From: Arcobacteraceae bacterium
GTDB taxonomy: Bacteria; Campylobacterota; Campylobacteria; Campylobacterales; Arcobacteraceae
DNA length: 63,489 bases
Reading direction: 5' to 3'
Assembly (NCBI GenBank): GCA_029934475.1
Contig: JAOZMC010000003.1
Coordinates: 1-63,489 of the forward strand
Positions 1 to 63,489 of this stretch are shown piece after piece. A model generated the notes under the pieces. The model ran no database searches and was not told the origin of the DNA. It was given only the letters and a program-made list of their open reading frames with translations. Every line of letters begins with the position of its first letter. Position 1 is the first letter of the stretch. The position numbers and the translations under genes are program-made.

Positions 1-1
1 G

Positions 2-1183
2 TCTGTACATCTGCGTATCACTAACAACTTGTTTAAATCCATCACCAAATCCCATCAATCTTAGACACTCTTTGGGTGTTAGCTTTCTTATTCTACCATT
101 ATTGTGAGTAACATAGTTATCTACTCCAGCTCTGTGCATTTTGTGCATAGATTGTAGTAGTGGTCTTGCTACTTCTAAATCAGTCTTAATAGTAGTTTTA
201 AAATTCTTAGTTCCAGGAGACAATACATATTTACTTACTTTATCCGATAAATAGTATTTCTCTTCTACTTCATTGATATTAAATATAAATTCATTAAACT
301 CTTGTTTATTTCTATTTTCATAAACAAAATCACCATGCCAGTTAAACTGCTGGTTTGCTTTTTGACATATTGATATGTCTCCATTGATCTGAGTATATCT
401 TTTTTTTCTATTTTTTGAGCTTGTGACAAAAGCAACACCTTTTTCTTTTAAATAATACTTGCTGTCAATATAATCTTCTAAAAAATCTTGCATTTTATGT
501 TCAAGTGGAATATTTTCAGGAAATGTAAAATCATTTGATTTATCTTTAAATCCAACGATAAATATTCTCTCTCTGTGTTGAGCTATACCATAATCTTTGG
601 CATTTAGCAACTTGTATGAATATTTGTATCCTAATTCATCAAATGTTGCTTTTATAGTCTCAAAAGTATTACCTTTGTCATGGTTTACAAGACCTTTGAC
701 ATTTTCATAAATAAATACTTTCGGTTGGCTCTCTTGGACAACTCTTGCAAACTCATAAAACAATGTCCCCCTAGTATCATCAAGGCCTTTTCTTTTTCCT
801 ATCATTGAAAAAGATTGACAAGGACTTCCTCCTACAAGCAAATCTATTTTGTTTGTGTATTTTTTACCATTGATATCTAGCACATCATTATACCAGTTTT
901 GGTCGTTTATATGATAGTTTGCAAAATAACTTTCTTTGACAAACTTATCATTGTCACAGGCAAAAATAATTTCATGATTTAGCTTCAATCTTTTCATAGC
1001 AAACTCAACAGCTCCAATACCTGAAAACATTGTTGCTAGTCGTATTTTAGATTGTTTATAAGCAAATTTTTTATCAACCCAGTTTGGTTTTTTATCATCT
1101 AGTTCTGATAATTTTGTGTTGTTCTTGAGTTTATAAAACGATTTATCATTAAAGCTTTTTTGCGTTGTGTTTGCTTGACTCAT
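2..1183 (-). CDS. DNA (cytosine-5)-methyltransferase, C-terminus cut by window edge
   Basis: C5-cytosine DNA methyltransferase of a restriction-modification or orphan system. The translation shows the ordered family motifs: motif I MFSGIG (about residues 52-57), catalytic motif IV GGSPCQSF with the PC pair at 121-122, motif VI ENVKGL (160-165), motif VIII QHRERIFIVGF (about 202) and motif IX LTPKECLRLMGF. It runs off the left edge at position 2 just before the expected motif X (GN(S/A)V), so only a few residues are missing. The ATG at 1183 is preceded by GTAGGAG about 9 nt upstream. No restriction endonuclease is visible to its right; one could lie to the left. Target specificity cannot be read. 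Confidence 0.93.
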   Translation of the reverse strand, partial: MSQANTTQKSFNDKSFYKLKNNTKLSELDDKKPNWVDKKFAYKQSKIRLATMFSGIGAVEFAMKRLKLNHEIIFACDNDKFVKESYFANYHINDQNWYNDVLDINGKKYTNKIDLLVGGSPCQSFSMIGKRKGLDDTRGTLFYEFARVVQESQPKVFIYENVKGLVNHDKGNTFETIKATFDELGYKYSYKLLNAKDYGIAQHRERIFIVGFKDKSNDFTFPENIPLEHKMQDFLEDYIDSKYYLKEKGVAFVTSSKNRKKRYTQINGDISICQKANQQFNWHGDFVYENRNKQEFNEFIFNINEVEEKYYLSDKVSKYVLSPGTKNFKTTIKTDLEVARPLLQSMHKMHRAGVDNYVTHNNGRIRKLTPKECLRLMGFGDGFKQVVSDTQMYR

Positions 1184-1629
1184 ATACTTCAACTCCTACA
1201 TTTTTGATATTTTATCTTAATAGTCTTAAATAAACATCACAAAGTGACTGTTCGCACATCTTGAGTAGTTTTCACTTTTTAGCTCTCTTATGCTCCAGTT
1301 GTTTTGTGATGATTGTGTTTCATAAAAGCTTCTTTCTTTTTTGTTTGATATTCGTGTCAAAAAAATATAATACGACCAACTTAACATAAATTTCGCAGAT
1401 ACTGTCTGCGATTTCTCTCTTGCACCAAGGCTGAAGCTCGGCACAAGAGAATTTTAACTTCATTAGATGTCTCACTTGCACTATCGCTTACCGACCCACA
1501 AGTGGGTCGCCGCTCCCTGTGCCAAGTGTTCGCACCGTGTGCTCATGGACAAACTCACAATATATTATTATATCAAATATTGCTTAACTATAGAAAAATA
1601 ACGAAATGCCAGAAAAACTTACAGATAAC
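1184..1629. other. Gene-poor 446-bp spacer with small inverted repeats
   Basis: No convincing gene. Two perfect small inverted repeats are visible: TCGCAGA/TCTGCGA (1393-1399 and 1405-1411, 5-nt loop) and GACCCAC/GTGGGTC (1493-1499 and 1502-1508). The stretch around 1425-1550 is richer in GC than its flanks. It lies upstream of the methyltransferase and downstream of the ATPase gene. Short open frames on both strands lack recognisable features. Confidence 0.5.
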
Positions 1630-2934
1630 TTATAACAACAAAAACTCCAATACATTGATAACCTCTATATCAAATCCGTTGTGATTTATTGTTTTGCTAT
1701 CATCAAAAGTTATGACCTTGGCTTTGATATGCTCTTTTAACTCCTTTTTTGCCTCAACAAAAACTCTCAACTCTCTATCAGCTGTTTTTTCATTTTCTAA
1801 GCTAGTAGTAACTTGTATCAACTCTATATAATTTTCTCTTTTTATCAAAAAATCAACTTCAAATCCATTTTTTGTCTTATAGTAGTAAATCTCTTGAGTC
1901 GTTCGTCTAATCTCCAAAAAAACGATATTTTCCAAGTTAGCACCAATTTTTTGAGATATATTAAAAGAGACAGCATTTGAAAAGCCTGTATCTATAGAGT
2001 AGATTTTTTTGGGATTTGCCACTTGTTTTTTATAAGAATAGTCAAACTTACCGATAGATAAAATCATATAGCTATTGACAAGATATTCCATATAGTCTCT
2101 CGCCGTATCAAAAGATATAGAAAAATGATTTTTCAATTTATTCAAAGAGTTTATTGTGGAGTTGTTTGATAGCAAAAATAGAGACATTTCATGAAGCACT
2201 TGATAATTTTTGAGCCTATATCTTGCTACTATATCCCTAAGCAGTATAGAATCATAATAATTATTCATAATATCATTTTTCGAAGTTTCATCATCTATCA
2301 AAGCAGTTCTAGGAAATCCACCATGTTTTATAAAGTTGTTAAACAGCTGTTGTGTTTTTGCTGTGTTGTGTATGAGCTCTGCTTTTGTGCTTATATTTAT
2401 ATCAAGAAAAGACAGAAACTCTTTGAAACTTAGAGGAAATACCTCTATATCAAGATACCTACCACCTATAGCAGTACCAAACTCAACTCCAAGCAGATGC
2501 GAGTTTGAGCCTGTCACATATATGGCATTGTTGTTTAGCTCGTATTCTTTCAATACCCATTGTTCCCAATTTTTGATATTTTGTATTTCGTCTAACATTA
2601 TGACGATATCGCCTACTGGATGTATGTATTCTATGTAGATTTTTTTGATATCTTCTAGTATGGTTTGTTCGTCAAACATTCTGAACCGCTGATCTTCAAA
2701 ATTGACAAAAAGTATATTTTTTATATCTGTGCCGTCTTTTACCAATCTTTTGATTTCGTTGATGAGCAGTGTTGATTTGCCACTTCGTCTGACTCCTTTT
2801 ATGACTATAATCTCTTTTGCTTTTGATTTTTGTTTGATATCTTGCTCGTAGTGTTTTCTTGAAAATGTTTCTGGCAGATCTTTAAACCAGTAATTCCAAT
2901 CATTTATTATCTCAAATATTTTGTCTTTTTTCAT
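1630..2934 (-). CDS. AAA ATPase with DUF4143 C-terminal domain
   Basis: Predicted ATPase of the AAA_14/DUF4143 family, 434 aa, a normal length for it. Walker A is GVRRSGKST (residues 47-55) and Walker B VIMLDEIQN (about 111-119), followed by a sensor-like VTGSNSHLL (140-148). The C-terminal part carries the DUF4143 signature around residue 360 with GFEVDFLI, reminiscent of a PD-(D/E)XK nuclease core. Members are widespread, often strain-variable, and their role is poorly defined; some lie next to toxin or defence genes. It is a single-gene unit with an SD (AGGAGAAAAG) before the ATG and a repeat-rich, operator-like promoter region upstream (2957-3010). Confidence 0.85.
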   Translation of the reverse strand: MKKDKIFEIINDWNYWFKDLPETFSRKHYEQDIKQKSKAKEIIVIKGVRRSGKSTLLINEIKRLVKDGTDIKNILFVNFEDQRFRMFDEQTILEDIKKIYIEYIHPVGDIVIMLDEIQNIKNWEQWVLKEYELNNNAIYVTGSNSHLLGVEFGTAIGGRYLDIEVFPLSFKEFLSFLDINISTKAELIHNTAKTQQLFNNFIKHGGFPRTALIDDETSKNDIMNNYYDSILLRDIVARYRLKNYQVLHEMSLFLLSNNSTINSLNKLKNHFSISFDTARDYMEYLVNSYMILSIGKFDYSYKKQVANPKKIYSIDTGFSNAVSFNISQKIGANLENIVFLEIRRTTQEIYYYKTKNGFEVDFLIKRENYIELIQVTTSLENEKTADRELRVFVEAKKELKEHIKAKVITFDDSKTINHNGFDIEVINVLEFLLL

Positions 2935-2956
2935 CTTTTCTCCTATAAGTTTTCAA

Positions 2957-3010
2957 ATTCAGTCGTTTGACTGACTGAATTATACCACAATCACCTTGTA
3001 TACTGACTGA
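2957..3010. promoter_or_regulatory. Operator-like ACTGACTGA repeats upstream of the ATPase gene
   Basis: ATTCAGT (2957-2963) is inverted as ACTGAAT (2974-2980), with an inner CAGTC/GACTG pair. The nonamer ACTGACTGA occurs at 2970-2978 and again at 3002-3010, 32 bp apart (about three helical turns). The position just upstream of the ATPase start at 2934 suits a repressor-binding region. This is inference from symmetry only. Confidence 0.4.
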
Positions 3011-3046
3011 TTTTGCCAGATATTTAGAAAAATTGTCCAAAACACT

Positions 3047-3895
3047 CTAAAACAACTTTTTGAAACTATGACAATACGGCTTTGAGTTCTTGCCTTGATA
3101 ATAGTCCTGATGATAACTTTCAGCTTTGAAAAACTTCGCCTGTGGTTCTATAGTTGTAGCTACTTTGTGTCCCAATTTTTCAATAGTAGCAAACACTTTT
3201 TTGATAGTTTTGCGCTCCTCTTTGTCACTTGTAAATACCGCACTGAGATATTGTGTCCCTATATCTGGACCTTGACCGTTTGTCTGTGAAAAGTCATGTA
3301 TTTGCATGAAAAACTTCAGCAAACCTTCATAAGAAACTTTTGTTTTGTCATATGCTATCTGGACTACTTCAAGGTGTCCTGTGTTGCCTTTGAGCACCTC
3401 TTGATAGGTTGTCCTGCTTTCATCGCCACCCATATAGCCAGATACTGCTGATATTACACCTTTTAGATTTTCAAAGAAGTATTCCACTCCCCAAAAGCAC
3501 CCACCAGCGAAATATGCTTTGTCAAACTTGTCGTCAGATGTTGGCACAAAACTCAAGCTCAACGAATTGACACAATACCTCGTGCTTTTTGGTGTCATCT
3601 GCTCACCTTTAAACAGATGACCTAGATGTCCGCCACAATTAGCACAAACTATCTCAACTCGCTGTCCATCTTTGTCTGGTATCTGACGCACACTATTGTA
3701 TAGGTTATCATCAAAACTAGGCCAACCACTTTGGCTATCGAACTTTTGTGATGATTTGAAAAGTGGCGCATCGCAATATTTACATTTATACAGACCATCT
3801 TCATAAAACTTGTCGTATTTACCACTAAAAGGCGACTCGGTGCCTTTGTGTAGTATGATATTTTGTTCCTGCTGTGTCAAGCTGTTTGTTTTCAT
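3047..3895 (-). CDS. msrBA: Fused peptide methionine sulfoxide reductase MsrB-MsrA
   Basis: Bifunctional repair enzyme that reduces both R- and S-methionine sulfoxide in oxidised proteins. The N-terminal half is MsrB: zinc-binding CxxC pairs at C38/C41 and C84/C87 and catalytic C108 in RYCVNSLSLSF. The C-terminal half is MsrA with the active-site GCFWG motif (C133 catalytic). Length 282 aa fits a two-domain fusion; the order B then A differs from the A-B order of many other fusions. No clear signal peptide is seen, so it is probably cytosolic. It is monocistronic, divergent from deaD, with a TATAGT -10-like hexamer on the minus strand at 3912-3917. Confidence 0.95.
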   Translation of the reverse strand: MKTNSLTQQEQNIILHKGTESPFSGKYDKFYEDGLYKCKYCDAPLFKSSQKFDSQSGWPSFDDNLYNSVRQIPDKDGQRVEIVCANCGGHLGHLFKGEQMTPKSTRYCVNSLSLSFVPTSDDKFDKAYFAGGCFWGVEYFFENLKGVISAVSGYMGGDESRTTYQEVLKGNTGHLEVVQIAYDKTKVSYEGLLKFFMQIHDFSQTNGQGPDIGTQYLSAVFTSDKEERKTIKKVFATIEKLGHKVATTIEPQAKFFKAESYHQDYYQGKNSKPYCHSFKKLF

Positions 3896-3961
3896 ATTTG
3901 TCCTTTTTGATACTATAACGAAATATTCTTAGTATTGTCTTGCTACGATTTATATTTTTTG

Positions 3962-3969
3962 GATACAAT
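3962..3969 (+). promoter_or_regulatory. -10 element GATACAAT upstream of deaD
   Basis: GATACAAT lies 21-28 nt before the deaD TTG start in a T-rich context. The same octamer precedes tkt, hemN and ilvD in this window at similar distances, supporting a housekeeping sigma-70 -10 element. Confidence 0.55.
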
Positions 3970-3989
3970 GCGATATAAAAGGATAAATA

Positions 3990-5852
3990 TTGACAAACAC
4001 TACATTTGAAGACCTGCAATTAGACGAAAATGTCTTAAAAGCAGTTCAAGCAGCCGGATACGAAAGTCCGTCACCCATACAAGAGCAGATGATACCATAT
4101 ATGCTAAAAGGAGGCGATGTCTTGGGACAAGCTCAGACAGGCACAGGCAAGACAGCAGCATTTGCACTGCCTATACTCTCTACACTTGATACCAAAAAGA
4201 AAAAGCCGCAAGTGCTAGTGCTAGCACCCACAAGAGAGTTAGCGATACAAGTAGCTCAAGCTTTTCAAGGATATTCAAAATTTTTGAAAAACTTCCACAT
4301 ACTGCCTATATATGGCGGACAAGACTATGGTGTCCAGCTTCGAGGACTCAAGAGAAATCCACAAGTCATAGTTGGCACTCCAGGGCGAGTGATGGATCAT
4401 ATCAAAAAGGGTACACTAGTCATAGATGAGATCACTACTATGGTGCTAGACGAAGCGGATGAGATGTTAAATATGGGTTTCATAGAGGATATAGAGTGGA
4501 TACTTAAACACACCCCAGACGACAGACAGATAGCTTTGTTTAGTGCTACTATGCCAAATGCTATCAAAAAGATAAGTAGCAGATACCTAAATAATCCAGA
4601 GCATATCATCATCAAGATGAAGACAGCCACAGCCGATACGATAAACCAGCGGTTTTGGATGGTGAGCGGACTACACAAGATAGATGCCTTGACTAGGATA
4701 CTAGAAGTAGAAAAATATGATGGAGTGCTGATATTTGTGCGAACCAAATCCATGACCACACAGCTAGCCGATAGTTTGAGTGCTAGAGGTCTGGCCGCAT
4801 CTGCTTTAAATGGCGATATGAATCAAGCTCAAAGAGAAAAGATGGTAAACCAGCTCAAAAAAGGCAAGATAGATATACTTATAGGCACAGATATAGTAGC
4901 CCGTGGTTTAGATATAGATAGGATTACTCATGTCATAAACTACGATATACCATACGATACCGAAAGTTATATCCACAGGATTGGTAGGACTGGACGAGCA
5001 GGCAAGACTGGCGAGGCTATACTGTTTGTAGCTCCACGAGAGAGAAACTTGCTTCGCGCTATAGAAAAAGCAACCAAAAAACCGATAGAGAGGATGAGCT
5101 TGCCATCGGTCAAAGATATCAACGACAACCGTGTCACAAGATTCAAAGAGCAGATAACCCAAGTGCTAAACAAAAATGGTTTGGAAAGCTACAATGACAT
5201 AGTCCAAAGCTACCAAGATGAATTTAATATACCAGCTATAGAGATAGCAGGGGCATTAGCCAAGATAGCCAGAGGCGGTGACCCACTGGAGCTCAAAGAT
5301 GTCAAAGAACAAAATGTAGACTACAACAACAGTGGCGATGTACCAGCGACTATCAAAGATGGATTTAAACGATACCGACTATCGGTAGGGTCAAAAGACG
5401 GTGTAAAGACAGGCAATATCGTAGGGGCATTGGTAAACGAAGGCAAACTAGATGGCGATGAGATATCAAAGATAGAGATATACGATATATTTAGCACGGT
5501 TGATCTGCCAGATGACTTAGTAGATAGCAGGATAGACGAGCTTTCACAGATACGAATAAACGGCAGAAAGCTAGAGTTGGGCGAGCCAAACGATAGTGAG
5601 ATGAAAGCAAAAGCAAGATCAAGACGAAGAACCAAAGATGAAAGAGGCGGAAGTAGACGAGGGCGACACGACAGAGGCGGAAGCAGAGATGGTAGAAGTA
5701 GAAGTAGAAGTAGTAGAGGCGGAAGTAGAGATAGCAGAAGCAGAGATGGTGGAGGTAGAGATGGTAGAGCTAAAAGAAACGATGACCACGGAAACTGGAG
5801 AGACGGCGACAACAGTGGTGGTGGCGATAGAAGCAGAAACAACAGACGATAA
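3990..5852 (+). CDS. deaD: DEAD-box ATP-dependent RNA helicase with RGG-rich tail
   Basis: RNA helicase that unwinds structured RNA, with likely roles in ribosome assembly, cold response and mRNA turnover. Motifs: Q-motif region SPIQEQ (28-33), motif I AQTGTGKT (48-55), DEAD (154-157), SAT (185-187), ARGLDID (about 303-309) and HRIGRTGR (329-336). A DbpA-like RNA-binding domain follows at about 465-540. The last roughly 75 residues form an Arg/Gly/Ser-rich tail encoded by imperfect GA-rich repeats (about 5640-5850). I chose the TTG at 3990 because AAAGGA lies 7 nt upstream and the N-terminus fits the family. trpF begins 3 nt after the stop, so the two are probably co-transcribed. Confidence 0.95.
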   Translation: MTNTTFEDLQLDENVLKAVQAAGYESPSPIQEQMIPYMLKGGDVLGQAQTGTGKTAAFALPILSTLDTKKKKPQVLVLAPTRELAIQVAQAFQGYSKFLKNFHILPIYGGQDYGVQLRGLKRNPQVIVGTPGRVMDHIKKGTLVIDEITTMVLDEADEMLNMGFIEDIEWILKHTPDDRQIALFSATMPNAIKKISSRYLNNPEHIIIKMKTATADTINQRFWMVSGLHKIDALTRILEVEKYDGVLIFVRTKSMTTQLADSLSARGLAASALNGDMNQAQREKMVNQLKKGKIDILIGTDIVARGLDIDRITHVINYDIPYDTESYIHRIGRTGRAGKTGEAILFVAPRERNLLRAIEKATKKPIERMSLPSVKDINDNRVTRFKEQITQVLNKNGLESYNDIVQSYQDEFNIPAIEIAGALAKIARGGDPLELKDVKEQNVDYNNSGDVPATIKDGFKRYRLSVGSKDGVKTGNIVGALVNEGKLDGDEISKIEIYDIFSTVDLPDDLVDSRIDELSQIRINGRKLELGEPNDSEMKAKARSRRRTKDERGGSRRGRHDRGGSRDGRSRSRSSRGGSRDSRSRDGGGRDGRAKRNDDHGNWRDGDNSGGGDRSRNNRR

Positions 5853-5855
5853 TAT

Positions 5856-6452
5856 ATGTTTGTCAAAATCTGCGGTATCACAAACTTAGCAGATGCTATA
5901 CACAGCATAGACAGCGGAGCAGATGCTTTGGGTTTTGTGTTTTATGACAAAAGCCCACGATATATAGCTCCACAAAAAGCTCAAGATATTATAAAACAAC
6001 TCCCACCATTTGTCAAATATTTTGGACTTTTTGTCAATCACACAGCAGATGAGATAAACGATATATCAAAAATAACCGGCATAGATATAGCACAGCTACA
6101 TTTTAACTGCGATGATACACTCAAAGAGAAACTAGAAGTCAAATACATAGAAGTCATCCGAGCCAAACAGATAGATGATATAGTGCTAGACCATGACAAA
6201 TTTTATATAGTGGATAGTTTTGTAGATGAGTATGGCGGTCAAGGCAAAAGATTGCAGCTACAGTGGTTTGAATATCAAGATAACTCAAAGATTATTTTAG
6301 CCGGAGGACTAACACACAAAAACTTATATCAACTAAAAAATTATGGTTTTTGTGGAGCCGATGTCAGTAGTGGCGTAGAACAAACTATAGGTCAAAAAGA
6401 CCCACAAAAACTCAAACAATTTTGCGACAATGCTCGTGCAATATCTAGATAG
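5856..6452 (+). CDS. trpF: Phosphoribosylanthranilate isomerase
   Basis: Catalyses the Amadori rearrangement of phosphoribosylanthranilate to CdRP in tryptophan synthesis. The start MFVKICGIT carries the conserved KICG catalytic-cysteine motif; GADALGFVFY and the C-terminal phosphate-binding ILAGGLT and GADVSSGVE segments are present. At 198 aa it is a complete single-domain (beta/alpha)8 enzyme. No other trp gene is nearby; it follows deaD by 3 bp and overlaps the exonuclease gene by 23 bp, so it is likely cotranscribed with unrelated genes. Confidence 0.95.
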   Translation: MFVKICGITNLADAIHSIDSGADALGFVFYDKSPRYIAPQKAQDIIKQLPPFVKYFGLFVNHTADEINDISKITGIDIAQLHFNCDDTLKEKLEVKYIEVIRAKQIDDIVLDHDKFYIVDSFVDEYGGQGKRLQLQWFEYQDNSKIILAGGLTHKNLYQLKNYGFCGADVSSGVEQTIGQKDPQKLKQFCDNARAISR

Positions 6453-7209
6453 ACTTCAAAAACTCCTCACCAAAGCTCCCATACCTATGGACAGGTTTCT
6501 AGAATTTTTATGCAAAAGCGAGACTACATTTTGTGATACTTCACTAGAGTTGGAACTTTTAGTTGATAGTGGATTTGCTCTTGATATCATAGATGATGTG
6601 GTGTATTATAGACCCACTATCACACACATATCAGACCAGCAGTTTTGTATAGTAGATATAGAGTGTAGCGACAGTATCAAAAATTGCGGGCAGATCATAG
6701 AGATAGGGGCTGTCAAATACAAAAGCGGACAAACTATAGATAGATTTGAGAGTTTGGTGTATTGTAGCAACATATCGACACATATTCACCGTATCACAGG
6801 CATAGATACCGATATGCTATACACAGCTCCACCACTATCACAAGTGCTCAAACAGTTTGTAGAGTTTCTAGGTGATAGTGTCTTTGTAGCACATGATGTG
6901 AAGTTTGACTATAAGTTTATCAACCATAGCTTAGCAAAAGAGGGTTTGCAAGTTATAGCAAATACAAGGTTGTGCACAATAGATCTATCAAAGCGGATTA
7001 TTAACACAGAAAAATACGGTCTAAGACATCTCAAAGATTTTCTAGGTATCAACATAAGCGACCATCATAGAGCCTATAGCGATGCTATGAGCACCAAAGA
7101 TATATTTGATATCTGTTTGAAGTTTTTGCCGACAGATATCAAGACAACATCACAGCTAATAGAGTTTAGTCAAAGCGATAATATCAAAAACACCAAAGCA
7201 AAAACATAA
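6430..7209 (+). CDS. DEDDh 3'-5' exonuclease (DnaQ/PolC-epsilon-like)
   Basis: Member of the DNA polymerase III epsilon/DnaQ exonuclease superfamily, 259 aa. ExoI is VDIECSD (first acidic pair D-x-E), ExoII AHDVKFDYKF and ExoIII HHRAYSDA, giving the DEDDh catalytic set. About 70 residues precede the nuclease domain, longer than a minimal epsilon subunit. The ATG at 6430 overlaps trpF by 23 bp, indicating translational coupling. A second DnaQ-like gene lies at 39270-39911, so which one serves as the replicative proofreader cannot be said; this one could instead act in repair or RNA trimming. Confidence 0.85.
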   Translation: MLVQYLDRLQKLLTKAPIPMDRFLEFLCKSETTFCDTSLELELLVDSGFALDIIDDVVYYRPTITHISDQQFCIVDIECSDSIKNCGQIIEIGAVKYKSGQTIDRFESLVYCSNISTHIHRITGIDTDMLYTAPPLSQVLKQFVEFLGDSVFVAHDVKFDYKFINHSLAKEGLQVIANTRLCTIDLSKRIINTEKYGLRHLKDFLGINISDHHRAYSDAMSTKDIFDICLKFLPTDIKTTSQLIEFSQSDNIKNTKAKT

Positions 7210-7261
7210 TTGAACACACCCTCTATTAAACAACAAGTTCATAGGTTTGTGATAGTTTTTG

Positions 7262-7428
7262 TCGTAGTAGCGACATAAAAAAACGGCAAGGAGATATCAA
7301 TCCCCACAGTAGTATTTTGTGTTAGTCATTGGTGTTGTCTCACTCGTGCCTTGCTAGTAGCTGGTATCTAGCTGCTAGAGACTAGAAAACCAGTCTCCAG
7401 CCTCCAAGCCACCAGTCCCTAGTCTCTA
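7262..7428 (-). repeat. TAGTCTC-type 3'-end element (petC copy)
   Basis: Read on the minus strand, this stretch starts at the petC stop codon and aligns over about 110 bp with the stretch after infA (33297-33440). Shared blocks include CTAGAGACTAG, GGCTGGAGACT, TTTTCTAGTCTCTAGCA and CTACTAGCAAGGCAC. GAGACTA and TAGTCTC heptamers form a hairpin. It then runs to CTTGCCGTTTTTTT, so it may act as the petC terminator. The petC TAG stop is itself inside a TAGTCTC unit. Confidence 0.6.
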
Positions 7429-8289
7429 GTGTACATCTCTCCAAACTTTAAATTTCCACAACCATGCAAATATAGCAAAGATTAGCAGATAGCCCAAAAA
7501 TGGCCATGCTAGATTTTCTCTGTCTTGTTTTTTGCTGTCGCCTACATTTTCCATATAGGTTATGACTTGCTCCTCTGCCTTTTTGGTCAAACCAACTCGT
7601 GGCATAGAGGTTCCTGCTAAGTGCTTTTGTGGGTTGTTGATAAACTCGTGCAAGTAGTCTTTGCTTCTACTTCTTATGTATTGAGATAGATCAGGAGCTT
7701 TTGCACCCATATATTTCGATACATCACTTCTAGCTTTCATACTACCGCCGTAAAAGTCGCCGTATTTGATACTATGACATCTCTGACATGCATTGGCAAA
7801 TACTTGTTTGTTTGATAGCTCTTTTGGTGCTATACTTTGCAAGTATGCTACCATATCTGCTACCTCTTGAGGTGGCATCCAGTTGTATGATGGCATAGGA
7901 TGAGTTACACCGTCTACAAACTTGTGTTTGGTGTTTGTAGCTGTTGCTGGATCATTTATAAATGCGGCTAGATAGTCAGCACTATATATCAAGCCAGATG
8001 AACCTAGATCTGGTGGCACTACACCATATGAAGCAGCACTTGTAGCATCGTCCATAAGTGGTGGAAAGTTGGCACTTTTTATACTATGACAAGCGATACA
8101 GTTGGCTTCTACTAGAGTCTTGCCGTTAGCTGCATCACCTTTCAGATCGCCTAGACCTTTTAGCTCTTTGAAGCTATAATCAGGTTTATCTACATGCTCG
8201 TGCATTTGACTATGCGCAAATGGTTCAACTCCCCAATACAATATACCTGTAAAGACGACCAATATCGCCAATATTTTAAACTCTCTCAT
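7426..8289 (-). CDS. petC: Ubiquinol-cytochrome c reductase, di-haem cytochrome c subunit
   Basis: Cytochrome c subunit of the bc1 complex, passing electrons from the Rieske protein to soluble cytochrome c. Two c-haem sites are visible, CIACH (64-68) and CQRCH (168-172), each in a separate half-protein, which is the di-haem type rather than classical mono-haem c1. An N-terminal hydrophobic segment (about 5-20) and a C-terminal one (about 262-280) anchor it, with the haem domains in the periplasm. Length 287 aa. It overlaps petB by one base (position 8289), at the end of petABC. Confidence 0.93.
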   Translation of the reverse strand: MREFKILAILVVFTGILYWGVEPFAHSQMHEHVDKPDYSFKELKGLGDLKGDAANGKTLVEANCIACHSIKSANFPPLMDDATSAASYGVVPPDLGSSGLIYSADYLAAFINDPATATNTKHKFVDGVTHPMPSYNWMPPQEVADMVAYLQSIAPKELSNKQVFANACQRCHSIKYGDFYGGSMKARSDVSKYMGAKAPDLSQYIRSRSKDYLHEFINNPQKHLAGTSMPRVGLTKKAEEQVITYMENVGDSKKQDRENLAWPFLGYLLIFAIFAWLWKFKVWRDVH

Positions 8290-9539
8290 TATAATACTCC
8301 TCTTTTTTTAGCATCTGATTTTGTGATAAATGGCATAGATATAAACAGAGCCAAAAATATAAGTGTAGCACCGAATCCTACCCAAGCATTTGCTCCGGTT
8401 GGCGGTAGTTTGCCATATACGGTTAGCACCATCATATCCAATATCATAACCCAAAACCATATCTGGAACTTCTGTCGTTTGTGTGCTGGCAATATATCTG
8501 GGTCTCTATCCAAAAATGGCACTATCAAAAATGCAGCTTGAGCAAAAGCAAATATTATAAGTCCTATATCCATAGCTTTCATACCCAATATATCAAAAAA
8601 TGGTCCTCTCAAGGTCTCATAAGACCATAGGAAATACCACTCAGGATATATGTGAGCTGGTGTGACCATAGAGTTTGCAGGGTCAAAGTTCACAGGGTCC
8701 ATAGCGAAGTTGTAGTTGAAAAATACCAAATAAAAATAAAATATCAAAAACACTCCAAGCACAGCAAAATCTTTGCTCAAAAATACAGGCCAAAATGGTA
8801 TGACTTTTGATTCTTTTTTGTGTCCTTCGAGATACTTTTCTGCTTCGGCATCGTAGTCTATCTCTTCACTGTTTTGGTTATTGACATGTGGTATTCGTAG
8901 TGTATAAAAGTGTAGCACGATGATACCCAATATAGTCAAAGGCAACAAAAATACATGCAACATATAAAATCTAGTCAAAGTAGCATCATTGACAGCAAAT
9001 CCACCTCGTATCCACTCTACAAGCCCCCATGCTTCTAGTGATCCGCCAGCAAATAAGTTGGTGATAACTGAAGCCGCCCAATAGGACATCTGTCCCCAAG
9101 GAAGCATATATCCAGAGAAACCAGCAGCACTAAAGGCCACAAACAACAGCATACCAGATATCCATATCATCTCTCTACCTCTTTTGTAACTACCATAGTA
9201 AATACCTGTAAACATATGTATATATATCACCAAAAATATGACAGAGGCAGCGACTCCATGCATATGTCGAAACAGCCAACCATAGCCCACTTCTTGCATG
9301 ATAGTATAGTTCACACTATCAAATGCTAGATTGACATCTGGTTTGTAATACATCATGAGAAATATACCTGTAACTATAAGTATCTTAAATGTGACAGCTA
9401 GCACCACACCCATAGCCCACAAGAAGTTTATATCTTTTGGTATCCAGTATTCTGTCATCATCACTTTCCAAAACTTCTTGATAGCAAGTCGTTTGTCCAA
9501 GCCCTCTACACTAAATAGAGATTCGTTAATTTTCGCCAT
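8289..9539 (-). CDS. petB: Ubiquinol-cytochrome c reductase, cytochrome b subunit
   Basis: Full-length cytochrome b (416 aa), the quinol-oxidising membrane core of complex III. Two His pairs for haems bL and bH are visible in the HMHGVAAS...YIHMF and MLHVFLL...LHFYTLR segments, and the Qo-site PEWY motif is in YPEWYFLWS. About eight hydrophobic helices. An extra C-terminal hydrophobic stretch follows the core. It sits between petA (9-bp gap) and petC (1-bp overlap), consistent with one operon. Confidence 0.96.
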   Translation of the reverse strand: MAKINESLFSVEGLDKRLAIKKFWKVMMTEYWIPKDINFLWAMGVVLAVTFKILIVTGIFLMMYYKPDVNLAFDSVNYTIMQEVGYGWLFRHMHGVAASVIFLVIYIHMFTGIYYGSYKRGREMIWISGMLLFVAFSAAGFSGYMLPWGQMSYWAASVITNLFAGGSLEAWGLVEWIRGGFAVNDATLTRFYMLHVFLLPLTILGIIVLHFYTLRIPHVNNQNSEEIDYDAEAEKYLEGHKKESKVIPFWPVFLSKDFAVLGVFLIFYFYLVFFNYNFAMDPVNFDPANSMVTPAHIYPEWYFLWSYETLRGPFFDILGMKAMDIGLIIFAFAQAAFLIVPFLDRDPDILPAHKRQKFQIWFWVMILDMMVLTVYGKLPPTGANAWVGFGATLIFLALFISMPFITKSDAKKRGVL

Positions 9540-9548
9540 ATATACTCC

Positions 9549-10052
9549 TTAAACTCTTGCTTTTATCATAGCAGCAGATTGCTCGCCAGTCTCGCCTAGT
9601 GTCAGCACTGTGCCATCTATACTAAATGGTGGCACTACTAGTGGTTTGGGAGGAGGACCGAAAGTCTCCTCGCCGTTTGCATTGAACTCTCCGCCATGAC
9701 AAGCACATTTCCATACATCTTTTTTCCATGCAGGAATGCATCCTAAGTGGGTACAAAGCCCTATCGCTATAGTGTATCGTTTGTCCCCTATCACCAAATC
9801 ACCATCAAAATCTTTCATATCTGCTGTCTTTAGCAACACAAATATAGGTTTGTCTCGCCATTTAAAAGTCTGAGGCTTACCTGGTTCTAGACCTATACCT
9901 GCTAGATCAATCTTTGTAAATCCAGCCGCTAGAACCGATGGCAACGGGTCCCAAGCCTTTTTCATACCTACTAGCGATATAGCACCGCCTACAGCAGCTA
10001 CCGCACCAAAAGACATACCTATGAAGTCTCTTCTTTTTGTCTCGTTTGACAT
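9549..10052 (-). CDS. petA: Ubiquinol-cytochrome c reductase, Rieske iron-sulfur subunit
   Basis: Rieske [2Fe-2S] protein of the bc1 complex, 167 aa. Cluster box I is CTHLGC (C100, H102; C105 for the disulfide) and box II is CACHGG (C116, H119; C118 for the disulfide). The N-terminus KRRDFIGMSFG is a twin-arginine signal followed by a hydrophobic anchor, as expected for Tat-exported Rieske proteins. It is first in petABC, with AGGAG just before the ATG and a TATTAT -10 hexamer upstream. Confidence 0.96.
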   Translation of the reverse strand: MSNETKRRDFIGMSFGAVAAVGGAISLVGMKKAWDPLPSVLAAGFTKIDLAGIGLEPGKPQTFKWRDKPIFVLLKTADMKDFDGDLVIGDKRYTIAIGLCTHLGCIPAWKKDVWKCACHGGEFNANGEETFGPPPKPLVVPPFSIDGTVLTLGETGEQSAAMIKARV

Positions 10053-10078
10053 ATTTCTCCTTTTTGAAATGTTGGGCT

Positions 10079-10084
10079 ATAATA
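10079..10084 (-). promoter_or_regulatory. -10 element TATTAT for petABC
   Basis: On the minus strand the string GGTATTATAG lies about 30 nt before the petA ATG, in an A/T-rich leader. Good -10 fit; no clear -35 is visible. Confidence 0.45.
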
Positions 10085-10174
10085 CCAAAAAATACTTAAA
10101 TTATCTCAAAAAAATATATTTTTGTGAAAAATTATAGTATTCAGGGAGTATTTTTGAGTGAGTTTGGAGGTATT

Positions 10175-10837
10175 TTAAAGTTCTTTTAATATATGATTGT
10201 CAAGTTCATAGACTATATCACACATAGAAGCTAGAGCTCTATCGTGAGTGACTAGCACCATAGCAGCATCGTTTGTAGATACATAATCAAAAAGCAAATT
10301 TGATACATCGTTAGCTGTGCTTTTGTCTAAGTTACCAGTGGGTTCGTCGGCAAATATTATCGTAGGTTTTTTCGTAAGCACCCTAGCAACTGAGAGTCGT
10401 TGTTGTTGTCCGCCACTTAGCTGACCTATATTTTGGTCTAGTATGTGGTCTATATTTAGTGCTTTTAGTAGCTCGTGGTCTATCTCATGTCCGCTTAGTA
10501 GCGAACCTATGGTTAGATTTTCCAAAGAGGTAAAACCACGAAACAAATAATGAGCTTGAAATATGATACCGAAACTATCTCGACGAATAGCAGCTGTATT
10601 TTGAGCATTGTTGTCGTATAGGTTTTGATTGTTATATATAACAGTACCACTATCTGGCGACAATAAAGTAGACAAGATATTTAGCAAAGTTGATTTGCCA
10701 CAGCCACTCTCGCCAACTATAGCGATAGATTGACCTAGATGCAAACCAATATTTAGGTTTTCAAACAACATATAGTCAAATCTCTTTGATATGTTGATTG
10801 TTTGTAATATAGGAGTTCCTAGGTCAAAACTATTCAT
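10175..10837 (-). CDS. ABC transporter ATP-binding protein, LolD-like
   Basis: ATPase subunit of the LolD/MacB family, 220 aa. Walker A GESGCGKST, signature LSGGQQQR, Walker B IIFADEPTGNLD and the switch His in VLVTHDRA are all present. Such proteins power lipoprotein release (LolCDE), macrolide export (MacB) or cell division (FtsE). The adjacent permease is missing, so the partner is unknown and LolD is a family-level call. It starts one base after the tsf stop and is likely the last gene of rpsB-tsf-lolD. Confidence 0.85.
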   Translation of the reverse strand: MNSFDLGTPILQTINISKRFDYMLFENLNIGLHLGQSIAIVGESGCGKSTLLNILSTLLSPDSGTVIYNNQNLYDNNAQNTAAIRRDSFGIIFQAHYLFRGFTSLENLTIGSLLSGHEIDHELLKALNIDHILDQNIGQLSGGQQQRLSVARVLTKKPTIIFADEPTGNLDKSTANDVSNLLFDYVSTNDAAMVLVTHDRALASMCDIVYELDNHILKEL

Positions 10838-11884
10838 CTATTTCATCTGCGAAGCTACTTCTGCGGCGAAATCCTCTTCTTTTTTCTCTATACCATCGCC
10901 TAACTCAAATATAACATAATCCACTATGTTGATAGATGGATCAGTATCACTTATAGCTTGTAGCACAGTTTTGCTATCATCTAGCACATAGGTTTGACTT
11001 AACAGTGCATAAGTGTTGTCTAGCTGTGTGTTGTCTTCTATGTATCTAGCAAGTTTACCGGGTATTATCTTGTCCCAAATCTTTTCTGGCTTGCCTTGTT
11101 CTTTTAGCTCCGCTTCAAACAGTATCTTTTGGTTGTCCAATATCTCTTGAGTGAGTTGCGAACGACTAACAAACTGTGGCACTGTTTTCAAAGTTTTTTT
11201 GAGTCTCGCTAACTCTTCGTTTTCTTTGATAGTGTCTGCTATGATAGCTTTGTTTTCGCTCTGTATAGTTGTCTCGTCTATATCTTTGTGTGATATGACC
11301 TTTGGTTTCATAGCGGCAGCATGCATACCTATGTTTTTGAGCAGTGCTTTTGTCTTGTCTCTAGCTTCATCGCTACAAGTAGCCGATAGTAGCACTCCTA
11401 CTTTACCATTTGTATGGAGATAGCCATTTACTACTCCGCCAGATATATTTATATTTACCATTCTTCGTGCTACAATATTTTCGCCTATAATAGCTATTTT
11501 ACTGTTTAGAAATGTTTCAAAATTTTCACCATCTATAGTCGTAGCATTTAGCTCCTCTGTATTGTCGGCTTGTGTGTTGTGTATATGTGTGGTGATTTGT
11601 GACAATAGATTTAAAAACTCTTTGTTTTTAGCTACAAAGTCTGTCTGAGAGTTTATCTCACATAAAGTTGCTTTGTCAAAAGTCTCGTTTATAAACATAG
11701 ATATCAAACCCTCTGCTGCTATGTTGCTACTTTTTTTCGCTGCTTTTGCTAGTCCTGATTCTCGTAGAAACAATAGTGACTTATCTATATCGCCACCTGT
11801 CTCTATGAGCGCTTTTTTGCAGTCAAGCATACCAGCGCCTGATATGGCTCGTAGTTCTTTTATGAGCTTTGGAGTTGCTGACAT
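10838..11884 (-). CDS. tsf: Translation elongation factor Ts
   Basis: Nucleotide-exchange factor that recycles EF-Tu-GDP. The N-terminal UBA-like domain begins with KLIKELRAISGAGMLDCKKA, and the EF-Tu-contact motif reads SQTDFVAKN. At 348 aa it is longer than E. coli EF-Ts (about 283), as I recall for Campylobacterota. It overlaps the rpsB stop by one base (position 11884), the usual rpsB-tsf arrangement. Confidence 0.96.
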   Translation of the reverse strand: MSATPKLIKELRAISGAGMLDCKKALIETGGDIDKSLLFLRESGLAKAAKKSSNIAAEGLISMFINETFDKATLCEINSQTDFVAKNKEFLNLLSQITTHIHNTQADNTEELNATTIDGENFETFLNSKIAIIGENIVARRMVNINISGGVVNGYLHTNGKVGVLLSATCSDEARDKTKALLKNIGMHAAAMKPKVISHKDIDETTIQSENKAIIADTIKENEELARLKKTLKTVPQFVSRSQLTQEILDNQKILFEAELKEQGKPEKIWDKIIPGKLARYIEDNTQLDNTYALLSQTYVLDDSKTVLQAISDTDPSINIVDYVIFELGDGIEKKEEDFAAEVASQMK

Positions 11885-13023
11885 TACTTGTCCTCCTGTG
11901 TATCTGTAGTCGCTTCTGCTTTTGGTTCTAGTTCTGTTTTTGTATCATCTTTGTCGGCATCAGTTGCTTTTGGCTTCGCTACTGTCTTGACTTCATCTTT
12001 TTTGGCAGCAGGTTTTGCTTTTGGCTTTGGTGCTTCTGTCTTTGGTTCTGTTTTGACTTCTTCTTTTTTGGCTTTTGGCTTTGTTTTTGGCTTGACTTTT
12101 TCTACAGGCTCTTGTGTCTCTTGTGTGGTTTTGGGTGCTTTCTCTTCTGCTGTCTCTTTGTCTGCGACAGTTTCATCTGTGCTATGTTCTGCTGTATCGT
12201 TGTTTAATATCTTGTCTACTTTTGGTTGCTCTGTGTCAGAGATTTTTGTATCGCTATCTATATTTTCTGCCGTTTTGTCTTTTGTTGGCTCTCTTCTTTT
12301 TCTTGGTTTTGGTCTTTGGTCTGCTTTTTCTTCATATTCTTCTACATACTGAGCTTTGCCTTCGTTTATGGCATTTGATATTTCATTGCAAAACAGTTCT
12401 ATAGATCTGATGGCATCGTCATTACCAGGAATAGGAAAATCAACCATATCTGGATCGCAGTTTGTATCTATAGGAGCATAAACTTTTATGCCCAATCGTC
12501 TAGCTTCTAGTATCGCTATCTTTTCTTTGACTGGGTCTATGACAAACATAGATGTAGGCATCTTTTTCATATCTTTGATACCGCCTAGATATGCTTCTAG
12601 CTTGATCTCTTTTCTACTTAACATCAATGCTTCTTTTTTGGTCAGCAGATCCATTTGACCCTCTTCTTTCATCTTTTTGATGATCTCTAGCTTTCTTAGA
12701 CCTTTTTTGATAGTGTCATGGTTTGTGAGCATTCCTCCAAGCCAACGGTTGTTGACATACGGCATGCCACAGTTTTCGGCTGCTGTTTTTATAGCATCTT
12801 GGGCTTGTTTTTTCGTACCTACAAATATCATAGTCTCGCCTTTGCTGGCACTTTCTTGCACTAAGTTGTATGTATATCTAAAGTATCTAAGTGATTTTTG
12901 CAAATCAATTATATATATATTTTTTCTAACTCCGTAGATAAATCTCTTCATCTTTGGATTCCATTTTCTAGTTTGGTGTCCAAAATGCACACCACACTCA
13001 AGTAAATCTTTCATCGTTACCAT
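11884..13023 (-). CDS. rpsB: 30S ribosomal protein S2 with long charged C-terminal extension
   Basis: S2 core with typical [20 protein letters not shown] start and the [12 protein letters not shown] and [11 protein letters not shown] segments. Total length is 379 aa against about 240-265 for most S2 proteins. The extra roughly 120 residues are low-complexity and rich in Lys, Glu, Thr, Pro and Ala, with repeated PKxKxK and KxEVKTE-type units, and are probably disordered. The SD GAAGGAC lies 6 nt before the ATG. It heads rpsB-tsf-lolD and is divergent from hup. Confidence 0.96.
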
Positions 13024-13310
13024 ATTTTGTCCTTCTTTGTGGGCTTTGCCCTTTTTTAGGTTTATTCCTCTATAACCATCTATACCACCACTTGTGATGA
13101 TACAACCTTTTTAGAATTGTTATATGTGAGTTCTTAATATATTGTAGAATACTTCTGTCCAATACCAAGCCCTGCGAGAAGCAAAACCAACCACAAAAAC
13201 TTGTGGATTATATTCAAAAGATAAAACTCCCTCAAGACTTAGCATTTAACAAAAGTATTCAATACAAAATAAAAAGTAAGCCATTTTATCTAAAAATTAT
13301 AAAACTAAAC

Positions 13311-13340
13311 AAATTTTGCTAAATTTTGCTAAATTTTACG
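13311..13340 (+). repeat. Three 10-bp phased A-tract units upstream of hup
   Basis: AAATTTTGCT is repeated at 13311-13320 and 13321-13330, with AAATTTTACG at 13331-13340. A/T tracts phased at 10 bp are a classic source of intrinsic DNA bending. The block ends about 40 bp before the hup -10 box, in the position of an UP element or bend-activated promoter. Confidence 0.7.
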
Positions 13341-13380
13341 GAAATATTGATTATTTGTAGTTGTTTTAAGGTTTTTGTGC

Positions 13381-13386
13381 TATAAT
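13381..13386 (+). promoter_or_regulatory. -10 element TATAAT of hup
   Basis: Perfect TATAAT in GTGCTATAATGTGG, about 63 nt before the hup ATG, with the T-rich upstream sequence typical of Campylobacterota promoters. Confidence 0.7.
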
Positions 13387-13448
13387 GTGGAAATTTTTTA
13401 GGAATTTTGAATATCCTACTAAGTTTTATTTGAAAAAAAGGACGAAAT

Positions 13449-13721
13449 ATGACAAGAGTTGAATTGGTAGATGCAGTAGCACAAAATGCTGGAATATCGA
13501 AAAAAGATGCGGCGGCGGCACTAGTAGCTTTCACAGAAACTGTGACAGCAGAGTTGAAAAAAGGAGAAAAAGTTTCTCTCATAGGTTTTGGAACTTTTAG
13601 CACCTCAAAAAGAGCGGCTAGAAAAGGTAGAAACCCATCTACAGGAAAAGATATAAACATAGCAGCATCTACTGTCGCTAAGTTTAAAGTGGGTGCTAAG
13701 CTCAAAGCTGCAGTAAACTAA
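13449..13721 (+). CDS. hup: HU-family nucleoid DNA-binding protein
   Basis: Histone-like HU protein, 90 aa, which bends and compacts DNA as a dimer. The signature GFGTFSTSKRAARKGRNPST is in the expected place, followed by the strand that continues the beta-arm. AAAAAAGGACGAA precedes the ATG. It is monocistronic with its own promoter and a downstream hairpin. If HU binds bent DNA, the phased A-tracts upstream could allow autoregulation; that is inference. Confidence 0.96.
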   Translation: MTRVELVDAVAQNAGISKKDAAAALVAFTETVTAELKKGEKVSLIGFGTFSTSKRAARKGRNPSTGKDINIAASTVAKFKVGAKLKAAVN

Positions 13722-13739
13722 ACACTGCAACACTTCAAA

Positions 13740-13775
13740 GCAAGTTTGCTAGATATTTTTCTAGCGGACTTTTGC
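13740..13775 (+). terminator. Terminator-like hairpin after hup
   Basis: Stem made of GCTAG (13748-13752) with CTAGC (13761-13765), AGT with ACT, and GCA with TGC, separated by small internal loops; TAATTTTATC follows. It lies 18 nt after the hup stop. Confidence 0.6.
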
Positions 13776-13813
13776 TAATTTTATCCCAACACTCACCACT
13801 TTTATATTTTTTA

Positions 13814-13821
13814 GATACAAT
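13814..13821 (+). promoter_or_regulatory. -10 element GATACAAT of tkt
   Basis: GATACAAT overlaps the in-frame TTG at 13821, which argues that translation of tkt starts downstream at the ATG at 13842. Confidence 0.55.
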
Positions 13822-13841
13822 TGTCAAAAATTAGGATGATT

Positions 13842-15758
13842 ATGTCAAACAACCCACTACAACACAGAGCAAATATATTGAGATTTTTGTGTGCCGATAT
13901 GGTGCAAAAAGCAAACAGCGGACACCCCGGAGCTCCTATGGGTCTAGCAGATGTCGCTACTGTATTGAGTTCGCACATACGGCTAGACCCTGCATGTGAA
14001 AAATGGCTCAACAGAGACCGTATAGTGTTTAGCGGAGGTCATGCATCTAGCTTGACATATAGTTTGCTACACCTATGGGGCTATGATATATCGCTAGAAG
14101 ACTTAAAAAACTTTAGACAACTAGGCTCGAAAACTCCCGGACACCCAGAATATGGACACACTAGTGGAGTGGAGATAACTACAGGACCGCTAGGACAAGG
14201 TATAGCAAATGCTGTAGGATTTTCTATGGCTAGCTTATATGCAGCAAACCAACTAAACATAAAAAACGACAAAGTCATAGACCATCATATCTATTGTCTG
14301 TGTGGCGATGGCGACTTACAAGAGGGCATAAGCTACGAAGCACTTTCAACTGCTGGCAAACACCAGCTGTCTAACCTGACATTGATATATGATAGCAACG
14401 ATATCACCATAGAGGGCGATACTGATATAGCATGGGATGAGGATATACCCAAAAGATTTGAAGCGATTGGGTTTGATGTTTTGACTATAGACGGTCACGA
14501 TTTTGATGCGATAGATAGCAGTCTTGTAAAATCAAGAAATAGCGACCGACCCACGGTCATAGTAGCTAGGACAACTATAGGCAAAGGTTCTGCTAGTATG
14601 GAAGGTAGCTCTAAAACACACGGAAGTCCGCTAGGGATAGATGAGATAAAACTCTCCAAACAAAAAGCCGGACTAGATCCAGATAAAATATTTTATATAG
14701 ATGACGAAACCAAAAAGTCCTTTGACAAAAGAGCTTGTGGGCTAGCTAAAGCATGGCAAGATAGCTTAAGTAGTGACACTATACAAAAAATTGCGACATT
14801 TACAGATGAAAACTTTGATAATATTGTATATCCAAACTTTAGCAAGACCAAAGATATAGCCACCAGAGACAGCAACCACCAGATACTTAACTCTATAGCC
14901 ACTGCTTTGCCATCGTTTATAGGTGGTAGTGCCGACTTAGCCCCATCAAACAAGACAGAGCTACTAGATATGGGCAGCTTTCCTGTAGGCAGAAACATAC
15001 ACTTTGGTATAAAGGAACACTCCATGGGCGCTATAACAAATGCTATAAATCTATATGGACTATTTCGTGCATATACGGCGACCTTTTTTGTGTTTAGCGA
15101 CTATATGAAGCCGGCTTGTCGTATATCGGCCTTGTCAAATATACCACAACATTTTATATGGACTCACGATAGTATAGCTGTAGGAGAAGATGGTGCTACT
15201 CACCAACCTATAGAACAGCTAAGCCAGTTTCGCTCTATGCCAAATTTTTATACATTTCGCCCTGCTGATGCTTTTGAAAATATCCAGTGTTGGAAAAAGG
15301 CACTGAGCTTGGATAGTCCTACTGCATTTGTGCTGACTAGACAAAAGCTTAAAACTCTCAAACCTGTCAAAGAATACGGCGAAGTATCAAACGGAGCATA
15401 TCTTTTGACCAAAAGGGACAAGGCAAATGTGACGATGATGGCTAGTGGAAGTGAGGTTATGTTGTGTTTACAAACAGCTTGTGCTTTGGAAGAGGTGGGC
15501 ATAATCTGCAACATAGTTTCAGTGCCATGTTTTGATCTGTTGTGCGAACAACCACAGGAATATATAGATAAAATACTAGACAAAGAGACCACAGTGATAG
15601 CTGTAGAGATGGCAACTGCCACTGAGTATTATAAGTTTGCATCATATGTCATAGGCATAGATAGTTTTGGTAGTAGTGGCAAAGATGGCGACCTACTAGA
15701 TAAATATGGCTTCACCATAGACAAACTCAAACAAAAAATCATAGACCTATATAGATAG
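13842..15758 (+). CDS. tkt: Transketolase
   Basis: Thiamine-diphosphate enzyme moving two-carbon units in the pentose phosphate pathway. The ThDP-binding motif GDGDLQEGISYEA...YDSN is present, as are the substrate-site segments ANSGHPGAPMG, TGPLGQG and HGSPLG and the pyrimidine-domain GIKEHSMGAI. Length is about 638 aa from the chosen ATG at 13842. The frame is open back to a TTG at 13821, but that codon falls in the -10 box, and TAGGATGA sits properly before 13842. uvrA starts directly after the stop codon. Confidence 0.95.
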   Translation: MSNNPLQHRANILRFLCADMVQKANSGHPGAPMGLADVATVLSSHIRLDPACEKWLNRDRIVFSGGHASSLTYSLLHLWGYDISLEDLKNFRQLGSKTPGHPEYGHTSGVEITTGPLGQGIANAVGFSMASLYAANQLNIKNDKVIDHHIYCLCGDGDLQEGISYEALSTAGKHQLSNLTLIYDSNDITIEGDTDIAWDEDIPKRFEAIGFDVLTIDGHDFDAIDSSLVKSRNSDRPTVIVARTTIGKGSASMEGSSKTHGSPLGIDEIKLSKQKAGLDPDKIFYIDDETKKSFDKRACGLAKAWQDSLSSDTIQKIATFTDENFDNIVYPNFSKTKDIATRDSNHQILNSIATALPSFIGGSADLAPSNKTELLDMGSFPVGRNIHFGIKEHSMGAITNAINLYGLFRAYTATFFVFSDYMKPACRISALSNIPQHFIWTHDSIAVGEDGATHQPIEQLSQFRSMPNFYTFRPADAFENIQCWKKALSLDSPTAFVLTRQKLKTLKPVKEYGEVSNGAYLLTKRDKANVTMMASGSEVMLCLQTACALEEVGIICNIVSVPCFDLLCEQPQEYIDKILDKETTVIAVEMATATEYYKFASYVIGIDSFGSSGKDGDLLDKYGFTIDKLKQKIIDLYR

Positions 15759-18584
15759 ATGGTGACAAATAAACGAAACTATGATACTATAGATATATAC
15801 GGAGCAAATGAAAACAACCTCAAAAACATAAACCTAAGCATACCCAAAAACAAACTCATAGTGTTTACAGGGTTAAGTGGTAGTGGCAAATCAACTCTGG
15901 CATTTGACACCATATATGCCGAAGGACAGAGGCGATATATAGAGAGTTTAAGCTCCTATGCTAGACAGTTTTTGGACAAATTTGGCAAACCAGATGTCCA
16001 AAAAATAGAAGGACTAACTCCGGCTATAGCTATAGACCAAAAATCTACTAGCAAAAATCCACGCTCAACAGTGGGGACTATCACAGAAATTTATGACTAT
16101 TTTAGACTACTATATGCTAGAGTTGGCACTCAACACTGCTATGATTGTGACAAACCTATATCCAAAATGACAAAAGAGGATGTCATAAATCAGGTTTTAC
16201 AACTACCCACAGGAGCAAAAGCGGTGCTACTAGCTCCAGTTGTAAAAGAGAAAAAGGGTTCATACGAGGTGCTGATAGAAAATCTCAAATCCAAAGGCTT
16301 TGTCAGGGCATATATAGACGGTGTGCTGGTGCGGTTGGACGAAGATATAACTCTCAGCAAAACAAAAAAGCACACTATCAAAGCAGTAGTAGATAGAGTA
16401 GTCATATCCAAAGAGAACCAACAACGAATAGCCCAAAGTGTAGAGCGAGGTTTGATAGAGAGTTTTGGTGAGCTAGAAGTAGATATAGTAAATCACGAAG
16501 AGCTTCAAGCCCCCAAGCACACACACTATAGCGAACATATGGCTTGTTTTGACTGTAAAATATCGTATGAAAAGCTAGAACCCATAAGCTTCTCCTTTAA
16601 CTCACCAAAGGGCGCTTGTGTATCATGCGATGGTTTGGGCATACGATACTCTCTTGATATGTCAAAAGTTATCAACGATGAGCTGACTATCAACGATGGA
16701 GCGATCAGAGTGTTTTATGGCTTCAACAAAAGCTACTACTTCAAGATGCTCAAAGCCTTTTGTGAATCATTTGATATAGATATGGATATACCATTTGGAA
16801 CTTTGGAAAGTTTTCAAAGGCGAGCAGTCCTGCACGGCACAGCAGATGAGTTTGCCTTTACTTGGAAACGACACAGACTCAAACGAAAATGGCAAGGCAT
16901 AGTCAAGCTAGCATATGAGATGATAAAAGATGATAAAGATAGAGGCATATATATGACCGAAAAGATATGTAGTAGCTGTGGCGGTTATAGGTTAAACAGC
17001 TCCTCTTTAGCCGTCAAAGTAGCAGGCAAAAATATATCAAAGCTACTAGATATGCCTATAGAGAGCTCTTATAAGTTTTTCAAAAAGGTCTCAAACTTCG
17101 ACTATTTTGACAAAATATCCGCTATGGTATCTGCTCCAATACTCCAAGAGATACGAGACAGGCTCTATTTTCTAGACGATGTGGGGCTAGGATATATCAC
17201 ACTAGGTAGAGATGCTAGAAGCATAAGTGGTGGCGAAGCCCAACGGATACGAGTAGCCTCACAGATAGGCTCAGGGCTTACAGGAGTGCTGTATGTGCTA
17301 GATGAACCATCTATTGGGCTACACGAAAAAGATACCAAAAAACTTATCAAAACTCTCAAGGCATTAAGAGACAAAGACAACACAGTCATAGTAGTAGAGC
17401 ATGACAAAGAGACTATGAAAGAGGCAGACTACATAGTAGATATAGGACCACTAGCTGGCAAAGATGGCGGAGAGATAGTATTTCAAGGTGATATGCGACA
17501 ACTTCTCAAGTCTAGCACCACGACAGCACAATATCTAAATGGTGAGAAAAAGATAGAGTATTATTTTAGACGACCACAAAAAAACTTCATAACTATGGAA
17601 AATGTAAATATAAATAATATCAAAAAACTCTCCGTCAAAATACCGCTCAAAAATTTCGTAGCAGTCACAGGTGTAAGTGGAAGTGGCAAATCATCGCTGA
17701 TACTTCAGACACTTTTGCCAGTAGCCAAGCAGCTACTAAACAGAGCCAAAAGGATAGACAAAGTAGATGGTGTCGCTATAGATGGACTAGACCAACTAGA
17801 CAAAGTCATATATCTAGACCAAAGCCCCATAGGTAGAACTCCTAGATCAAATCCAGCGACATATACGGGGCTTATGGACGAGATACGAAAACTTTTTGAG
17901 CAGACAAAAGAAGCGAAACTTAGAGGATATGGTATAGGACGATTTTCATTTAATGTAGTAGGTGGTAGGTGTGAGAAGTGCAAGGGCGAGGGCGAGATCA
18001 AGATAGCTATGCATTTTTTAGCAGATATCATGGTCAAGTGTGAAGAGTGCAAAGGACAAAGATACAACGAACAAACGATACAAGTAAAATACAAAGCTAA
18101 GTCTATATCTGATGTGCTAGCGATGAGTGTAGCTGAAGCGTCTGAATTTTTTGCAAAACATCCAAAACTCAACGCAATACTCAAGACACTGCTAGATGTG
18201 GGGTTGGGTTATATATCGTTGGGACAAAATGCTATCACTCTAAGTGGTGGCGAAGCACAAAGGATAAAGCTATCAAAAGAGCTAAGCAAAAGAGACACAG
18301 GCAACACTTTGTATGTATTAGACGAGCCGACTACTGGCTTGCACTTTGCCGATATAGATAGACTTACAAAAGTTTTGCATCATCTAGTAGGATTAGGCAA
18401 CTCAGTCGTAGTCATAGAGCATAACTTGGATATAGTCAAAAATGCCGACTATATTATCGATATGGGTCCAAACGGAGGCGACAAAGGCGGCAAGATAGTA
18501 GCTACTGGTTCACCAGAATATATAGTATCTACCCAAAAAACGACCAAAAGTTGGACCGCAAACTATCTAAAACAGGAATTATAG
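15759..18584 (+). CDS. uvrA: Excinuclease ABC subunit A
   Basis: Damage-recognition ATPase of nucleotide excision repair, 941 aa, normal length. Two ABC modules: Walker A GLSGSGKST near residue 40 and GVSGSGKSS near 640, with signatures ISGGEAQRI and LSGGEAQRI and DEP(S/T)xGLH Walker B/D-loop pairs. Zinc-binding cysteine sets appear as CFDC...CVSC and CEKC...CEEC. It starts right after the tkt stop, so the pair is likely one transcription unit. Confidence 0.97.
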   Translation: MVTNKRNYDTIDIYGANENNLKNINLSIPKNKLIVFTGLSGSGKSTLAFDTIYAEGQRRYIESLSSYARQFLDKFGKPDVQKIEGLTPAIAIDQKSTSKNPRSTVGTITEIYDYFRLLYARVGTQHCYDCDKPISKMTKEDVINQVLQLPTGAKAVLLAPVVKEKKGSYEVLIENLKSKGFVRAYIDGVLVRLDEDITLSKTKKHTIKAVVDRVVISKENQQRIAQSVERGLIESFGELEVDIVNHEELQAPKHTHYSEHMACFDCKISYEKLEPISFSFNSPKGACVSCDGLGIRYSLDMSKVINDELTINDGAIRVFYGFNKSYYFKMLKAFCESFDIDMDIPFGTLESFQRRAVLHGTADEFAFTWKRHRLKRKWQGIVKLAYEMIKDDKDRGIYMTEKICSSCGGYRLNSSSLAVKVAGKNISKLLDMPIESSYKFFKKVSNFDYFDKISAMVSAPILQEIRDRLYFLDDVGLGYITLGRDARSISGGEAQRIRVASQIGSGLTGVLYVLDEPSIGLHEKDTKKLIKTLKALRDKDNTVIVVEHDKETMKEADYIVDIGPLAGKDGGEIVFQGDMRQLLKSSTTTAQYLNGEKKIEYYFRRPQKNFITMENVNINNIKKLSVKIPLKNFVAVTGVSGSGKSSLILQTLLPVAKQLLNRAKRIDKVDGVAIDGLDQLDKVIYLDQSPIGRTPRSNPATYTGLMDEIRKLFEQTKEAKLRGYGIGRFSFNVVGGRCEKCKGEGEIKIAMHFLADIMVKCEECKGQRYNEQTIQVKYKAKSISDVLAMSVAEASEFFAKHPKLNAILKTLLDVGLGYISLGQNAITLSGGEAQRIKLSKELSKRDTGNTLYVLDEPTTGLHFADIDRLTKVLHHLVGLGNSVVVIEHNLDIVKNADYIIDMGPNGGDKGGKIVATGSPEYIVSTQKTTKSWTANYLKQEL

Positions 18585-18594
18585 CGAAGCTGTG

Positions 18595-18617
18595 AAGCCT
18601 TATAATATAGGGCTTTT
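18595..18617 (+). terminator. Possible terminator after uvrA
   Basis: AAGCC (18595-18599) can pair with GGCTT (18611-18615), with TT following. The stem is short (5 bp) and the T-run weak, so this is tentative. It lies 11 nt after the uvrA stop and before the tRNA promoter. Confidence 0.35.
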
Positions 18618-18671
18618 GAGACAAATTTTGCAAAAAACGGCGATTTGTGAGTTGGATTTATATTTTTATGG

Positions 18672-18677
18672 TATAAT
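18672..18677 (+). promoter_or_regulatory. -10 element TATAAT of the tRNA cluster
   Basis: TATAAT in ATGGTATAATGTTCG ends 15 nt before tRNA-Lys, as expected for a strong tRNA promoter. Confidence 0.65.
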
Positions 18678-18692
18678 GTTCGTTCAAACGAT

Positions 18693-18768
18693 GACTTGTT
18701 AGCTCAGTTGGTAGAGCATCTCCCTTTTAAGGAGGTGGCCGTTGGTTCGAATCCAACACGAGTCACCA
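18693..18768 (+). tRNA. tRNA-Lys (anticodon TTT)
   Basis: 76-nt cloverleaf. Acceptor GACTTGT pairs with ACGAGTC; D-arm GCTC/GAGC; anticodon loop CTTTTAA with TTT; T-arm GTTGG TTCGAAT CCAAC. Discriminator A and the CCA end are encoded. First gene of a four-tRNA cluster. Confidence 0.95.
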
Positions 18769-18828
18769 TTTGTAATTATATTAAAAGTAAATTAAAAATC
18801 TAGTTTTGCTAGCTGTTTTGATTTGAGA

Positions 18829-18904
18829 GGTCGCTTAGCTCAGCTGGTAGAGCGCTACCCTTACAAGGTAGACGTCGTAGGTTCAAGTCCTACAGCGACC
18901 ACCA
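18829..18904 (+). tRNA. tRNA-Val (anticodon TAC)
   Basis: 76 nt. Acceptor GGTCGCT pairs with AGCGACC; D-arm GCTC/GAGC; anticodon stem-loop CTACC CTTACAA GGTAG reads TAC; T-arm GTAGG TTCAAGT CCTAC; CCA encoded. Confidence 0.95.
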
Positions 18905-18909
18905 TAAGT

Positions 18910-18984
18910 GGCCCCTTCATCTAGCGGTTAGGATTCATGGTTTTCATCCATGCCACAGGAGTTCAATTCTCCTAGGGGTCACCA
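18910..18984 (+). tRNA. tRNA-Glu (anticodon TTC)
   Basis: 75 nt. Acceptor GGCCCCT pairs with AGGGGTC (one G-T pair); anticodon loop TTTTCAT reads TTC between CATGG and CCATG; T-arm AGGAG TTCAATT CTCCT; CCA encoded. It starts 5 nt after tRNA-Val. Confidence 0.94.
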
Positions 18985-19005
18985 TATGATACTTTTCATA
19001 TATAT

Positions 19006-19082
19006 GCGGTTGTAGTTTAGTTGGTTAGAATGCCGCCCTGTCACGGCGGAGGTCGCGAGTTCAAGTCTCGTCAACCGCGCCA
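19006..19082 (+). tRNA. tRNA-Asp (anticodon GTC)
   Basis: 77 nt. Acceptor GCGGTTG pairs with CAACCGC; anticodon stem CCGCC/GGCGG with loop CTGTCAC reads GTC; T-arm CGAGT/TCTCG-like; discriminator G and CCA encoded. Last of the cluster. Confidence 0.94.
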
Positions 19083-19151
19083 CTGTTTGATATTTATATC
19101 AAGTAGTGTATCTAACCTTAAGAGTTTAGAAACTTTCATATCAAAATAAAA

Positions 19152-19169
19152 GGAAGTTAAAAAACTTCC
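19152..19169 (+). promoter_or_regulatory. Perfect hairpin flanked by direct repeats in the proV leader
   Basis: GGAAGTT (19152-19158) pairs perfectly with AACTTCC (19163-19169) across a 4-nt A loop. On both sides lies a copy of ATCAAAATAAAAAGG-like sequence (about 19140-19153 and 19172-19187); the second copy supplies the proV SD. It could end the tRNA transcript or control proV translation. Confidence 0.45.
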
Positions 19170-19193
19170 AAATCAAAATAAAAAGGGGAAGCT

Positions 19194-20402
19194 ATCCATA
19201 GTGATAAGCAACCAAAATTAAAAGTCCAAAATCTATACAAAATCTTTGGCGACAATCCAAAAAAAGCTTTGACTATGTCAAAAGAGGGCAAACACAAAGA
19301 GGAGATATTTGCAAAAACAGGCACGACTATAGGTGTCAAAGATGCTAGCTTTGAAGTCTACGAGAGCGAGATATTTGTCGTCATGGGACTGTCTGGTTCG
19401 GGCAAATCAACTCTTGTACGACTTTTAAACCGACTCATAGAACCTACTAGTGGCGAAGTTTTCATAGATGGTGAAAATATCACAACTCTAAATGATGTAG
19501 AGCTCGTAAATACAAGACGAAAAAAGATATCTATGGTATTTCAGTCGTTTGCTCTCATGCCTCATATGAATATACTAGACAATGTATCGTTTGGGTTAGA
19601 GCTAGGCGAGATGCCAAAAGCACACAGATATAGCAAAGCTAGAGCAGCTCTAGCTCAAGTGGAGCTAGAAAACTACGAAAACTCTATGCCAGATGAGTTA
19701 AGCGGTGGTATGCAACAGCGAGTAGGACTAGCAAGAGCTTTAGCAAATGACCCAGACATACTGCTCATGGATGAAGCATTTTCAGCTCTTGACCCACTCA
19801 TACGGACAAATATGCAAGATCAACTTCTACAACTCCAAGAGGAGAGCAAACGAACCATCATATTTATATCACATGATCTAGATGAAGCTATAAGGATAGG
19901 TGATAGGATAGCTATCATGGAAGGTGGCGAGATAGCTCAGATAGGCACACCAGATGAGATCATCAACAACCCAGCAAACAGTTATGTGAGATCATTTTTC
20001 CAAGGTGTAGATGTGACATCTGTGTTGAGTGCATCTCACATAGTGCGAAAAATCCGCCCTACTATCATACAGCGAGATGGATTTGGTATTAAGTCGGCAT
20101 TGAGATATATATCTGACTATGATGAAAATTTTGCCTATTATATCAAAAAGGACAACACCTATATAGGACTGGTAACTGTAGAATCGCTCAAAATCCAACA
20201 AGCCAAAAATGGCAACTTGATAGATGCGGTAGTGGATCAGATACCTATAAATGAAAATACACAGATATCAAACTTCATGGGTGATATAGCCAACTACAAC
20301 TATCCTGTAGCAGTGGTGAGTGACGCAGGCAAATATAGAGGCACTATATCCAAAAGTAGATTGCTCAACATACTAGACGAAGGAGTCTCATATGGCAAAT
20401 GA
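19194..20402 (+). CDS. proV: Glycine betaine/proline ABC transporter ATP-binding protein, apparent ATC start
   Basis: ATPase of the osmoprotectant importer. Walker A GLSGSGKST, signature LSGGMQQR, Walker B ILLMDEAFSALDP and two C-terminal CBS domains (from about residue 280) are present. The conserved ProV N-terminus (KLKVQNLYKIFG) is encoded from about 19215, yet the frame has no ATG, GTG or TTG between an in-frame TAA at 19179 and a TTG at 19269. The best start is ATC at 19194, 5 nt after AGGGG, giving 402 aa, close to the 400 aa of E. coli ProV. Starting at the TTG would remove 25 residues including conserved ones. It overlaps proW by 11 bp. Confidence 0.9.
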   Translation: MHSDKQPKLKVQNLYKIFGDNPKKALTMSKEGKHKEEIFAKTGTTIGVKDASFEVYESEIFVVMGLSGSGKSTLVRLLNRLIEPTSGEVFIDGENITTLNDVELVNTRRKKISMVFQSFALMPHMNILDNVSFGLELGEMPKAHRYSKARAALAQVELENYENSMPDELSGGMQQRVGLARALANDPDILLMDEAFSALDPLIRTNMQDQLLQLQEESKRTIIFISHDLDEAIRIGDRIAIMEGGEIAQIGTPDEIINNPANSYVRSFFQGVDVTSVLSASHIVRKIRPTIIQRDGFGIKSALRYISDYDENFAYYIKKDNTYIGLVTVESLKIQQAKNGNLIDAVVDQIPINENTQISNFMGDIANYNYPVAVVSDAGKYRGTISKSRLLNILDEGVSYGK

Positions 20403-21429
20403 CCCTTGGGGCAATGCCCAAACCGACCAAGCAGACAAGGCTTCTTCTGTCGATTGGTCACAAGCTACGAGAGTAGAGGAGACAAATTCGTTTGATATAT
20501 TAAACCCATTTGCTGAAGCTGTTGTGCCGTTTGATAGCTGGACAAACAGTGCTATAGGCTGGGTAGTTGAAAATTTCCGTGATTTTTTCTTACTTGCCAA
20601 GATGCCTGTAGAGTTAGTCCTCAAGTCTATAGAGACCTTTTTGCTATGGTTGTCGCCTTATGCTGTCATCATATTTTTTGTATTACTCGCATGGCAAATA
20701 GCATCTAAAAAACTAGCATTTGGCACCGCTATTGCACTGATATGCATAGGTCTCATCGGAGCTTGGAGTGAGTCTATGATCACACTGTCGCTTGTCATCA
20801 CGGCGGTGCTGTTTTCTATACTTATAGGACTGCCACTGGGTATAATGAGTGCCAGACACGACAAAGTAGACAAAGTAGTGCGACCCATGCTAGATGCCAT
20901 GCAGACTACTCCTGCTTTTGTATATCTCATACCTATAGTCATGCTGTTTGGTATAGGCAATGTTCCCGGAGTCATCGTGACTATCATATTTGCCTTGCCA
21001 CCACTCATACGGCTGACCAACTTAGGCATACGACAAGTGCCAGATGACTTGATAGAAGCTAGTAGGTCGTTTGGCGCGACACCTAGACAGATGCTATGGC
21101 GAGTGCAGATACCTGTAGCCATGCCTACAATCATGGCAGGGATAAATCAAACACTCATGTTAGCTTTGTCTATGGTGGTAATAGCATCTATGATAGCAGT
21201 AGGCGGATTGGGACAGATGGTGCTACGAGGCATAGGTAGGCTAGATGTCGGTCTAGCTGCTGTAGGTGGGCTAGGTATCGTGCTGCTAGCTATAGTGCTA
21301 GATAGACTTACACAAAGCATGGGTCAGACAGATAGTCAAAAACTGGTATGGCACAAAAGAGGACCTATAGGCTTCGTGCTTAAAATTACAAGAGTAAACT
21401 TATCAAATCAAAAAGAAAAAAAGGAATAA
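20392..21429 (+). CDS. proW: Glycine betaine/proline ABC transporter permease
   Basis: Membrane permease of the betaine importer, 345 aa. An N-terminal polar region of about 90 residues is followed by several hydrophobic helices and the ABC-permease EAA-type loop DLIEASRSFGATPRQMLWRV. It is a BPD_transp_1 family protein. The ATG lies inside the proV 3' end (11-bp overlap) and the stop is 1 bp before proX, so the three are translated together. Confidence 0.94.
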   Translation: MANDPWGNAQTDQADKASSVDWSQATRVEETNSFDILNPFAEAVVPFDSWTNSAIGWVVENFRDFFLLAKMPVELVLKSIETFLLWLSPYAVIIFFVLLAWQIASKKLAFGTAIALICIGLIGAWSESMITLSLVITAVLFSILIGLPLGIMSARHDKVDKVVRPMLDAMQTTPAFVYLIPIVMLFGIGNVPGVIVTIIFALPPLIRLTNLGIRQVPDDLIEASRSFGATPRQMLWRVQIPVAMPTIMAGINQTLMLALSMVVIASMIAVGGLGQMVLRGIGRLDVGLAAVGGLGIVLLAIVLDRLTQSMGQTDSQKLVWHKRGPIGFVLKITRVNLSNQKEKKE

Positions 21430-21430
21430 A

Positions 21431-22489
21431 ATGATAAAAAAGATTATAATATCAAATATAATATTGTTGTCCATCATAGGAGTAGTAGCTACAGGTTGTG
21501 GCAAAAAAGAGGAGCCAAAACAGGCAGAGAAAGTATCGCCAAAGATAGTCGAAAAAGCTGAGAAAACTGAGGTAAAAAAGTTCAAGATAACTGCACTTAA
21601 ACCAAGCATAGCAGAAGAAAACTTCCAGATGGAAGTAGCAGTAGGCATAGTCCGGCAGTTAGGCTATGAAGTAGAGATAACTAACGATGTAGGATATGAA
21701 GTAGCATATCAAACTATAGCAGACAACTCACAAAGCGATGATGTTTTTTTCATGACTAGTAGCTGGGACCCACTACACAACACAAAGATAAAAAACGCAG
21801 GTGGAGACAAAAAACTCAAAAAGTTTGGCGAATATATATCAAATTGTGCACAAGGATACTTGATAGACAAAAAAACAGCCGAAAAACATAACATAAAGTA
21901 TATAGAGGACCTAAAAGACCCAAAAATCGCAGGACTGTTTGACAGTGACGGTGACGGCAAAGCTGACTTAGCAGGTTGTAGTGCTGGTTGGGGCTGTGAG
22001 AAAGTCATAGAACATCAGCTTACTGCTTTTGGTCTTAGAGACACTATCACACACAACCAAGGCGAATACTCAGCGATTATCAGCGACACTATAGCTAGAT
22101 ACAAAACAGGCAAGCCAATCTTATACTATACATGGACACCGTATTGGGTCAGTGGCAAGCTAACTCCTGGTAAAGATGTTCTGTTTTTGCAAGTCAAAAA
22201 ATCAGCCCACCCAGTGGTAAAGTCGACAAAGTTGGCAAATGGACGAGACTTTGGATTTGCTATAAATTCACAGAAAATCGTAGCAAATGCAAGTGTAGTC
22301 AAGCACAAAGATATAGCCAAATTATTTGAGCTTATCAAGCTTGATGTCAACGATATAAGCGGTGAAAATATGCTCATAAGTAGTGGCGAAAACAAAGAGG
22401 TAGATATCAAAAATCATGCTGCCAAATGGCTAAAAGCAAATCAAGACAAGATAGACGGCTGGATAAAAGAGGCAAAAGCTAGTCTCTAG
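21431..22489 (+). CDS. proX: Glycine betaine/proline ABC transporter substrate-binding lipoprotein
   Basis: OpuAC-family periplasmic binding protein, 352 aa. The N-terminus is a lipoprotein signal: KK, a hydrophobic core and the lipobox VATGC at about 19-23, then a Lys/Glu-rich linker. An internal DSDGDGKADL segment resembles a calcium-binding loop. Tryptophans in TSSWDP and YYTWTPYW could form the aromatic cage for quaternary amines. The last codons and stop lie within a TAGTCTC repeat (22481-22498). Confidence 0.93.
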   Translation: MIKKIIISNIILLSIIGVVATGCGKKEEPKQAEKVSPKIVEKAEKTEVKKFKITALKPSIAEENFQMEVAVGIVRQLGYEVEITNDVGYEVAYQTIADNSQSDDVFFMTSSWDPLHNTKIKNAGGDKKLKKFGEYISNCAQGYLIDKKTAEKHNIKYIEDLKDPKIAGLFDSDGDGKADLAGCSAGWGCEKVIEHQLTAFGLRDTITHNQGEYSAIISDTIARYKTGKPILYYTWTPYWVSGKLTPGKDVLFLQVKKSAHPVVKSTKLANGRDFGFAINSQKIVANASVVKHKDIAKLFELIKLDVNDISGENMLISSGENKEVDIKNHAAKWLKANQDKIDGWIKEAKASL

Positions 22490-22517
22490 TCTCTAGTCTG
22501 TCCTTAAATAAAGGACA
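22481..22517 (+). repeat. TAGTCTC tandem repeat and hairpin at the proX 3' end
   Basis: CTAGTCTCTAGTCTCTAGTC is a tandem heptamer array spanning the proX stop (TAG 22487-22489). A 7-bp inverted repeat TGTCCTT/AAGGACA (22499-22505 and 22511-22517) follows. The same heptamer marks the 3' ends of petC and infA. Confidence 0.6.
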
Positions 22518-22646
22518 CAAAATATGCTAAATTTTCACAAAATTGCTATAAATTGGGAAAGATTAAATATTTTTAGGTAAAATTGGCTCACAAAATTGAA
22601 ACTGGTATATGTAATTTATCACTATATCGGTTCAAAAAGGATACAG

Positions 22647-22961
22647 ATGGAAAAAATACGATTGAGATTGAAAGCTTATGACCACCGTGTGTTGGACAGG
22701 TCGATAGCATCTATAGTAGATGCCGTCAAGCGGACAGGAGCACAGCTGGTAGGTCCTATACCTATGCCCACAAAACGGAGAAAATACACAGTCATCAAGT
22801 CGCCACATGTCAACAAAGACAGCCGAGAGCAATTTGAAATACGAGTGCATACTAGAGTAGTAGATATCATATCTTCTACACCAGACACGGTCGACTCACT
22901 TATGAAGCTAGATCTAGCTCCTGAAGTAAATGTAGAAGTTCGATCTATGGACAAGGAGTAG
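22647..22961 (+). CDS. rpsJ: 30S ribosomal protein S10
   Basis: S10 (NusE), 104 aa; binds 16S rRNA and also joins antitermination complexes. Typical motifs: [13 protein letters not shown] near the start, [10 protein letters not shown] (about 38-47) and the [13 protein letters not shown] loop. I chose ATG 22647 with AAAAGGATACAG before it; an upstream in-frame TTG at 22596 would add 17 non-homologous residues. First gene of the S10-spc cluster. Confidence 0.97.
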
Positions 22962-22964
22962 ATA

Positions 22965-23543
22965 GTGGAATTTATAGTACAAAAGTTAGGCATGAGCAGG
23001 ACTATGTCTGTGCCGTCTACTACGGTTACATTGTTGAAAGTTTTGGATACAAAAGTATGTGAGATAAACAAAGACGGCAAGTCTATAGTATCTTATACCA
23101 AAGGCAAGAAACTAAACAAAGCGATAGAAGGTAAGCAAAAAAAGTATAATCTAGCCAAAGAGTTCAACAGATTTGCTAGTATCAATGTAGCCAACGAAGA
23201 AGTAGGAGACATAGACACAGCACCACTAGAGACAGCCAAAAATCTAAAGTCAACTTTCACTACAAAAGGTAGAGGATTTACAGGAGTTGTCAAGCGATGG
23301 AACTTTGCAGGTGGGCGAGCTAGCCACGGACACCGTATGGGCAAAAGGACAGGCTCTATAGGAAATGCGGAGTGGCCCGGACGAGTGATGAGAGGCAAGA
23401 AAATGCCCGGACAATACGGCAATATAACCAACTCTGTCCGATGCGATGTAGTGTCATATGATACCGCTACGAAAATATTGGTGCTCAAAGGTTCTGTATC
23501 TGGACCAAACGGAGCTATAGGCAAGATAAAGGTAAACAGATGA
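22965..23543 (+). CDS. rplC: 50S ribosomal protein L3
   Basis: L3, 192 aa, near the peptidyl-transferase centre. Landmarks are [12 protein letters not shown] and [15 protein letters not shown] in the central extension. The start is GTG at 22965 with ACAAGGAG 7 nt upstream, three bases after the rpsJ stop. The last four bases overlap rplD. Confidence 0.97.
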
Positions 23544-24154
23544 GCAAGATAATAACATTGACAAAAAGTTTCGCCAAAAGCAAGACAGTATATGACCTAC
23601 CAGAGTCATTTGACGGTATCAACCAGCACAATCTATACTTGTATGTCAAATCATATTTAAGTGGCATCCGAGCTAACACTGCATTGACCAAAAACAGATC
23701 AGCAGTGCGAGGCGGAGGCAAGAAACCATGGGCACAAAAGGGCGGAGGACGAGCAAGAGCTGGGTCTAAGCGGTCGCCAATATTTGTAGGTGGTGGTCAA
23801 GCTTTTGGTTCTACTAAACGAAACTACGAACAAAAGATCAACAAAAAGCAGAAATTTTTAGCACTCAAATATGCTATAAGTGAACAAGCAAAAAAGTCAG
23901 CATTTTTTGCAATTGATAAGATATCTGTAGAAAGTGGCAAGACAAAAGATGCAAGAAAAATTTTCGACAAACTAAACCAGAGAGATCTGCTAATAGTGGT
24001 CGAAAACTTAGAGGAGAAAACATATCTAGCATTTAGAAACATTCAAAAGTGCTATATGATAGAAAAACAAGAGTTAAATGCCTATCTCATAGCGGCATAT
24101 AGGTCAGTGCTGATGGAAAAATCAGTCCTAGATAGTTTGACAAAAGAGGTATAA
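23540..24154 (+). CDS. rplD: 50S ribosomal protein L4
   Basis: L4, 204 aa, a wall of the exit tunnel. The extended loop [19 protein letters not shown] is diagnostic. In many bacteria L4 autoregulates the S10 operon; no leader resembling the E. coli one can be recognised here. ATGA overlap with rplC. Confidence 0.96.
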
Positions 24155-24155
24155 T

Positions 24156-24437
24156 ATGGCAGATATAACAGACATAAAGACGATACTTTATACAGAAAAA
24201 ACGATAGAACAACAAGAGCATGGTGTAGTAGTGGTACAGACAAGTCAAAGAGTAAACAAAAACAATCTCAAAGAAGTTTTCAAAGAGTATTTTAACATTA
24301 CCCCGCTGAAGGTCAATTCACTAAACCAACAAGGCAAGACAAAAAAGTTTAGAGGCAGACCAGGCACTCGTCCTGGATATAAGAAGTTTTATGTAACTTT
24401 ACCACAGGGCGCTGAGATAGCGAACCTTTCAGTCTAG
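24156..24437 (+). CDS. rplW: 50S ribosomal protein L23
   Basis: L23, 93 aa, at the tunnel exit and docking site for trigger factor and SRP. Recognised by [10 protein letters not shown] near the N-terminus, the conserved central VNSL region and [13 protein letters not shown] at the C-terminus. Starts 1 bp after rplD. Confidence 0.95.
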
Positions 24438-24447
24438 GAGATAATAT

Positions 24448-25275
24448 ATGGCGATCAAAAAATTTAAACCAATAACCCCAGCGAGAAGATTTATGGCAGT
24501 GATGGATAGTGGTGATATCACATCTAAGCCTACAGTGCGAGGACTACTCAAGAAGCTAAAAGCATCTGCGGGTAGAAACAGCAACGGCAGAATCACAAGC
24601 AGACACAGAGAAGCAGGAGCAAAAAAACAGTACCGTATCATAGACTTCAAGAGAGACAAATATGATATAGTAGGCAAAGTAGCGACTATAGAATATGACC
24701 CATATAGAAACTGTCGTATATGTTTGATACATTATATAGATGGCGAAAAGCGATATATACTCCAACCTGCCAACTTAAATGTAGGAGATAACATAAGTGC
24801 TAGTGTCAAAGGACTAGACAGCAAACCCGGCAATGCTATGCAACTGCAAAACATACCAGTAGGGACAATGGTGCACAACATAGAGATGAAGCCCGGTAAA
24901 GGCGGACAGATAGCCCGAAGTGCTGGAGGATATGCTCAAGTCATGGGACGAGAAGAGAAGTATGTCATAGTGCGACTTCCTAGTGGTGAGATGAGAAAGA
25001 TACTCTCTGTATGTATGGCAACCATAGGCATAGTCGGCAACGAAGAGTTTTCAAACACAGTCATAGGCAAAGCTGGACGACAACGACACATGGGCAAAAG
25101 ACCACAAACAAGAGGTAGTGCTATGAACCCTATAGATCACCCTCACGGTGGTGGCGAAGGCAAGACAAACTCAGGACGACACCCAGTGTCACCTTGGGGT
25201 ATGCCTACAAAAGGTTACAAAACTAGAAAGAAAAAAGCCAGCGATAAGCTAATAATATCAAGAAGAAAGAAGTAG
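24448..25275 (+). CDS. rplB: 50S ribosomal protein L2
   Basis: L2, 275 aa, required for subunit joining and peptidyl transfer. Conserved KPTRGLLK-like start, [16 protein letters not shown], and the C-terminal signature [20 protein letters not shown], whose His is the universally conserved one. SD GGAGATAAT before the ATG. Confidence 0.98.
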
Positions 25276-25284
25276 GAGGATAAT

Positions 25285-25563
25285 ATGGCAAGAAGTATAA
25301 AAAAGGGACCTTTCGTAGATGGACATCTAGCGAAAAAGGTCGAAGTAGCTATAGCAAACAACGACAAAAAACCTATAAAAACTTGGTCGCGCCGAAGTAT
25401 GGTGCTACCAGATATGATAGGATTGACATTTAATGTTCACAATGGCAGAAATTTTGTGCCTGTCAAAGTGACTGAAAATCATGTAGGCTACAAGCTAGGT
25501 GAGTTTGCTCCTACTAGGACATTTAAAGGTCACAAAGGCTCAGTCCAAAGAAAGGTGGGATAA
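25285..25563 (+). CDS. rpsS: 30S ribosomal protein S19
   Basis: S19, 92 aa, in the head of the small subunit near the A-site finger. [20 protein letters not shown] and [14 protein letters not shown] are diagnostic. SD AGGAGGATAAT. Its stop is one base before the rplV start. Confidence 0.97.
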
Positions 25564-25564
25564 T

Positions 25565-25969
25565 ATGATGAATATTAGAGCCAACAAACGAACAAAAAAA
25601 CTAACCAAAAAAGAGAAAAAAGCTCAAGGCATCAACAACCAAAATAGTGCTGTATTGAAGTTTATCCGACTCTCTCCTACAAAAGCTAGGCTGATAGCTA
25701 GACAAATACAAGGTATGAATGTAGAAGTCGCTATCGCTACACTTGATTTTACACCAAACAAAGCAGCTAAAGTGATATCAAAAGTGGTGGCATCTGCTAC
25801 GGCAAATGCAGGGCTAGATGCAGAGACAGCTACTATAAAAAGTTGTATAGTAGAAAAAGGTCCCGTGCTGAAGCGATTTATACCGCGTGCACGTGGTAGT
25901 GCTACACCGATACACAAGCCGACCTCACATGTGTTTGTAGAAGTAGCGAAAACCAAAGGAGAAAAATAA
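25565..25969 (+). CDS. rplV: 50S ribosomal protein L22
   Basis: L22, 134 aa, lining the exit tunnel. Signature [17 protein letters not shown] and tail [20 protein letters not shown]. The frame is open upstream into rpsS, but ATG ATG at 25565 follows GGTGGGATAAT and starts just after the rpsS stop. A basic Lys-rich N-terminal stretch of about 20 residues precedes the fold. It overlaps rpsC by one base. Confidence 0.96.
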
Positions 25970-26646
25970 TGGGTCAAAAAGTAAATCCAATCGGTCTAAG
26001 ACTAGGCATAAATAAAAACTGGGACTCAAGATGGTTTCCGCAGATATCAACTATGGCATCAAATATAGCTATGGATCACAAGATACGAGTATTTATAAAA
26101 AAAGAGTTGTATTATGCAGGTATAGCATCTGTAGTCATAGAACGAACATCGAAAAAAGCTAGAGTGACGATAGTGGCGGCTAGACCTGGTATCATCATAG
26201 GCAAAAAAGGTGCCGATGTAGAGAAGCTCAAGACAAATTTAAGTCGTCTTGTAGGCGATGAAGTAGCTGTCAATATCAAAGAGGTTAGAAAGCCATTTCT
26301 CAATGCAGTGCTAGGAGCTGAAAATATAGCTCAACAACTAGAACGGCGTGTGGCATTTCGGCGAGCTATGAAAAGAGTCATGCAAAATGCTATCAAAGGT
26401 GGTGCAAAAGGTATCAAGGTATGTGTAGCAGGGCGACTAGGTGGTGCTGAGATGGCTAGAACCGAGTGGTATCTAGAAGGCAGAGTGCCACTACATACTA
26501 TACGAGCCAAGATAGACTACGGTTTCGCTGAAGCACATACTACATATGGTTGTATAGGTATAAAAGTATGGATATTTACAGGCGAAGTGCTATCAAAATC
26601 TGCTGTAGCCTCAACCGACACAAAAAACAACAAGAGAGGTGACTAA
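25969..26646 (+). CDS. rpsC: 30S ribosomal protein S3
   Basis: S3, 225 aa, at the mRNA entry channel. [20 protein letters not shown] at the N-terminus, KH-domain [16 protein letters not shown], and [20 protein letters not shown] are diagnostic. The start overlaps the rplV stop (TAATG). Confidence 0.98.
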
Positions 26647-26649
26647 GAT

Positions 26650-27075
26650 ATGTTAATGCCAAAAAGAACAAAATATAGAAAGATGATGAAAGGCCGAAAC
26701 CGTGGCAAGTCGTTTCGTGCTCACAGCTTGACACAAGGCGAAGTGGGCTTAAAGGCTTTGGAACATGGTCGTATCAACTCTAGGCAGATAGAAGCGGCAC
26801 GTATCGCTATGACTAGAAAGATAAACAGACAAGGAAAGGTTTGGATAGATGTATTTCCTGCCAAACCATTGACTAAACGACCGCTTGAAGTTCGTATGGG
26901 TAAAGGTAAAGGTAGTGTAGAAGAGTGGGTGATGAATATCAAACCTGGACGAGTGTGTTTCGAGATAGCAGGTGTAGATATACAGCTAGCCAAAGATGCC
27001 CTGAAGTTAGCGAAAAGCAAACTACCATTTAAAACAAAAATAATAACAGCAGAGGTGGAAGATGAATTATACTGA
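26650..27075 (+). CDS. rplP: 50S ribosomal protein L16
   Basis: L16, 141 aa, positions tRNA in the A and P sites. [17 protein letters not shown] and [19 protein letters not shown] are typical. The ATG at 26650 is 3 bp after the rpsC stop. The 3' end overlaps rpmC by 14 bp. Confidence 0.97.
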
Positions 27076-27247
27076 GATAAAAGAGAAAAACAAAGAAGAG
27101 CTGATAACTCTTCTCAAGGACAAGAAGTTACTTTTGTTTGAATTAAAAGTCAAACAAAAGACGATGCAACTGACAAAGACAAGCGATTTGCGAGTTTGCA
27201 AGAAAGATATAGCAAAGATAAAGACAGCTATATCGGCACTAGGCTAG
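27062..27247 (+). CDS. rpmC: 50S ribosomal protein L29
   Basis: L29, 61 aa, two-helix protein at the tunnel exit beside L23. Recognised by [20 protein letters not shown] and its place between rplP and rpsQ. The SD (GAGGTGGAAG) lies inside rplP, giving translational coupling. Confidence 0.92.
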
Positions 27248-27255
27248 GAGGATAT

Positions 27256-27507
27256 ATGGCAAAAGGTAGAACAATACACGGAAAAGTAGTCAAAGTAGCC
27301 GGCATAAAGACCGCTACAATAGTAGTAGAACGAAAAGTGATGCATCCAAAATATCATAAGACAGTCAAAAGATTTAAAAAATACTTGATACACGATGAAA
27401 AATCACAACTAGATATCAATGATGTTGTCACAGCAGTACAGTGCCGACCTATATCAAAGAGAAAGTCGTTTCGCTTAGGCGAAGTCGTATCTAAAGGAGT
27501 CAAATAA
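27256..27507 (+). CDS. rpsQ: 30S ribosomal protein S17
   Basis: S17, 83 aa, primary 16S rRNA binder. [39 protein letters not shown] and [12 protein letters not shown] are typical. The chosen ATG at 27256 follows AGGAGGATAT; the frame extends upstream into rpmC without homology. Confidence 0.96.
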
Positions 27508-27875
27508 TGATACAAGGATTTACTAGATTGAATGTAGCCGACAACACAGGAGCAAAACAGATCATGTGTATAAAAGTGTTAGGTGGATCTAAACGAAGAT
27601 ATGCTTCTGTAGGCGATGTTATAGTGGCATCGGTCAAAAAGGCGATACCTACTGGCAAAGTCAAAAAAGGACAAGTTATTAAAGCAGTCATAGTCAGAAC
27701 ACACAAAGAAGTTCAAAGAGAAAATGGCTCGCTTATAAGATTTGACGACAATGCGGCAGTGATAATAGACGAAAAAAAAGACCCTATAGGCACTAGGATA
27801 TTTGGTCCAGTAGCTAGAGAAGTGCGATATAGCGGGTTTATGAAGATAGTTTCTCTCGCTCCGGAGGTGTTATGA
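27507..27875 (+). CDS. rplN: 50S ribosomal protein L14
   Basis: L14, 122 aa, part of intersubunit bridge B8. [20 protein letters not shown] is the diagnostic start, with [11 protein letters not shown] and the usual [11 protein letters not shown] end. Overlaps rpsQ by one base and rplX by four. Confidence 0.97.
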
Positions 27876-28114
27876 TGGCAAACAAACTAAAGATACGAAG
27901 AGGCGACACAGTTCAGATAATATGTGGCGATGACAAAGGCAAGACAGGTGAAGTGTTGTCTGTCAATCCACAAAAAAGAAAAGTCATAGTCAAAGAGTGC
28001 AAGATGGTCACAAAAACTATCAAGCCAGACCAAGACAAAAACCCAGAGGGTGGCTTCATAAAAAAAGAGATGCCAATAGATATATCAAATGTCAAAAAAG
28101 TAGAGGGAGTATAG
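27872..28114 (+). CDS. rplX: 50S ribosomal protein L24
   Basis: L24, 80 aa, assembly initiator for the large subunit. KOW motif [20 protein letters not shown] and the [10 protein letters not shown] strand are visible. Somewhat short compared with about 100 aa in E. coli because the C-terminal part is trimmed. Ends directly before rplE. Confidence 0.94.
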
Positions 28115-28663
28115 ATGAAAGCAAGATTTTATAAAAAATACAATGATGAGATAATACCAGCTTTGCATCAAGAGTTTAATGAAAACAAGATGTTAACTCC
28201 AAAACTAGACAAGATAGTCATATCTGTGGGGACTGGATTTGCTATGAAAGACAGCAAACTGATACAAAATATCCAAGATACTATATCTCTACTAGCAGGA
28301 CAAAAAGCTATAGTGATAAAGTCAAAGAAAAGTATAGCTGGATTTAAGGTGCGAGAAGATATGCCTGTAGGTGTTAAAGTAACTTTAAGAGCAGCAAAGA
28401 TGTATGAGTTTTTTGACAAGCTCATATGTGTAGCTTTGCCACGGGTGAAAGACTTCGCTGGTCTCGGTGCAAATGGTTTTGATGGTAAAGGAAATTATAA
28501 CTTCGGTCTCAAAGAACAACTGATGTTTCCAGAGATAAATTATGATGATATTATCCAAACACACGGTATGAATATATCGATAAGCACGACCACAGACGAT
28601 GACAAAAAGGCATATAGGCTACTGGAGCTTTTTGGTTTGCCGTTTACAAAAGGAAATAACTAA
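28115..28663 (+). CDS. rplE: 50S ribosomal protein L5
   Basis: L5, 182 aa, binds 5S rRNA and contacts P-site t[43 protein letters not shown] and [11 protein letters not shown] are characteristic. Overlaps rpsN by one base. Confidence 0.97.
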
Positions 28664-28848
28664 TGGCAAAAAAATCGATGATAGCAAAAGCAAAAAGAGT
28701 AGCAAAGTTTAGCACTAGAGCATATACTAGATGTTCTATATGTGGGCGACCTCACTCAGTATTGAGAGATTTTGGTCTATGCAGAGTGTGTTTTAGAAAG
28801 ATGGCTAACGAAGGTTTGATACCTGGTGTTAGAAAGTCAAGCTGGTAA
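28663..28848 (+). CDS. rpsN: 30S ribosomal protein S14, zinc-binding (type Z)
   Basis: S14, 61 aa, short zinc-ribbon form. [20 protein letters not shown] supplies four cysteines in two CxxC pairs, so this is the zinc-dependent (C+) paralogue. Located between rplE and rpsH as usual. Confidence 0.97.
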
Positions 28849-28866
28849 GGAAAAGGAGAAAAGCCC

Positions 28867-29265
28867 ATGATGAATGATTTGATCGCAGACGCTTTGACAA
28901 GGATTAGAAATGCATCTTCAAGGAAACTTGATATTGCAACTTTACTTCACTCAAAAGTCGTCGAAGGTGTCGTCCAAGTATTGAACGACAAAGAGTATAT
29001 AGAGGGATTTGATGTAATCGAAGGCGAAAGCAACAAAAAAACTATAAAAGTCAAGATAAAATTTGACGAAGATGAAAGTGCAGTGATAAACGAACTCAAA
29101 AGAGTTTCAAAGCCAGGCAGAAGAGTATATAAGTCAGCCAAAGAGGTCAAAAACTTCAAAAGCGGACACGGCACGATAATCATAAGCACCAACCAAGGTG
29201 TGATAGCAAACGACAAAGCCTACAAAGACAACACTGGTGGTGAAGTGTTGTGTACGGTTTGGTAA
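28867..29265 (+). CDS. rpsH: 30S ribosomal protein S8
   Basis: S8, 132 aa, central-domain binder of 16S rRNA and known regulator of spc operons. Starts [16 protein letters not shown]; the C-terminal [12 protein letters not shown]...GGEVLCTVW is diagnostic. SD AGGAAAAGGAGAAA before the ATG. Confidence 0.97.
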
Positions 29266-29277
29266 GGAGAATATGAT

Positions 29278-29811
29278 ATGTCAAGAGTAGGAAAAAAACA
29301 AATCTCTATACCAAAAGGTGTAGAAGTAGTAGAAAAAGCCGGTGTAGTAGTAGTCAAAAAAGGCAACAAAACTATAGAAGTAGATACCAAAAACAGAGTC
29401 AAAGCTACTATAGATGGTGAGTCGCTGAGCTTTGAAAGAGTGGGCGACACAGCACAAAGTGCTGCTTTTTGGGGCACTTATAGGTCTCTGGTGGCAAATG
29501 CCATAGAGGGACTAGAGAAAGGATATGCTAAATCTCTGGAGATAAACGGTGTAGGATATAGAGCGGCGGTCAAGGGCAAAACCCTTGAGCTACAGCTAGG
29601 ATATTCTCACCCTATAAACTACGAGATACCAAACGATATAGACATATCAGTCGAAAAAAATATCGTCCATATAAAAGGTATTAGCAAACAAGAAGTAGGG
29701 CAGACGGCCGCGATAATACGAGGGTATAGAAAACCAGAGCCATACAAAGGCAAAGGTGTCAAATATGTTGATGAGCATATTGTTAGAAAAGCTGGTAAAA
29801 CAGCAAGCTAA
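29278..29811 (+). CDS. rplF: 50S ribosomal protein L6
   Basis: L6, 177 aa, beside the sarcin-ricin loop. MSRVGKKQISIPKGV at the N-terminus, GYSHPINYEIP, and the C-terminal signature RKPEPYKGKGVKY are present. Confidence 0.97.
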   Translation: MSRVGKKQISIPKGVEVVEKAGVVVVKKGNKTIEVDTKNRVKATIDGESLSFERVGDTAQSAAFWGTYRSLVANAIEGLEKGYAKSLEINGVGYRAAVKGKTLELQLGYSHPINYEIPNDIDISVEKNIVHIKGISKQEVGQTAAIIRGYRKPEPYKGKGVKYVDEHIVRKAGKTAS

Positions 29812-29821
29812 AAGGTAAGAT

Positions 29822-30184
29822 ATGAGCAGAGCAAAAGATATAAATAAAAAAAATTTACTAAGAATAAAAAGAAAAAGAAGAGTGCGAGGAAGTATAGATA
29901 GCGGGACCAAACAAAGACCACGAGTCTCTGTGTTTAAGTCAAACAAATACTTATCGGCACAAGCAATAGACGATATAAGCGGCAACACAGTTGCATCGGT
30001 GCATAGCAAGACTATGGGACTGTCTGTATGTGTAGAAAATGCAAAAAAGATAGGCGAGCAGTTTGCTACCAATCTAAAGGAAGCAAAGATAGATGCAATA
30101 GTGTTTGATAGAAATGGATACTTGTATCACGGTGTAGTGAAGCAGTTTGCTGATACTTTAAGAGAAAATGGAATAAAGGTATAA
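29822..30184 (+). CDS. rplR: 50S ribosomal protein L18
   Basis: L18, 120 aa, 5S rRNA binder. [26 protein letters not shown] and [18 protein letters not shown] are characteristic. SD AAAAGGTAAGAT upstream; rpsE starts 2 bp after its stop. Confidence 0.96.
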
Positions 30185-30186
30185 TT

Positions 30187-30627
30187 ATGGCTATAAATAG
30201 AGATGACTTTGAAGAAGCTGTGGTCAATGTAGGACGAGTGACAAAAGTAGTCAAGGGTGGTAGGCGATTTCGTTTTACTGCACTTGTAGTCGTGGGTGAT
30301 AAAAACGGCACGATAGGTTTCGGTACTGGCAAAGCAAAAGAGGTGCCAGATGCTGTCAAAAAGGGTCTGGACGATGCGTTTAAAAGTTTGGTCAAAGTGT
30401 CACTCAAAGGCACTACGATAACACACGATATAGAGTATAAATACAATGCAAGCAAGATATTGCTAAAGCCAGCGAGCGAAGGAACAGGACTCATAGCAGG
30501 TGGTGCGGCTAGACCAGTGCTGATGTTAGCAGGTATCAAAGATATCATAGCAAAATCGCTAGGATCAAACAATCCAAATAACCTAGTGCAAGCTACTGTC
30601 GAAGCTTTGAGCAAGATAAAAAGTTAA
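30187..30627 (+). CDS. rpsE: 30S ribosomal protein S5
   Basis: S5, 146 aa, fidelity protein at the back of the decoding region. [35 protein letters not shown] and [11 protein letters not shown] are diagnostic. Confidence 0.97.
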
Positions 30628-30639
30628 GGAGCATACACA

Positions 30640-31035
30640 ATGTTAGAATATCTAAAACCAGCAAAAAACAGCACAAAAAATAGAAAAAGAGTAGGCCGAG
30701 GACAAGGAAGTGGCAATGGCAAGACAGCAGGCAAGGGAAACAAAGGACAAAAATCAAGAAGTGGATACAAGATAAAACGAAACTTTGAAGGCGGTCAGCT
30801 ACCACTAGCCAAACGACTTCCAAAAGTTGGATTTTTCTCACGAGTTATCAAACCTATGTCTATAAATGTTGACAAGGTCAAGTCTGTAGCAAACTTAGAG
30901 GAGATAACTATGGACAACATAAGAGCAGTGCATACGGTATCAAAAAAGATCACCAAAGTTAAGCTTATAGGCAAAACAGCAAAAGCTATGGCTTTGAAGA
31001 TAAAAGATGAGAATATAACTCACACTGGCAAGTAA
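30640..31035 (+). CDS. rplO: 50S ribosomal protein L15
   Basis: L15, 131 aa, late-assembly protein. The glycine-rich basic N-terminal arm ([20 protein letters not shown]) and [15 protein letters not shown] are typical. rpmD (L30) is not found between rpsE and rplO. secY follows by 2 bp. Confidence 0.96.
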
Positions 31036-31037
31036 AT

Positions 31038-32300
31038 ATGAGCAAAGATTTATTAAATAAAATAGTTATAACTTTTGCTTTTATACTAGTATATAGAATA
31101 CTAGCTTATGTGCCAGTGCCAGGAGTCAATATAGATGTAGTAAAAGAGTTTTTTGATACAAACTCTGGCAATGCACTGGGTATGATAAATATGTTTAGTG
31201 GCAACGCTGTTGAAAGGCTAAGTATCATCTCGCTAGGTATCATGCCTTATATCACGGCATCTATCATCATGGAGCTTCTAGCAGCTACTTTTCCAGCTCT
31301 AGGCAAGATGAAAAAAGAGCGAGACGGCATGCAAAAATATATGCAGATCATAAGATACACTACTATAGTCATCACACTGATACAAGCAGTCGGTGTCTCT
31401 ATGGGACTTAACTCGCTCACAGGAGCTGGCGGTCAAAGTGCTATCACTATAGATATGAATACATTTGTAGCAGTGGCAGCCGTATCTATGCTAGCAGGGA
31501 CTATCATGCTCATGTGGATAGGCGAACAAATAACTCAAAAAGGTATCGGAAACGGTATCTCACTCATCATTTTCGCAGGTATTGTCTCGGCTATACCTAG
31601 TGCTATAGGCGGAACCATAGACTTGGTCAACAACGGTCAGCTCAACTTTATCACTGTCATAGGTATGCTTGTGGTTATATTTGCTACTATTGGTCTCATC
31701 ATATATGTAGAGCTAGGAGAGCGAAGAGTACCAGTGTCCTATTCACGAAAAGTTATGATGCAAAATCAAAACAGACGAGTGATGAACTACATACCTATCA
31801 AGCTAAACCTAAGTGGTGTGATACCACCTATATTTGCTAGTGCTATACTGATGTTTCCTGGAACTTTGCTACAAGGTAGTAGTAACCAATATGTCAATAT
31901 GGTAGCTGATCTATTAAGTCCGTCTAGCTATTCATTTAACGTCTTTATGTTTTTGTTTGTGGTGTTTTTCGCTTATTTTTATGCATCTATCACATTTAAT
32001 GCCAAAGATATATCCGAAAACCTCAAACGACAAGGTGGATTTATACCAGGAGTTCGTCCTGGTGGAAGCACGGCAGAGTTTCTAAACAGCACTGCTAGTA
32101 AGCTCACATTTTTTGGTTCTATATATCTAGCATCGGTGTCTACACTACCGTTGCTTATAGTCCAATCTATGGGTGTGCCGTTTTATTTTGGTGGTGTAGC
32201 GGTGCTGATAGTCGTCCAAGTAGCTATAGACACTATGCGGAAAATAGAAGCACAACAATATATGAACAAATACGACACATTGTCTGCTGTTGGTTTATAG
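31038..32300 (+). CDS. secY: Preprotein translocase subunit SecY
   Basis: Channel subunit of the Sec translocon, 420 aa with about ten hydrophobic helices. AYVPVPGVNID near the N-terminus, GIMPYITASIIMEL, NGISLIIFAGI, the plug/lateral-gate helices and the cytosolic RQGGFIPGVRPG loop are all present. Placed directly after rplO as in most spc operons. Confidence 0.97.
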   Translation: MSKDLLNKIVITFAFILVYRILAYVPVPGVNIDVVKEFFDTNSGNALGMINMFSGNAVERLSIISLGIMPYITASIIMELLAATFPALGKMKKERDGMQKYMQIIRYTTIVITLIQAVGVSMGLNSLTGAGGQSAITIDMNTFVAVAAVSMLAGTIMLMWIGEQITQKGIGNGISLIIFAGIVSAIPSAIGGTIDLVNNGQLNFITVIGMLVVIFATIGLIIYVELGERRVPVSYSRKVMMQNQNRRVMNYIPIKLNLSGVIPPIFASAILMFPGTLLQGSSNQYVNMVADLLSPSSYSFNVFMFLFVVFFAYFYASITFNAKDISENLKRQGGFIPGVRPGGSTAEFLNSTASKLTFFGSIYLASVSTLPLLIVQSMGVPFYFGGVAVLIVVQVAIDTMRKIEAQQYMNKYDTLSAVGL

Positions 32301-32309
32301 ATTTTATAC

Positions 32310-33074
32310 ATGGCGATAGCTTTATACAAACCCTCCGACATAGAACAGATGTCAAAGTGTGGACAAGCTGTTGCTAAAACTTTAAAACACTTACAGACAA
32401 ATATAAAAATAGGCATGACCCTACGCCAGATAGACCAGATGGGCGAAAAGTTTTTGCTAGGTTTGGGCTATGAACCATCGTTTAAGGGTCTGTATGATTT
32501 TCCATCTGCTGTATGCACTTCGCTAAATGAAGTGGTCATACACGGAGTTCCAGACGATACTAAAATAAAAGACGGTGATATATTGGGTATAGATATTGGT
32601 AGCAAAAAAAACGGCTGGTACGGAGATGCGGCTGTAACTATACCTATAGGTAATATATCAAAAGCCGATGCCAAGCTGATACAATGTAGCAAAGATACTT
32701 TGAGATATGCTATAGACAATATAAAAGTGGGTATGCGATTTAAGGAGCTCAGTCACAAGATAGAGCAATACATACGGTCTCAAGGCTTTGTGCCACTTTT
32801 TGACTTTTGTGGTCATGGTATAGGTCGGTCGGCTCACAGCGATCCAGAGATTTTGAACTACCTAGAAGGCACAAATCCAAAACAAGGTCCAAAGATAAAA
32901 AACGGTATGGTGTTTTGTCTGGAGCCTATGGTATGTCAAAAAAGTTCAAAACCAGCAGTAGACAAAGAGGACAAGTGGAGTGTGAGAAGCGAAGACAATC
33001 TTCGCACGAGTCATCACGAGCATCAGCTGGCGATGATAAACAACAAGGTCAAGATACTGACCAAACAGGAGTAA
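32310..33074 (+). CDS. map: Methionine aminopeptidase, type I
   Basis: Removes initiator methionine from nascent proteins; 254 aa. Metal ligands are visible in [16 protein letters not shown] (two Asp), GHGIG (His), CLEPM (Glu) and HHEHQ (Glu); the active-site His is in the VVIHGVPDD segment. It sits between secY and infA. If non-AUG starts are common here, its substrate still begins with formyl-Met, so no change is implied. Confidence 0.95.
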
Positions 33075-33076
33075 AT

Positions 33077-33295
33077 ATGGCAAAAAACGATGTGATAACT
33101 ATGGATGGCAAAGTGATAGAGGTGCTACCAAATGCGACATTTAATGTCGAGCTAGCAAACGGACTAGTGGTGCTGTGCCACATATCTGGCAAGATGAGAA
33201 TGCACTACATAAAGATACTGCTCAACGACAAAGTGACGGTGGAGATCACTCCATATAGTCTAGACAAGGGTAGGATTACACATAGATTTAAATAG
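33077..33295 (+). CDS. infA: Translation initiation factor IF-1
   Basis: IF-1, 72 aa, the usual length. It binds the 30S A site and cooperates with IF-2 and IF-3 in start selection. [35 protein letters not shown] and the C-terminal [13 protein letters not shown] are typical. The ATG is 2 nt after the map stop with CAGGAG upstream. The frame is open further upstream into map without homology. It is the last gene of the cluster; rpmJ does not follow. Confidence 0.96.
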
Positions 33296-33296
33296 A

Positions 33297-33440
33297 TCCT
33301 AGTTGCTAGAGACTAGAGACTGGAAGCTGGAAGCTGGAGACTTAAGACTTGAGACTTATTTTCTAGTCTCTAGCAACTTGCTGCTAGTTACTAGTAAGGC
33401 ACAAACGAGATAGAAGCAAAAGCTAACAACTAGTTCGTGC
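33297..33440 (+). repeat. TAGTCTC-type 3'-end element (infA copy)
   Basis: A perfect 17-bp inverted repeat AGTTGCTAGAGACTAGA (33301-33317) / TCTAGTCTCTAGCAACT (33362-33378) encloses GGAAGCT and AGACTT repeats. A second pair, AGGCAC and GTGCCT, precedes CATTTT. The unit aligns with the stretch after petC read in the gene's sense. It starts one base after the infA stop and may terminate the S10-spc transcript. Confidence 0.65.
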
Positions 33441-34242
33441 CTCATTTTAACAGATATATTTTTCAAAAAAAGCAATTCTCTTGTTTTATAGAAAGTTTGG
33501 ACTTCGTCCAATCGCCACGGCTACTTTTCACAGAAACTTTTGCCAAGGCAAACTGCCACGGCTAGTTTTGAAAATATTTCAAAAGACAATCAATCATCCG
33601 GGAACCCTAGACTTGTCAAGGGCTAAACATAGAAACTAGCAACAAACTTCGGACAATCTATTATGTGCTCGGAACCCCGAAGCCGGCTTGGGGCCAAACA
33701 TGCAAATCACTTCAAACACAAAACTACACAAAAAAACATGAAAACATCGATAAACTTAGGACAATCTACAGTTTGTCGTCAGTTCGATGTTTGGCTCCAA
33801 GCCAGAAAAGCAAGGCGTACTGCTTTAGCGAATATCTGCGATAAGTGCCATGGATTCCGGATAGGTTGCCTAGGCATTGTCTCAAAGTCTGCGGAGCTTG
33901 GGAGAGAGGCAAGAACGGACTACAAAAGGTAGTTTAGATGGTAGGAATAAAAAATTGTTACAAATCGGTTTTGTAGAATGAGGACACCACAATCAAGCAT
34001 AAATTAATCTAAAGGTGATTTGATTTCCCGAACCATGTGTCACTTGTGTAGTTGTTCAAAAATCAATGACACAGGACAAAAAGCTATCCAAAAGATTATT
34101 AAAGACAATCAAAGTTAGATTTATAGCAAAAAGACACACCGCACTCATGGGGTCTAGGAGTATTTCATAGAAAGCGGTCTCAAGATGTGATACAAATAAG
34201 CATAAAATTCAAAATATTGATAAAAATACCCAACAGCTGATA
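33441..34242. other. Long convergent spacer with duplicated hairpins
   Basis: About 800 bp between convergent infA and dsbD with no recognised gene. Direct repeats: GCCACGGCTA at 33514-33523 and 33555-33564; AAACTT(C/A)GGACAATCTA at 33644-33660 and 33752-33768; GGAACCC...GGGCYAAACAT hairpins at 33601-33630 and 33671-33701. ATGTTTGGCTCCAAGCCAG (33787-33805) is complementary to 33683-33701. Small hairpins TTGGAC/GTCCAA (33497-33511) and TTTGCC/GGCAAA (33538-33551) also occur. An 89-codon frame at 33663-33932 crosses these repeats and looks non-coding. The right third (33960-34242) is A/T-rich without evident structure. Confidence 0.6.
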
Positions 34243-35913
34243 TCATATACCGTTTGCTCCCAACACTTCAATAAATTGCTTTGGATTTTTGTATCCTACT
34301 ATCTTGTTTGAAAGTAGTTTTCCATCTTTGAAAAACAGTATCACAGGTGGTCCAAAAAGTTTAAAATGCTTGAGTAGCTTTTTGTCATCCTCTGTGTTGT
34401 GGGTAGTATCTGCTTGAAGCAGGACAAATCCAGACACACTGTCGCGGACTATGGGGTCGCTAAAAGTGTATTGTTCTAACTCTTGACATCCTATGCACCA
34501 CGAAGCGGTGAAATCCACCATGACCACACTGTCTTTGTTTTGCTCGACTATGTTTAGTAGCTCCTCTATGGTCTTGACTTTTTGGAAGCCCAAATGAGAG
34601 CTGGAACTGTTTGCTTGTAGAGGGCTAAGTATATTGTCGGAGCCGTTGTAAGCTCCGGCGAAACCTATCGCTCCAAATACTAGCAATACTACAGCAACTA
34701 TTTTCAGTGCGATGTTTTTTTGTCTGACAAAATATATACCACTTATGATCCCAACCAAACCAAATAACACAAATGATATATAAGCAGGTAGTATCCTATC
34801 TAGTATCCACACAGCTAGAAGTAGCATAACTACACCAAATACTTGCGAAACTTTTGTCATCCAGCCACCTGGTTTTGGCATATATTTGCCAGCTCCTAGT
34901 CCAACAAGAAGCAGTGGCACACCCATACCAAAGCTCAGCACAAACAAAGCCAGACCACCTAGCACGGCATCGCCTGTCTGACCTATATATACCAAAGCCC
35001 CTGCTAGTGGCGGAGCGACGCAAGGTCCTACGATGAGAGCGGACAAAAAGCCCATCACAGCTACTGCTAATGAACCTTTTTTGCCTTGTGTGTTTTTTGA
35101 TATTTTGTCTATCTTTGTTTGCCAAGATGATGGCAAAGCTATCTCAAAATATCCAAACATAGAAAAAGCCAGGCTGACAAAAACTATAGCAAAAGATACC
35201 AGCACATAGGGATTTTGCATAGCGGTCTGTATGTTTGCTCCAAAAAGCCCTGCTACTACTCCTGCTATAGTATATGCTACACTCATAGATAGCACATATA
35301 CAAACGACAGATACAAGCCTCTAGTAGCACTCATATTTTCACTTTCGCTATGCGATACTATGATACTAGACAATATAGGTATCATAGGAAATATACAAGG
35401 AGTCAGTGCCAGAAGCAATCCAAATCCAAAAAAGGTCAAAAGCACCAGCCAAAAGTTACCGGTCTTTAGACTATCTGTGATACTATCTGTCTCGTCTAAA
35501 GTAGGTTTCGCCATAGATGGATTGAGAATATAGTCAGCACTCAGTGGTTGATAGCAAAGTCCAGCGGAGCTACAGCCTTGATAAGACAGCACCACTTTAT
35601 CTGCTTTGTCGTATAGTTTGCTAGCTATGTTTAGAGTTAAAATATCGAAAAATACCTCTTCGTCGTGGTAGTTTGTAGTCGGTGGTAGCTTGATATCTTT
35701 GGTTATGTTTATCATCTTGCCATCTTTTAATATCTCTAGCTTTATACTGTTTTGATATAGATAGATCTTGTCGCCTAGTGTTATATCTACAGCTAAACTA
35801 TCGCCGGACTTTTCAAACTTGACAGCAAATGCCTCCTGTGCACTCAGGATATCTTGATTTGAAGCAAACAAAGAAACAACACCAAACAACAGACTGATAA
35901 ACAATCTAAACAT
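34243..35913 (-). CDS. dsbD: Thiol:disulfide interchange protein DsbD
   Basis: Transfers reducing power from cytosolic thioredoxin to periplasmic partners such as cytochrome c maturation factors. Order: signal peptide (FRLFISLLFGVVSLFA), an N-terminal immunoglobulin-like domain with the Cys pair in CSSAGLC, eight or so helices with LTPCIFPM and GPCVAPPLAGAL, and a C-terminal thioredoxin fold with WCIGC. I chose ATG 35913 because it begins exactly at the signal peptide; an in-frame upstream ATG at 35964 lies inside psd. It overlaps psd by 8 bp. About 556 aa. Confidence 0.94.
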   Translation of the reverse strand: MFRLFISLLFGVVSLFASNQDILSAQEAFAVKFEKSGDSLAVDITLGDKIYLYQNSIKLEILKDGKMINITKDIKLPPTTNYHDEEVFFDILTLNIASKLYDKADKVVLSYQGCSSAGLCYQPLSADYILNPSMAKPTLDETDSITDSLKTGNFWLVLLTFFGFGLLLALTPCIFPMIPILSSIIVSHSESENMSATRGLYLSFVYVLSMSVAYTIAGVVAGLFGANIQTAMQNPYVLVSFAIVFVSLAFSMFGYFEIALPSSWQTKIDKISKNTQGKKGSLAVAVMGFLSALIVGPCVAPPLAGALVYIGQTGDAVLGGLALFVLSFGMGVPLLLVGLGAGKYMPKPGGWMTKVSQVFGVVMLLLAVWILDRILPAYISFVLFGLVGIISGIYFVRQKNIALKIVAVVLLVFGAIGFAGAYNGSDNILSPLQANSSSSHLGFQKVKTIEELLNIVEQNKDSVVMVDFTASWCIGCQELEQYTFSDPIVRDSVSGFVLLQADTTHNTEDDKKLLKHFKLFGPPVILFFKDGKLLSNKIVGYKNPKQFIEVLGANGI

Positions 35914-36721
35914 CTGGAGTCTTTGCGATGACTTCAGTGTATTTGACATCTTGAGCACTGACATTTTCTAGCGATACCATATCTTTTTGCCAAAATATAA
36001 GCACGGTTGAACCCATCTTGAAGTATCCCATACACTCGCCCTTTTTTATCTGTATCTTTTCATAATTGTATATAGTAGTGCCGTTTGCTTTGCCGTTTGT
36101 CTGGATAGCTGGCTCTACTTCAAACACCATCTTACCTACATTTAATGCCCCTACAAATACCATATAAAACTTTTTTTTCTCGGCAGTTTCACATACGGCT
36201 ATAACTCGTTCGTTTTGGACAAATAGGTTTCGCTTTTTGTTGAGATATTTGAAGTTAACCGGATATAGCTTGCCAGCGACATGGATTAGCTGTAGCAGCT
36301 TGAAGTCATATGGACTGTGGTATCGGTGATAATCTTTGGGAGACAAATAAAGGTTCATAAAAACACCACCATCTAGTCTAGTATCCGTGATATATTTGGT
36401 CAAAAGTTCATCAAGCTTGTAGTCCATACCTTTGATCTGATGCACTTCGCCATCTCGTATAAATCCTTGAGCTGATACAAAACTATCTACAGGAGAGATA
36501 TATGTCTGTGATGATGGGTCAAATTTTCTAGGAAACTTGAGTTCTCTTGTGAAAAGTTGGTTGAGTGTGGCATAACTGTGTGCTGGTTCAAACTCTGTCA
36601 TATTAAGTTTTAGTAACTTGACATAGCTACTGTTGATAAAGTTTTGAATAGGCTTGGTAAATCTTTTGTTGGCAAATTTGTCAAATATATTTGATATATA
36701 GTTTGTGATATGTTTATTCAT
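35906..36721 (-). CDS. psd: Phosphatidylserine decarboxylase proenzyme
   Basis: Makes phosphatidylethanolamine from phosphatidylserine at the inner membrane; 271 aa. FTRELKFPRKFD, SPKDYHRYHSP and the self-cleavage site MGSTV, whose Ser becomes the pyruvoyl group, are present. It acts with PssA encoded at 49459-50040. It overlaps dsbD by 8 bp at its 3' end and is divergent from hemN. Confidence 0.95.
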   Translation of the reverse strand: MNKHITNYISNIFDKFANKRFTKPIQNFINSSYVKLLKLNMTEFEPAHSYATLNQLFTRELKFPRKFDPSSQTYISPVDSFVSAQGFIRDGEVHQIKGMDYKLDELLTKYITDTRLDGGVFMNLYLSPKDYHRYHSPYDFKLLQLIHVAGKLYPVNFKYLNKKRNLFVQNERVIAVCETAEKKKFYMVFVGALNVGKMVFEVEPAIQTNGKANGTTIYNYEKIQIKKGECMGYFKMGSTVLIFWQKDMVSLENVSAQDVKYTEVIAKTPDV

Positions 36722-36773
36722 GTTTTTCCTTTGTGATATTTTATCTAAAAAAAATAAAACTTAAGCAACTTTG

Positions 36774-36781
36774 GATACAAT
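36774..36781 (+). promoter_or_regulatory. -10 element GATACAAT of hemN
   Basis: GATACAAT ends 20 nt before the hemN ATG; same octamer as at deaD, tkt and ilvD. Confidence 0.55.
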
Positions 36782-36801
36782 AGACAAAAATAGGATATAA
36801 T

Positions 36802-38169
36802 ATGATAGACTTCAAAAAGTTTGAAAAATACAGTCGCCCCGGTCCTCGATACACTAGCTATCCTACAGCACTAGAGTTCCACGAAAATTTCAGCACCGAT
36901 GACTTGGTAGCAAAGCTAAAAAACACAGACAGCACAACTCCTATATCACTATATGTTCACTTGCCGTTTTGTAGAAGTGCTTGCTATTTTTGTGGGTGCA
37001 ATGTCTTGTTTACTAGCAAACAAGAGAAGAAAACAAGATATCTGGGTTATCTCAAAAAAGAGCTTAAGCTGATAGCAAATCACATAGATACCAGCAGGAG
37101 AGTCACACAGCTACACTTTGGCGGTGGGACTCCTACATTTTTTTCGCCTAGTGAGTTGGGCGAAGTGTATGATGCTATATATGAAATATTTGTAAACTTC
37201 GATGCTACTGCTGAGATAAGTTGCGAAGTAGATCCGCGGTTTTTTTCTGTAGAGCATATGGAGGTGATGAAAAAAGCAAACCTAAACAGGCTTAGCTTCG
37301 GTGTGCAAGACCTAGATGAAAAAGTCCAGAAAACTGTCCATAGGATACAGCCCTTTGAGACTACACAAAATGTAGTGAATATCGCCAGAGATGCAGGTAT
37401 AAACTCTATAAATATTGACCTTATATATGGATTGCCACACCAGACTGCTAGTAGTTTCGCTACAACTTTGCAGCAGATTATCAAGCTAAATCCAGATAGG
37501 CTAGCAGTGTTTAACTATGCTCATGTGCCGTGGCTTATGAAAACACAACGAAAGTTTGATGAGACTACATTTGCACCGCCATCTACAAAACTTGTGATAC
37601 TACAAGATACTATAAAGTTTTTTGAAACTGCTGGCTACCGAATGGTGGGTATGGATCACTTCGCCAAGCCAGACGATGAACTTTTTAAGGCTATAGACAA
37701 AGGCGAACTACACAGAAACTTCCAAGGCTACACGACCAAAGGCGGAGCACAGCTAGTAGGTGTGGGGGTCACATCTATAGGCGATGGAGATGACTATTTT
37801 GTGCAAAACCACAAAAACCTAGCCGACTACGAAAAAGCGATAGATAGCGGAGTGTTGCCAGTGTTTAAAGGCTACCAGCTAAACGAAGATGACAAGATAC
37901 GAAAATATGTCATCATGGAGCTTATGTCAAACTTTTCACTAGACAAAAAAGCAGTCGAACAAAAGTTTGATATAAAATTTGACACATATTTTAGTCAAGC
38001 CGTGAAGCATTTGCAGGAGTTTGTAGAAGCCGGACTAGTCAGCGTAGATGACTCACAAATCAAAACCACAGCGACAGGATCTATGCTGATACGAAATATC
38101 GCTATGTGTTTTGATATATATTTTTGGGACAAAGCACCAGATAAACAAAGATTTAGCAAGACAATATGA
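36802..38169 (+). CDS. hemN: Oxygen-independent coproporphyrinogen III oxidase
   Basis: Radical-SAM enzyme of haem synthesis, 455 aa, true HemN length. The cluster motif is CRSACYFCGCN (Cx3Cx2CxC), preceded by the HemN start SRPGPRYTSYPTA; GGGTPTF and the C-terminal HemN domain follow. Works anaerobically, consistent with haem-rich respiration (petABC, hemJ here). Its TGA overlaps a short downstream ORF. Confidence 0.96.
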   Translation: MIDFKKFEKYSRPGPRYTSYPTALEFHENFSTDDLVAKLKNTDSTTPISLYVHLPFCRSACYFCGCNVLFTSKQEKKTRYLGYLKKELKLIANHIDTSRRVTQLHFGGGTPTFFSPSELGEVYDAIYEIFVNFDATAEISCEVDPRFFSVEHMEVMKKANLNRLSFGVQDLDEKVQKTVHRIQPFETTQNVVNIARDAGINSINIDLIYGLPHQTASSFATTLQQIIKLNPDRLAVFNYAHVPWLMKTQRKFDETTFAPPSTKLVILQDTIKFFETAGYRMVGMDHFAKPDDELFKAIDKGELHRNFQGYTTKGGAQLVGVGVTSIGDGDDYFVQNHKNLADYEKAIDSGVLPVFKGYQLNEDDKIRKYVIMELMSNFSLDKKAVEQKFDIKFDTYFSQAVKHLQEFVEAGLVSVDDSQIKTTATGSMLIRNIAMCFDIYFWDKAPDKQRFSKTI

Positions 38170-38267
38170 CACAGACAACACAAAATATGACAGCAAACCA
38201 AAACGATAGATATATTTACAATATCGCACAAGCTATGCAGATAGCTTGGAAAGTTGACGATACATGA
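38166..38267 (+). CDS. Possible 33-aa ORF between hemN and fic
   Basis: ATG overlaps the hemN stop (ATGA) and its own TGA overlaps the fic ATG (ATGA), the spacing typical of coupled genes. The product (MTQTTQNMTANQND...WKVDDT) has no recognisable motif. It could be a coupling peptide or chance. Confidence 0.3.
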   Translation: MTQTTQNMTANQNDRYIYNIAQAMQIAWKVDDT

Positions 38268-39264
38268 GTAGCGATACCAAAGATTATAAGCCACCATACA
38301 CTATCACAAACAAGATTTTGACCTTGTCTACCGATATTGTAGAGTTGCTTACAGAGCTAAATAGATCGGACACAAACTAAACACTCCAAAACTTCGCAAA
38401 AAAAGCAGGATCAAATCTATCACAGGAACTTTGCAAATAGAGGGCAACAGCTTCAGCGAAGAAAAGATTTCAAATATCATAAAAGGCAAGACAGTCTTTG
38501 GTACGATGAGAGAGATACAAGAGGTCAAAGGTGCCATAGAGGCTTATGATAATATAGAAAACTACGACTACAAAAGTGAAAAAGAGTTGCTACAGGCTCA
38601 CAAGTTCTTAATGAAAAATCTTTTAGACAATGCAGGAGCTTATAGACGAGGCAATGTAGCAGTAGGTGGTGTCGATGGAGTCACACATGTAGCACCGCTG
38701 CCAGATATAGTGCCTAGTCTTATGGGAAATTTGTTTGTGTGGATACAAAATACAGACGACAATCTGTTGATAGCTAGCTGTGTGTTTCACTATGAATTTG
38801 AATTTATACATCCGTTTAGCGATGGCAACGGCAGGGTCGGTAGGCTTTGGCAATCTGTGATATTGAATAGATACAAAAATATATTTAGTGCTATACCTAT
38901 AGAAAGTGTAGTTGCAGAATATCAAGAACAGTATCATAAAGCACTAGAAGATGCAGGAAGTGCAGGAGAAAGCACACCTTTCATAGAGTTTATGCTTGAG
39001 GTGATATACAAAACACTAAAGAAACTAAAAAAAGAGGATGTCCCTAAAAATGTCCCTAAAAATGTCCCTATAAAACGACTAGATGATATATTGAAACTTA
39101 TCAAAAAAGAGAACAACACAACAGTATCACAAATAGCAAATATGTTGGGTATGGCGGACAAAACGATACAAAGAGATATAACAAATTTAAAAAAAGATGG
39201 CAAGATAAAAAGAGTAGGAAGTGCCAGAAAAGGACACTGGGAGATAGTTGACAAGCCAAGATAA
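38264..39264 (+). pseudogene. Fic-family AMP transferase with N-terminal frameshift
   Basis: Fic/DOC proteins transfer AMP or other groups from nucleotides to target proteins. The active-site motif HPFSDGNGRVGR is intact, and a C-terminal winged-helix (VSQIANMLGMADKTIQRDI) follows a VPKNVPKNVP linker. The N-terminus is split: frame from ATG 38264 (YKPPYTITNKILTLSTDIVELL) stops at 38378-38380, while the frame starting after 38364 continues with LNTPKLRKKSRIKSITGTLQ. A one-base deletion (or -1 frameshift) near 38371 explains it. The inhibitory-type motif TLQIEGN is in the second part. A translated remnant from about 38431 may still be made. Confidence 0.75.
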
Positions 39265-39269
39265 TCCCT

Positions 39270-39911
39270 CTATCTAAAAGCACCTTTGTATATAGGCTTG
39301 TCTCTCAGCTTGAGATATATCATAGCACTCATGATAGCATCGTTTAGAGCATCGTGTTTGCCTAGTGTCGGTATATCCAACTCATCCATAATCGTGTCAA
39401 ACTTTAGATCTACAAACTCATGGGCTGATTTTTTTCTATATCTTTCATAATACATAGAGGACAGCTCTACAGTGTCGTTTGGTAGTTTTATGTTGATAAA
39501 TTCTTGTAAATAGTTGCCAAGTATCGCCATATCAAATGATATATAATAGCCGACTATTGGGCGGTTTTGGATAAAATATAGCAGTTGGGTCAAAGCATCG
39601 TCTATAGTGCCACCATTTTCAATGTCAGATGGCAGTATATGGTGTATTTTTATACTCTCTTCGCTTATATTTCGCAAGGGTTTGATAAATATCTCAAATG
39701 ATTTGCTAGTGAGTATCCTGTCGCCTTTTATCTTGACCGCACCTATAGATAGTATCTCGTCTTTGTTTGGGTTTAGTCCTGTCGTCTCTGTGTCTAAAGC
39801 TATATATTCATCTGCTGGGATATTTTTTTCAAACACAAACTCAAACTTCTTGTCGCTTAGTCGCTCTTTGTTGCGATTTCTAGCAAGTTGGTCAAAAAAC
39901 TTAAAGATCAA
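39270..39911 (-). CDS. DnaQ-like 3'-5' exonuclease
   Basis: Exonuclease of the DNA polymerase III epsilon family, 213 aa. ExoI is ALDTETTGL, ExoII VGYYISFDMAIL and ExoIII KHDALNDAIMSA, so the DEDDh set is complete. It overlaps the CBS/DUF294 gene by 4 bp. From memory, this pair next to a sodium:solute symporter and DUF4212 gene is a recurrent cluster in Proteobacteria, where the two are thought to modulate the symporter; replicative proofreading is an alternative. Confidence 0.88.
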   Translation of the reverse strand: MIFKFFDQLARNRNKERLSDKKFEFVFEKNIPADEYIALDTETTGLNPNKDEILSIGAVKIKGDRILTSKSFEIFIKPLRNISEESIKIHHILPSDIENGGTIDDALTQLLYFIQNRPIVGYYISFDMAILGNYLQEFINIKLPNDTVELSSMYYERYRKKSAHEFVDLKFDTIMDELDIPTLGKHDALNDAIMSAMIYLKLRDKPIYKGAFR

Positions 39912-41725
39912 GATATATTGTCTAGTCTAAAATGATTTGTGATAAATCGTTTGAAGTTGTTTACTATCTTGAAACTATCTTTAAGCATGTCTCGCTGTAT
40001 TTTCGTGAGAGTTGATATGTTTATAGAGTTTGTGATAGGCCGGTCATGGTTTAGCTTATCCATCTGTGCTTGGAGTTTGAGTCGTATCAACAGCTCAAAT
40101 GCTTCTATAAGCTCACTGGCAAAACTTCTATCTATGATATTTTGTTTGTGGAGTTCTTTTATCCTAGCTATAGTGGAGAGCTTGCGGACTTTGTGCATGA
40201 GACACAAGCTTCTCGTTCCTTGGACTATGGCAAATATGGCACCCTTTTTTAAGTCTATGTTGTCATCTTTGGCTATGAAGTTTGAAAACATACCTATAGG
40301 AGTGTCAAATGCCAATGTAGCTTTGGCGAAATATGCCATATAGACATCTTTGTCTTTGAGTTGTTTAAATATATAAGACCTCAAACTTTTCAGTAACTTG
40401 TCGTCTCCGGCTACTACTTTGCTGTCGAAAAATATAGCCATATTCATAAAGTTGTCCATGTTGCCACCTGCTAGCCAGCTATCTATCTGTGTCTTGAAGT
40501 TTTTTTGATATTTTCGCCAGTATGGGTTGCTTACCATGATATCGCCACTACACCGCGGGAAGCCAAACTCTATGAGATGCGACACAAACTCATGCATATA
40601 TGGCTCATATAACTTTTCATCTGCAAAGTCATCTATGATCAGGGCATTGTCTTGGTCTGTTTTGAGTATCTGTTCGTTTCTGCCCTCGCTACCCATGACT
40701 ACCAAAGCACAGGTTTTTTGCAACTCTTTTGGCACGACTAGAGAAAACAGCTTTTGATATACTTTGCTGTTTAACTCGCCTACCATCTTGGCTATGTATG
40801 TAGTGCTGACACTTTTGACAAATAGTGAGCGAACAGTCTTGGCGATATCTTGACTAGCTATCTTTAGCTCTTCTATCGTCCTGGCTTTTGAGATTTGATT
40901 TGCTATGAGGTGGATATGGTTTGCAAAGTAGCTAAGTATATCTATCTGGTCTACTGTGCCTATGAGTTTGTCATCGTCTTGTATCACCCCTACTCTTTTG
41001 ATGGAGTGTTTGGTGATAGTCAAAAGTGCCTGAAACAAAAAGTCATCGTGTCTCACACAGATGAGCGGAAAGTTTGCTATCTCGTAGGACTTTACCGACA
41101 GGTCTCTACCTTTTAGCAAAATTCTCTTTTTTAGCACGGAGTCTGTGATGATACCATACTTACCTTCATGCGATACTACTATAGTCGATGTTTTATATTT
41201 TATGGATTTGTTTATAGCATCTAGGACTGTGCTGTCACCGTCTACTATGCATGCCTTGTGTAGATATAGCTCACTAATACGAGAAACCATAAAGCCAGAC
41301 ATATCGTTTTCATATTGTTTTGTCTTGAGTGATTGTAGTCTGTCGGATAAGTTTTGTAGATAATACTCTTTGAACTTGTCGTTTGACTCTATGAGCTTCA
41401 AAAATGTTTTTTTGTTTAACTCATAACATATGAGATCTTGTGATACTACGAAAGTGCTGTTTGTCTCACCAGATATGAGAGAATCCGCATCAAAACTATC
41501 ATCTATATGATAGACAGCTGTGAGAATATCGTCATTGAGTTCGTTTACTTCGCCTTTGATGACTATAAAAAACCTATCGCTAACCTGTGTCGGCGATATG
41601 ATACTCTTCTCTTTGGCATAATACCCAATATCTAGATTTTGCAATGCTAGATTTAGCTCAAATTCAGTAAGTTTATCAAATGGATGATAAGAGATTAGAA
41701 ACTCTTTTTGGCTGTGACTACTCAC
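39908..41725 (-). CDS. cNMP-binding/CBS-domain protein with DUF294 nucleotidyltransferase
   Basis: Predicted signal-transduction protein, 605 aa. Order: cyclic-nucleotide-binding fold (about 10-130), two CBS domains (about 145-270), the DUF294 nucleotidyltransferase with GSEGRNEQ and TDQDNALI (about 345-365), and the DUF294 C-terminal domain. No experimentally clear function is known to me. Its position upstream of the exonuclease (4-bp overlap) and downstream of the symporter suggests regulation of acetate/organic-acid uptake. Confidence 0.88.
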   Translation of the reverse strand: MSSHSQKEFLISYHPFDKLTEFELNLALQNLDIGYYAKEKSIISPTQVSDRFFIVIKGEVNELNDDILTAVYHIDDSFDADSLISGETNSTFVVSQDLICYELNKKTFLKLIESNDKFKEYYLQNLSDRLQSLKTKQYENDMSGFMVSRISELYLHKACIVDGDSTVLDAINKSIKYKTSTIVVSHEGKYGIITDSVLKKRILLKGRDLSVKSYEIANFPLICVRHDDFLFQALLTITKHSIKRVGVIQDDDKLIGTVDQIDILSYFANHIHLIANQISKARTIEELKIASQDIAKTVRSLFVKSVSTTYIAKMVGELNSKVYQKLFSLVVPKELQKTCALVVMGSEGRNEQILKTDQDNALIIDDFADEKLYEPYMHEFVSHLIEFGFPRCSGDIMVSNPYWRKYQKNFKTQIDSWLAGGNMDNFMNMAIFFDSKVVAGDDKLLKSLRSYIFKQLKDKDVYMAYFAKATLAFDTPIGMFSNFIAKDDNIDLKKGAIFAIVQGTRSLCLMHKVRKLSTIARIKELHKQNIIDRSFASELIEAFELLIRLKLQAQMDKLNHDRPITNSINISTLTKIQRDMLKDSFKIVNNFKRFITNHFRLDNIS

Positions 41726-41805
41726 AAATACTACTCCTCAAGATAGATCTAAAAACTCTAAAGCAATAGAGATTTTAGAGATATCTTTTTTTATTTTCAA
41801 AAGCC

Positions 41806-41826
41806 AGACGAGGAAAATCCTCGTCT
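41806..41826 (-). terminator. Strong hairpin after the symporter gene
   Basis: Perfect 9-bp stem AGACGAGGA/TCCTCGTCT with a 3-nt loop, 10 bp after the symporter stop on the minus strand, followed by GGCTTTTGAAAATAAAAAAAG. Separates the symporter unit from the DUF294-exonuclease unit. Confidence 0.7.
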
Positions 41827-41835
41827 AGCATATCG

Positions 41836-43734
41836 TCAGTGGTCGACAGCTTTGCCAACTCCACTTGGTACACGGATATTTTCTACCATATCTTGTATCT
41901 CCTGTGGTGGTGGTGTCGTAGCTCTTGATACAACATAAGCTATGATAAAGTGCATTATCATACCGATAGTTCCTATACCTGTAGGTGCAATACCAAACAG
42001 ATAATCCTCTTTTGCTCCACCAAAGAATACAAAATACACTATATAGGCAAATGTAAATGTAAGTCCTACAGACATACCAGCTATAGCACCTTCTTTGTTC
42101 ATCCGCTTGTCAAATACTCCTAATATAATCACTGGGAAAAATGAAGCTGCAGCTAAACCAAAGGCAAATGCCACGACTTGAGCGACAAATCCGGGAGGAT
42201 TTATACCCAAGTATCCAGCTACCCCTATAGCTACTACTGCCGCACTACGAGCTAGCCATAGTTCGTTTTTTTCGCTTAAAGTAGATCGTCCTGTCGCTTT
42301 GTCTTTGTAGATAACTCTACCAAACAAGTCATGTGATATAGACGATGATATGACCAAAAGCAATCCAGCAGCAGTAGAAAGTGCGGCCGCTAGACCACCT
42401 GCTGCCATGAGTGCTATAACCCAGTTTGGCAAGTGTGCTATCTCTGGATTTGCTAGCACCATGATATCTCTATCTACATAGATTTCATTTGCTATGCCGT
42501 TGTTTTTAGTAAGCTGTGCTTGTGTCTCTGGACCTTTTGCATTTGTAGTAAGTCGTTGACCATGTTCGCCTCGCTTCATACCATCAAAAGCTGGCTTACC
42601 TTTTTTGCCCTCAAATGCAGTGCCGGCAGCATACTGTATCTTGCCGTCTCCATTTCTATCATTCCAAGCTAAAAGTCCGCCGTTTTCCCAAGTTTTAAAC
42701 CATGCACCGTCGTTTATAGTTTTGCCATCGGCTCGCAGTTGTTCACCGTTTACAAATTTACTGTATTCTACATTTTGCACATTGTTTATGAGATTTACTC
42801 TTGAAAATGCTGCCACAGCAGATATAGATGTATACATGATAGCTATAAAGACCAATGCCCAGCCTGCAGATATCCTAGCATCTTTGACTTTTGGCACTGT
42901 GAAAAATCTCACTATTACATGAGGTAGTCCAGCAGTTCCTGCCATGAGCACAACTGTGAGCATAAACATATTAAATATACTTCCCGGATCGGTATAGTTG
43001 TTGAAGCCTAAGTCATTGATCGCTTGATCTAGCGCATGCATGAGATATGTGCCTTCGGGTATGATCCTGACACCACTATCAAAAGCAAAAGTAGTCTGAG
43101 CGAAAAGTCCAGCCTGTGGAAAGAAGCTATCAGTTACTTGCAAAGACAAAAATATAGCAGGCACAGTAAAGGCAAATATCATCACACAATATTGTGCGAC
43201 TTGTGTATATGTGATACCTTTCATACCGCCTAGCACAGAGTATATAAAGACTATACCCATACCTAGCATAACTCCAGTGTTTACATCGACTTGCAAAAAT
43301 CGTGAAAATACTATGCCCACGCCTCTCATTTGACCTGCAACATATGTAAATGATATAAATATCACCGCCACAACTGCCACAGTCCTAGCAAGGTCTGAGT
43401 AGTATCTGTCGCCTACGAAATCCGGCACAGTAAACTTGCCAAATTTTCTTAAATATGGTGCCAAAAGTAAAGCCAGTAGAACATATCCACCAGTCCAACC
43501 CATGAGATATGCTCCGCCATCGCTACCTTTAAATGCTATAATACCAGCTAGAGATATAAATGAAGCTGCGCTCATCCAGTCTGCTGCTGTCGCCATACCA
43601 TTTGCTACAGGATGGACTCCGCCACCTGCTATATAAAACTCTTTTGTAGAACCAGCTTTGCTCCATATGGCTATGCCTATATATATCGCAAAAGATATCC
43701 CTACAAATAAATAGATCAGTGTTTGTAATTCCAT
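41836..43734 (-). CDS. Sodium:solute symporter (ActP/VC_2705-like)
   Basis: SSS-family transporter, 632 aa, about 13 helices; acetate or another monocarboxylate is the likely substrate by family. YIAGGGVHPVANGMATAADWMSAASFI near the N-terminus and the PHVIVRFFTVP loop are typical. A polar insertion of about 130 residues between helices carries DRNGDGKI, like an EF-hand loop, as I recall for the VC_2705 subfamily. AGGAGGATATT precedes the ATG. It follows the DUF4212 small subunit by 9 bp. Confidence 0.92.
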   Translation of the reverse strand: MELQTLIYLFVGISFAIYIGIAIWSKAGSTKEFYIAGGGVHPVANGMATAADWMSAASFISLAGIIAFKGSDGGAYLMGWTGGYVLLALLLAPYLRKFGKFTVPDFVGDRYYSDLARTVAVVAVIFISFTYVAGQMRGVGIVFSRFLQVDVNTGVMLGMGIVFIYSVLGGMKGITYTQVAQYCVMIFAFTVPAIFLSLQVTDSFFPQAGLFAQTTFAFDSGVRIIPEGTYLMHALDQAINDLGFNNYTDPGSIFNMFMLTVVLMAGTAGLPHVIVRFFTVPKVKDARISAGWALVFIAIMYTSISAVAAFSRVNLINNVQNVEYSKFVNGEQLRADGKTINDGAWFKTWENGGLLAWNDRNGDGKIQYAAGTAFEGKKGKPAFDGMKRGEHGQRLTTNAKGPETQAQLTKNNGIANEIYVDRDIMVLANPEIAHLPNWVIALMAAGGLAAALSTAAGLLLVISSSISHDLFGRVIYKDKATGRSTLSEKNELWLARSAAVVAIGVAGYLGINPPGFVAQVVAFAFGLAAASFFPVIILGVFDKRMNKEGAIAGMSVGLTFTFAYIVYFVFFGGAKEDYLFGIAPTGIGTIGMIMHFIIAYVVSRATTPPPQEIQDMVENIRVPSGVGKAVDH

Positions 43735-43743
43735 AATATCCTC

Positions 43744-43998
43744 CTACTCGTCTACGCCGTATTTTTCATCGATCTTTTGCATCTTAAATACATATACAAA
43801 TATAAGTATTACAAACGAATAGATCGAACCCTGTTGAGCAAACCAAAAACCTAGTTTAACTCCGCTAATCTCTATCAAATTTAGTTGATTGATAAACAAA
43901 ACTCCACAACCTAGTGAAACTATAAACCATACAACCAAAAGCTTCAGTATTGTTGAGATATTTTCTCTCCAATACTCCTGTGCTTTTACAGCATCCAT
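43744..43998 (-). CDS. DUF4212 putative symporter small subunit
   Basis: Small membrane protein with two hydrophobic helices; the LGFWFAQQGSIYSFVILIFVYVF stretch marks the DUF4212 (solute:sodium symporter small subunit) family. I chose ATG 43998 (84 aa) because AAGGAGTCAAG lies directly upstream; an in-frame ATG at 44022 is before the SD. It heads the unit with the large symporter. Confidence 0.88.
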   Translation of the reverse strand: MDAVKAQEYWRENISTILKLLVVWFIVSLGCGVLFINQLNLIEISGVKLGFWFAQQGSIYSFVILIFVYVFKMQKIDEKYGVDE

Positions 43999-44212
43999 CT
44001 TGACTCCTTTTTTATGAAACAATTATATATCAGGGCACTTCTAAAAAACCTCTATAAACTATAGATATTTTTAGAGATACCCTCTATAAAAACTCCACAA
44101 AGAATTATAACAAAAAATTATAAAAGAAACTAAAAAAAGCTGGAAAATTTGAAAATTTGTCAAAAAAAAGTCAAATTTTTGAAAAAACAATATAGACAAA
44201 AGCTACAAACAG

Positions 44213-44226
44213 CCCTAAATATAGGG
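44213..44226 (-). terminator. Terminator-like hairpin after mscS
   Basis: CCCTA/TAGGG 5-bp stem with 4-nt loop, 14 bp after the mscS stop on the minus strand; GTTTGTAGCTTTTGT follows. Weak T-run. The rest of the 43999-44239 spacer is A/T-rich and holds the DUF4212 promoter region. Confidence 0.45.
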
Positions 44227-44239
44227 TTATTTGCATGTT

Positions 44240-45853
44240 TTAGATGCTATCAAAAAATCCAGCATGAACACCTGGTAACATAGCCTCGCTAGCCATCTTT
44301 GTGTCACCTACTCGCAAAGTTTGTGTAGGATATGCTATATGTATATCCTCGGCTTTTTTAAACTCTTCAAGTATAGCCATAGATATCTTGCTTCGAAGTG
44401 AGAGTGTAGCATATGAGTTGGTCATATACCATGATGATATAACTATACCATAAGGCTCCAAAAAGGCATAAATACGAGGCTCTGGGTTTGAGCTTCGTAG
44501 CACATATTTGGTGCGAAGTTTATCTAGCCGTTTTTTGGCTAGCTCAGTATAGCCCATAGAGTGCTTTCTAGTAGCTTCGGTTGCTAGGGCGACTGCCTTT
44601 TCATGATTTGATTCAAATGTAATATATAGATCTATGCCATCCCACACAGTCCTCATATTGTCATAGGTATAGTTCGCTATAAGGTCAGTAAATACATAGT
44701 TGTTTGGCACGAAAAAGACTCTGCCAGTTCGTCTATTTTTCATATAGCTTGTCAATGTAATATCTTCTCTCACTGATATCTTAAACACACTTATATCTAG
44801 CACATCTCCTACTACTTCTAGCCCATTTTTTGTGACCTTTATCCTGTCGCCTACATTTATAGACCCACTAGTCATGATAACCATCCAGCCAAATATAGAC
44901 ATAAACCAATCTTTGAGTGCTATGGCGATACCAGCAGATGCAAATCCTAATATCGTGACTAAATAGGAGGCATTTTCTATATATGAAAAGAGCAGTATAA
45001 ATACAGTCAAGATAACCAGCACGAAGTTTATAATCTTGTTTATCGTGTAGTGCCTGTCATCATCTTCTATATATTTTTTAAATACTCTTTTTAGTCCCAT
45101 AAACAACACAAACAACACAAGTATCAAGAGAAATATCCTCAAGCTTCGATATAGTTCATCTTTGATAGTAGCATTTGTCTCGGCTATGACTCTTTCTATC
45201 TTTTTACTATATAGATGCTCTGTAGTGTTTACGATCTCATTTACCTTTTCAAAATCACCTAGCACTTTTATGGAGTCCTCTAGCCTTGTATTGAAATATT
45301 TTGAATCACTTATATCATCCATTTTTGAGATAATATCTCTCTTTTGAGTAAGTAGCTTAATGATAACATATATGTCATTTTTTGCTTGTGTGTATTCTTG
45401 TTTCTGATTTTGGTGCTGTCTAATATAAGACAACGCCTCTATAATAGCAAATGGATTTGTGATTTTGGGTGGCTTGTCTATCGATTTTGGCTTGATCTTG
45501 TCACCTATGGGAGAAAATTTATACTCTTGGACCAATTCAAGCTCGCTTAGTTTTATCGTTTTTTGACCTTTAAGATCATTTAAGATAGTTTGCTGTTTTG
45601 AACTCTTTTTTTTGGATAGTTTATCTATATTTGTCTGTATCATCTCTAGTTCTTTTTCCATCTTTTTATATAGTAGATAATTTTTGTATCGTTTTATCCA
45701 GATATTTTTGTCTAGTTGCTCATCTATGCTAGACAACTTCGCCTCAAGCGATGAAATATCACGAAGCTCTACAAACGACAAGGAGTCTTGAGAAGTGTTG
45801 GTATCGGCAAATACACAAACAAACAATAACAAACTTAATAATATCTTTTTCAT
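44240..45853 (-). CDS. MscS-family mechanosensitive channel
   Basis: Small-conductance mechanosensitive channel, 537 aa. Signal peptide (KKILLSLLLFVCVFA), a long periplasmic coiled-coil-rich domain (about 25-235), hydrophobic helices from about 245, then the MscS pore helix GFASAGIAIALKDWFMSIFG and beta domain (GDRIKV). Much longer than E. coli MscS (286 aa), more like MscM/YbdG-type members. It overlaps aroB by 4 bp. Confidence 0.88.
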   Translation of the reverse strand: MKKILLSLLLFVCVFADTNTSQDSLSFVELRDISSLEAKLSSIDEQLDKNIWIKRYKNYLLYKKMEKELEMIQTNIDKLSKKKSSKQQTILNDLKGQKTIKLSELELVQEYKFSPIGDKIKPKSIDKPPKITNPFAIIEALSYIRQHQNQKQEYTQAKNDIYVIIKLLTQKRDIISKMDDISDSKYFNTRLEDSIKVLGDFEKVNEIVNTTEHLYSKKIERVIAETNATIKDELYRSLRIFLLILVLFVLFMGLKRVFKKYIEDDDRHYTINKIINFVLVILTVFILLFSYIENASYLVTILGFASAGIAIALKDWFMSIFGWMVIMTSGSINVGDRIKVTKNGLEVVGDVLDISVFKISVREDITLTSYMKNRRTGRVFFVPNNYVFTDLIANYTYDNMRTVWDGIDLYITFESNHEKAVALATEATRKHSMGYTELAKKRLDKLRTKYVLRSSNPEPRIYAFLEPYGIVISSWYMTNSYATLSLRSKISMAILEEFKKAEDIHIAYPTQTLRVGDTKMASEAMLPGVHAGFFDSI

Positions 45854-46881
45854 ACGAAGCTCTCCAATGTTTTGATTATATCATCTTTTTCTAAATCCAA
45901 ACCCATAACAAATCCGCCTATACCTTTTGGCAAGATAAATTTGAGTTTATTATCGGTTGATTTTTTGTCCAAAAAAAACTTATGGTAAAATTTTTCAACA
46001 TCTGCTATCTTGTATGTGGTTGGCAAGTCATAGCTATCTAGCAACTTTTTTATCTCTATGGCTTCGTGCTTTGTCATAAGTCCTAGCGATACAGACAGGT
46101 GGTTTGCCATAATCATACCTATGCTCACAGCTTCGCCGTGCAAATATCTCTCATAGTTTGTTTCGTTTTCTACTACATGACCAAATGTATGTCCATAATT
46201 CAAAGCCGCCCTTATGCCATGTTCTTTTTCATCTTGGGCTACTACATCTGCTTTTGTCTTGACCGATAGCTCTATGGCTTTTTGTATCTTTTGTGGTGTT
46301 AACTTGTGGTTTTGTAGCCACACAAAAAACTCTCTATCAAAACAGACTGCCATCTTGACTATCTCGGCTACACCAGCACCGAACTCTCTTTTGGGCAAAG
46401 TGCTTAGAAAATATTTGTCTATATACACAGCACTGGGTTGATGAAACGAACCTACAAGATTTTTGCCAAAGGAGTTATTGATGCCTGTCTTGCCACCTAC
46501 ACTTGCATCTACTTGAGATAGTAGTGTGGTGGGTATCTGTATAAAGTTGATGCCTCGCTGATATATAGATGCGGCAAATCCTACCATATCGCCCACTACA
46601 CCACCGCCAAATGCTATCAAAGTTGACTTTCTGTTGAGTTTTTGTGTAAAACAGTGGTCTAATATAGTCAAAATAGTTTCCATATTTTTATATCTCTCGC
46701 CATCTTTTATAGCTATAACCGATATATGTTTTGCTTTTATGTTTTCTAACAAATAGTTTAGATGTAGTTTTTCTATAGTTGTATTTGTCACTATGACTGT
46801 TTTAGTCTCAAACTTTATTTGTCTAAGTTTATCTATATAGACATTGTATTGGGTGTGAGCGAGGTTTATATCTATAGTAAT
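45850..46881 (-). CDS. aroB: 3-dehydroquinate synthase, apparent ATT start
   Basis: Second enzyme of the shikimate pathway, NAD and metal dependent. LIAFGGGVVGDMVGF, PTTLLSQVDASVGGKTG, and the metal-site HTFGHVVE are present. Homology continues upstream of the first ATG/GTG/TTG (46791): YNVYIDKLRQIKF and preceding residues are encoded back to ATT at 46881. An in-frame TAA lies at 46887-46885, so ATT (6 nt after AAAAGGA) is the only credible start, giving 343 aa, the normal length. It follows the TonB receptor gene by 33 bp. Confidence 0.93.
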   Translation of the reverse strand: MTIDINLAHTQYNVYIDKLRQIKFETKTVIVTNTTIEKLHLNYLLENIKAKHISVIAIKDGERYKNMETILTILDHCFTQKLNRKSTLIAFGGGVVGDMVGFAASIYQRGINFIQIPTTLLSQVDASVGGKTGINNSFGKNLVGSFHQPSAVYIDKYFLSTLPKREFGAGVAEIVKMAVCFDREFFVWLQNHKLTPQKIQKAIELSVKTKADVVAQDEKEHGIRAALNYGHTFGHVVENETNYERYLHGEAVSIGMIMANHLSVSLGLMTKHEAIEIKKLLDSYDLPTTYKIADVEKFYHKFFLDKKSTDNKLKFILPKGIGGFVMGLDLEKDDIIKTLESFV

Positions 46882-46914
46882 ATCTTATCCTTTTGTGTAT
46901 ATTATCTAAAAAAC

Positions 46915-48738
46915 CTAAAACTTAAACTTAAAACCTCCATAATATGCTCTGCCACTTGTAGCATAGCCGTCTATTTCTTGATATTTTCTATCAAATATAT
47001 TTGATATTTTGGCAAATATTATTATATCATCATCTATATCGTAGTTGATATTTATGTTGTGTGTAGCATATTTGCCTGTCTGACTGCCATATTTTGTAGG
47101 TGTGTTTGTGTCGCTATAGTTTCGGTCATATCGCTGTCCAACATACTCGCCGTTTAAACCTATATGCGTATCGGTAAAGCCATAATAATCCACACTATAT
47201 TTGAGGCTTTGCTCTGGTGTGCGAACTAGCTTGTGTCCAAGTGTATCTTGTGCTTTTGATATCTTTGTGTAACCTAAACTCAAAAGTATATCGTCATAAC
47301 TCTTTTTGATATTTATCTCGTAGCCATCTATATGAGTTGTCCCGTCTATGTTTTCGTATTTTTGAACCCAATCGATTTGGTTTTCTATCTTGGTATCAAA
47401 ATAGCTCAAACTTATATTTTCATATCCTATAGTAGCATCAAATGACTCTATATTTTCTGGCTTTAACTTGTCGTTTGCACCCCATTGTCCATACAATTGC
47501 GATAGTGTCGGCACTTTGTATGCTGTGCCGTAGTTAGAGCTTATAAAAAATTGTGGCGATAAATTATACTTCAAACCTATTTTACCTGTAGCTTTGTCTT
47601 CAAACTTGTCGTAGTTGTCTTGTCTTATAGATATAGTTGCCACAAAGTTGTCAAAGCTAGAACTATTTGTCAAAAAATAAGCACTATTTAATATCGTCTC
47701 TGTTTTGTTTTTGTCATTTTGTGTCATATTTTCATATTCAAACTTTTTATGATCAGCTCCAATTGACACAAAACTATTTGTCCCATATGATATATGACTT
47801 GATGCGCCTGTGTCGTATATATTGCCATCAAACTTGTCTGTCCTATCTCTGTTGGTCGCCCCAAAAGGTGTAGCCTCTCTGTCAAATTTTGATTTTGATG
47901 TATATAGATTGAAAGTATTAAAACTATCTATATGTTCAAAGTTTGCTTTCAGCAAAGTTGTGTAGCTTTTGTTGTTTTGCAGTTTGTCATCTGGATTGCC
48001 AAAGCTATCGTAGTCACTTTTGGTTTCTATAGTTTTGCCTTGTATGGCGATGCGGTTGTAGTCGTTTATATTGTATGTAGCTTTTATAGATGTCGAAAGA
48101 TTTTCATATTTGTCATCTTCGTAGTCCTCTATATCTTTCTCTTTTGGCACTATTGCTGTGAAACCATCGCTAGTAAGTCTGGCAAAGCCCAGCTTAAGGT
48201 CAAACTTTTTTGCTCCATACGACAAGTATCCTTTATAACTTTTGGTTCCAAAACTACCATAACCTATAGTAGAAGCTCCGCTGAAACCAGACTGGGTCTT
48301 TTTGGTGATGATATTTATAACTCCACCACTGGCATCTGCCCCCCATATACCGCTTTGCGATGCTTTGATGATCTCTATTTGCTCTATATCATCTACTAGC
48401 AGATCTTGGAGATGTGCTGTGCTATTTAGAGTGGTTATGTCGTTGAATCTTATACCATCTACTAGCACTAGCGTATGGCTTTGATGACTCCCACCTATTT
48501 TGACCGATGCACTTTGACCCATACCACCATTTTGTGTGAAACTTATACCACTGGCTAGGTTTATAGCTTCTAAAACTGTGATTATGTTTTTTTCTTTTAT
48601 CTCAGTAGCGGTGATGACTTGGATATTTGATGTCGTATCTTTGATACTTTGTGTTGATTTTGTAGCACTATATACTACTGCTTCGTTTGCATACAGACCT
48701 ATGTGTAAAGCCCATATAAACAGATATATCTTTTTCAT
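46915..48738 (-). CDS. TonB-dependent outer-membrane receptor (BtuB-like)
   Basis: Outer-membrane gated channel, 607 aa. Signal peptide (KKIYLFIWALHIGLYA), plug domain with NIQVITATEIKEKN and LVLVDGIRFND, then a beta-barrel ending in the aromatic terminus YYGGFKFKF. Overall it resembles BtuB/CirA-type receptors. No cobalamin riboswitch is recognisable upstream, so the ligand (vitamin B12, haem or siderophore) is open. Energised by TonB, such as the one at 54172. SD AAGGAACAAA precedes the ATG. Confidence 0.92.
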   Translation of the reverse strand: MKKIYLFIWALHIGLYANEAVVYSATKSTQSIKDTTSNIQVITATEIKEKNIITVLEAINLASGISFTQNGGMGQSASVKIGGSHQSHTLVLVDGIRFNDITTLNSTAHLQDLLVDDIEQIEIIKASQSGIWGADASGGVINIITKKTQSGFSGASTIGYGSFGTKSYKGYLSYGAKKFDLKLGFARLTSDGFTAIVPKEKDIEDYEDDKYENLSTSIKATYNINDYNRIAIQGKTIETKSDYDSFGNPDDKLQNNKSYTTLLKANFEHIDSFNTFNLYTSKSKFDREATPFGATNRDRTDKFDGNIYDTGASSHISYGTNSFVSIGADHKKFEYENMTQNDKNKTETILNSAYFLTNSSSFDNFVATISIRQDNYDKFEDKATGKIGLKYNLSPQFFISSNYGTAYKVPTLSQLYGQWGANDKLKPENIESFDATIGYENISLSYFDTKIENQIDWVQKYENIDGTTHIDGYEINIKKSYDDILLSLGYTKISKAQDTLGHKLVRTPEQSLKYSVDYYGFTDTHIGLNGEYVGQRYDRNYSDTNTPTKYGSQTGKYATHNININYDIDDDIIIFAKISNIFDRKYQEIDGYATSGRAYYGGFKFKF

Positions 48739-48785
48739 TTTGTTCCTTTTTTTTGTTTTTTGTTTTGTGATTTTGTTTAAAAAGA

Positions 48786-48941
48786 TTAAAATGGCGGAGC
48801 AGTGCTGACTGGTATCAGCTCAAAAGGTTTGAAGTGATGTTTGTAGTTGGTATTTGCCGATATAAGTTTGTTTATCGTAGAATACATAGCGATGACCGCT
48901 AGGCTAAAATATCGTTTGCCGTAGCCTTTGAGATGTTTTAT
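48786..48941 (-). CDS. Possible 51-aa ORF after hemJ with ATA start
   Basis: The frame closes at TAA 48788-48786 and opens after a TAG at 48959-48957. It has no standard start before an internal ATG (codon 19), but ATA at 48941 lies 5 nt after AGGA. The product (KHLKGYGKRYFSLAVIAMYS... FELIPVSTAPPF) has a coding-like composition with a basic start and a hydrophobic centre. No family recognised. Confidence 0.35.
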   Translation of the reverse strand: MKHLKGYGKRYFSLAVIAMYSTINKLISANTNYKHHFKPFELIPVSTAPPF

Positions 48942-48942
48942 A

Positions 48943-49446
48943 TTAGTCCTTGGTGGCTATCTTGTATATAACAAACCCAAAAAATATAGTGATACCGATA
49001 CTGAAATATATAGGCACAGTTTTAAGCACAGCATAGGTGATGATAAGTATAGACAATATTGTAGGCACTTCGTTGTAGGCACGGAAAAAGCTACCCTTTT
49101 TGTGGCAAGTTCCATCTGCTAGTTTGACACGAAAATACTCTAAACTAAACGAATAAACCAGCAAGACAAAAGCAAAAGATAGTTTAAGCCACAGCCACAG
49201 CCCACTATCTAGCAAAGCTGGATTTATAGCTATCATCGCTGTGCCACTTAGCACAGTAGCCCACAATGCTGGTAAGCCTATATATTTGTATAGTTTATAT
49301 TCTTGTGTCTTGACAACTTCAACAAACTGTTTTTTGTTTTTGTGTTCTTGATGATATACATATAGTCGTGGCAGATAAAAAAGCACCGCCATCCACGACA
49401 CCATAGATATGATATGAAAAACCAAGATATAGTTATAGAACAACAT
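48943..49446 (-). CDS. hemJ: Protoporphyrinogen IX oxidase HemJ
   Basis: Membrane enzyme oxidising protoporphyrinogen IX in haem synthesis; 167 aa with four hydrophobic helices. The N-terminal motif FHIISMVSWMAVLFYLPRLY with conserved His and Arg and LWLKLSFAF in the third helix are typical (UPF0093). Complements hemN. SD AAGGAGATTTTTGT precedes the ATG; pssA ends 12 bp upstream. Confidence 0.92.
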   Translation of the reverse strand: MLFYNYILVFHIISMVSWMAVLFYLPRLYVYHQEHKNKKQFVEVVKTQEYKLYKYIGLPALWATVLSGTAMIAINPALLDSGLWLWLKLSFAFVLLVYSFSLEYFRVKLADGTCHKKGSFFRAYNEVPTILSILIITYAVLKTVPIYFSIGITIFFGFVIYKIATKD

Positions 49447-49458
49447 ACAAAAATCTCC

Positions 49459-50040
49459 TTATGGGTGAGGAATACGAAGTCGTGAGTTTAGACTGAAACC
49501 TATCATCACAACTGCTACTAGCACTATATAGGCAGACGATATGCCAAACGGCACAGCTACAAACCCAAAGTGCCACACTAGATATACAAGCCACAAAAGT
49601 ATAGCCCCCATAGGAGTAGGCACACCTGTGAAATAGTTTTCTACTTCACCTTCGTTTGTGTTTATGTTAAACGATATAAGTCGCCGTAGACCGCTTATGA
49701 TATAGTAAGTAAACACAGCAAACACCACAAAGATATTTAGCATATATTCGCTACCATCGATCACTGCAAAATATATAAACATCACAGGCACCAACACAAA
49801 CGACAAAAAGTCAGCGAAACTGTCTAGCTGAACTCCAAAAGCGGTTGATAGATTGTGTTTTCTAGCTATCTTGCCGTCTAGTATATCGCACATACCACCC
49901 ACCCAAGCAAACAAGGCAGCACCAAAGAAGTTGCCATGAGTTATAAAATATATGGCCAACACACCAGAACCTATGTTGAAAAATGTGACTATATTTGCTA
50001 GGTTAAAGTGGTTGTGTTTGTCATAAAGAAATATAAAAAT
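49459..50040 (-). CDS. pssA: CDP-diacylglycerol-serine O-phosphatidyltransferase, apparent ATT start
   Basis: Makes phosphatidylserine, the Psd substrate. The CDP-alcohol phosphotransferase motif is CDILDGKIARKHNLSTAFGVQLDSFAD-like with D...DG..AR...G..LD..D. The N-terminal FNLANIVTFFNIG helix is encoded upstream of the first standard start (GTG 49962). The frame opens only after TAG 50052-50050, and the sole candidates are ATT at 50043 and ATT at 50040; the second sits 6 nt after GGAG. About 193 aa. It follows a 59-aa ORF whose stop forms part of the SD. Confidence 0.88.
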   Translation of the reverse strand: MFIFLYDKHNHFNLANIVTFFNIGSGVLAIYFITHGNFFGAALFAWVGGMCDILDGKIARKHNLSTAFGVQLDSFADFLSFVLVPVMFIYFAVIDGSEYMLNIFVVFAVFTYYIISGLRRLISFNINTNEGEVENYFTGVPTPMGAILLWLVYLVWHFGFVAVPFGISSAYIVLVAVVMIGFSLNSRLRIPHP

Positions 50041-50049
50041 AATGGACTC

Positions 50050-50229
50050 CTAAAATTTGTCTATGATTTTTGAGACAATTAAATAAAACATAATACCAAC
50101 AACAAAATATAAATTTTTTCTAAATGCTTTTTGTATCATAATATCAATACTGTATTCAAGTTTATCAAGTTTCATCTCGAGTCTTTCAAAACTTTGTTCT
50201 ATGTTTGATATTTTTTGGTCATAAATCAC
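50050..50229 (-). CDS. Small coiled-coil plus membrane protein (59 aa)
   Basis: GTG-started ORF directly upstream of pssA. The first 40 residues are heptad-like and charged (SFERLEMKLDKLEY), then a hydrophobic helix YFVVGIMFYLIVSKII reaches near the end. The TAG stop lies in the pssA SD (TAGGAG), so the two are probably coupled. Function unknown; topology suggests an inner-membrane anchored coiled coil. Confidence 0.6.
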   Translation of the reverse strand: MIYDQKISNIEQSFERLEMKLDKLEYSIDIMIQKAFRKNLYFVVGIMFYLIVSKIIDKF

Positions 50230-50324
50230 GATACTATAACCTGCCTATCATCTACTTTGGTTTTGTTCATATCACGCCTTTTGAGTAATTATAGCAAAAA
50301 AATATAAAAGTTTCATATTATTAT

Positions 50325-50332
50325 GATACAAT
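50325..50332 (+). promoter_or_regulatory. -10 element GATACAAT of ilvD
   Basis: GATACAAT ends 19 nt before the ilvD ATG; matches the octamer before deaD, tkt and hemN. Confidence 0.55.
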
Positions 50333-50351
50333 ACACAAAAAAGGCAAATAT

Positions 50352-52046
50352 ATGCGAAGTGATGAAGTAAAAGTAGGACACAACCGTGCACCACATAGGT
50401 CGCTTTTGAGGGCTACAGGATTGGTAGATGAGGATTTTGACAAGCCGTTTATAGGAGTGGCAAACTCCTTTATAGAGATCATACCGGGGCATTTCTTTTT
50501 GGACAAAGTATCAAAGATTATCAAAGAGGAGATAAAAGCTCACGGCTGTGTGCCGTTTGAGTTCAACACCATAGGAGTAGATGATGGTATTGCCATGGGT
50601 CATGACGGTATGCTGTTTTCACTACCTAGCCGAGAGCTTATAGCAAACTCTATAGAGACAGTCATGAATGCACACAAGCTAGATGCTATGATAGCTATAC
50701 CAAACTGCGATAAAATAGTGCCAGGTATGATCATGGGAGCTTTACGGGTAGATGTGCCTACAGTGTTTGTGAGCGGTGGACCTATGGCAAAAGGCTACAC
50801 AAAAGATGGTGCGCCTATAGATCTCTCTACTGCTTTTGAAGCGGTGGGGCAGTTTGAAGCTGGGCAGATAACCCAAGAGGAGCTCACAGATATAGAGTGC
50901 CAAGCATGCCCTAGTGGCGGTTCGTGTAGTGGTATGTTTACGGCAAATAGTATGAATACACTCATGGAAGCTATGGGAATAGCACTAAGCGGCAACGGCA
51001 CTATACTTGCCTTGACCAAAGAGCGAGAAGAGTTATACAGACAAGCTGCTAGACGAATATGCCAGATAGCACTTTTGGAACACAAAGAGAAACAGCGATA
51101 CAATATGACAAATATCTTAAACGAAAATGCAGTGCGAAATGCCTTTGCTGTAGATATGGCTATGGGTGGTAGTAGCAACACAGTTTTGCATATGTTGGCT
51201 ATCGCACAAGAAGCCGGCACAGATTTTCGCCTAGAGGATGTAAACAAAATTAGCAAAAAAGTCTCTCACATAGCAAAGATATCGCCATCGCTCACTACAG
51301 TGCATATGGAGGATATAGACAAAGCAGGAGGAGTGAGTGCCGTGATGCATGAGATGGACAAGCGAGGCGATGATATACTACTAGACAACTTGACAATCAC
51401 TGGCAAAACTATCAAGCAAACCATAGAGCATAGCCAGATATTGGACACAGATATCATACATACGATAGACAATCCATACAGCGAAGTGGGTGGTCTAGCT
51501 ATACTATACGGCAACTTAGCTACACAAGGTGCAGTCATAAAAACAGCAGGTATCACAGGCAGTAGAGTTTTCACAGGGTCGGCAGTTTGTTTTGATAGTC
51601 AAGATGAAGCGATAGCAGGTATCATAGATGGCAAAGTAGTAGCAGGAGATGTAGTTGTTATACGATACGAAGGACCAAAAGGCGGTCCGGGTATGCAAGA
51701 GATGTTAGCTCCTACTTCACTCATCATGGGACTAGGACTAGGCGACAAAGTTGCACTCATAACCGATGGGCGATTTAGTGGAGCTACCAGAGGAGCTAGT
51801 ATAGGGCATGTCAGCCCAGAAGCAGCAGAGGGAGGATTGATAGGTTTGTTGAAAAATGGCGATGAGATACATATAGATGTAGATAGATATATCCTACAAG
51901 CAAACTTGACAGAGGAGACTATCAAAAAACGAAAAGCCCAGTTTAAACCTATCAAAAAAGATATAAGCTCCTCGTGGCTGAAACAATACAGAAGTTTGGT
52001 GACAAATGCCAGCAGTGGTGCTATACTTCGCACTGATATGTTTTGA
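50352..52046 (+). CDS. ilvD: Dihydroxy-acid dehydratase
   Basis: Iron-sulfur dehydratase of branched-chain amino-acid and pantothenate synthesis, 564 aa. [12 protein letters not shown] and [20 protein letters not shown] supply cluster cysteines; [10 protein letters not shown] is the C-terminal signature. AAAAAGGCAAAT precedes the ATG. Its TGA overlaps the hisF TTG start, so the two are coupled. Confidence 0.97.
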
Positions 52047-52804
52047 ATAACTTTTGCAAACGAATCATACCGTGTCTTGATGTAGACAACGGCAGAGTAG
52101 TCAAAGGCACCAACTTTGTCCAGCTCAAAGATGCCGGCGACCCTGTCGAAGTAGCCATACGATACAATGAAGAAGGTGCAGATGAGATCACATTTTTGGA
52201 TATAGGAGCATCACATGAAAAGAGACAAACTATAGTAGATGTAGTCAAAAAAGTAGCTAAAGAGGTGTTTATACCGCTAACTGTAGGCGGTGGTATAAGG
52301 CAGCTAGATGATATATACAATCTACTAGATGTAGGGTGCGACAAGATAAGTCTAAACAGCTCCGCTGTAGCTAACCCATCGCTGATAGACCAGTCATCAA
52401 AAAGATTTGGCACACAGTGTATAGTTGTAGCCATAGATGTCAAAAAGATGCCAGATGGTAGCTATAGTGTATTTGTAAACGGCGGTAGAAAAGATACAAA
52501 ACTCGACGCAGTGAAGTGGGCGAAAGAGGTTTATGATAGAGGAGCTGGAGAGATACTGTTGACCGCCATGGACAAAGACGGCACCAAAAGTGGATTTGAA
52601 TTAAATATCACCAAAGCTATAGCCGATGCTGTTGATATACCTATCATAGCATCGGGTGGAGCTGGGACGATGGAGCATTTTAAAGATGTGTTTGAGATAG
52701 GTGCCGATGCTGCACTGGCTGCTTCTATATTTCACTACAAACAAGTGGATATAATACAGTTGAAAAATTATCTACAAAAACAAAATATAAATATGAGGAT
52801 ATAG
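52043..52804 (+). CDS. hisF: Imidazole glycerol phosphate synthase, cyclase subunit
   Basis: Cyclase half of the HisFH enzyme, 253 aa. [16 protein letters not shown] at the N-terminus and [18 protein letters not shown], with catalytic Asp residues in CLDVD and AMDKDG, are typical. Starts with TTG overlapping the ilvD stop. No hisH nearby. gdhA starts 2 bp after its stop. Confidence 0.96.
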
Positions 52805-52806
52805 AT

Positions 52807-54165
52807 ATGAATATAAATATTGACCAAACGATACAAGAGTTAAAGCAAAGCAATTGTGCTAGCGATACAAATTTTTTTCAAGCGGTGACAGAGGTGCTAG
52901 AATCTATCAAGCCGATACTAGATGAAAATGGCGACTACGAGACACATAGTATAGTCAAACGAATAGTCACGCCAGATAGAGTTATAAAATTTAAAGTAGC
53001 TTGGGTTGATGATGACAACAAAGTCCAGATAAACAGAGGATACAGAGTCCAGTTTGACAATACTTTGGGACCATACAAAGGCGGACTTAGGTTTCACCCA
53101 TCGGTCAACGAAGATATACTTAGCTTTCTAGCCTTTGAGCAAATATTTAAAAATGCTCTGACAGGACTATCTATAGGCGGAGCAAAAGGCGGTAGCGACT
53201 TTGACCCCAAAGGCAAAAGCGATATGGAAGTGATGAGGTTTTGCAAAAGTTTTATGGTAGAACTTCACAGATACATAGGAGCCCGAACAGATGTGCCAGC
53301 AGGTGATATAGGAGTGGGAGCTAGAGAGATAGGCTATCTATATGGAGCATACAAAAATATGACTTCACTATACGAAGGGGTGCTAACTGGCAAACAAATA
53401 TCATTTGGTGGCTCAAACATACGACCAGAAGCCACAGGATATGGCACTGTATATTTCACCCAAAAACTCCTAGAGATAAACGATATGCCAAGCCTACAGG
53501 ACAAAGTTTGTCTAGTAAGTGGCTGTGGCAATGTAGCGACATATACTATAGAAAAGTTATATCATATAGGAGCGGTGCCGGTATCGTGTAGCGATAGTCG
53601 TGGAGTATTACATGACAAAGATGGTATAGATCTGGAGCTACTTAAAACTATCAAAAAAGATAGAAAAAATAGCCTGAAACTATACACAGACAGAAAAAAA
53701 GGTGCCACATATACGGCTGTGGAGGATTTCAAACCAGAGCAAAATGACCTATGGGATATACCATGTTTTGCTGCATTTCCGTGTGCTACACAAAATGAAC
53801 TAAAAAAACAAGATGCCAAAAATCTACAAAAAAACGGCTGTCAAGTTGTAGCAGAGGGAGCCAATATGCCCTGCACTCCAGATGCTATAGATATCTTTCT
53901 TGGGCATGATATTTTGTTTGGTCCTGCAAAGGCAGCAAATGCTGGAGGAGTTGCTGTAAGCGAGTTTGAGATGTCACAAAATGCTGCCATGCAAACTTGG
54001 AGCCGTGAAGTTGTGGACAAAAAACTCAAAGAGACTATGAACAATATCTGTAAGCAGTTGCACAGCACAGCAAAAAAATACGACTTGGGACAAAACTATG
54101 TCCAAGCGGCAAATATCGCAGGGTTCAAAAAGATAGCCGATGCTATGGTAGCATTGGGAGTATAA
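52807..54165 (+). CDS. gdhA: Glutamate dehydrogenase (NADP-type by family)
   Basis: Hexameric ammonia-assimilating dehydrogenase, 452 aa. GPYKGGLRFHPSVN with the substrate Lys, GGAKGGSDFDPKGKSD, and the dinucleotide-binding VSGCGNVATY are present. The biosynthetic family matches its position with ilvD and hisF. Begins 2 bp after hisF. Confidence 0.96.
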   Translation: MNINIDQTIQELKQSNCASDTNFFQAVTEVLESIKPILDENGDYETHSIVKRIVTPDRVIKFKVAWVDDDNKVQINRGYRVQFDNTLGPYKGGLRFHPSVNEDILSFLAFEQIFKNALTGLSIGGAKGGSDFDPKGKSDMEVMRFCKSFMVELHRYIGARTDVPAGDIGVGAREIGYLYGAYKNMTSLYEGVLTGKQISFGGSNIRPEATGYGTVYFTQKLLEINDMPSLQDKVCLVSGCGNVATYTIEKLYHIGAVPVSCSDSRGVLHDKDGIDLELLKTIKKDRKNSLKLYTDRKKGATYTAVEDFKPEQNDLWDIPCFAAFPCATQNELKKQDAKNLQKNGCQVVAEGANMPCTPDAIDIFLGHDILFGPAKAANAGGVAVSEFEMSQNAAMQTWSREVVDKKLKETMNNICKQLHSTAKKYDLGQNYVQAANIAGFKKIADAMVALGV

Positions 54166-54171
54166 CAAAGC

Positions 54172-54885
54172 TTGAGCAAAACACAAGTTTATTTACTAGC
54201 CTTGTATTTGTCTGTGCTTTTGCATATTGGTTTGGTATCTATATATCAAGCCAATATCAAACCGATACAACCAGATAAACCAAACGACAAAAGCACACAG
54301 CAAATAAGATATGTCAAGCTAAAAAAGCCAAAAATAGCAGAGAAAAAGATTGTCAAGAAAGTGGTCAAGAAGATAGAAAAAAACAAAAAAAAGAAACAAA
54401 CAAATAAAAGCAAAAACAAAACTGCAAAAACAAAACAGACCAAAAAAGAACAAAACAACACAAACAGCGACAACAACAAAGGCAAACTAACCCTGAAGCT
54501 AACAGACGAGAGTCTAAACACAGGACTAGAAAATATAGATAGCAAGACGAGAGAATATCTTCTGCTGTATGGAGCAGAGTATTTTAGCTACGATGATGAG
54601 ACAAAAAGGTATCTTAAAAACAATCTGTCAACCATAGGCGCGATCACACAAAGATATCTACGATACCCGGCTATATCAGTCAAAACAAAACAAAGCGGAC
54701 AAAATATCGTCCAGTTTTATCTACATCCAAATGGCGATATATCAAACTTGAAAATTATAGGACACAGTCGATACACCACACTAGACAAAAACAGCTACAA
54801 GACTATAAAGCTAGCATACAAGGACTATCCTACACCCTCACAAAAAACCAAGATTCGGATATATGTGAAATATATTTTACGATAA
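54172..54885 (+). CDS. tonB: TonB-family energy transducer
   Basis: 237-aa TonB-like protein: N-terminal helix (LLALYLSVLLHIGLVSIY), a very Lys/Asn-rich periplasmic linker (about 45-110) instead of the usual Pro-rich one, and a C-terminal TonB domain (IVQFYLHPNGDISNLKIIGH). Energises receptors such as the one at 46915-48738. The start is TTG at 54172, 6 bp after gdhA. exbB/exbD are not adjacent. Confidence 0.85.
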   Translation: MSKTQVYLLALYLSVLLHIGLVSIYQANIKPIQPDKPNDKSTQQIRYVKLKKPKIAEKKIVKKVVKKIEKNKKKKQTNKSKNKTAKTKQTKKEQNNTNSDNNKGKLTLKLTDESLNTGLENIDSKTREYLLLYGAEYFSYDDETKRYLKNNLSTIGAITQRYLRYPAISVKTKQSGQNIVQFYLHPNGDISNLKIIGHSRYTTLDKNSYKTIKLAYKDYPTPSQKTKIRIYVKYILR

Positions 54886-54895
54886 ATGTTTGATA

Positions 54896-55357
54896 TTAGA
54901 CAGCCAAACTACTAGTATCATCACATATCAATCTTTCTATAGCTACATCGTTTGCCTCTAAAAATTTTTTAGTTTCATCGCTATTTGTATGTTCGTATGA
55001 TTTGTCGTAGACAATTTTTTGTATGCCACTCGCTATGAGGTTTTTGACACACTGACTACAAGGCTCAAGTGTCACATATATGGTGCCACCATCTATAGCT
55101 ATGCCATTTTTAGCTGCCCATATTATAGCATTCATCTCGGCATGTATCTCGTATTGTTTTGACCACTCGTGGTGTTGGTCTGTATGTTTGCCGTCCCAAT
55201 ACTCTGTGCAGTTGGTGTATCCCGGTGGTGTACCGTTGTAGCCTGTAGATAGCACTCTACCATCTTTGACTATCACGGCACCTACCTTTTTAGATACACA
55301 TTTTGATGCTTTGGCAAGTTCTTTGGCTATGTTTATGAAGTTGCTATCAGTCAGCAT
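54896..55357 (-). CDS. Deoxycytidylate (dCMP) deaminase family
   Basis: Zinc-dependent deaminase giving dUMP for thymidylate synthesis, 153 aa. Zinc/catalytic motifs HAEMNAI and TLEPCSQCVKNL, with GYNGTPPGYTNC typical of dCMP deaminases (ComEB-like). Convergent with tonB; mrp lies 9 bp upstream. Confidence 0.92.
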   Translation of the reverse strand: MLTDSNFINIAKELAKASKCVSKKVGAVIVKDGRVLSTGYNGTPPGYTNCTEYWDGKHTDQHHEWSKQYEIHAEMNAIIWAAKNGIAIDGGTIYVTLEPCSQCVKNLIASGIQKIVYDKSYEHTNSDETKKFLEANDVAIERLICDDTSSLAV

Positions 55358-55366
55358 ACTACTTCG

Positions 55367-56521
55367 CTAATGCTCACATCCACAGCCATCGTGAGCGGGT
55401 TTTTCGCTAGCTGGTTTCGCTCCTGCTGTGCTACATGCACTAGCTCCTCCTATGGTCGGCTGTATGGAGCTGTTGTCTGCTTGGCTGTTTTCTATAGTTT
55501 GCCATAACTTACTAGCCGCTATCATAAATCGTTTGGATGTCTCAACTTCGGGCTGTATAAATACGATAGGTTTGCCAGTATCTCCAGATACTCGTATGCT
55601 AGGCTCTATCGGTATATCGCCTAGCACTTGTGTGTCAAACTCTTTTGCTAGCTCTTCGCATGTGCCTTTGCCAAATATATCTGACTCGGTTTGGCAACTA
55701 GGACAGATAAACCCTGACATATTTTCGACTATTCCAGCTATAGGTATGTGCAACTTTTTGAACATCTCCAAACTTCTACGGCTATCGTCTAGTGCTACAT
55801 GCTGTGGAGTAGTCACATTGACCCCTACAGACACTGGCACACTTTGGGCTAGTGTCAGCTGTGCATCGCCAGTTCCGGGTGGCATATCTATGACAAGCAC
55901 ATCTAGGTCACCCCATATGATATCTCGCAGTAGTTGCTCTATAGCTTTCATGACCATAGCTCCTCGCCATATGAGTGCTTGTCCTGGTTCCATCAAGCTA
56001 CCCATAGACATAACCTTGACTCCATATGCTTCATACGGCACTATCTTTTGTCCCTGTATTTGTGGCTCTTTGTGATCAAGTCCCATCATACGAGGTATGT
56101 TTGGACCGTATATATCGGCATCTAGTAGTCCTACCTTTTTGCCTTGCATAGCCATAGCTACTGCTAAGTTTACCGATGTGGTTGATTTGCCCACGCCACC
56201 TTTGCCTGAGCTTATCATGACGAAGTTTTTGACTGTGGGAGCTATGTTTTTGCCGCTTTGTGAGTTGCTACTTTGTTTTGGCGCTTGTGGTTTGTCTATG
56301 ATCACATTTGCCTTTAGTCCCATAGATGCTAGCTCTTTGGCTATATCTTCTCGCAAACTTGCCTCTACTTCTACTGCTGACGATGTGATGACTAGTGATA
56401 TAGTCGCCGTGCCATCCGCTAGCTGTATATTTTTTACAAAATCAAAGTCAACTATTGACTTTGAAAATCCTGGATAATAGACATTTTTTAACTTCTCTTT
56501 TATCGTATCGATATTTTTCAT
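55367..56521 (-). CDS. mrp: Iron-sulfur cluster carrier ATPase Mrp/ApbC
   Basis: P-loop NTPase that carries and inserts Fe-S clusters, 384 aa. DUF59/MIP18 N-terminal domain, deviant Walker A SGKGGVGKST (about 109-118), Walker B-like DVLVIDMPPG, and the CPSC cluster ligand motif. The tail after about 350 is Ala/Gly/Ser-rich and ends CGCEH. Probably supports the Fe-S enzymes here (IlvD, Rieske, HemN). Confidence 0.95.
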   Translation of the reverse strand: MKNIDTIKEKLKNVYYPGFSKSIVDFDFVKNIQLADGTATISLVITSSAVEVEASLREDIAKELASMGLKANVIIDKPQAPKQSSNSQSGKNIAPTVKNFVMISSGKGGVGKSTTSVNLAVAMAMQGKKVGLLDADIYGPNIPRMMGLDHKEPQIQGQKIVPYEAYGVKVMSMGSLMEPGQALIWRGAMVMKAIEQLLRDIIWGDLDVLVIDMPPGTGDAQLTLAQSVPVSVGVNVTTPQHVALDDSRRSLEMFKKLHIPIAGIVENMSGFICPSCQTESDIFGKGTCEELAKEFDTQVLGDIPIEPSIRVSGDTGKPIVFIQPEVETSKRFMIAASKLWQTIENSQADNSSIQPTIGGASACSTAGAKPASEKPAHDGCGCEH

Positions 56522-56583
56522 TTTATTCCTTTTTCATTTTGAAATCATTTATACCAAAACAAACTTAATCTAACTCAAAAATT

Positions 56584-58374
56584 TTAGTCAAGCTTCAAAA
56601 CCGCCATAAATGCTTCTTGTGGGACATTTACTTTGCCTATAGCTTTCATCCGTTTTTTGCCTGCTTTTTGTTTGTCTAGTAGCTTTCGTTTTCTTGATAT
56701 ATCTCCGCCATAACATTTAGCAGTGACATTTTTGCCTGTGGATTTGACAGTCTCTCTGGCTATCACTTCACCACCAAGTGAGGCTTGTATCGCTACTTCA
56801 AACAGCTGTTTGGGTATGAGCTCTTTGAGTTTTTTGACAAACTGCCTGCCTCGTGCTACTGCTTTGCTCTGTGGCACGATGATACTTAGGGCATCTACAC
56901 TCTCTTTGGCTACTAGCACATCTAGTCGCTTGAGGTCTCCAGGGCGAAAATCTATGATATCGTAGTCAAAGCTGGCATATCCTTTGGTGGTTGACTTTAG
57001 TTTGTCATAAAAGTCCATGACTATCTCGTTCATAGGTATCTCGTATTCTAAAAGCACACGAGAGTTGATATAGTCCATCTTGGTCTGGATACCCCGCTTG
57101 TCGTTTAAAAGTTTGATGACATTGCCTAGAAACTCATCTGGCACTAGTATCGTAGCTTTGACATATGGTTCATATATCTTGTCTATCTTGGACGGAGCTG
57201 GTAGTTGCGATGGATTTTCCACAAATAGCTCCACGCCATCTGTCTGTAGTACTTTGTATACCACCGTAGGAGCAGTAGCTATGAGGTCAAGGTCAAACTC
57301 TCGCTCAAGTCGCTCCTTGACGACCTCCATATGCAACATACCCAAAAACCCAGTGCGAAATCCACTACCCAAAGCTGTGGAGCTTTCAGGCTCAAACGAT
57401 ATAGAGCTGTCGTTTAGCTGAAGTTTATTGAGTGCTTCTCTTAACTCCTCAAACTTATCTGTATCCACTGGATATATACCAGCAAATACAAACGGCTTGG
57501 CTGGTTCAAATCCACTTATGCTTTCAGTCGTAGGATTTTTGGCATCGGTCAGGGTATCGCCTACTACTACGCTCTGTGTAGTTTTCAGCCCCAACACCAC
57601 TATACCTATCTCGCCTGTCTTTAACTGCTCTGTTTTGATATTTTTAAGTGGATGCGGATATAGTAGATCTAGGACTTTGTGAGTTTCATCTGTGTTTATC
57701 ATCTTTATGGATTGGTTTTTTTGTATAGTGCCATCATATACTCGCACCAAAGCTAAAGCTCCTAGATAATTGTCAAACCAGCTATCATATATGAGTGCCT
57801 TGGTAGGTTTAGCTGTGTCGCCTTGAGGGGCAGGAATAATCTCTATAATATCGTCTATAAGTTGCTTGACTCCTACACCAGTTTTGGCAGATATCAAGTT
57901 GTGGTGGGTGCAGTCCAAACCTATAGCCTCTTCTGTCTCTTCTAGCACTCGCATAGGATCAGCAGATGGCAGGTCGATTTTGTTTACCACTGGCATGAGG
58001 GTTAGGCCATTGTCAAATGCTATATAGACATTTGCTATAGTTTGTGCTTGGACTCCTTGGGTGCTATCTATGATGAGTATCGCCCCCTCGCTAGAGGCTA
58101 AACTTCGGCTGACCTCATAGCTAAAATCTACATGCCCTGGGGTGTCTATGAGATTTAGCACATATTTTTGACCATCTTTGGTGTAGTTTAGTCTCACGCT
58201 TTGTGCCTTTATCGTGATGCCACGCTCCTGTTCTATATCCATAGTATCCATCATCTGAGCTGTGATGAGCCTGTCATCTACTGCTTTGCATTCTTGGATA
58301 ATCCTATCTGCTAGAGTTGATTTACCGTGGTCTATGTGAGCTATGATAGAGAAGTTTCGTATATATTTTTGCAA
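56584..58374 (-). CDS. lepA: Elongation factor 4 (LepA)
   Basis: Ribosome-associated translational GTPase, 596 aa, full length. G1 [11 protein letters not shown]3 DTPGHVDF, G4 NKID, and the LepA C-terminal domain with [20 protein letters not shown]. The start is TTG at 58374 with GTAGGAC upstream. Confidence 0.96.
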
Positions 58375-58433
58375 CTTTTGTCCTACTTTTTCGCTATTTT
58401 ATCCAAACTATATAAAAGTATGGACTACGGACA

Positions 58434-58835
58434 CTATTTGATTGTTTTTTTGCCTTTGTCTATCCAACCATAGTTGATACCGCCGTCTAGTTCGCTAACT
58501 TTTGTATATCCTATATCTGACAAAAATTTGCCCACTACCTTTGTCCTGTTTGCATGAGCACACACTAACACAAACGGCTGTCTCTTTGTCTTGACTATCT
58601 TTGTAAATTTTGCCATCCAAGCATCTGGGTCATAAGCACCACGACTATCAAAAAATGTAAGTTTATGGCTACCCTTTATCACGCCATATCGTTTATATTC
58701 ATCGTCTCGTCTTATGTCTATGATAGCTATCTTGCCATCTTTGACTATCTGTTCTACATCGCTAGTGCTTATCGTCTTGAAATCCGCCATCGCAAATACT
58801 CCTACTATTAAAATCAAAATTAATTTTTTCATCAT
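58434..58835 (-). CDS. Periplasmic rhodanese-domain protein
   Basis: 133-aa single-domain sulfurtransferase with a signal peptide (KKLILILIVGVFAMA). The active-site loop reads VCAHANRTKVV, with the catalytic Cys present though not the common CxxGxR form. Likely handles periplasmic sulfur; the exact substrate is unknown. Divergent from the accessory genes to the right. Confidence 0.85.
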   Translation of the reverse strand: MMKKLILILIVGVFAMADFKTISTSDVEQIVKDGKIAIIDIRRDDEYKRYGVIKGSHKLTFFDSRGAYDPDAWMAKFTKIVKTKRQPFVLVCAHANRTKVVGKFLSDIGYTKVSELDGGINYGWIDKGKKTIK

Positions 58836-58880
58836 TTTCCTTTATTTTTATATTATATCAAAAAAAAACTTAAAAAGTTT

Positions 58881-58906
58881 CACAAGCAGACATTATGTTG
58901 TCGCAT
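58881..58906. repeat. 26-bp direct repeat, left copy
   Basis: CACAAGCAGACATTATGTTG followed by TCGCAT. It matches 60786-60811 with one mismatch. It contains a GACA...TGTC inverted core. It lies 15 bp beyond the TOPRIM stop and 45 bp upstream of the rhodanese start. Confidence 0.85.
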
Positions 58907-58907
58907 G

Positions 58908-58923
58908 AGTTGGATAACCAACT
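58908..58923 (-). terminator. Hairpin at the end of the TOPRIM gene
   Basis: Perfect 6-bp inverted repeat AGTTGG/CCAACT with ATAA loop, spanning the TOPRIM stop (58922-58924) and abutting the left direct repeat. No T-run follows, so it may instead be a recombination or boundary structure. Confidence 0.4.
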
Positions 58924-59629
58924 AATCAAACAGCTTCAAAAATATTTTTAGCTCATCTAAAACAGCATCTTCAAAATTCCATATATTTTTTTTGATAGTT
59001 TTTTCGTTGCTTTTTAAAATATGTTGTATTTCATCGGTATTGTCAGTATTGTTTATAAGTTCATTTGCACACTTTTTTGATTTCTGTTTTCTATCTTTGC
59101 CGATACAAGTATCATATCTTAGATAATTACTCACCCAAACTTTGTCAAACTCTTTATCTTTTATTTGTTCACCTTTAGCTTCTAAACAACTTTTCCATTT
59201 AGTTAGACAATCAGCATAAACAGAATCCTGTGATTTTACCTTTTTCATCACTGTTTCAAGTTCTCCATATCCATCTATATTTGTGATATAACATGCTATA
59301 CTCAAGTCTAAAGTCTCGCTTCTTTTTAGTTGATTTGTTTTGTCAAGCACTACATCATCGCAAATACTTTTGACAGCCTCGTCAATAAACCCAACCCGAC
59401 TATCTATACCTACATCGTCTGCATCAATAACAATACCAATTTTATTGTATTTATCAAGTTTGAGCGATTTTAAGTTGGCAGTAAGTTTAGTATATCCACC
59501 CAAACAATCAAAATCATCAATTTTACAAATCGGTATACCAACTTTTATATTTGATAAATTTAAGCTATCTATCAATGCTTCGATAAAATATTTGTCATTT
59601 TCACTTTCTACTATGATTAGATTACTCAC
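58922..59629 (-). CDS. TOPRIM-domain (DUF3226-like) protein
   Basis: 235 aa. IVESENDKYFI supplies the TOPRIM Glu and GIVIDADDVG the D-x-D motif, so the metal-binding nuclease/primase-like core appears intact; the C-terminal part is helical and Lys-rich. It overlaps the AAA ATPase gene by 8 bp. ATPase + TOPRIM pairs (OLD, PARIS-like AriA/AriB, Gabija-like) are known anti-phage systems; assignment here is by architecture, not by recognised close homology. Confidence 0.75.
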   Translation of the reverse strand: MSNLIIVESENDKYFIEALIDSLNLSNIKVGIPICKIDDFDCLGGYTKLTANLKSLKLDKYNKIGIVIDADDVGIDSRVGFIDEAVKSICDDVVLDKTNQLKRSETLDLSIACYITNIDGYGELETVMKKVKSQDSVYADCLTKWKSCLEAKGEQIKDKEFDKVWVSNYLRYDTCIGKDRKQKSKKCANELINNTDNTDEIQHILKSNEKTIKKNIWNFEDAVLDELKIFLKLFD

Positions 59630-60668
59630 CTCTGATCTCTATGTTGTGTGATAATTCATATTTCAACTGTTCATTGTCTTTTTGTTTTGTAACTATTAGA
59701 TTGGTTTTTTTATCTCTATAAAATTCAAAATAACTGCCGTTGTTTTCTTGGTTGACTTCGTTGAAAACTTCTATACATTCTTTTGAGTGTGTAGTAGCAA
59801 AAACCTGACAATTTGCCATCTTGGAAACTTCAAATATAATATTCCATAATTTTGTATAATTTGAAAAATGAATACCATTTTCTATCTCGTCTATAAATAG
59901 ATAGCCATCTTTGCTCGCCCATATGGCACACAATATAGCAATATAACGATTTATACCTTCTCCTAGTGAAGACAATAATACTGGTAATTCTCTATTCTTT
60001 AAAGCAACTTTTAAAATTATATCTCTATGTGTGGCTTTTTGTTTTAATGCTACTAAATTTTTATCAAATAATTTTAAAGAATTATTTAAAAATTCTTCTT
60101 TATTTAAATCTATTAATTTACCATAAAGAATAGCGATGTCTCTTTCATCTGTAGCTGTAGAAGTGATAAAATTAATTTTTGATTTGATATTGCTGTTATG
60201 TTCTTTTCTAAGCATATAAGGTCTATGAATCAGTCTTTCAATAGGGATATTTCTTTCGTCAGAATCTACAGACAGTTTCAATGACGGTTGATATTCGCTT
60301 AACACATTTGATTCTTGAAAAAAATTGTCCATAATATCACCTTGTAAGGTATCTGTATATTCAATTTTTATATTTTTATCATTTACAGTAAGTTCGACTT
60401 CTGAACTATTTTCAAATATAAAATCCAGCTCAAAATATCTATTGCGTGTTGAAGTTGACTGCCTTCTTTTTATCATCTCGTGTACATTGAGGCTTAAGTC
60501 CAAACTATCGGTAGACGATACGGCTAGATGTATGCCCTCCATCAAAGATGTTTTTCCTATATTGTTTTTGCCACTTATTAGGTTGATTCTTTTGATATTG
60601 CTGACATTAATTTCCTCAAAGCATTTGAAGTTGCGAAATGTGAGATTTTCTACGAAATGATTTTTCAT
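59622..60668 (-). CDS. AAA/ABC-type ATPase (AAA_15/21-like), partner of TOPRIM protein
   Basis: 348-aa SMC/RecF-like ATPase. LTFRNFKCFEEINVSN at the N-terminus, Walker A SGKNNIGKTSL (about 32-42), signature-like SSLGEGINRYIAI, Walker B YLFIDEIENGIH and the switch His in ATTHSKEC. More A/T-rich than its neighbours. With the overlapping TOPRIM gene it forms a two-gene module bounded by direct repeats. SD AGAGGAACAAAG before the ATG. Confidence 0.85.
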   Translation of the reverse strand: MKNHFVENLTFRNFKCFEEINVSNIKRINLISGKNNIGKTSLMEGIHLAVSSTDSLDLSLNVHEMIKRRQSTSTRNRYFELDFIFENSSEVELTVNDKNIKIEYTDTLQGDIMDNFFQESNVLSEYQPSLKLSVDSDERNIPIERLIHRPYMLRKEHNSNIKSKINFITSTATDERDIAILYGKLIDLNKEEFLNNSLKLFDKNLVALKQKATHRDIILKVALKNRELPVLLSSLGEGINRYIAILCAIWASKDGYLFIDEIENGIHFSNYTKLWNIIFEVSKMANCQVFATTHSKECIEVFNEVNQENNGSYFEFYRDKKTNLIVTKQKDNEQLKYELSHNIEIRGE

Positions 60669-60785
60669 CTTTGTTCCTCTTTGTGTTTTATTGTATAGAT
60701 AGATTGTTTATCAACCAATATTATAGCTTAATTGTCTTAAACAACTCACAAAACATCAAAAATATCGGATTTTGTATAAATTTTG

Positions 60786-60811
60786 CACAAGCAGACATTA
60801 TGCTGTCGCAT
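60786..60811. repeat. 26-bp direct repeat, right copy
   Basis: CACAAGCAGACATTATGCTG followed by TCGCAT; one mismatch to 58881-58906. It lies 8 bp before a TATAAT box that drives the rightward genes. Confidence 0.85.
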
Positions 60812-60819
60812 TGATATGG

Positions 60820-60825
60820 TATAAT
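60820..60825 (+). promoter_or_regulatory. -10 element TATAAT for the right-hand small genes
   Basis: TATAAT in TATGGTATAATAGCC. The leader to ATG 60932 holds a second SD (AAAGGA, 60840-60845) followed by ATATGTAGTAG, where an ATG meets a stop at once; a 26-codon frame could start only at ATA 60850. Confidence 0.6.
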
Positions 60826-60931
60826 AGCCGAAACAAAACAAAGGATAGCATATGTAGTAGCGAAAAACAGACAGGACAAAGAGCAAAGAAAAAAATCAAG
60901 GCGAAAATATCGTCAACAAAAAAGGAATAAA

Positions 60932-61291
60932 ATGAAAGAAAACAGAGAAAATTTAAGCGGAACAAGACTCAAAAGCGATATATCGGTGCTAGACATAGTA
61001 GGCAATATCATAATATGGGTGCTGTTGTCTATAGTGACATTTGGGCTAGCTATGTTTGTGTTTTTGTATTTTTACAACAAGATGGTCATAAACCATACTT
61101 TTGTAGTAGACAAAGAGGACAAAAAAATAGGCAAGCTGTCGTGTGATATCGGTGTGGGACAAGCGATAGGGCATGGATTTATATGGTTTGTCATAACTAT
61201 AGTCACATTTGGATTTGGGATATTTTTCTATATGTACAAAGCAAATGCCTATGTCATGAGCCAAACCAAGGTAGAGATGTATGAAAAATAG
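60932..61291 (+). CDS. Small membrane protein with internal duplication (DUF898-like)
   Basis: 119 aa with two hydrophobic helices arranged as a repeat: IIIWVLLSIVTFGLAMFVFLY and, about 60 residues later, GFIWFVITIVTFGFGIFFYMY. Each is followed by an NxM/NAYV segment, recalling YjgN/DUF898 membrane proteins, which are larger. Function unknown. It overlaps the SH3 gene by 11 bp. Confidence 0.6.
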   Translation: MKENRENLSGTRLKSDISVLDIVGNIIIWVLLSIVTFGLAMFVFLYFYNKMVINHTFVVDKEDKKIGKLSCDIGVGQAIGHGFIWFVITIVTFGFGIFFYMYKANAYVMSQTKVEMYEK

Positions 61292-61631
61292 ATTTATAAT
61301 ATCAGCGATATTGGTCGTATCTATACAGACCATAGCCACAGCGACACCGCCAGTGCCTGACTATTGGCATATCAAAGGTGTGAAGTCAAACGACAGTTTG
61401 AGTATGAGAACACAGCCAAACCACAAGTCAAAAAAAATTGGCGAGATACCACACGATGCTAGATGTATCCAAAACTTGACGAGAAACGACCTGCGATGTG
61501 GCGGATACAAAAACGGCTGGTGCAAAGTAGCCTACGGATATGTAGCAGGGTGGGTAGCAGACAAATATCTCGAACCCGCATGGCTCGATGGTGGCGATGA
61601 GTTAGAAGATGACCCCAAATGCTTCAAGTAG
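61281..61631 (+). CDS. Secreted bacterial SH3-domain protein
   Basis: 116 aa; signal peptide (NRFIISAILVVSIQTIATA), then a bacterial SH3 domain: SLSMRTQPNHKSKKIGEIP and NGWCKVAYGYVAGWVADKYL. Such domains bind peptidoglycan or protein partners in the periplasm. Four cysteines could make disulfides. Overlaps genes on both sides, so is part of one operon. Confidence 0.75.
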   Translation: MKNRFIISAILVVSIQTIATATPPVPDYWHIKGVKSNDSLSMRTQPNHKSKKIGEIPHDARCIQNLTRNDLRCGGYKNGWCKVAYGYVAGWVADKYLEPAWLDGGDELEDDPKCFK

Positions 61632-61852
61632 TCTGGCAAACCTTGTGTAGTATTTTACATATATCAAACAGACACAAGACCAAGTCAGATGACGATAGGA
61701 CACAAGCCTATAGCGATATAGCAGATGGCTTGTTTCCTAGTCCTACTTGGACACAAAACATGACCGACTATCTAAGTAGCGATAGTCGCCCTGTATTTAT
61801 AGAGCTACAGGGGCTGACAGATGACGGAAACTGGAGATACAAAGATGTATAA
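61619..61852 (+). CDS. Hypothetical protein (77 aa)
   Basis: No family recognised. Starts inside the SH3 gene (13-bp overlap). Product is polar with a short hydrophobic N-terminus (LQVVWQTLCSILHI) and Trp-containing segments (PSPTWTQNM, DDGNWRYKDV). Coding status is supported by operon-like spacing only. Confidence 0.4.
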   Translation: MLQVVWQTLCSILHISNRHKTKSDDDRTQAYSDIADGLFPSPTWTQNMTDYLSSDSRPVFIELQGLTDDGNWRYKDV

Positions 61853-61884
61853 ACACAAGACAAAGAGAGAAAAAAAGAGACAAA

Positions 61885-62550
61885 ATGCGGACAAAGATAA
61901 AAGAGTGGTTTAACAAGCAGTCAAGAGACGAGTATAGACAAAAGAGGACAAATATAGACCAACAAAGATCTATTCGTGTGGAATGTTGTCGTAAACTTTA
62001 TAAAAAATACCCACTAAGCGAATTTAGCCACTTTATCATATGCGAAGCAAGTCCTATCGTGTGTCCTATGCGATACGAGGACTTACAAGTAGATGGACGA
62101 GACACAGACAGGAGGCATTGTCCTGTCTGCGACAAGTCCGTATACAAAGCAGACAACAAATATATTTATGACAAACTACAAGACCGAGGTGAGCGTATAG
62201 CTGTATCAAATGCACTTTTGAGTCAATTGCACACAAAGATAGACGACAAAGATATGCACAAAATGCTATATAGAGTCAATATTTCGAAGCTGTTTTTGGA
62301 CTATAGGCACTGGAGACGATATGACTATAAACGAATGTTGGACGATGGCTTGTCTCATGAGACGATATACAATAATATAATCACATATTATTATGGATAT
62401 GGCGAGATCAAGGATATGGATACAGGACATGAAGTAGATACCAAGTTTGTACTTGAGCATATAGTCCCTAGCATAGACGACGAAGAACTTCAGCAAGAGA
62501 TCAAGCAAAACATAAAAAGACAATACACCAGTGCGGAAGATGGAAAGTAA
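61885..62550 (+). CDS. Hypothetical protein with CP-RYEDL-CPVC zinc-like motif
   Basis: 221 aa. The central segment CPMRYEDLQVDGRD...RHCPVCDKSVYKA has two Cys groups in the form seen in uncharacterised bacterial proteins with a 'CP..W..L..T...R.C..C...VY.C' motif, probably a small zinc-binding unit. The rest is Lys/Asp/Tyr-rich and helical. Function unknown. ATG 61885 follows 32 bp after the previous ORF with a purine-rich leader. Confidence 0.6.
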   Translation: MRTKIKEWFNKQSRDEYRQKRTNIDQQRSIRVECCRKLYKKYPLSEFSHFIICEASPIVCPMRYEDLQVDGRDTDRRHCPVCDKSVYKADNKYIYDKLQDRGERIAVSNALLSQLHTKIDDKDMHKMLYRVNISKLFLDYRHWRRYDYKRMLDDGLSHETIYNNIITYYYGYGEIKDMDTGHEVDTKFVLEHIVPSIDDEELQQEIKQNIKRQYTSAEDGK

Positions 62551-62623
62551 GGCGGAAGTGTGGAAGTTGGGTTAAGTTAAGAATATTTTGATAAAATATA
62601 GAAAATAAAAAAGGATAGTGAAA

Positions 62624-63489
62624 ATGGCAGAAGAAAATGAAATAAATCAATTAGACTTAAAAAATATAATTCAATTGTTGGACTGTGATTTTATTGTTCC
62701 CGACTATCAAAGAGGATATCGTTGGACTTCAATACAAGTCAAGCAACTTTTAACGGATATTTGGGAATTTGCTAAAAAAGAAAATAAGAGCACTAGTGAA
62801 TTTTATTGTTTGCAACCTATTGTTGTAAAAAGAAGAGAAGAAAACAAATATGAAGTTATTGATGGTCAACAAAGATTAACAACAATTTATCTTATTTTAA
62901 AATTTATAGAAAGTGAACATTTAAGAAGAACTTTAAAAGAAGCATACAGTAAAAGCATTTTTAAAATAGATTATGATATTAGGAAAAATAGCAAGACTTT
63001 TTTAGAAAAGGTAGGAGATAATATCATTGATTGTGATTGCAATATTGATTTCTTTCACATTTGTGAAAGCTATAAAGCAATAAAGTCTTGGTTTCAAGAG
63101 AATAACTTTGATTTTAATTCATACAATAAACTTTTAGCTACTTTTTTAGCAAAAGAAGATATAGAATTTCCTGTTAAAGTCATTTGGTATGAAATAGAGG
63201 CAAAAGATAATTCAGCGATTGATATTTTTGTACGTTTAAATATTGGCAAGATACCGTTAACAAACTCAGAGCTAATCAAGGCCTTGTTTTTACAAAAAGA
63301 TAATTTTTCTGACAAGCAGGCAAGTTTAAAACAAATTCAAATTGCTTCAGAATGGGATACTATTGAGAAAACATTGCAAGATAATTCATTCTGGTTATTT
63401 ATTAACAACCCTAATAACTCAATTAAATATGAAAATAGAATTGAATATATCTTTGATTTGATGAAAAAACGTAAAATAGACCCTGAGCT
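62624..63489 (+). CDS. DUF262 (GmrS-like) protein, cut by window edge
   Basis: N-terminal 288 codons of a DUF262 protein running off the right edge. IVPDYQRGYRW, VIDGQQRLTTIYL (the DGQQR motif, a DNase-ParB-like NTPase/nuclease site) and FVRLNIGKIPLTNSELIKAL are typical. Such proteins form type IV restriction enzymes (GmrSD, with DUF1524) or BREX-/SspE-related defences. Much A/T-richer than neighbours, suggesting transfer. SD AAGGATAGTGAAA before ATG 62624. Confidence 0.88.
   Translation, partial: MAEENEINQLDLKNIIQLLDCDFIVPDYQRGYRWTSIQVKQLLTDIWEFAKKENKSTSEFYCLQPIVVKRREENKYEVIDGQQRLTTIYLILKFIESEHLRRTLKEAYSKSIFKIDYDIRKNSKTFLEKVGDNIIDCDCNIDFFHICESYKAIKSWFQENNFDFNSYNKLLATFLAKEDIEFPVKVIWYEIEAKDNSAIDIFVRLNIGKIPLTNSELIKALFLQKDNFSDKQASLKQIQIASEWDTIEKTLQDNSFWLFINNPNNSIKYENRIEYIFDLMKKRKIDPE

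Follow-up and report, generated by a model that had tools for sequence, protein, structure and literature searches.

On present evidence, the sequence identifies the two 26-bp direct repeats that bracket an AAA-TOPRIM gene pair in this Arcobacteraceae contig as copies of a WYL-type promoter rather than as scars of a mobile element. In the full explanation, to which we assign a probability of roughly 0.8, the promoter is activated by a WYL-domain protein, the right copy is live, the left copy has decayed, and the AAA-TOPRIM pair was placed between them by recombination.

An earlier note on this DNA had described 26-bp direct repeats at the two edges of a two-gene module. Such repeats are indeed present at both ends of the AAA-TOPRIM interval; they are 25/26 identical, lie 1905 bp apart, are both on the plus strand, and their likeness reaches 34 bp at 88%. 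Allowing up to 3 mismatches to the repeat, we found two matches in the window (i.e., the whole stretch of 63,489 nucleotides that was analysed) and none in shuffled sequence, and the pair is far above chance. A search for further copies in the genome's own assembly (1.52 Mb, 97% complete; all own-genome statistics are pattern searches) returned just these two at the same threshold. The symmetric GACA/TGTC core that had been pointed out is likewise real, forming a dyad GACA-N6-TGTC. The features of the locus, in window coordinates, are as follows.

58434-58835, minus strand: rhodanese-domain protein of 133 aa, left flank (PF00581, E = 3e-15)
58881-58906, plus strand: left copy of CACAAGCAGACATTATG(T/C)TGTCGCAT
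58889-58902, plus strand: dyad of the left copy, GACATTATGTTGTC, in an apparently decayed WYL-type promoter
58922-59629, minus strand: TOPRIM protein (DUF3226) of 235 aa, like the second gene of AbiL and PDC-M38B (PF11536, 4.8e-20; PDC-M38B, 3.3e-9)
59622-60668, minus strand: AAA ATPase of the OLD/AbiLi/AAA_15 type, 348 aa (AbiLi, 6.6e-54; PDC-M38A, 2.3e-53)
60786-60811, plus strand: right copy of CACAAGCAGACATTATG(T/C)TGTCGCAT
60794-60807, plus strand: dyad of the right copy, GACATTATGCTGTC, predicted operator part of the intact DUF6693-operon promoter
60820-60825, plus strand: -10 hexamer TATAAT, 12 bp past the TGTC half-site, without a recognisable -35
60932-61291, plus strand: DUF6693 small membrane protein, first ORF of the right-copy operon (PF20403, 1.7e-36)
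61281-61631, plus strand: weakly SH3_3-like protein of 116 aa
61885-62550, plus strand: 221-aa protein of no recognised family, conserved in the relative G001
62624-63489, plus strand: GmrSD/DUF262-type restriction protein, truncated by the contig end

The two-gene AAA-TOPRIM module of the note consists of an AAA gene and a DUF3226 TOPRIM gene, which overlap on the minus strand. Having an AbiLi-type ATPase with an adjoining TOPRIM partner (6.6e-54 and 4.8e-20, respectively), the pair is probably an AbiL-like phage-defence gene pair by homology. The AbiL (AbiLi/AbiLii) and other OLD-type pairs show the same arrangement of an AAA gene overlapping a DUF3226 TOPRIM gene, recognised here by sequence, and the present pair is unusual among them only in lying between two promoter copies. 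The TOPRIM, DUF6693 and 221-aa proteins received no informative name from NCBIfam. The SH3_3-like gene is a mosaic partner in the operon, with 85% DNA identity to G003 and a different gene in its place in G001.

The right copy has a feature that the note did not mention. Exactly 12 bp separate its TGTC half-site from a TATAAT -10 hexamer, beyond which the DUF6693 operon follows, and the dyad is centred near -31.5, ending 12 bp upstream of the -10. Read in this way, the right copy is a predicted promoter-operator of the form GACAT-N5-TGTC-N12-TATAAT, which would drive an operon of the DUF6693, SH3, 221-aa and GmrSD genes. A sigma-70 consensus scan did not call this promoter, as it found no -35/-10 pair there, a result that is expected for an activator-dependent promoter. 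In the leader between the promoter and the first ORF (60850-60857), a start codon is followed directly by a stop (ATATGTAG). The same ATATGTAG stands in the leaders of L051 (~8340), L050 (~2636 and 8108) and L049 (~6918), in four genomes overall, at or near the position where the AAA genes begin; a relic and a start-stop mini-ORF are both conceivable.

A search with the 26-bp sequence (up to 3 mismatches) in 60 genomes from the same family and order found it restricted to this genus, with two copies in the window's own genome and one in G001. A looser form of the element is present in all four genus genomes, before several operons. More specifically, G001 has one copy before the DUF6693 gene, with no AAA-TOPRIM module there, and a second one ahead of a tandem AAA gene; G002, which lacks the module, has four, before the DUF6693 gene, a PD-(D/E)XK gene, an AAA gene and, on the other strand, a small lipoprotein gene; in G003 there are two, one ahead of a membrane/lipoprotein/SH3 operon and one ahead of an AAA gene; and the window's own genome has a further element before an AAA gene that is followed by type I restriction genes. 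When the 11 genus sites were aligned, GACAT and TGTC were invariant, and 10 of them had TATAAT or TACAAT exactly 12 bases downstream. By their sequence, the genus copies are to be read as promoters rather than insertion scars. The note had named a genome-wide intergenic element as an outcome that would speak against its reading: as a simple repeat, with two copies, the sequence is no such element, but at the looser level of a promoter motif it is one. The loose promoter pattern (2 mismatches in 15 letters) gave counts similar to the control across the 60 genomes, and only exact matches are informative there. The tandem AAA gene is a single ORF of 704-710 aa in G001 and G002 and is split into two ORFs in the window's own genome (304-1212 and 1249-2457 of L102, G000:C34), a split that reflects either a frameshift or an error of assembly.

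In G001 and G002, the AAA gene driven by the element has a WYL-domain regulator (HTH_11, WYL and WCX domains) as its neighbour, and in G003 the WYL gene lies away from the elements of that genome. A small Cas2/VapD-like gene separates the WYL gene of G001 from the AAA promoter (L103, 2427-2717, minus strand; G001:C104). The window's own genome yielded no close WYL orthologue, just a paralogue at ~31%; its contig C34, however, starts at DNA whose counterpart in G002 sits 37 bp after the stop codon of the WYL gene, and its WYL gene may thus have been lost in an assembly gap.

The association with WYL genes extends beyond the genus. WYL homologues in other genera and families (27-59% identity) have a nearly invariant recognition helix, TIQRD. 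We scanned 39 loci of such homologues (246 kb) for the dyad and the N12 geometry, using first-order Markov controls. Dyads with an inner spacing of 6 numbered 28, versus at most 6 at any other spacing, and the dyad with TAnnnT at N12 occurred 24 times, versus 0-8 at the 17 other spacings tested. The Markov controls gave 0.25 such N12 sites, and 98 kb of other loci gave one; the exact site was absent from 27 of the 39 loci. Across 100 genomes, exact GACAN6TGTCN12TATAAT was found at 49 sites, versus one for the reversed pattern, and for 14 of the 49 a WYL homologue was no more than 5 kb away (0.17 expected). What can be read from the DNA is thus that the element exists with a constant geometry, that it recurs beside WYL genes and that it does not depend on the AAA-TOPRIM module.

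In G061, G078, G018 and G020, successive genes each have an element promoter directly past the preceding stop codon, which indicates that repeats at gene boundaries are the normal look of such a regulon. Runs of genes with their own GACA-N6-TGTC-N12-TAnnnT promoters were seen at L188, L191, L189, L190 and L186 (G061, G078, G018, G020 and G077); their layout, one promoter per gene, resembles that of integron cassettes, and many of the products have no Pfam match. The genes under the element include those for Sir2, AAA_5, a ResIII helicase, an ExoX-like exonuclease, DUF2779 and an IetA-like AAA protein. G005 encodes a Cas9-like protein of type II-B (Cas9b, 1.3e-85) behind a WYL-type promoter, with a WYL gene adjoining (L138, G005:C1, 2-2806, minus strand; promoter site at 3016). 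With Sir2, AAA_5, helicase, exonuclease, DUF2779, IetA-like and Cas9-like products among it, the cargo of the predicted regulon is, judged by homology, a mixture of defence and DNA-processing functions, not defence alone.

How a WYL protein would act at this element can be judged from described systems. A profile built from the WYL proteins matched DriD (8tp8, 4.1e-10) and PafBC (6sj9, 7.6e-10) best among PDB entries, with the one other full-length regulator among the hits, 7qfz, at 5.7e-4; phmmer with a single WYL protein gave no PDB match, whereas the profile search did. Single-stranded DNA activates PafBC, which is positioned between the DNA and sigma domain 4 (PMC11804915); the PafBC motif in mycobacteria is TGTCGG-N10-TA-N3-T (PMC8151990). 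As at the sites described here, PafBC-dependent (RecA-NDp) promoters have TGTC exactly 12 bp before TAnnnT and need no canonical -35, and PafBC, like the candidate regulator, belongs to the WYL family and has a WCX domain. It is, however, a heterodimer on a non-palindromic site, in contrast to the palindrome GACA-N6-TGTC, which fits a homodimer and comes from a different phylum. DriD binds as a homodimer to a palindrome that lies partly over the -35, with its distance to the -10 fixed (PMC12340889). The DriD regulon of Caulobacter thus shares with the present one an HTH-WYL-WCX factor, a palindrome over the -35 and a fixed distance to the -10; it differs in its consensus (ATACGAC-N7-GTCGTAT versus GACA-N6-TGTC) and in that the genes regulated here include defence-type genes. 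Three hallmarks of the PafBC/DriD type are present, namely an HTH-WYL-WCX regulator near the sites (G001, G002), TGTC-N12-TAnnnT without a good -35, and an occurrence of the sites that goes with WYL genes. By analogy with these systems, a WYL dimer would occupy the -35 region by binding GACA-N6-TGTC 12 bp ahead of the -10. It would most likely activate sigma-70 RNA polymerase where a promoter has no -35, as DriD and PafBC do in answer to their known signal, single-stranded DNA arising from damage.

The principal competitor is that the element is the operator of a WYL repressor of the BrxR/CapW type, which would block the promoter until phage infection. Repression is known for WYL proteins that adjoin defence islands (PMC9122601, PMC9122588), and the element-driven genes include type I restriction, PD-(D/E)XK and GmrSD genes. 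The BrxR and CapW regulators of BREX and CBASS, moreover, resemble the present system in being defence-island WYL proteins with palindromic operators, more than one per island. The position of the dyad nevertheless makes repression less likely: the operators of CapW overlap the -10 and that of BrxR follows a predicted -10, both acting in repression (PMC9122588, PMC9122601), whereas the dyad lies neither over nor downstream of the -10 but upstream of it, near -31.5 and at the fixed N12. In addition, no -35 is recognisable at the element promoter, and the WYL profile fits DriD and PafBC better than 7qfz. Because of the PafBC spacing, the DriD geometry, the PDB matches and the positions of the CapW and BrxR operators, activation is favoured, with repression as its main rival. 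Binding of the WYL protein to the element, and activation over repression, are thus what the analogy suggests, and we infer from it a regulon of defence and DNA-processing genes that a WYL homodimer would activate.

The left copy would be a duplicate of this WYL-activated promoter that has lost its -10. The 10 nt beyond its 26 (GAGTTGGATA) agree with the live DUF6693 promoter of G001, where TACAAT comes next; set out from the dyad, the left copy continues with GCATGAGTTGGATA, compared with GCATGAGTTGGATACAAT in the G001 promoter, an agreement of 10 bases past the 26 in which the right copy does not share. At the -10 position itself, the left copy reads TAACCA (58915-58920). Taken together, the G001 match past the 26 and the TAACCA indicate a genuine promoter duplicate, decayed or cut, that lacks its -10. 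The copy is oriented antisense to the TOPRIM gene, running into the 3' end of that gene, and there is no ORF downstream of the copy in its direction. Since its dyad is intact, the left copy might still work, for example as an operator for WYL control of the AAA-TOPRIM pair or of the rhodanese gene. This is quite improbable, given the TAACCA at the -10 place, the missing downstream ORF, and the lack of TAnnnT at N12 on either strand. The AAA-TOPRIM pair, furthermore, has a putative promoter of its own, a TATAAT ~50 bp upstream of the AAA start that reads in the opposite direction.

The note had proposed that so long a repeat reflects site-specific integration at an att core or homologous exchange at a hotspot. 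In the former case, the copies would be the attL and attR of a small integrated element carrying the AAA-TOPRIM pair, with the recombinase acting in trans. Two near-identical direct copies around the pair, inverted arms about a 6-bp centre that resemble a tyrosine-recombinase core, and the occurrence of just two copies in the genome (up to 3 mismatches) fit that proposal. Against it, the repeat is a promoter element with a fixed N12 to its -10 that precedes unrelated operons in four genomes, is present in one or several copies in genomes whose site lacks the module, and goes with WYL genes across the order. Collections of phages, plasmids and viral contigs held nothing similar to the repeat. 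The other AbiL-type modules that could be examined had no shared-repeat bracket, except for one tandem array with an unrelated repeat of 18 bp, a comparison limited by some loci being too short at one end. As the note had observed, no integrase lies inside; only the AAA and TOPRIM genes are found between the copies. Given the lack of a viral, phage or plasmid match, of a bracket at other AbiL modules and of a recombinase in the interval, site-specific integration is neither needed nor supported, and we consider an att origin very unlikely. Equally unlikely is a Crp/Fnr-family site: Crp sites have the half-site spacing of GACA-N6-TGTC, a crp-tlp pair is divergent from DUF6693 in G001 and a crp-like 3' fragment occupies the same place in G002, but the element follows WYL genes outside the genus, the crp gene of G003 is on another contig, apart from the elements, and we rejected this candidate as the cross-genus WYL association fits better.

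Homologous exchange would be compatible with a locus that varies between relatives. The note had suggested looking for an empty site, and G001 comes close, with one copy before DUF6693 and no module, but its other flank is tlp/crp, not rhodanese; an empty site with both identical flanks was not found among the genus relatives. The note's other objection, copies in strains lacking the module, nearly applies, in that G001 has a single copy there and G002 has four. In G001, the DUF6693 operon adjoins tlp/crp, and the rhodanese gene has a DUF302-like neighbour at a different place; G002 has the 5' part of its rhodanese gene 1.1 kb ahead of DUF6693, with small Cys-rich genes between. The G002 rhodanese gene is broken, its 5' part being at L050 1378-1475 and its 3' part on another contig (G002:C1:108226-108540). 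LepA-rhodanese is inverted relative to Mrp-deaminase between the window's own genome and G001 (window 54896-58835 versus L104), and the DUF302-like gene beside the G001 rhodanese is missing from the former. The GmrSD (DUF262) gene of G001 is a second repeat-bracketed defence gene at the locus, lying between 78% identical duplicates of the 221-aa gene's 3' end plus spacer (L004, 8517-8590 and 10530-10710). We infer that the AAA-TOPRIM pair probably landed by recombination in a variable locus in which promoters repeat, and was so placed between two promoter copies; insertion into one promoter copy would be an alternative route to the same bracket.

A literature search on WYL proteins in Campylobacterota found nothing on such a regulon, and a Campylobacterota WYL regulon with GACA-N6-TGTC-N12-TATAAT is apparently undescribed so far. 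A wider proposal, which we advance tentatively and rate at somewhat under even odds, is that homodimeric WYL activators with PafBC-like geometry control arrays of single defence and DNA-processing genes switched on by single-stranded DNA, the promoters serving as homology handles for cassette exchange.

What had looked like a mobile-element scar thereby becomes a readable regulatory code, in that the palindrome with its fixed spacing predicts WYL-regulon genes in many Campylobacterota, including genes for restriction, AAA, PD-(D/E)XK, Sir2, ExoX, helicase and type II-B Cas9 proteins. The finding also calls for caution, as the direct repeats that flank a defence module can turn out to be shared promoters instead of att sites. 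If the activator reading is true, it would link defence genes to a signal of the DNA-damage type and would place PafBC-spaced promoters outside the actinobacteria.
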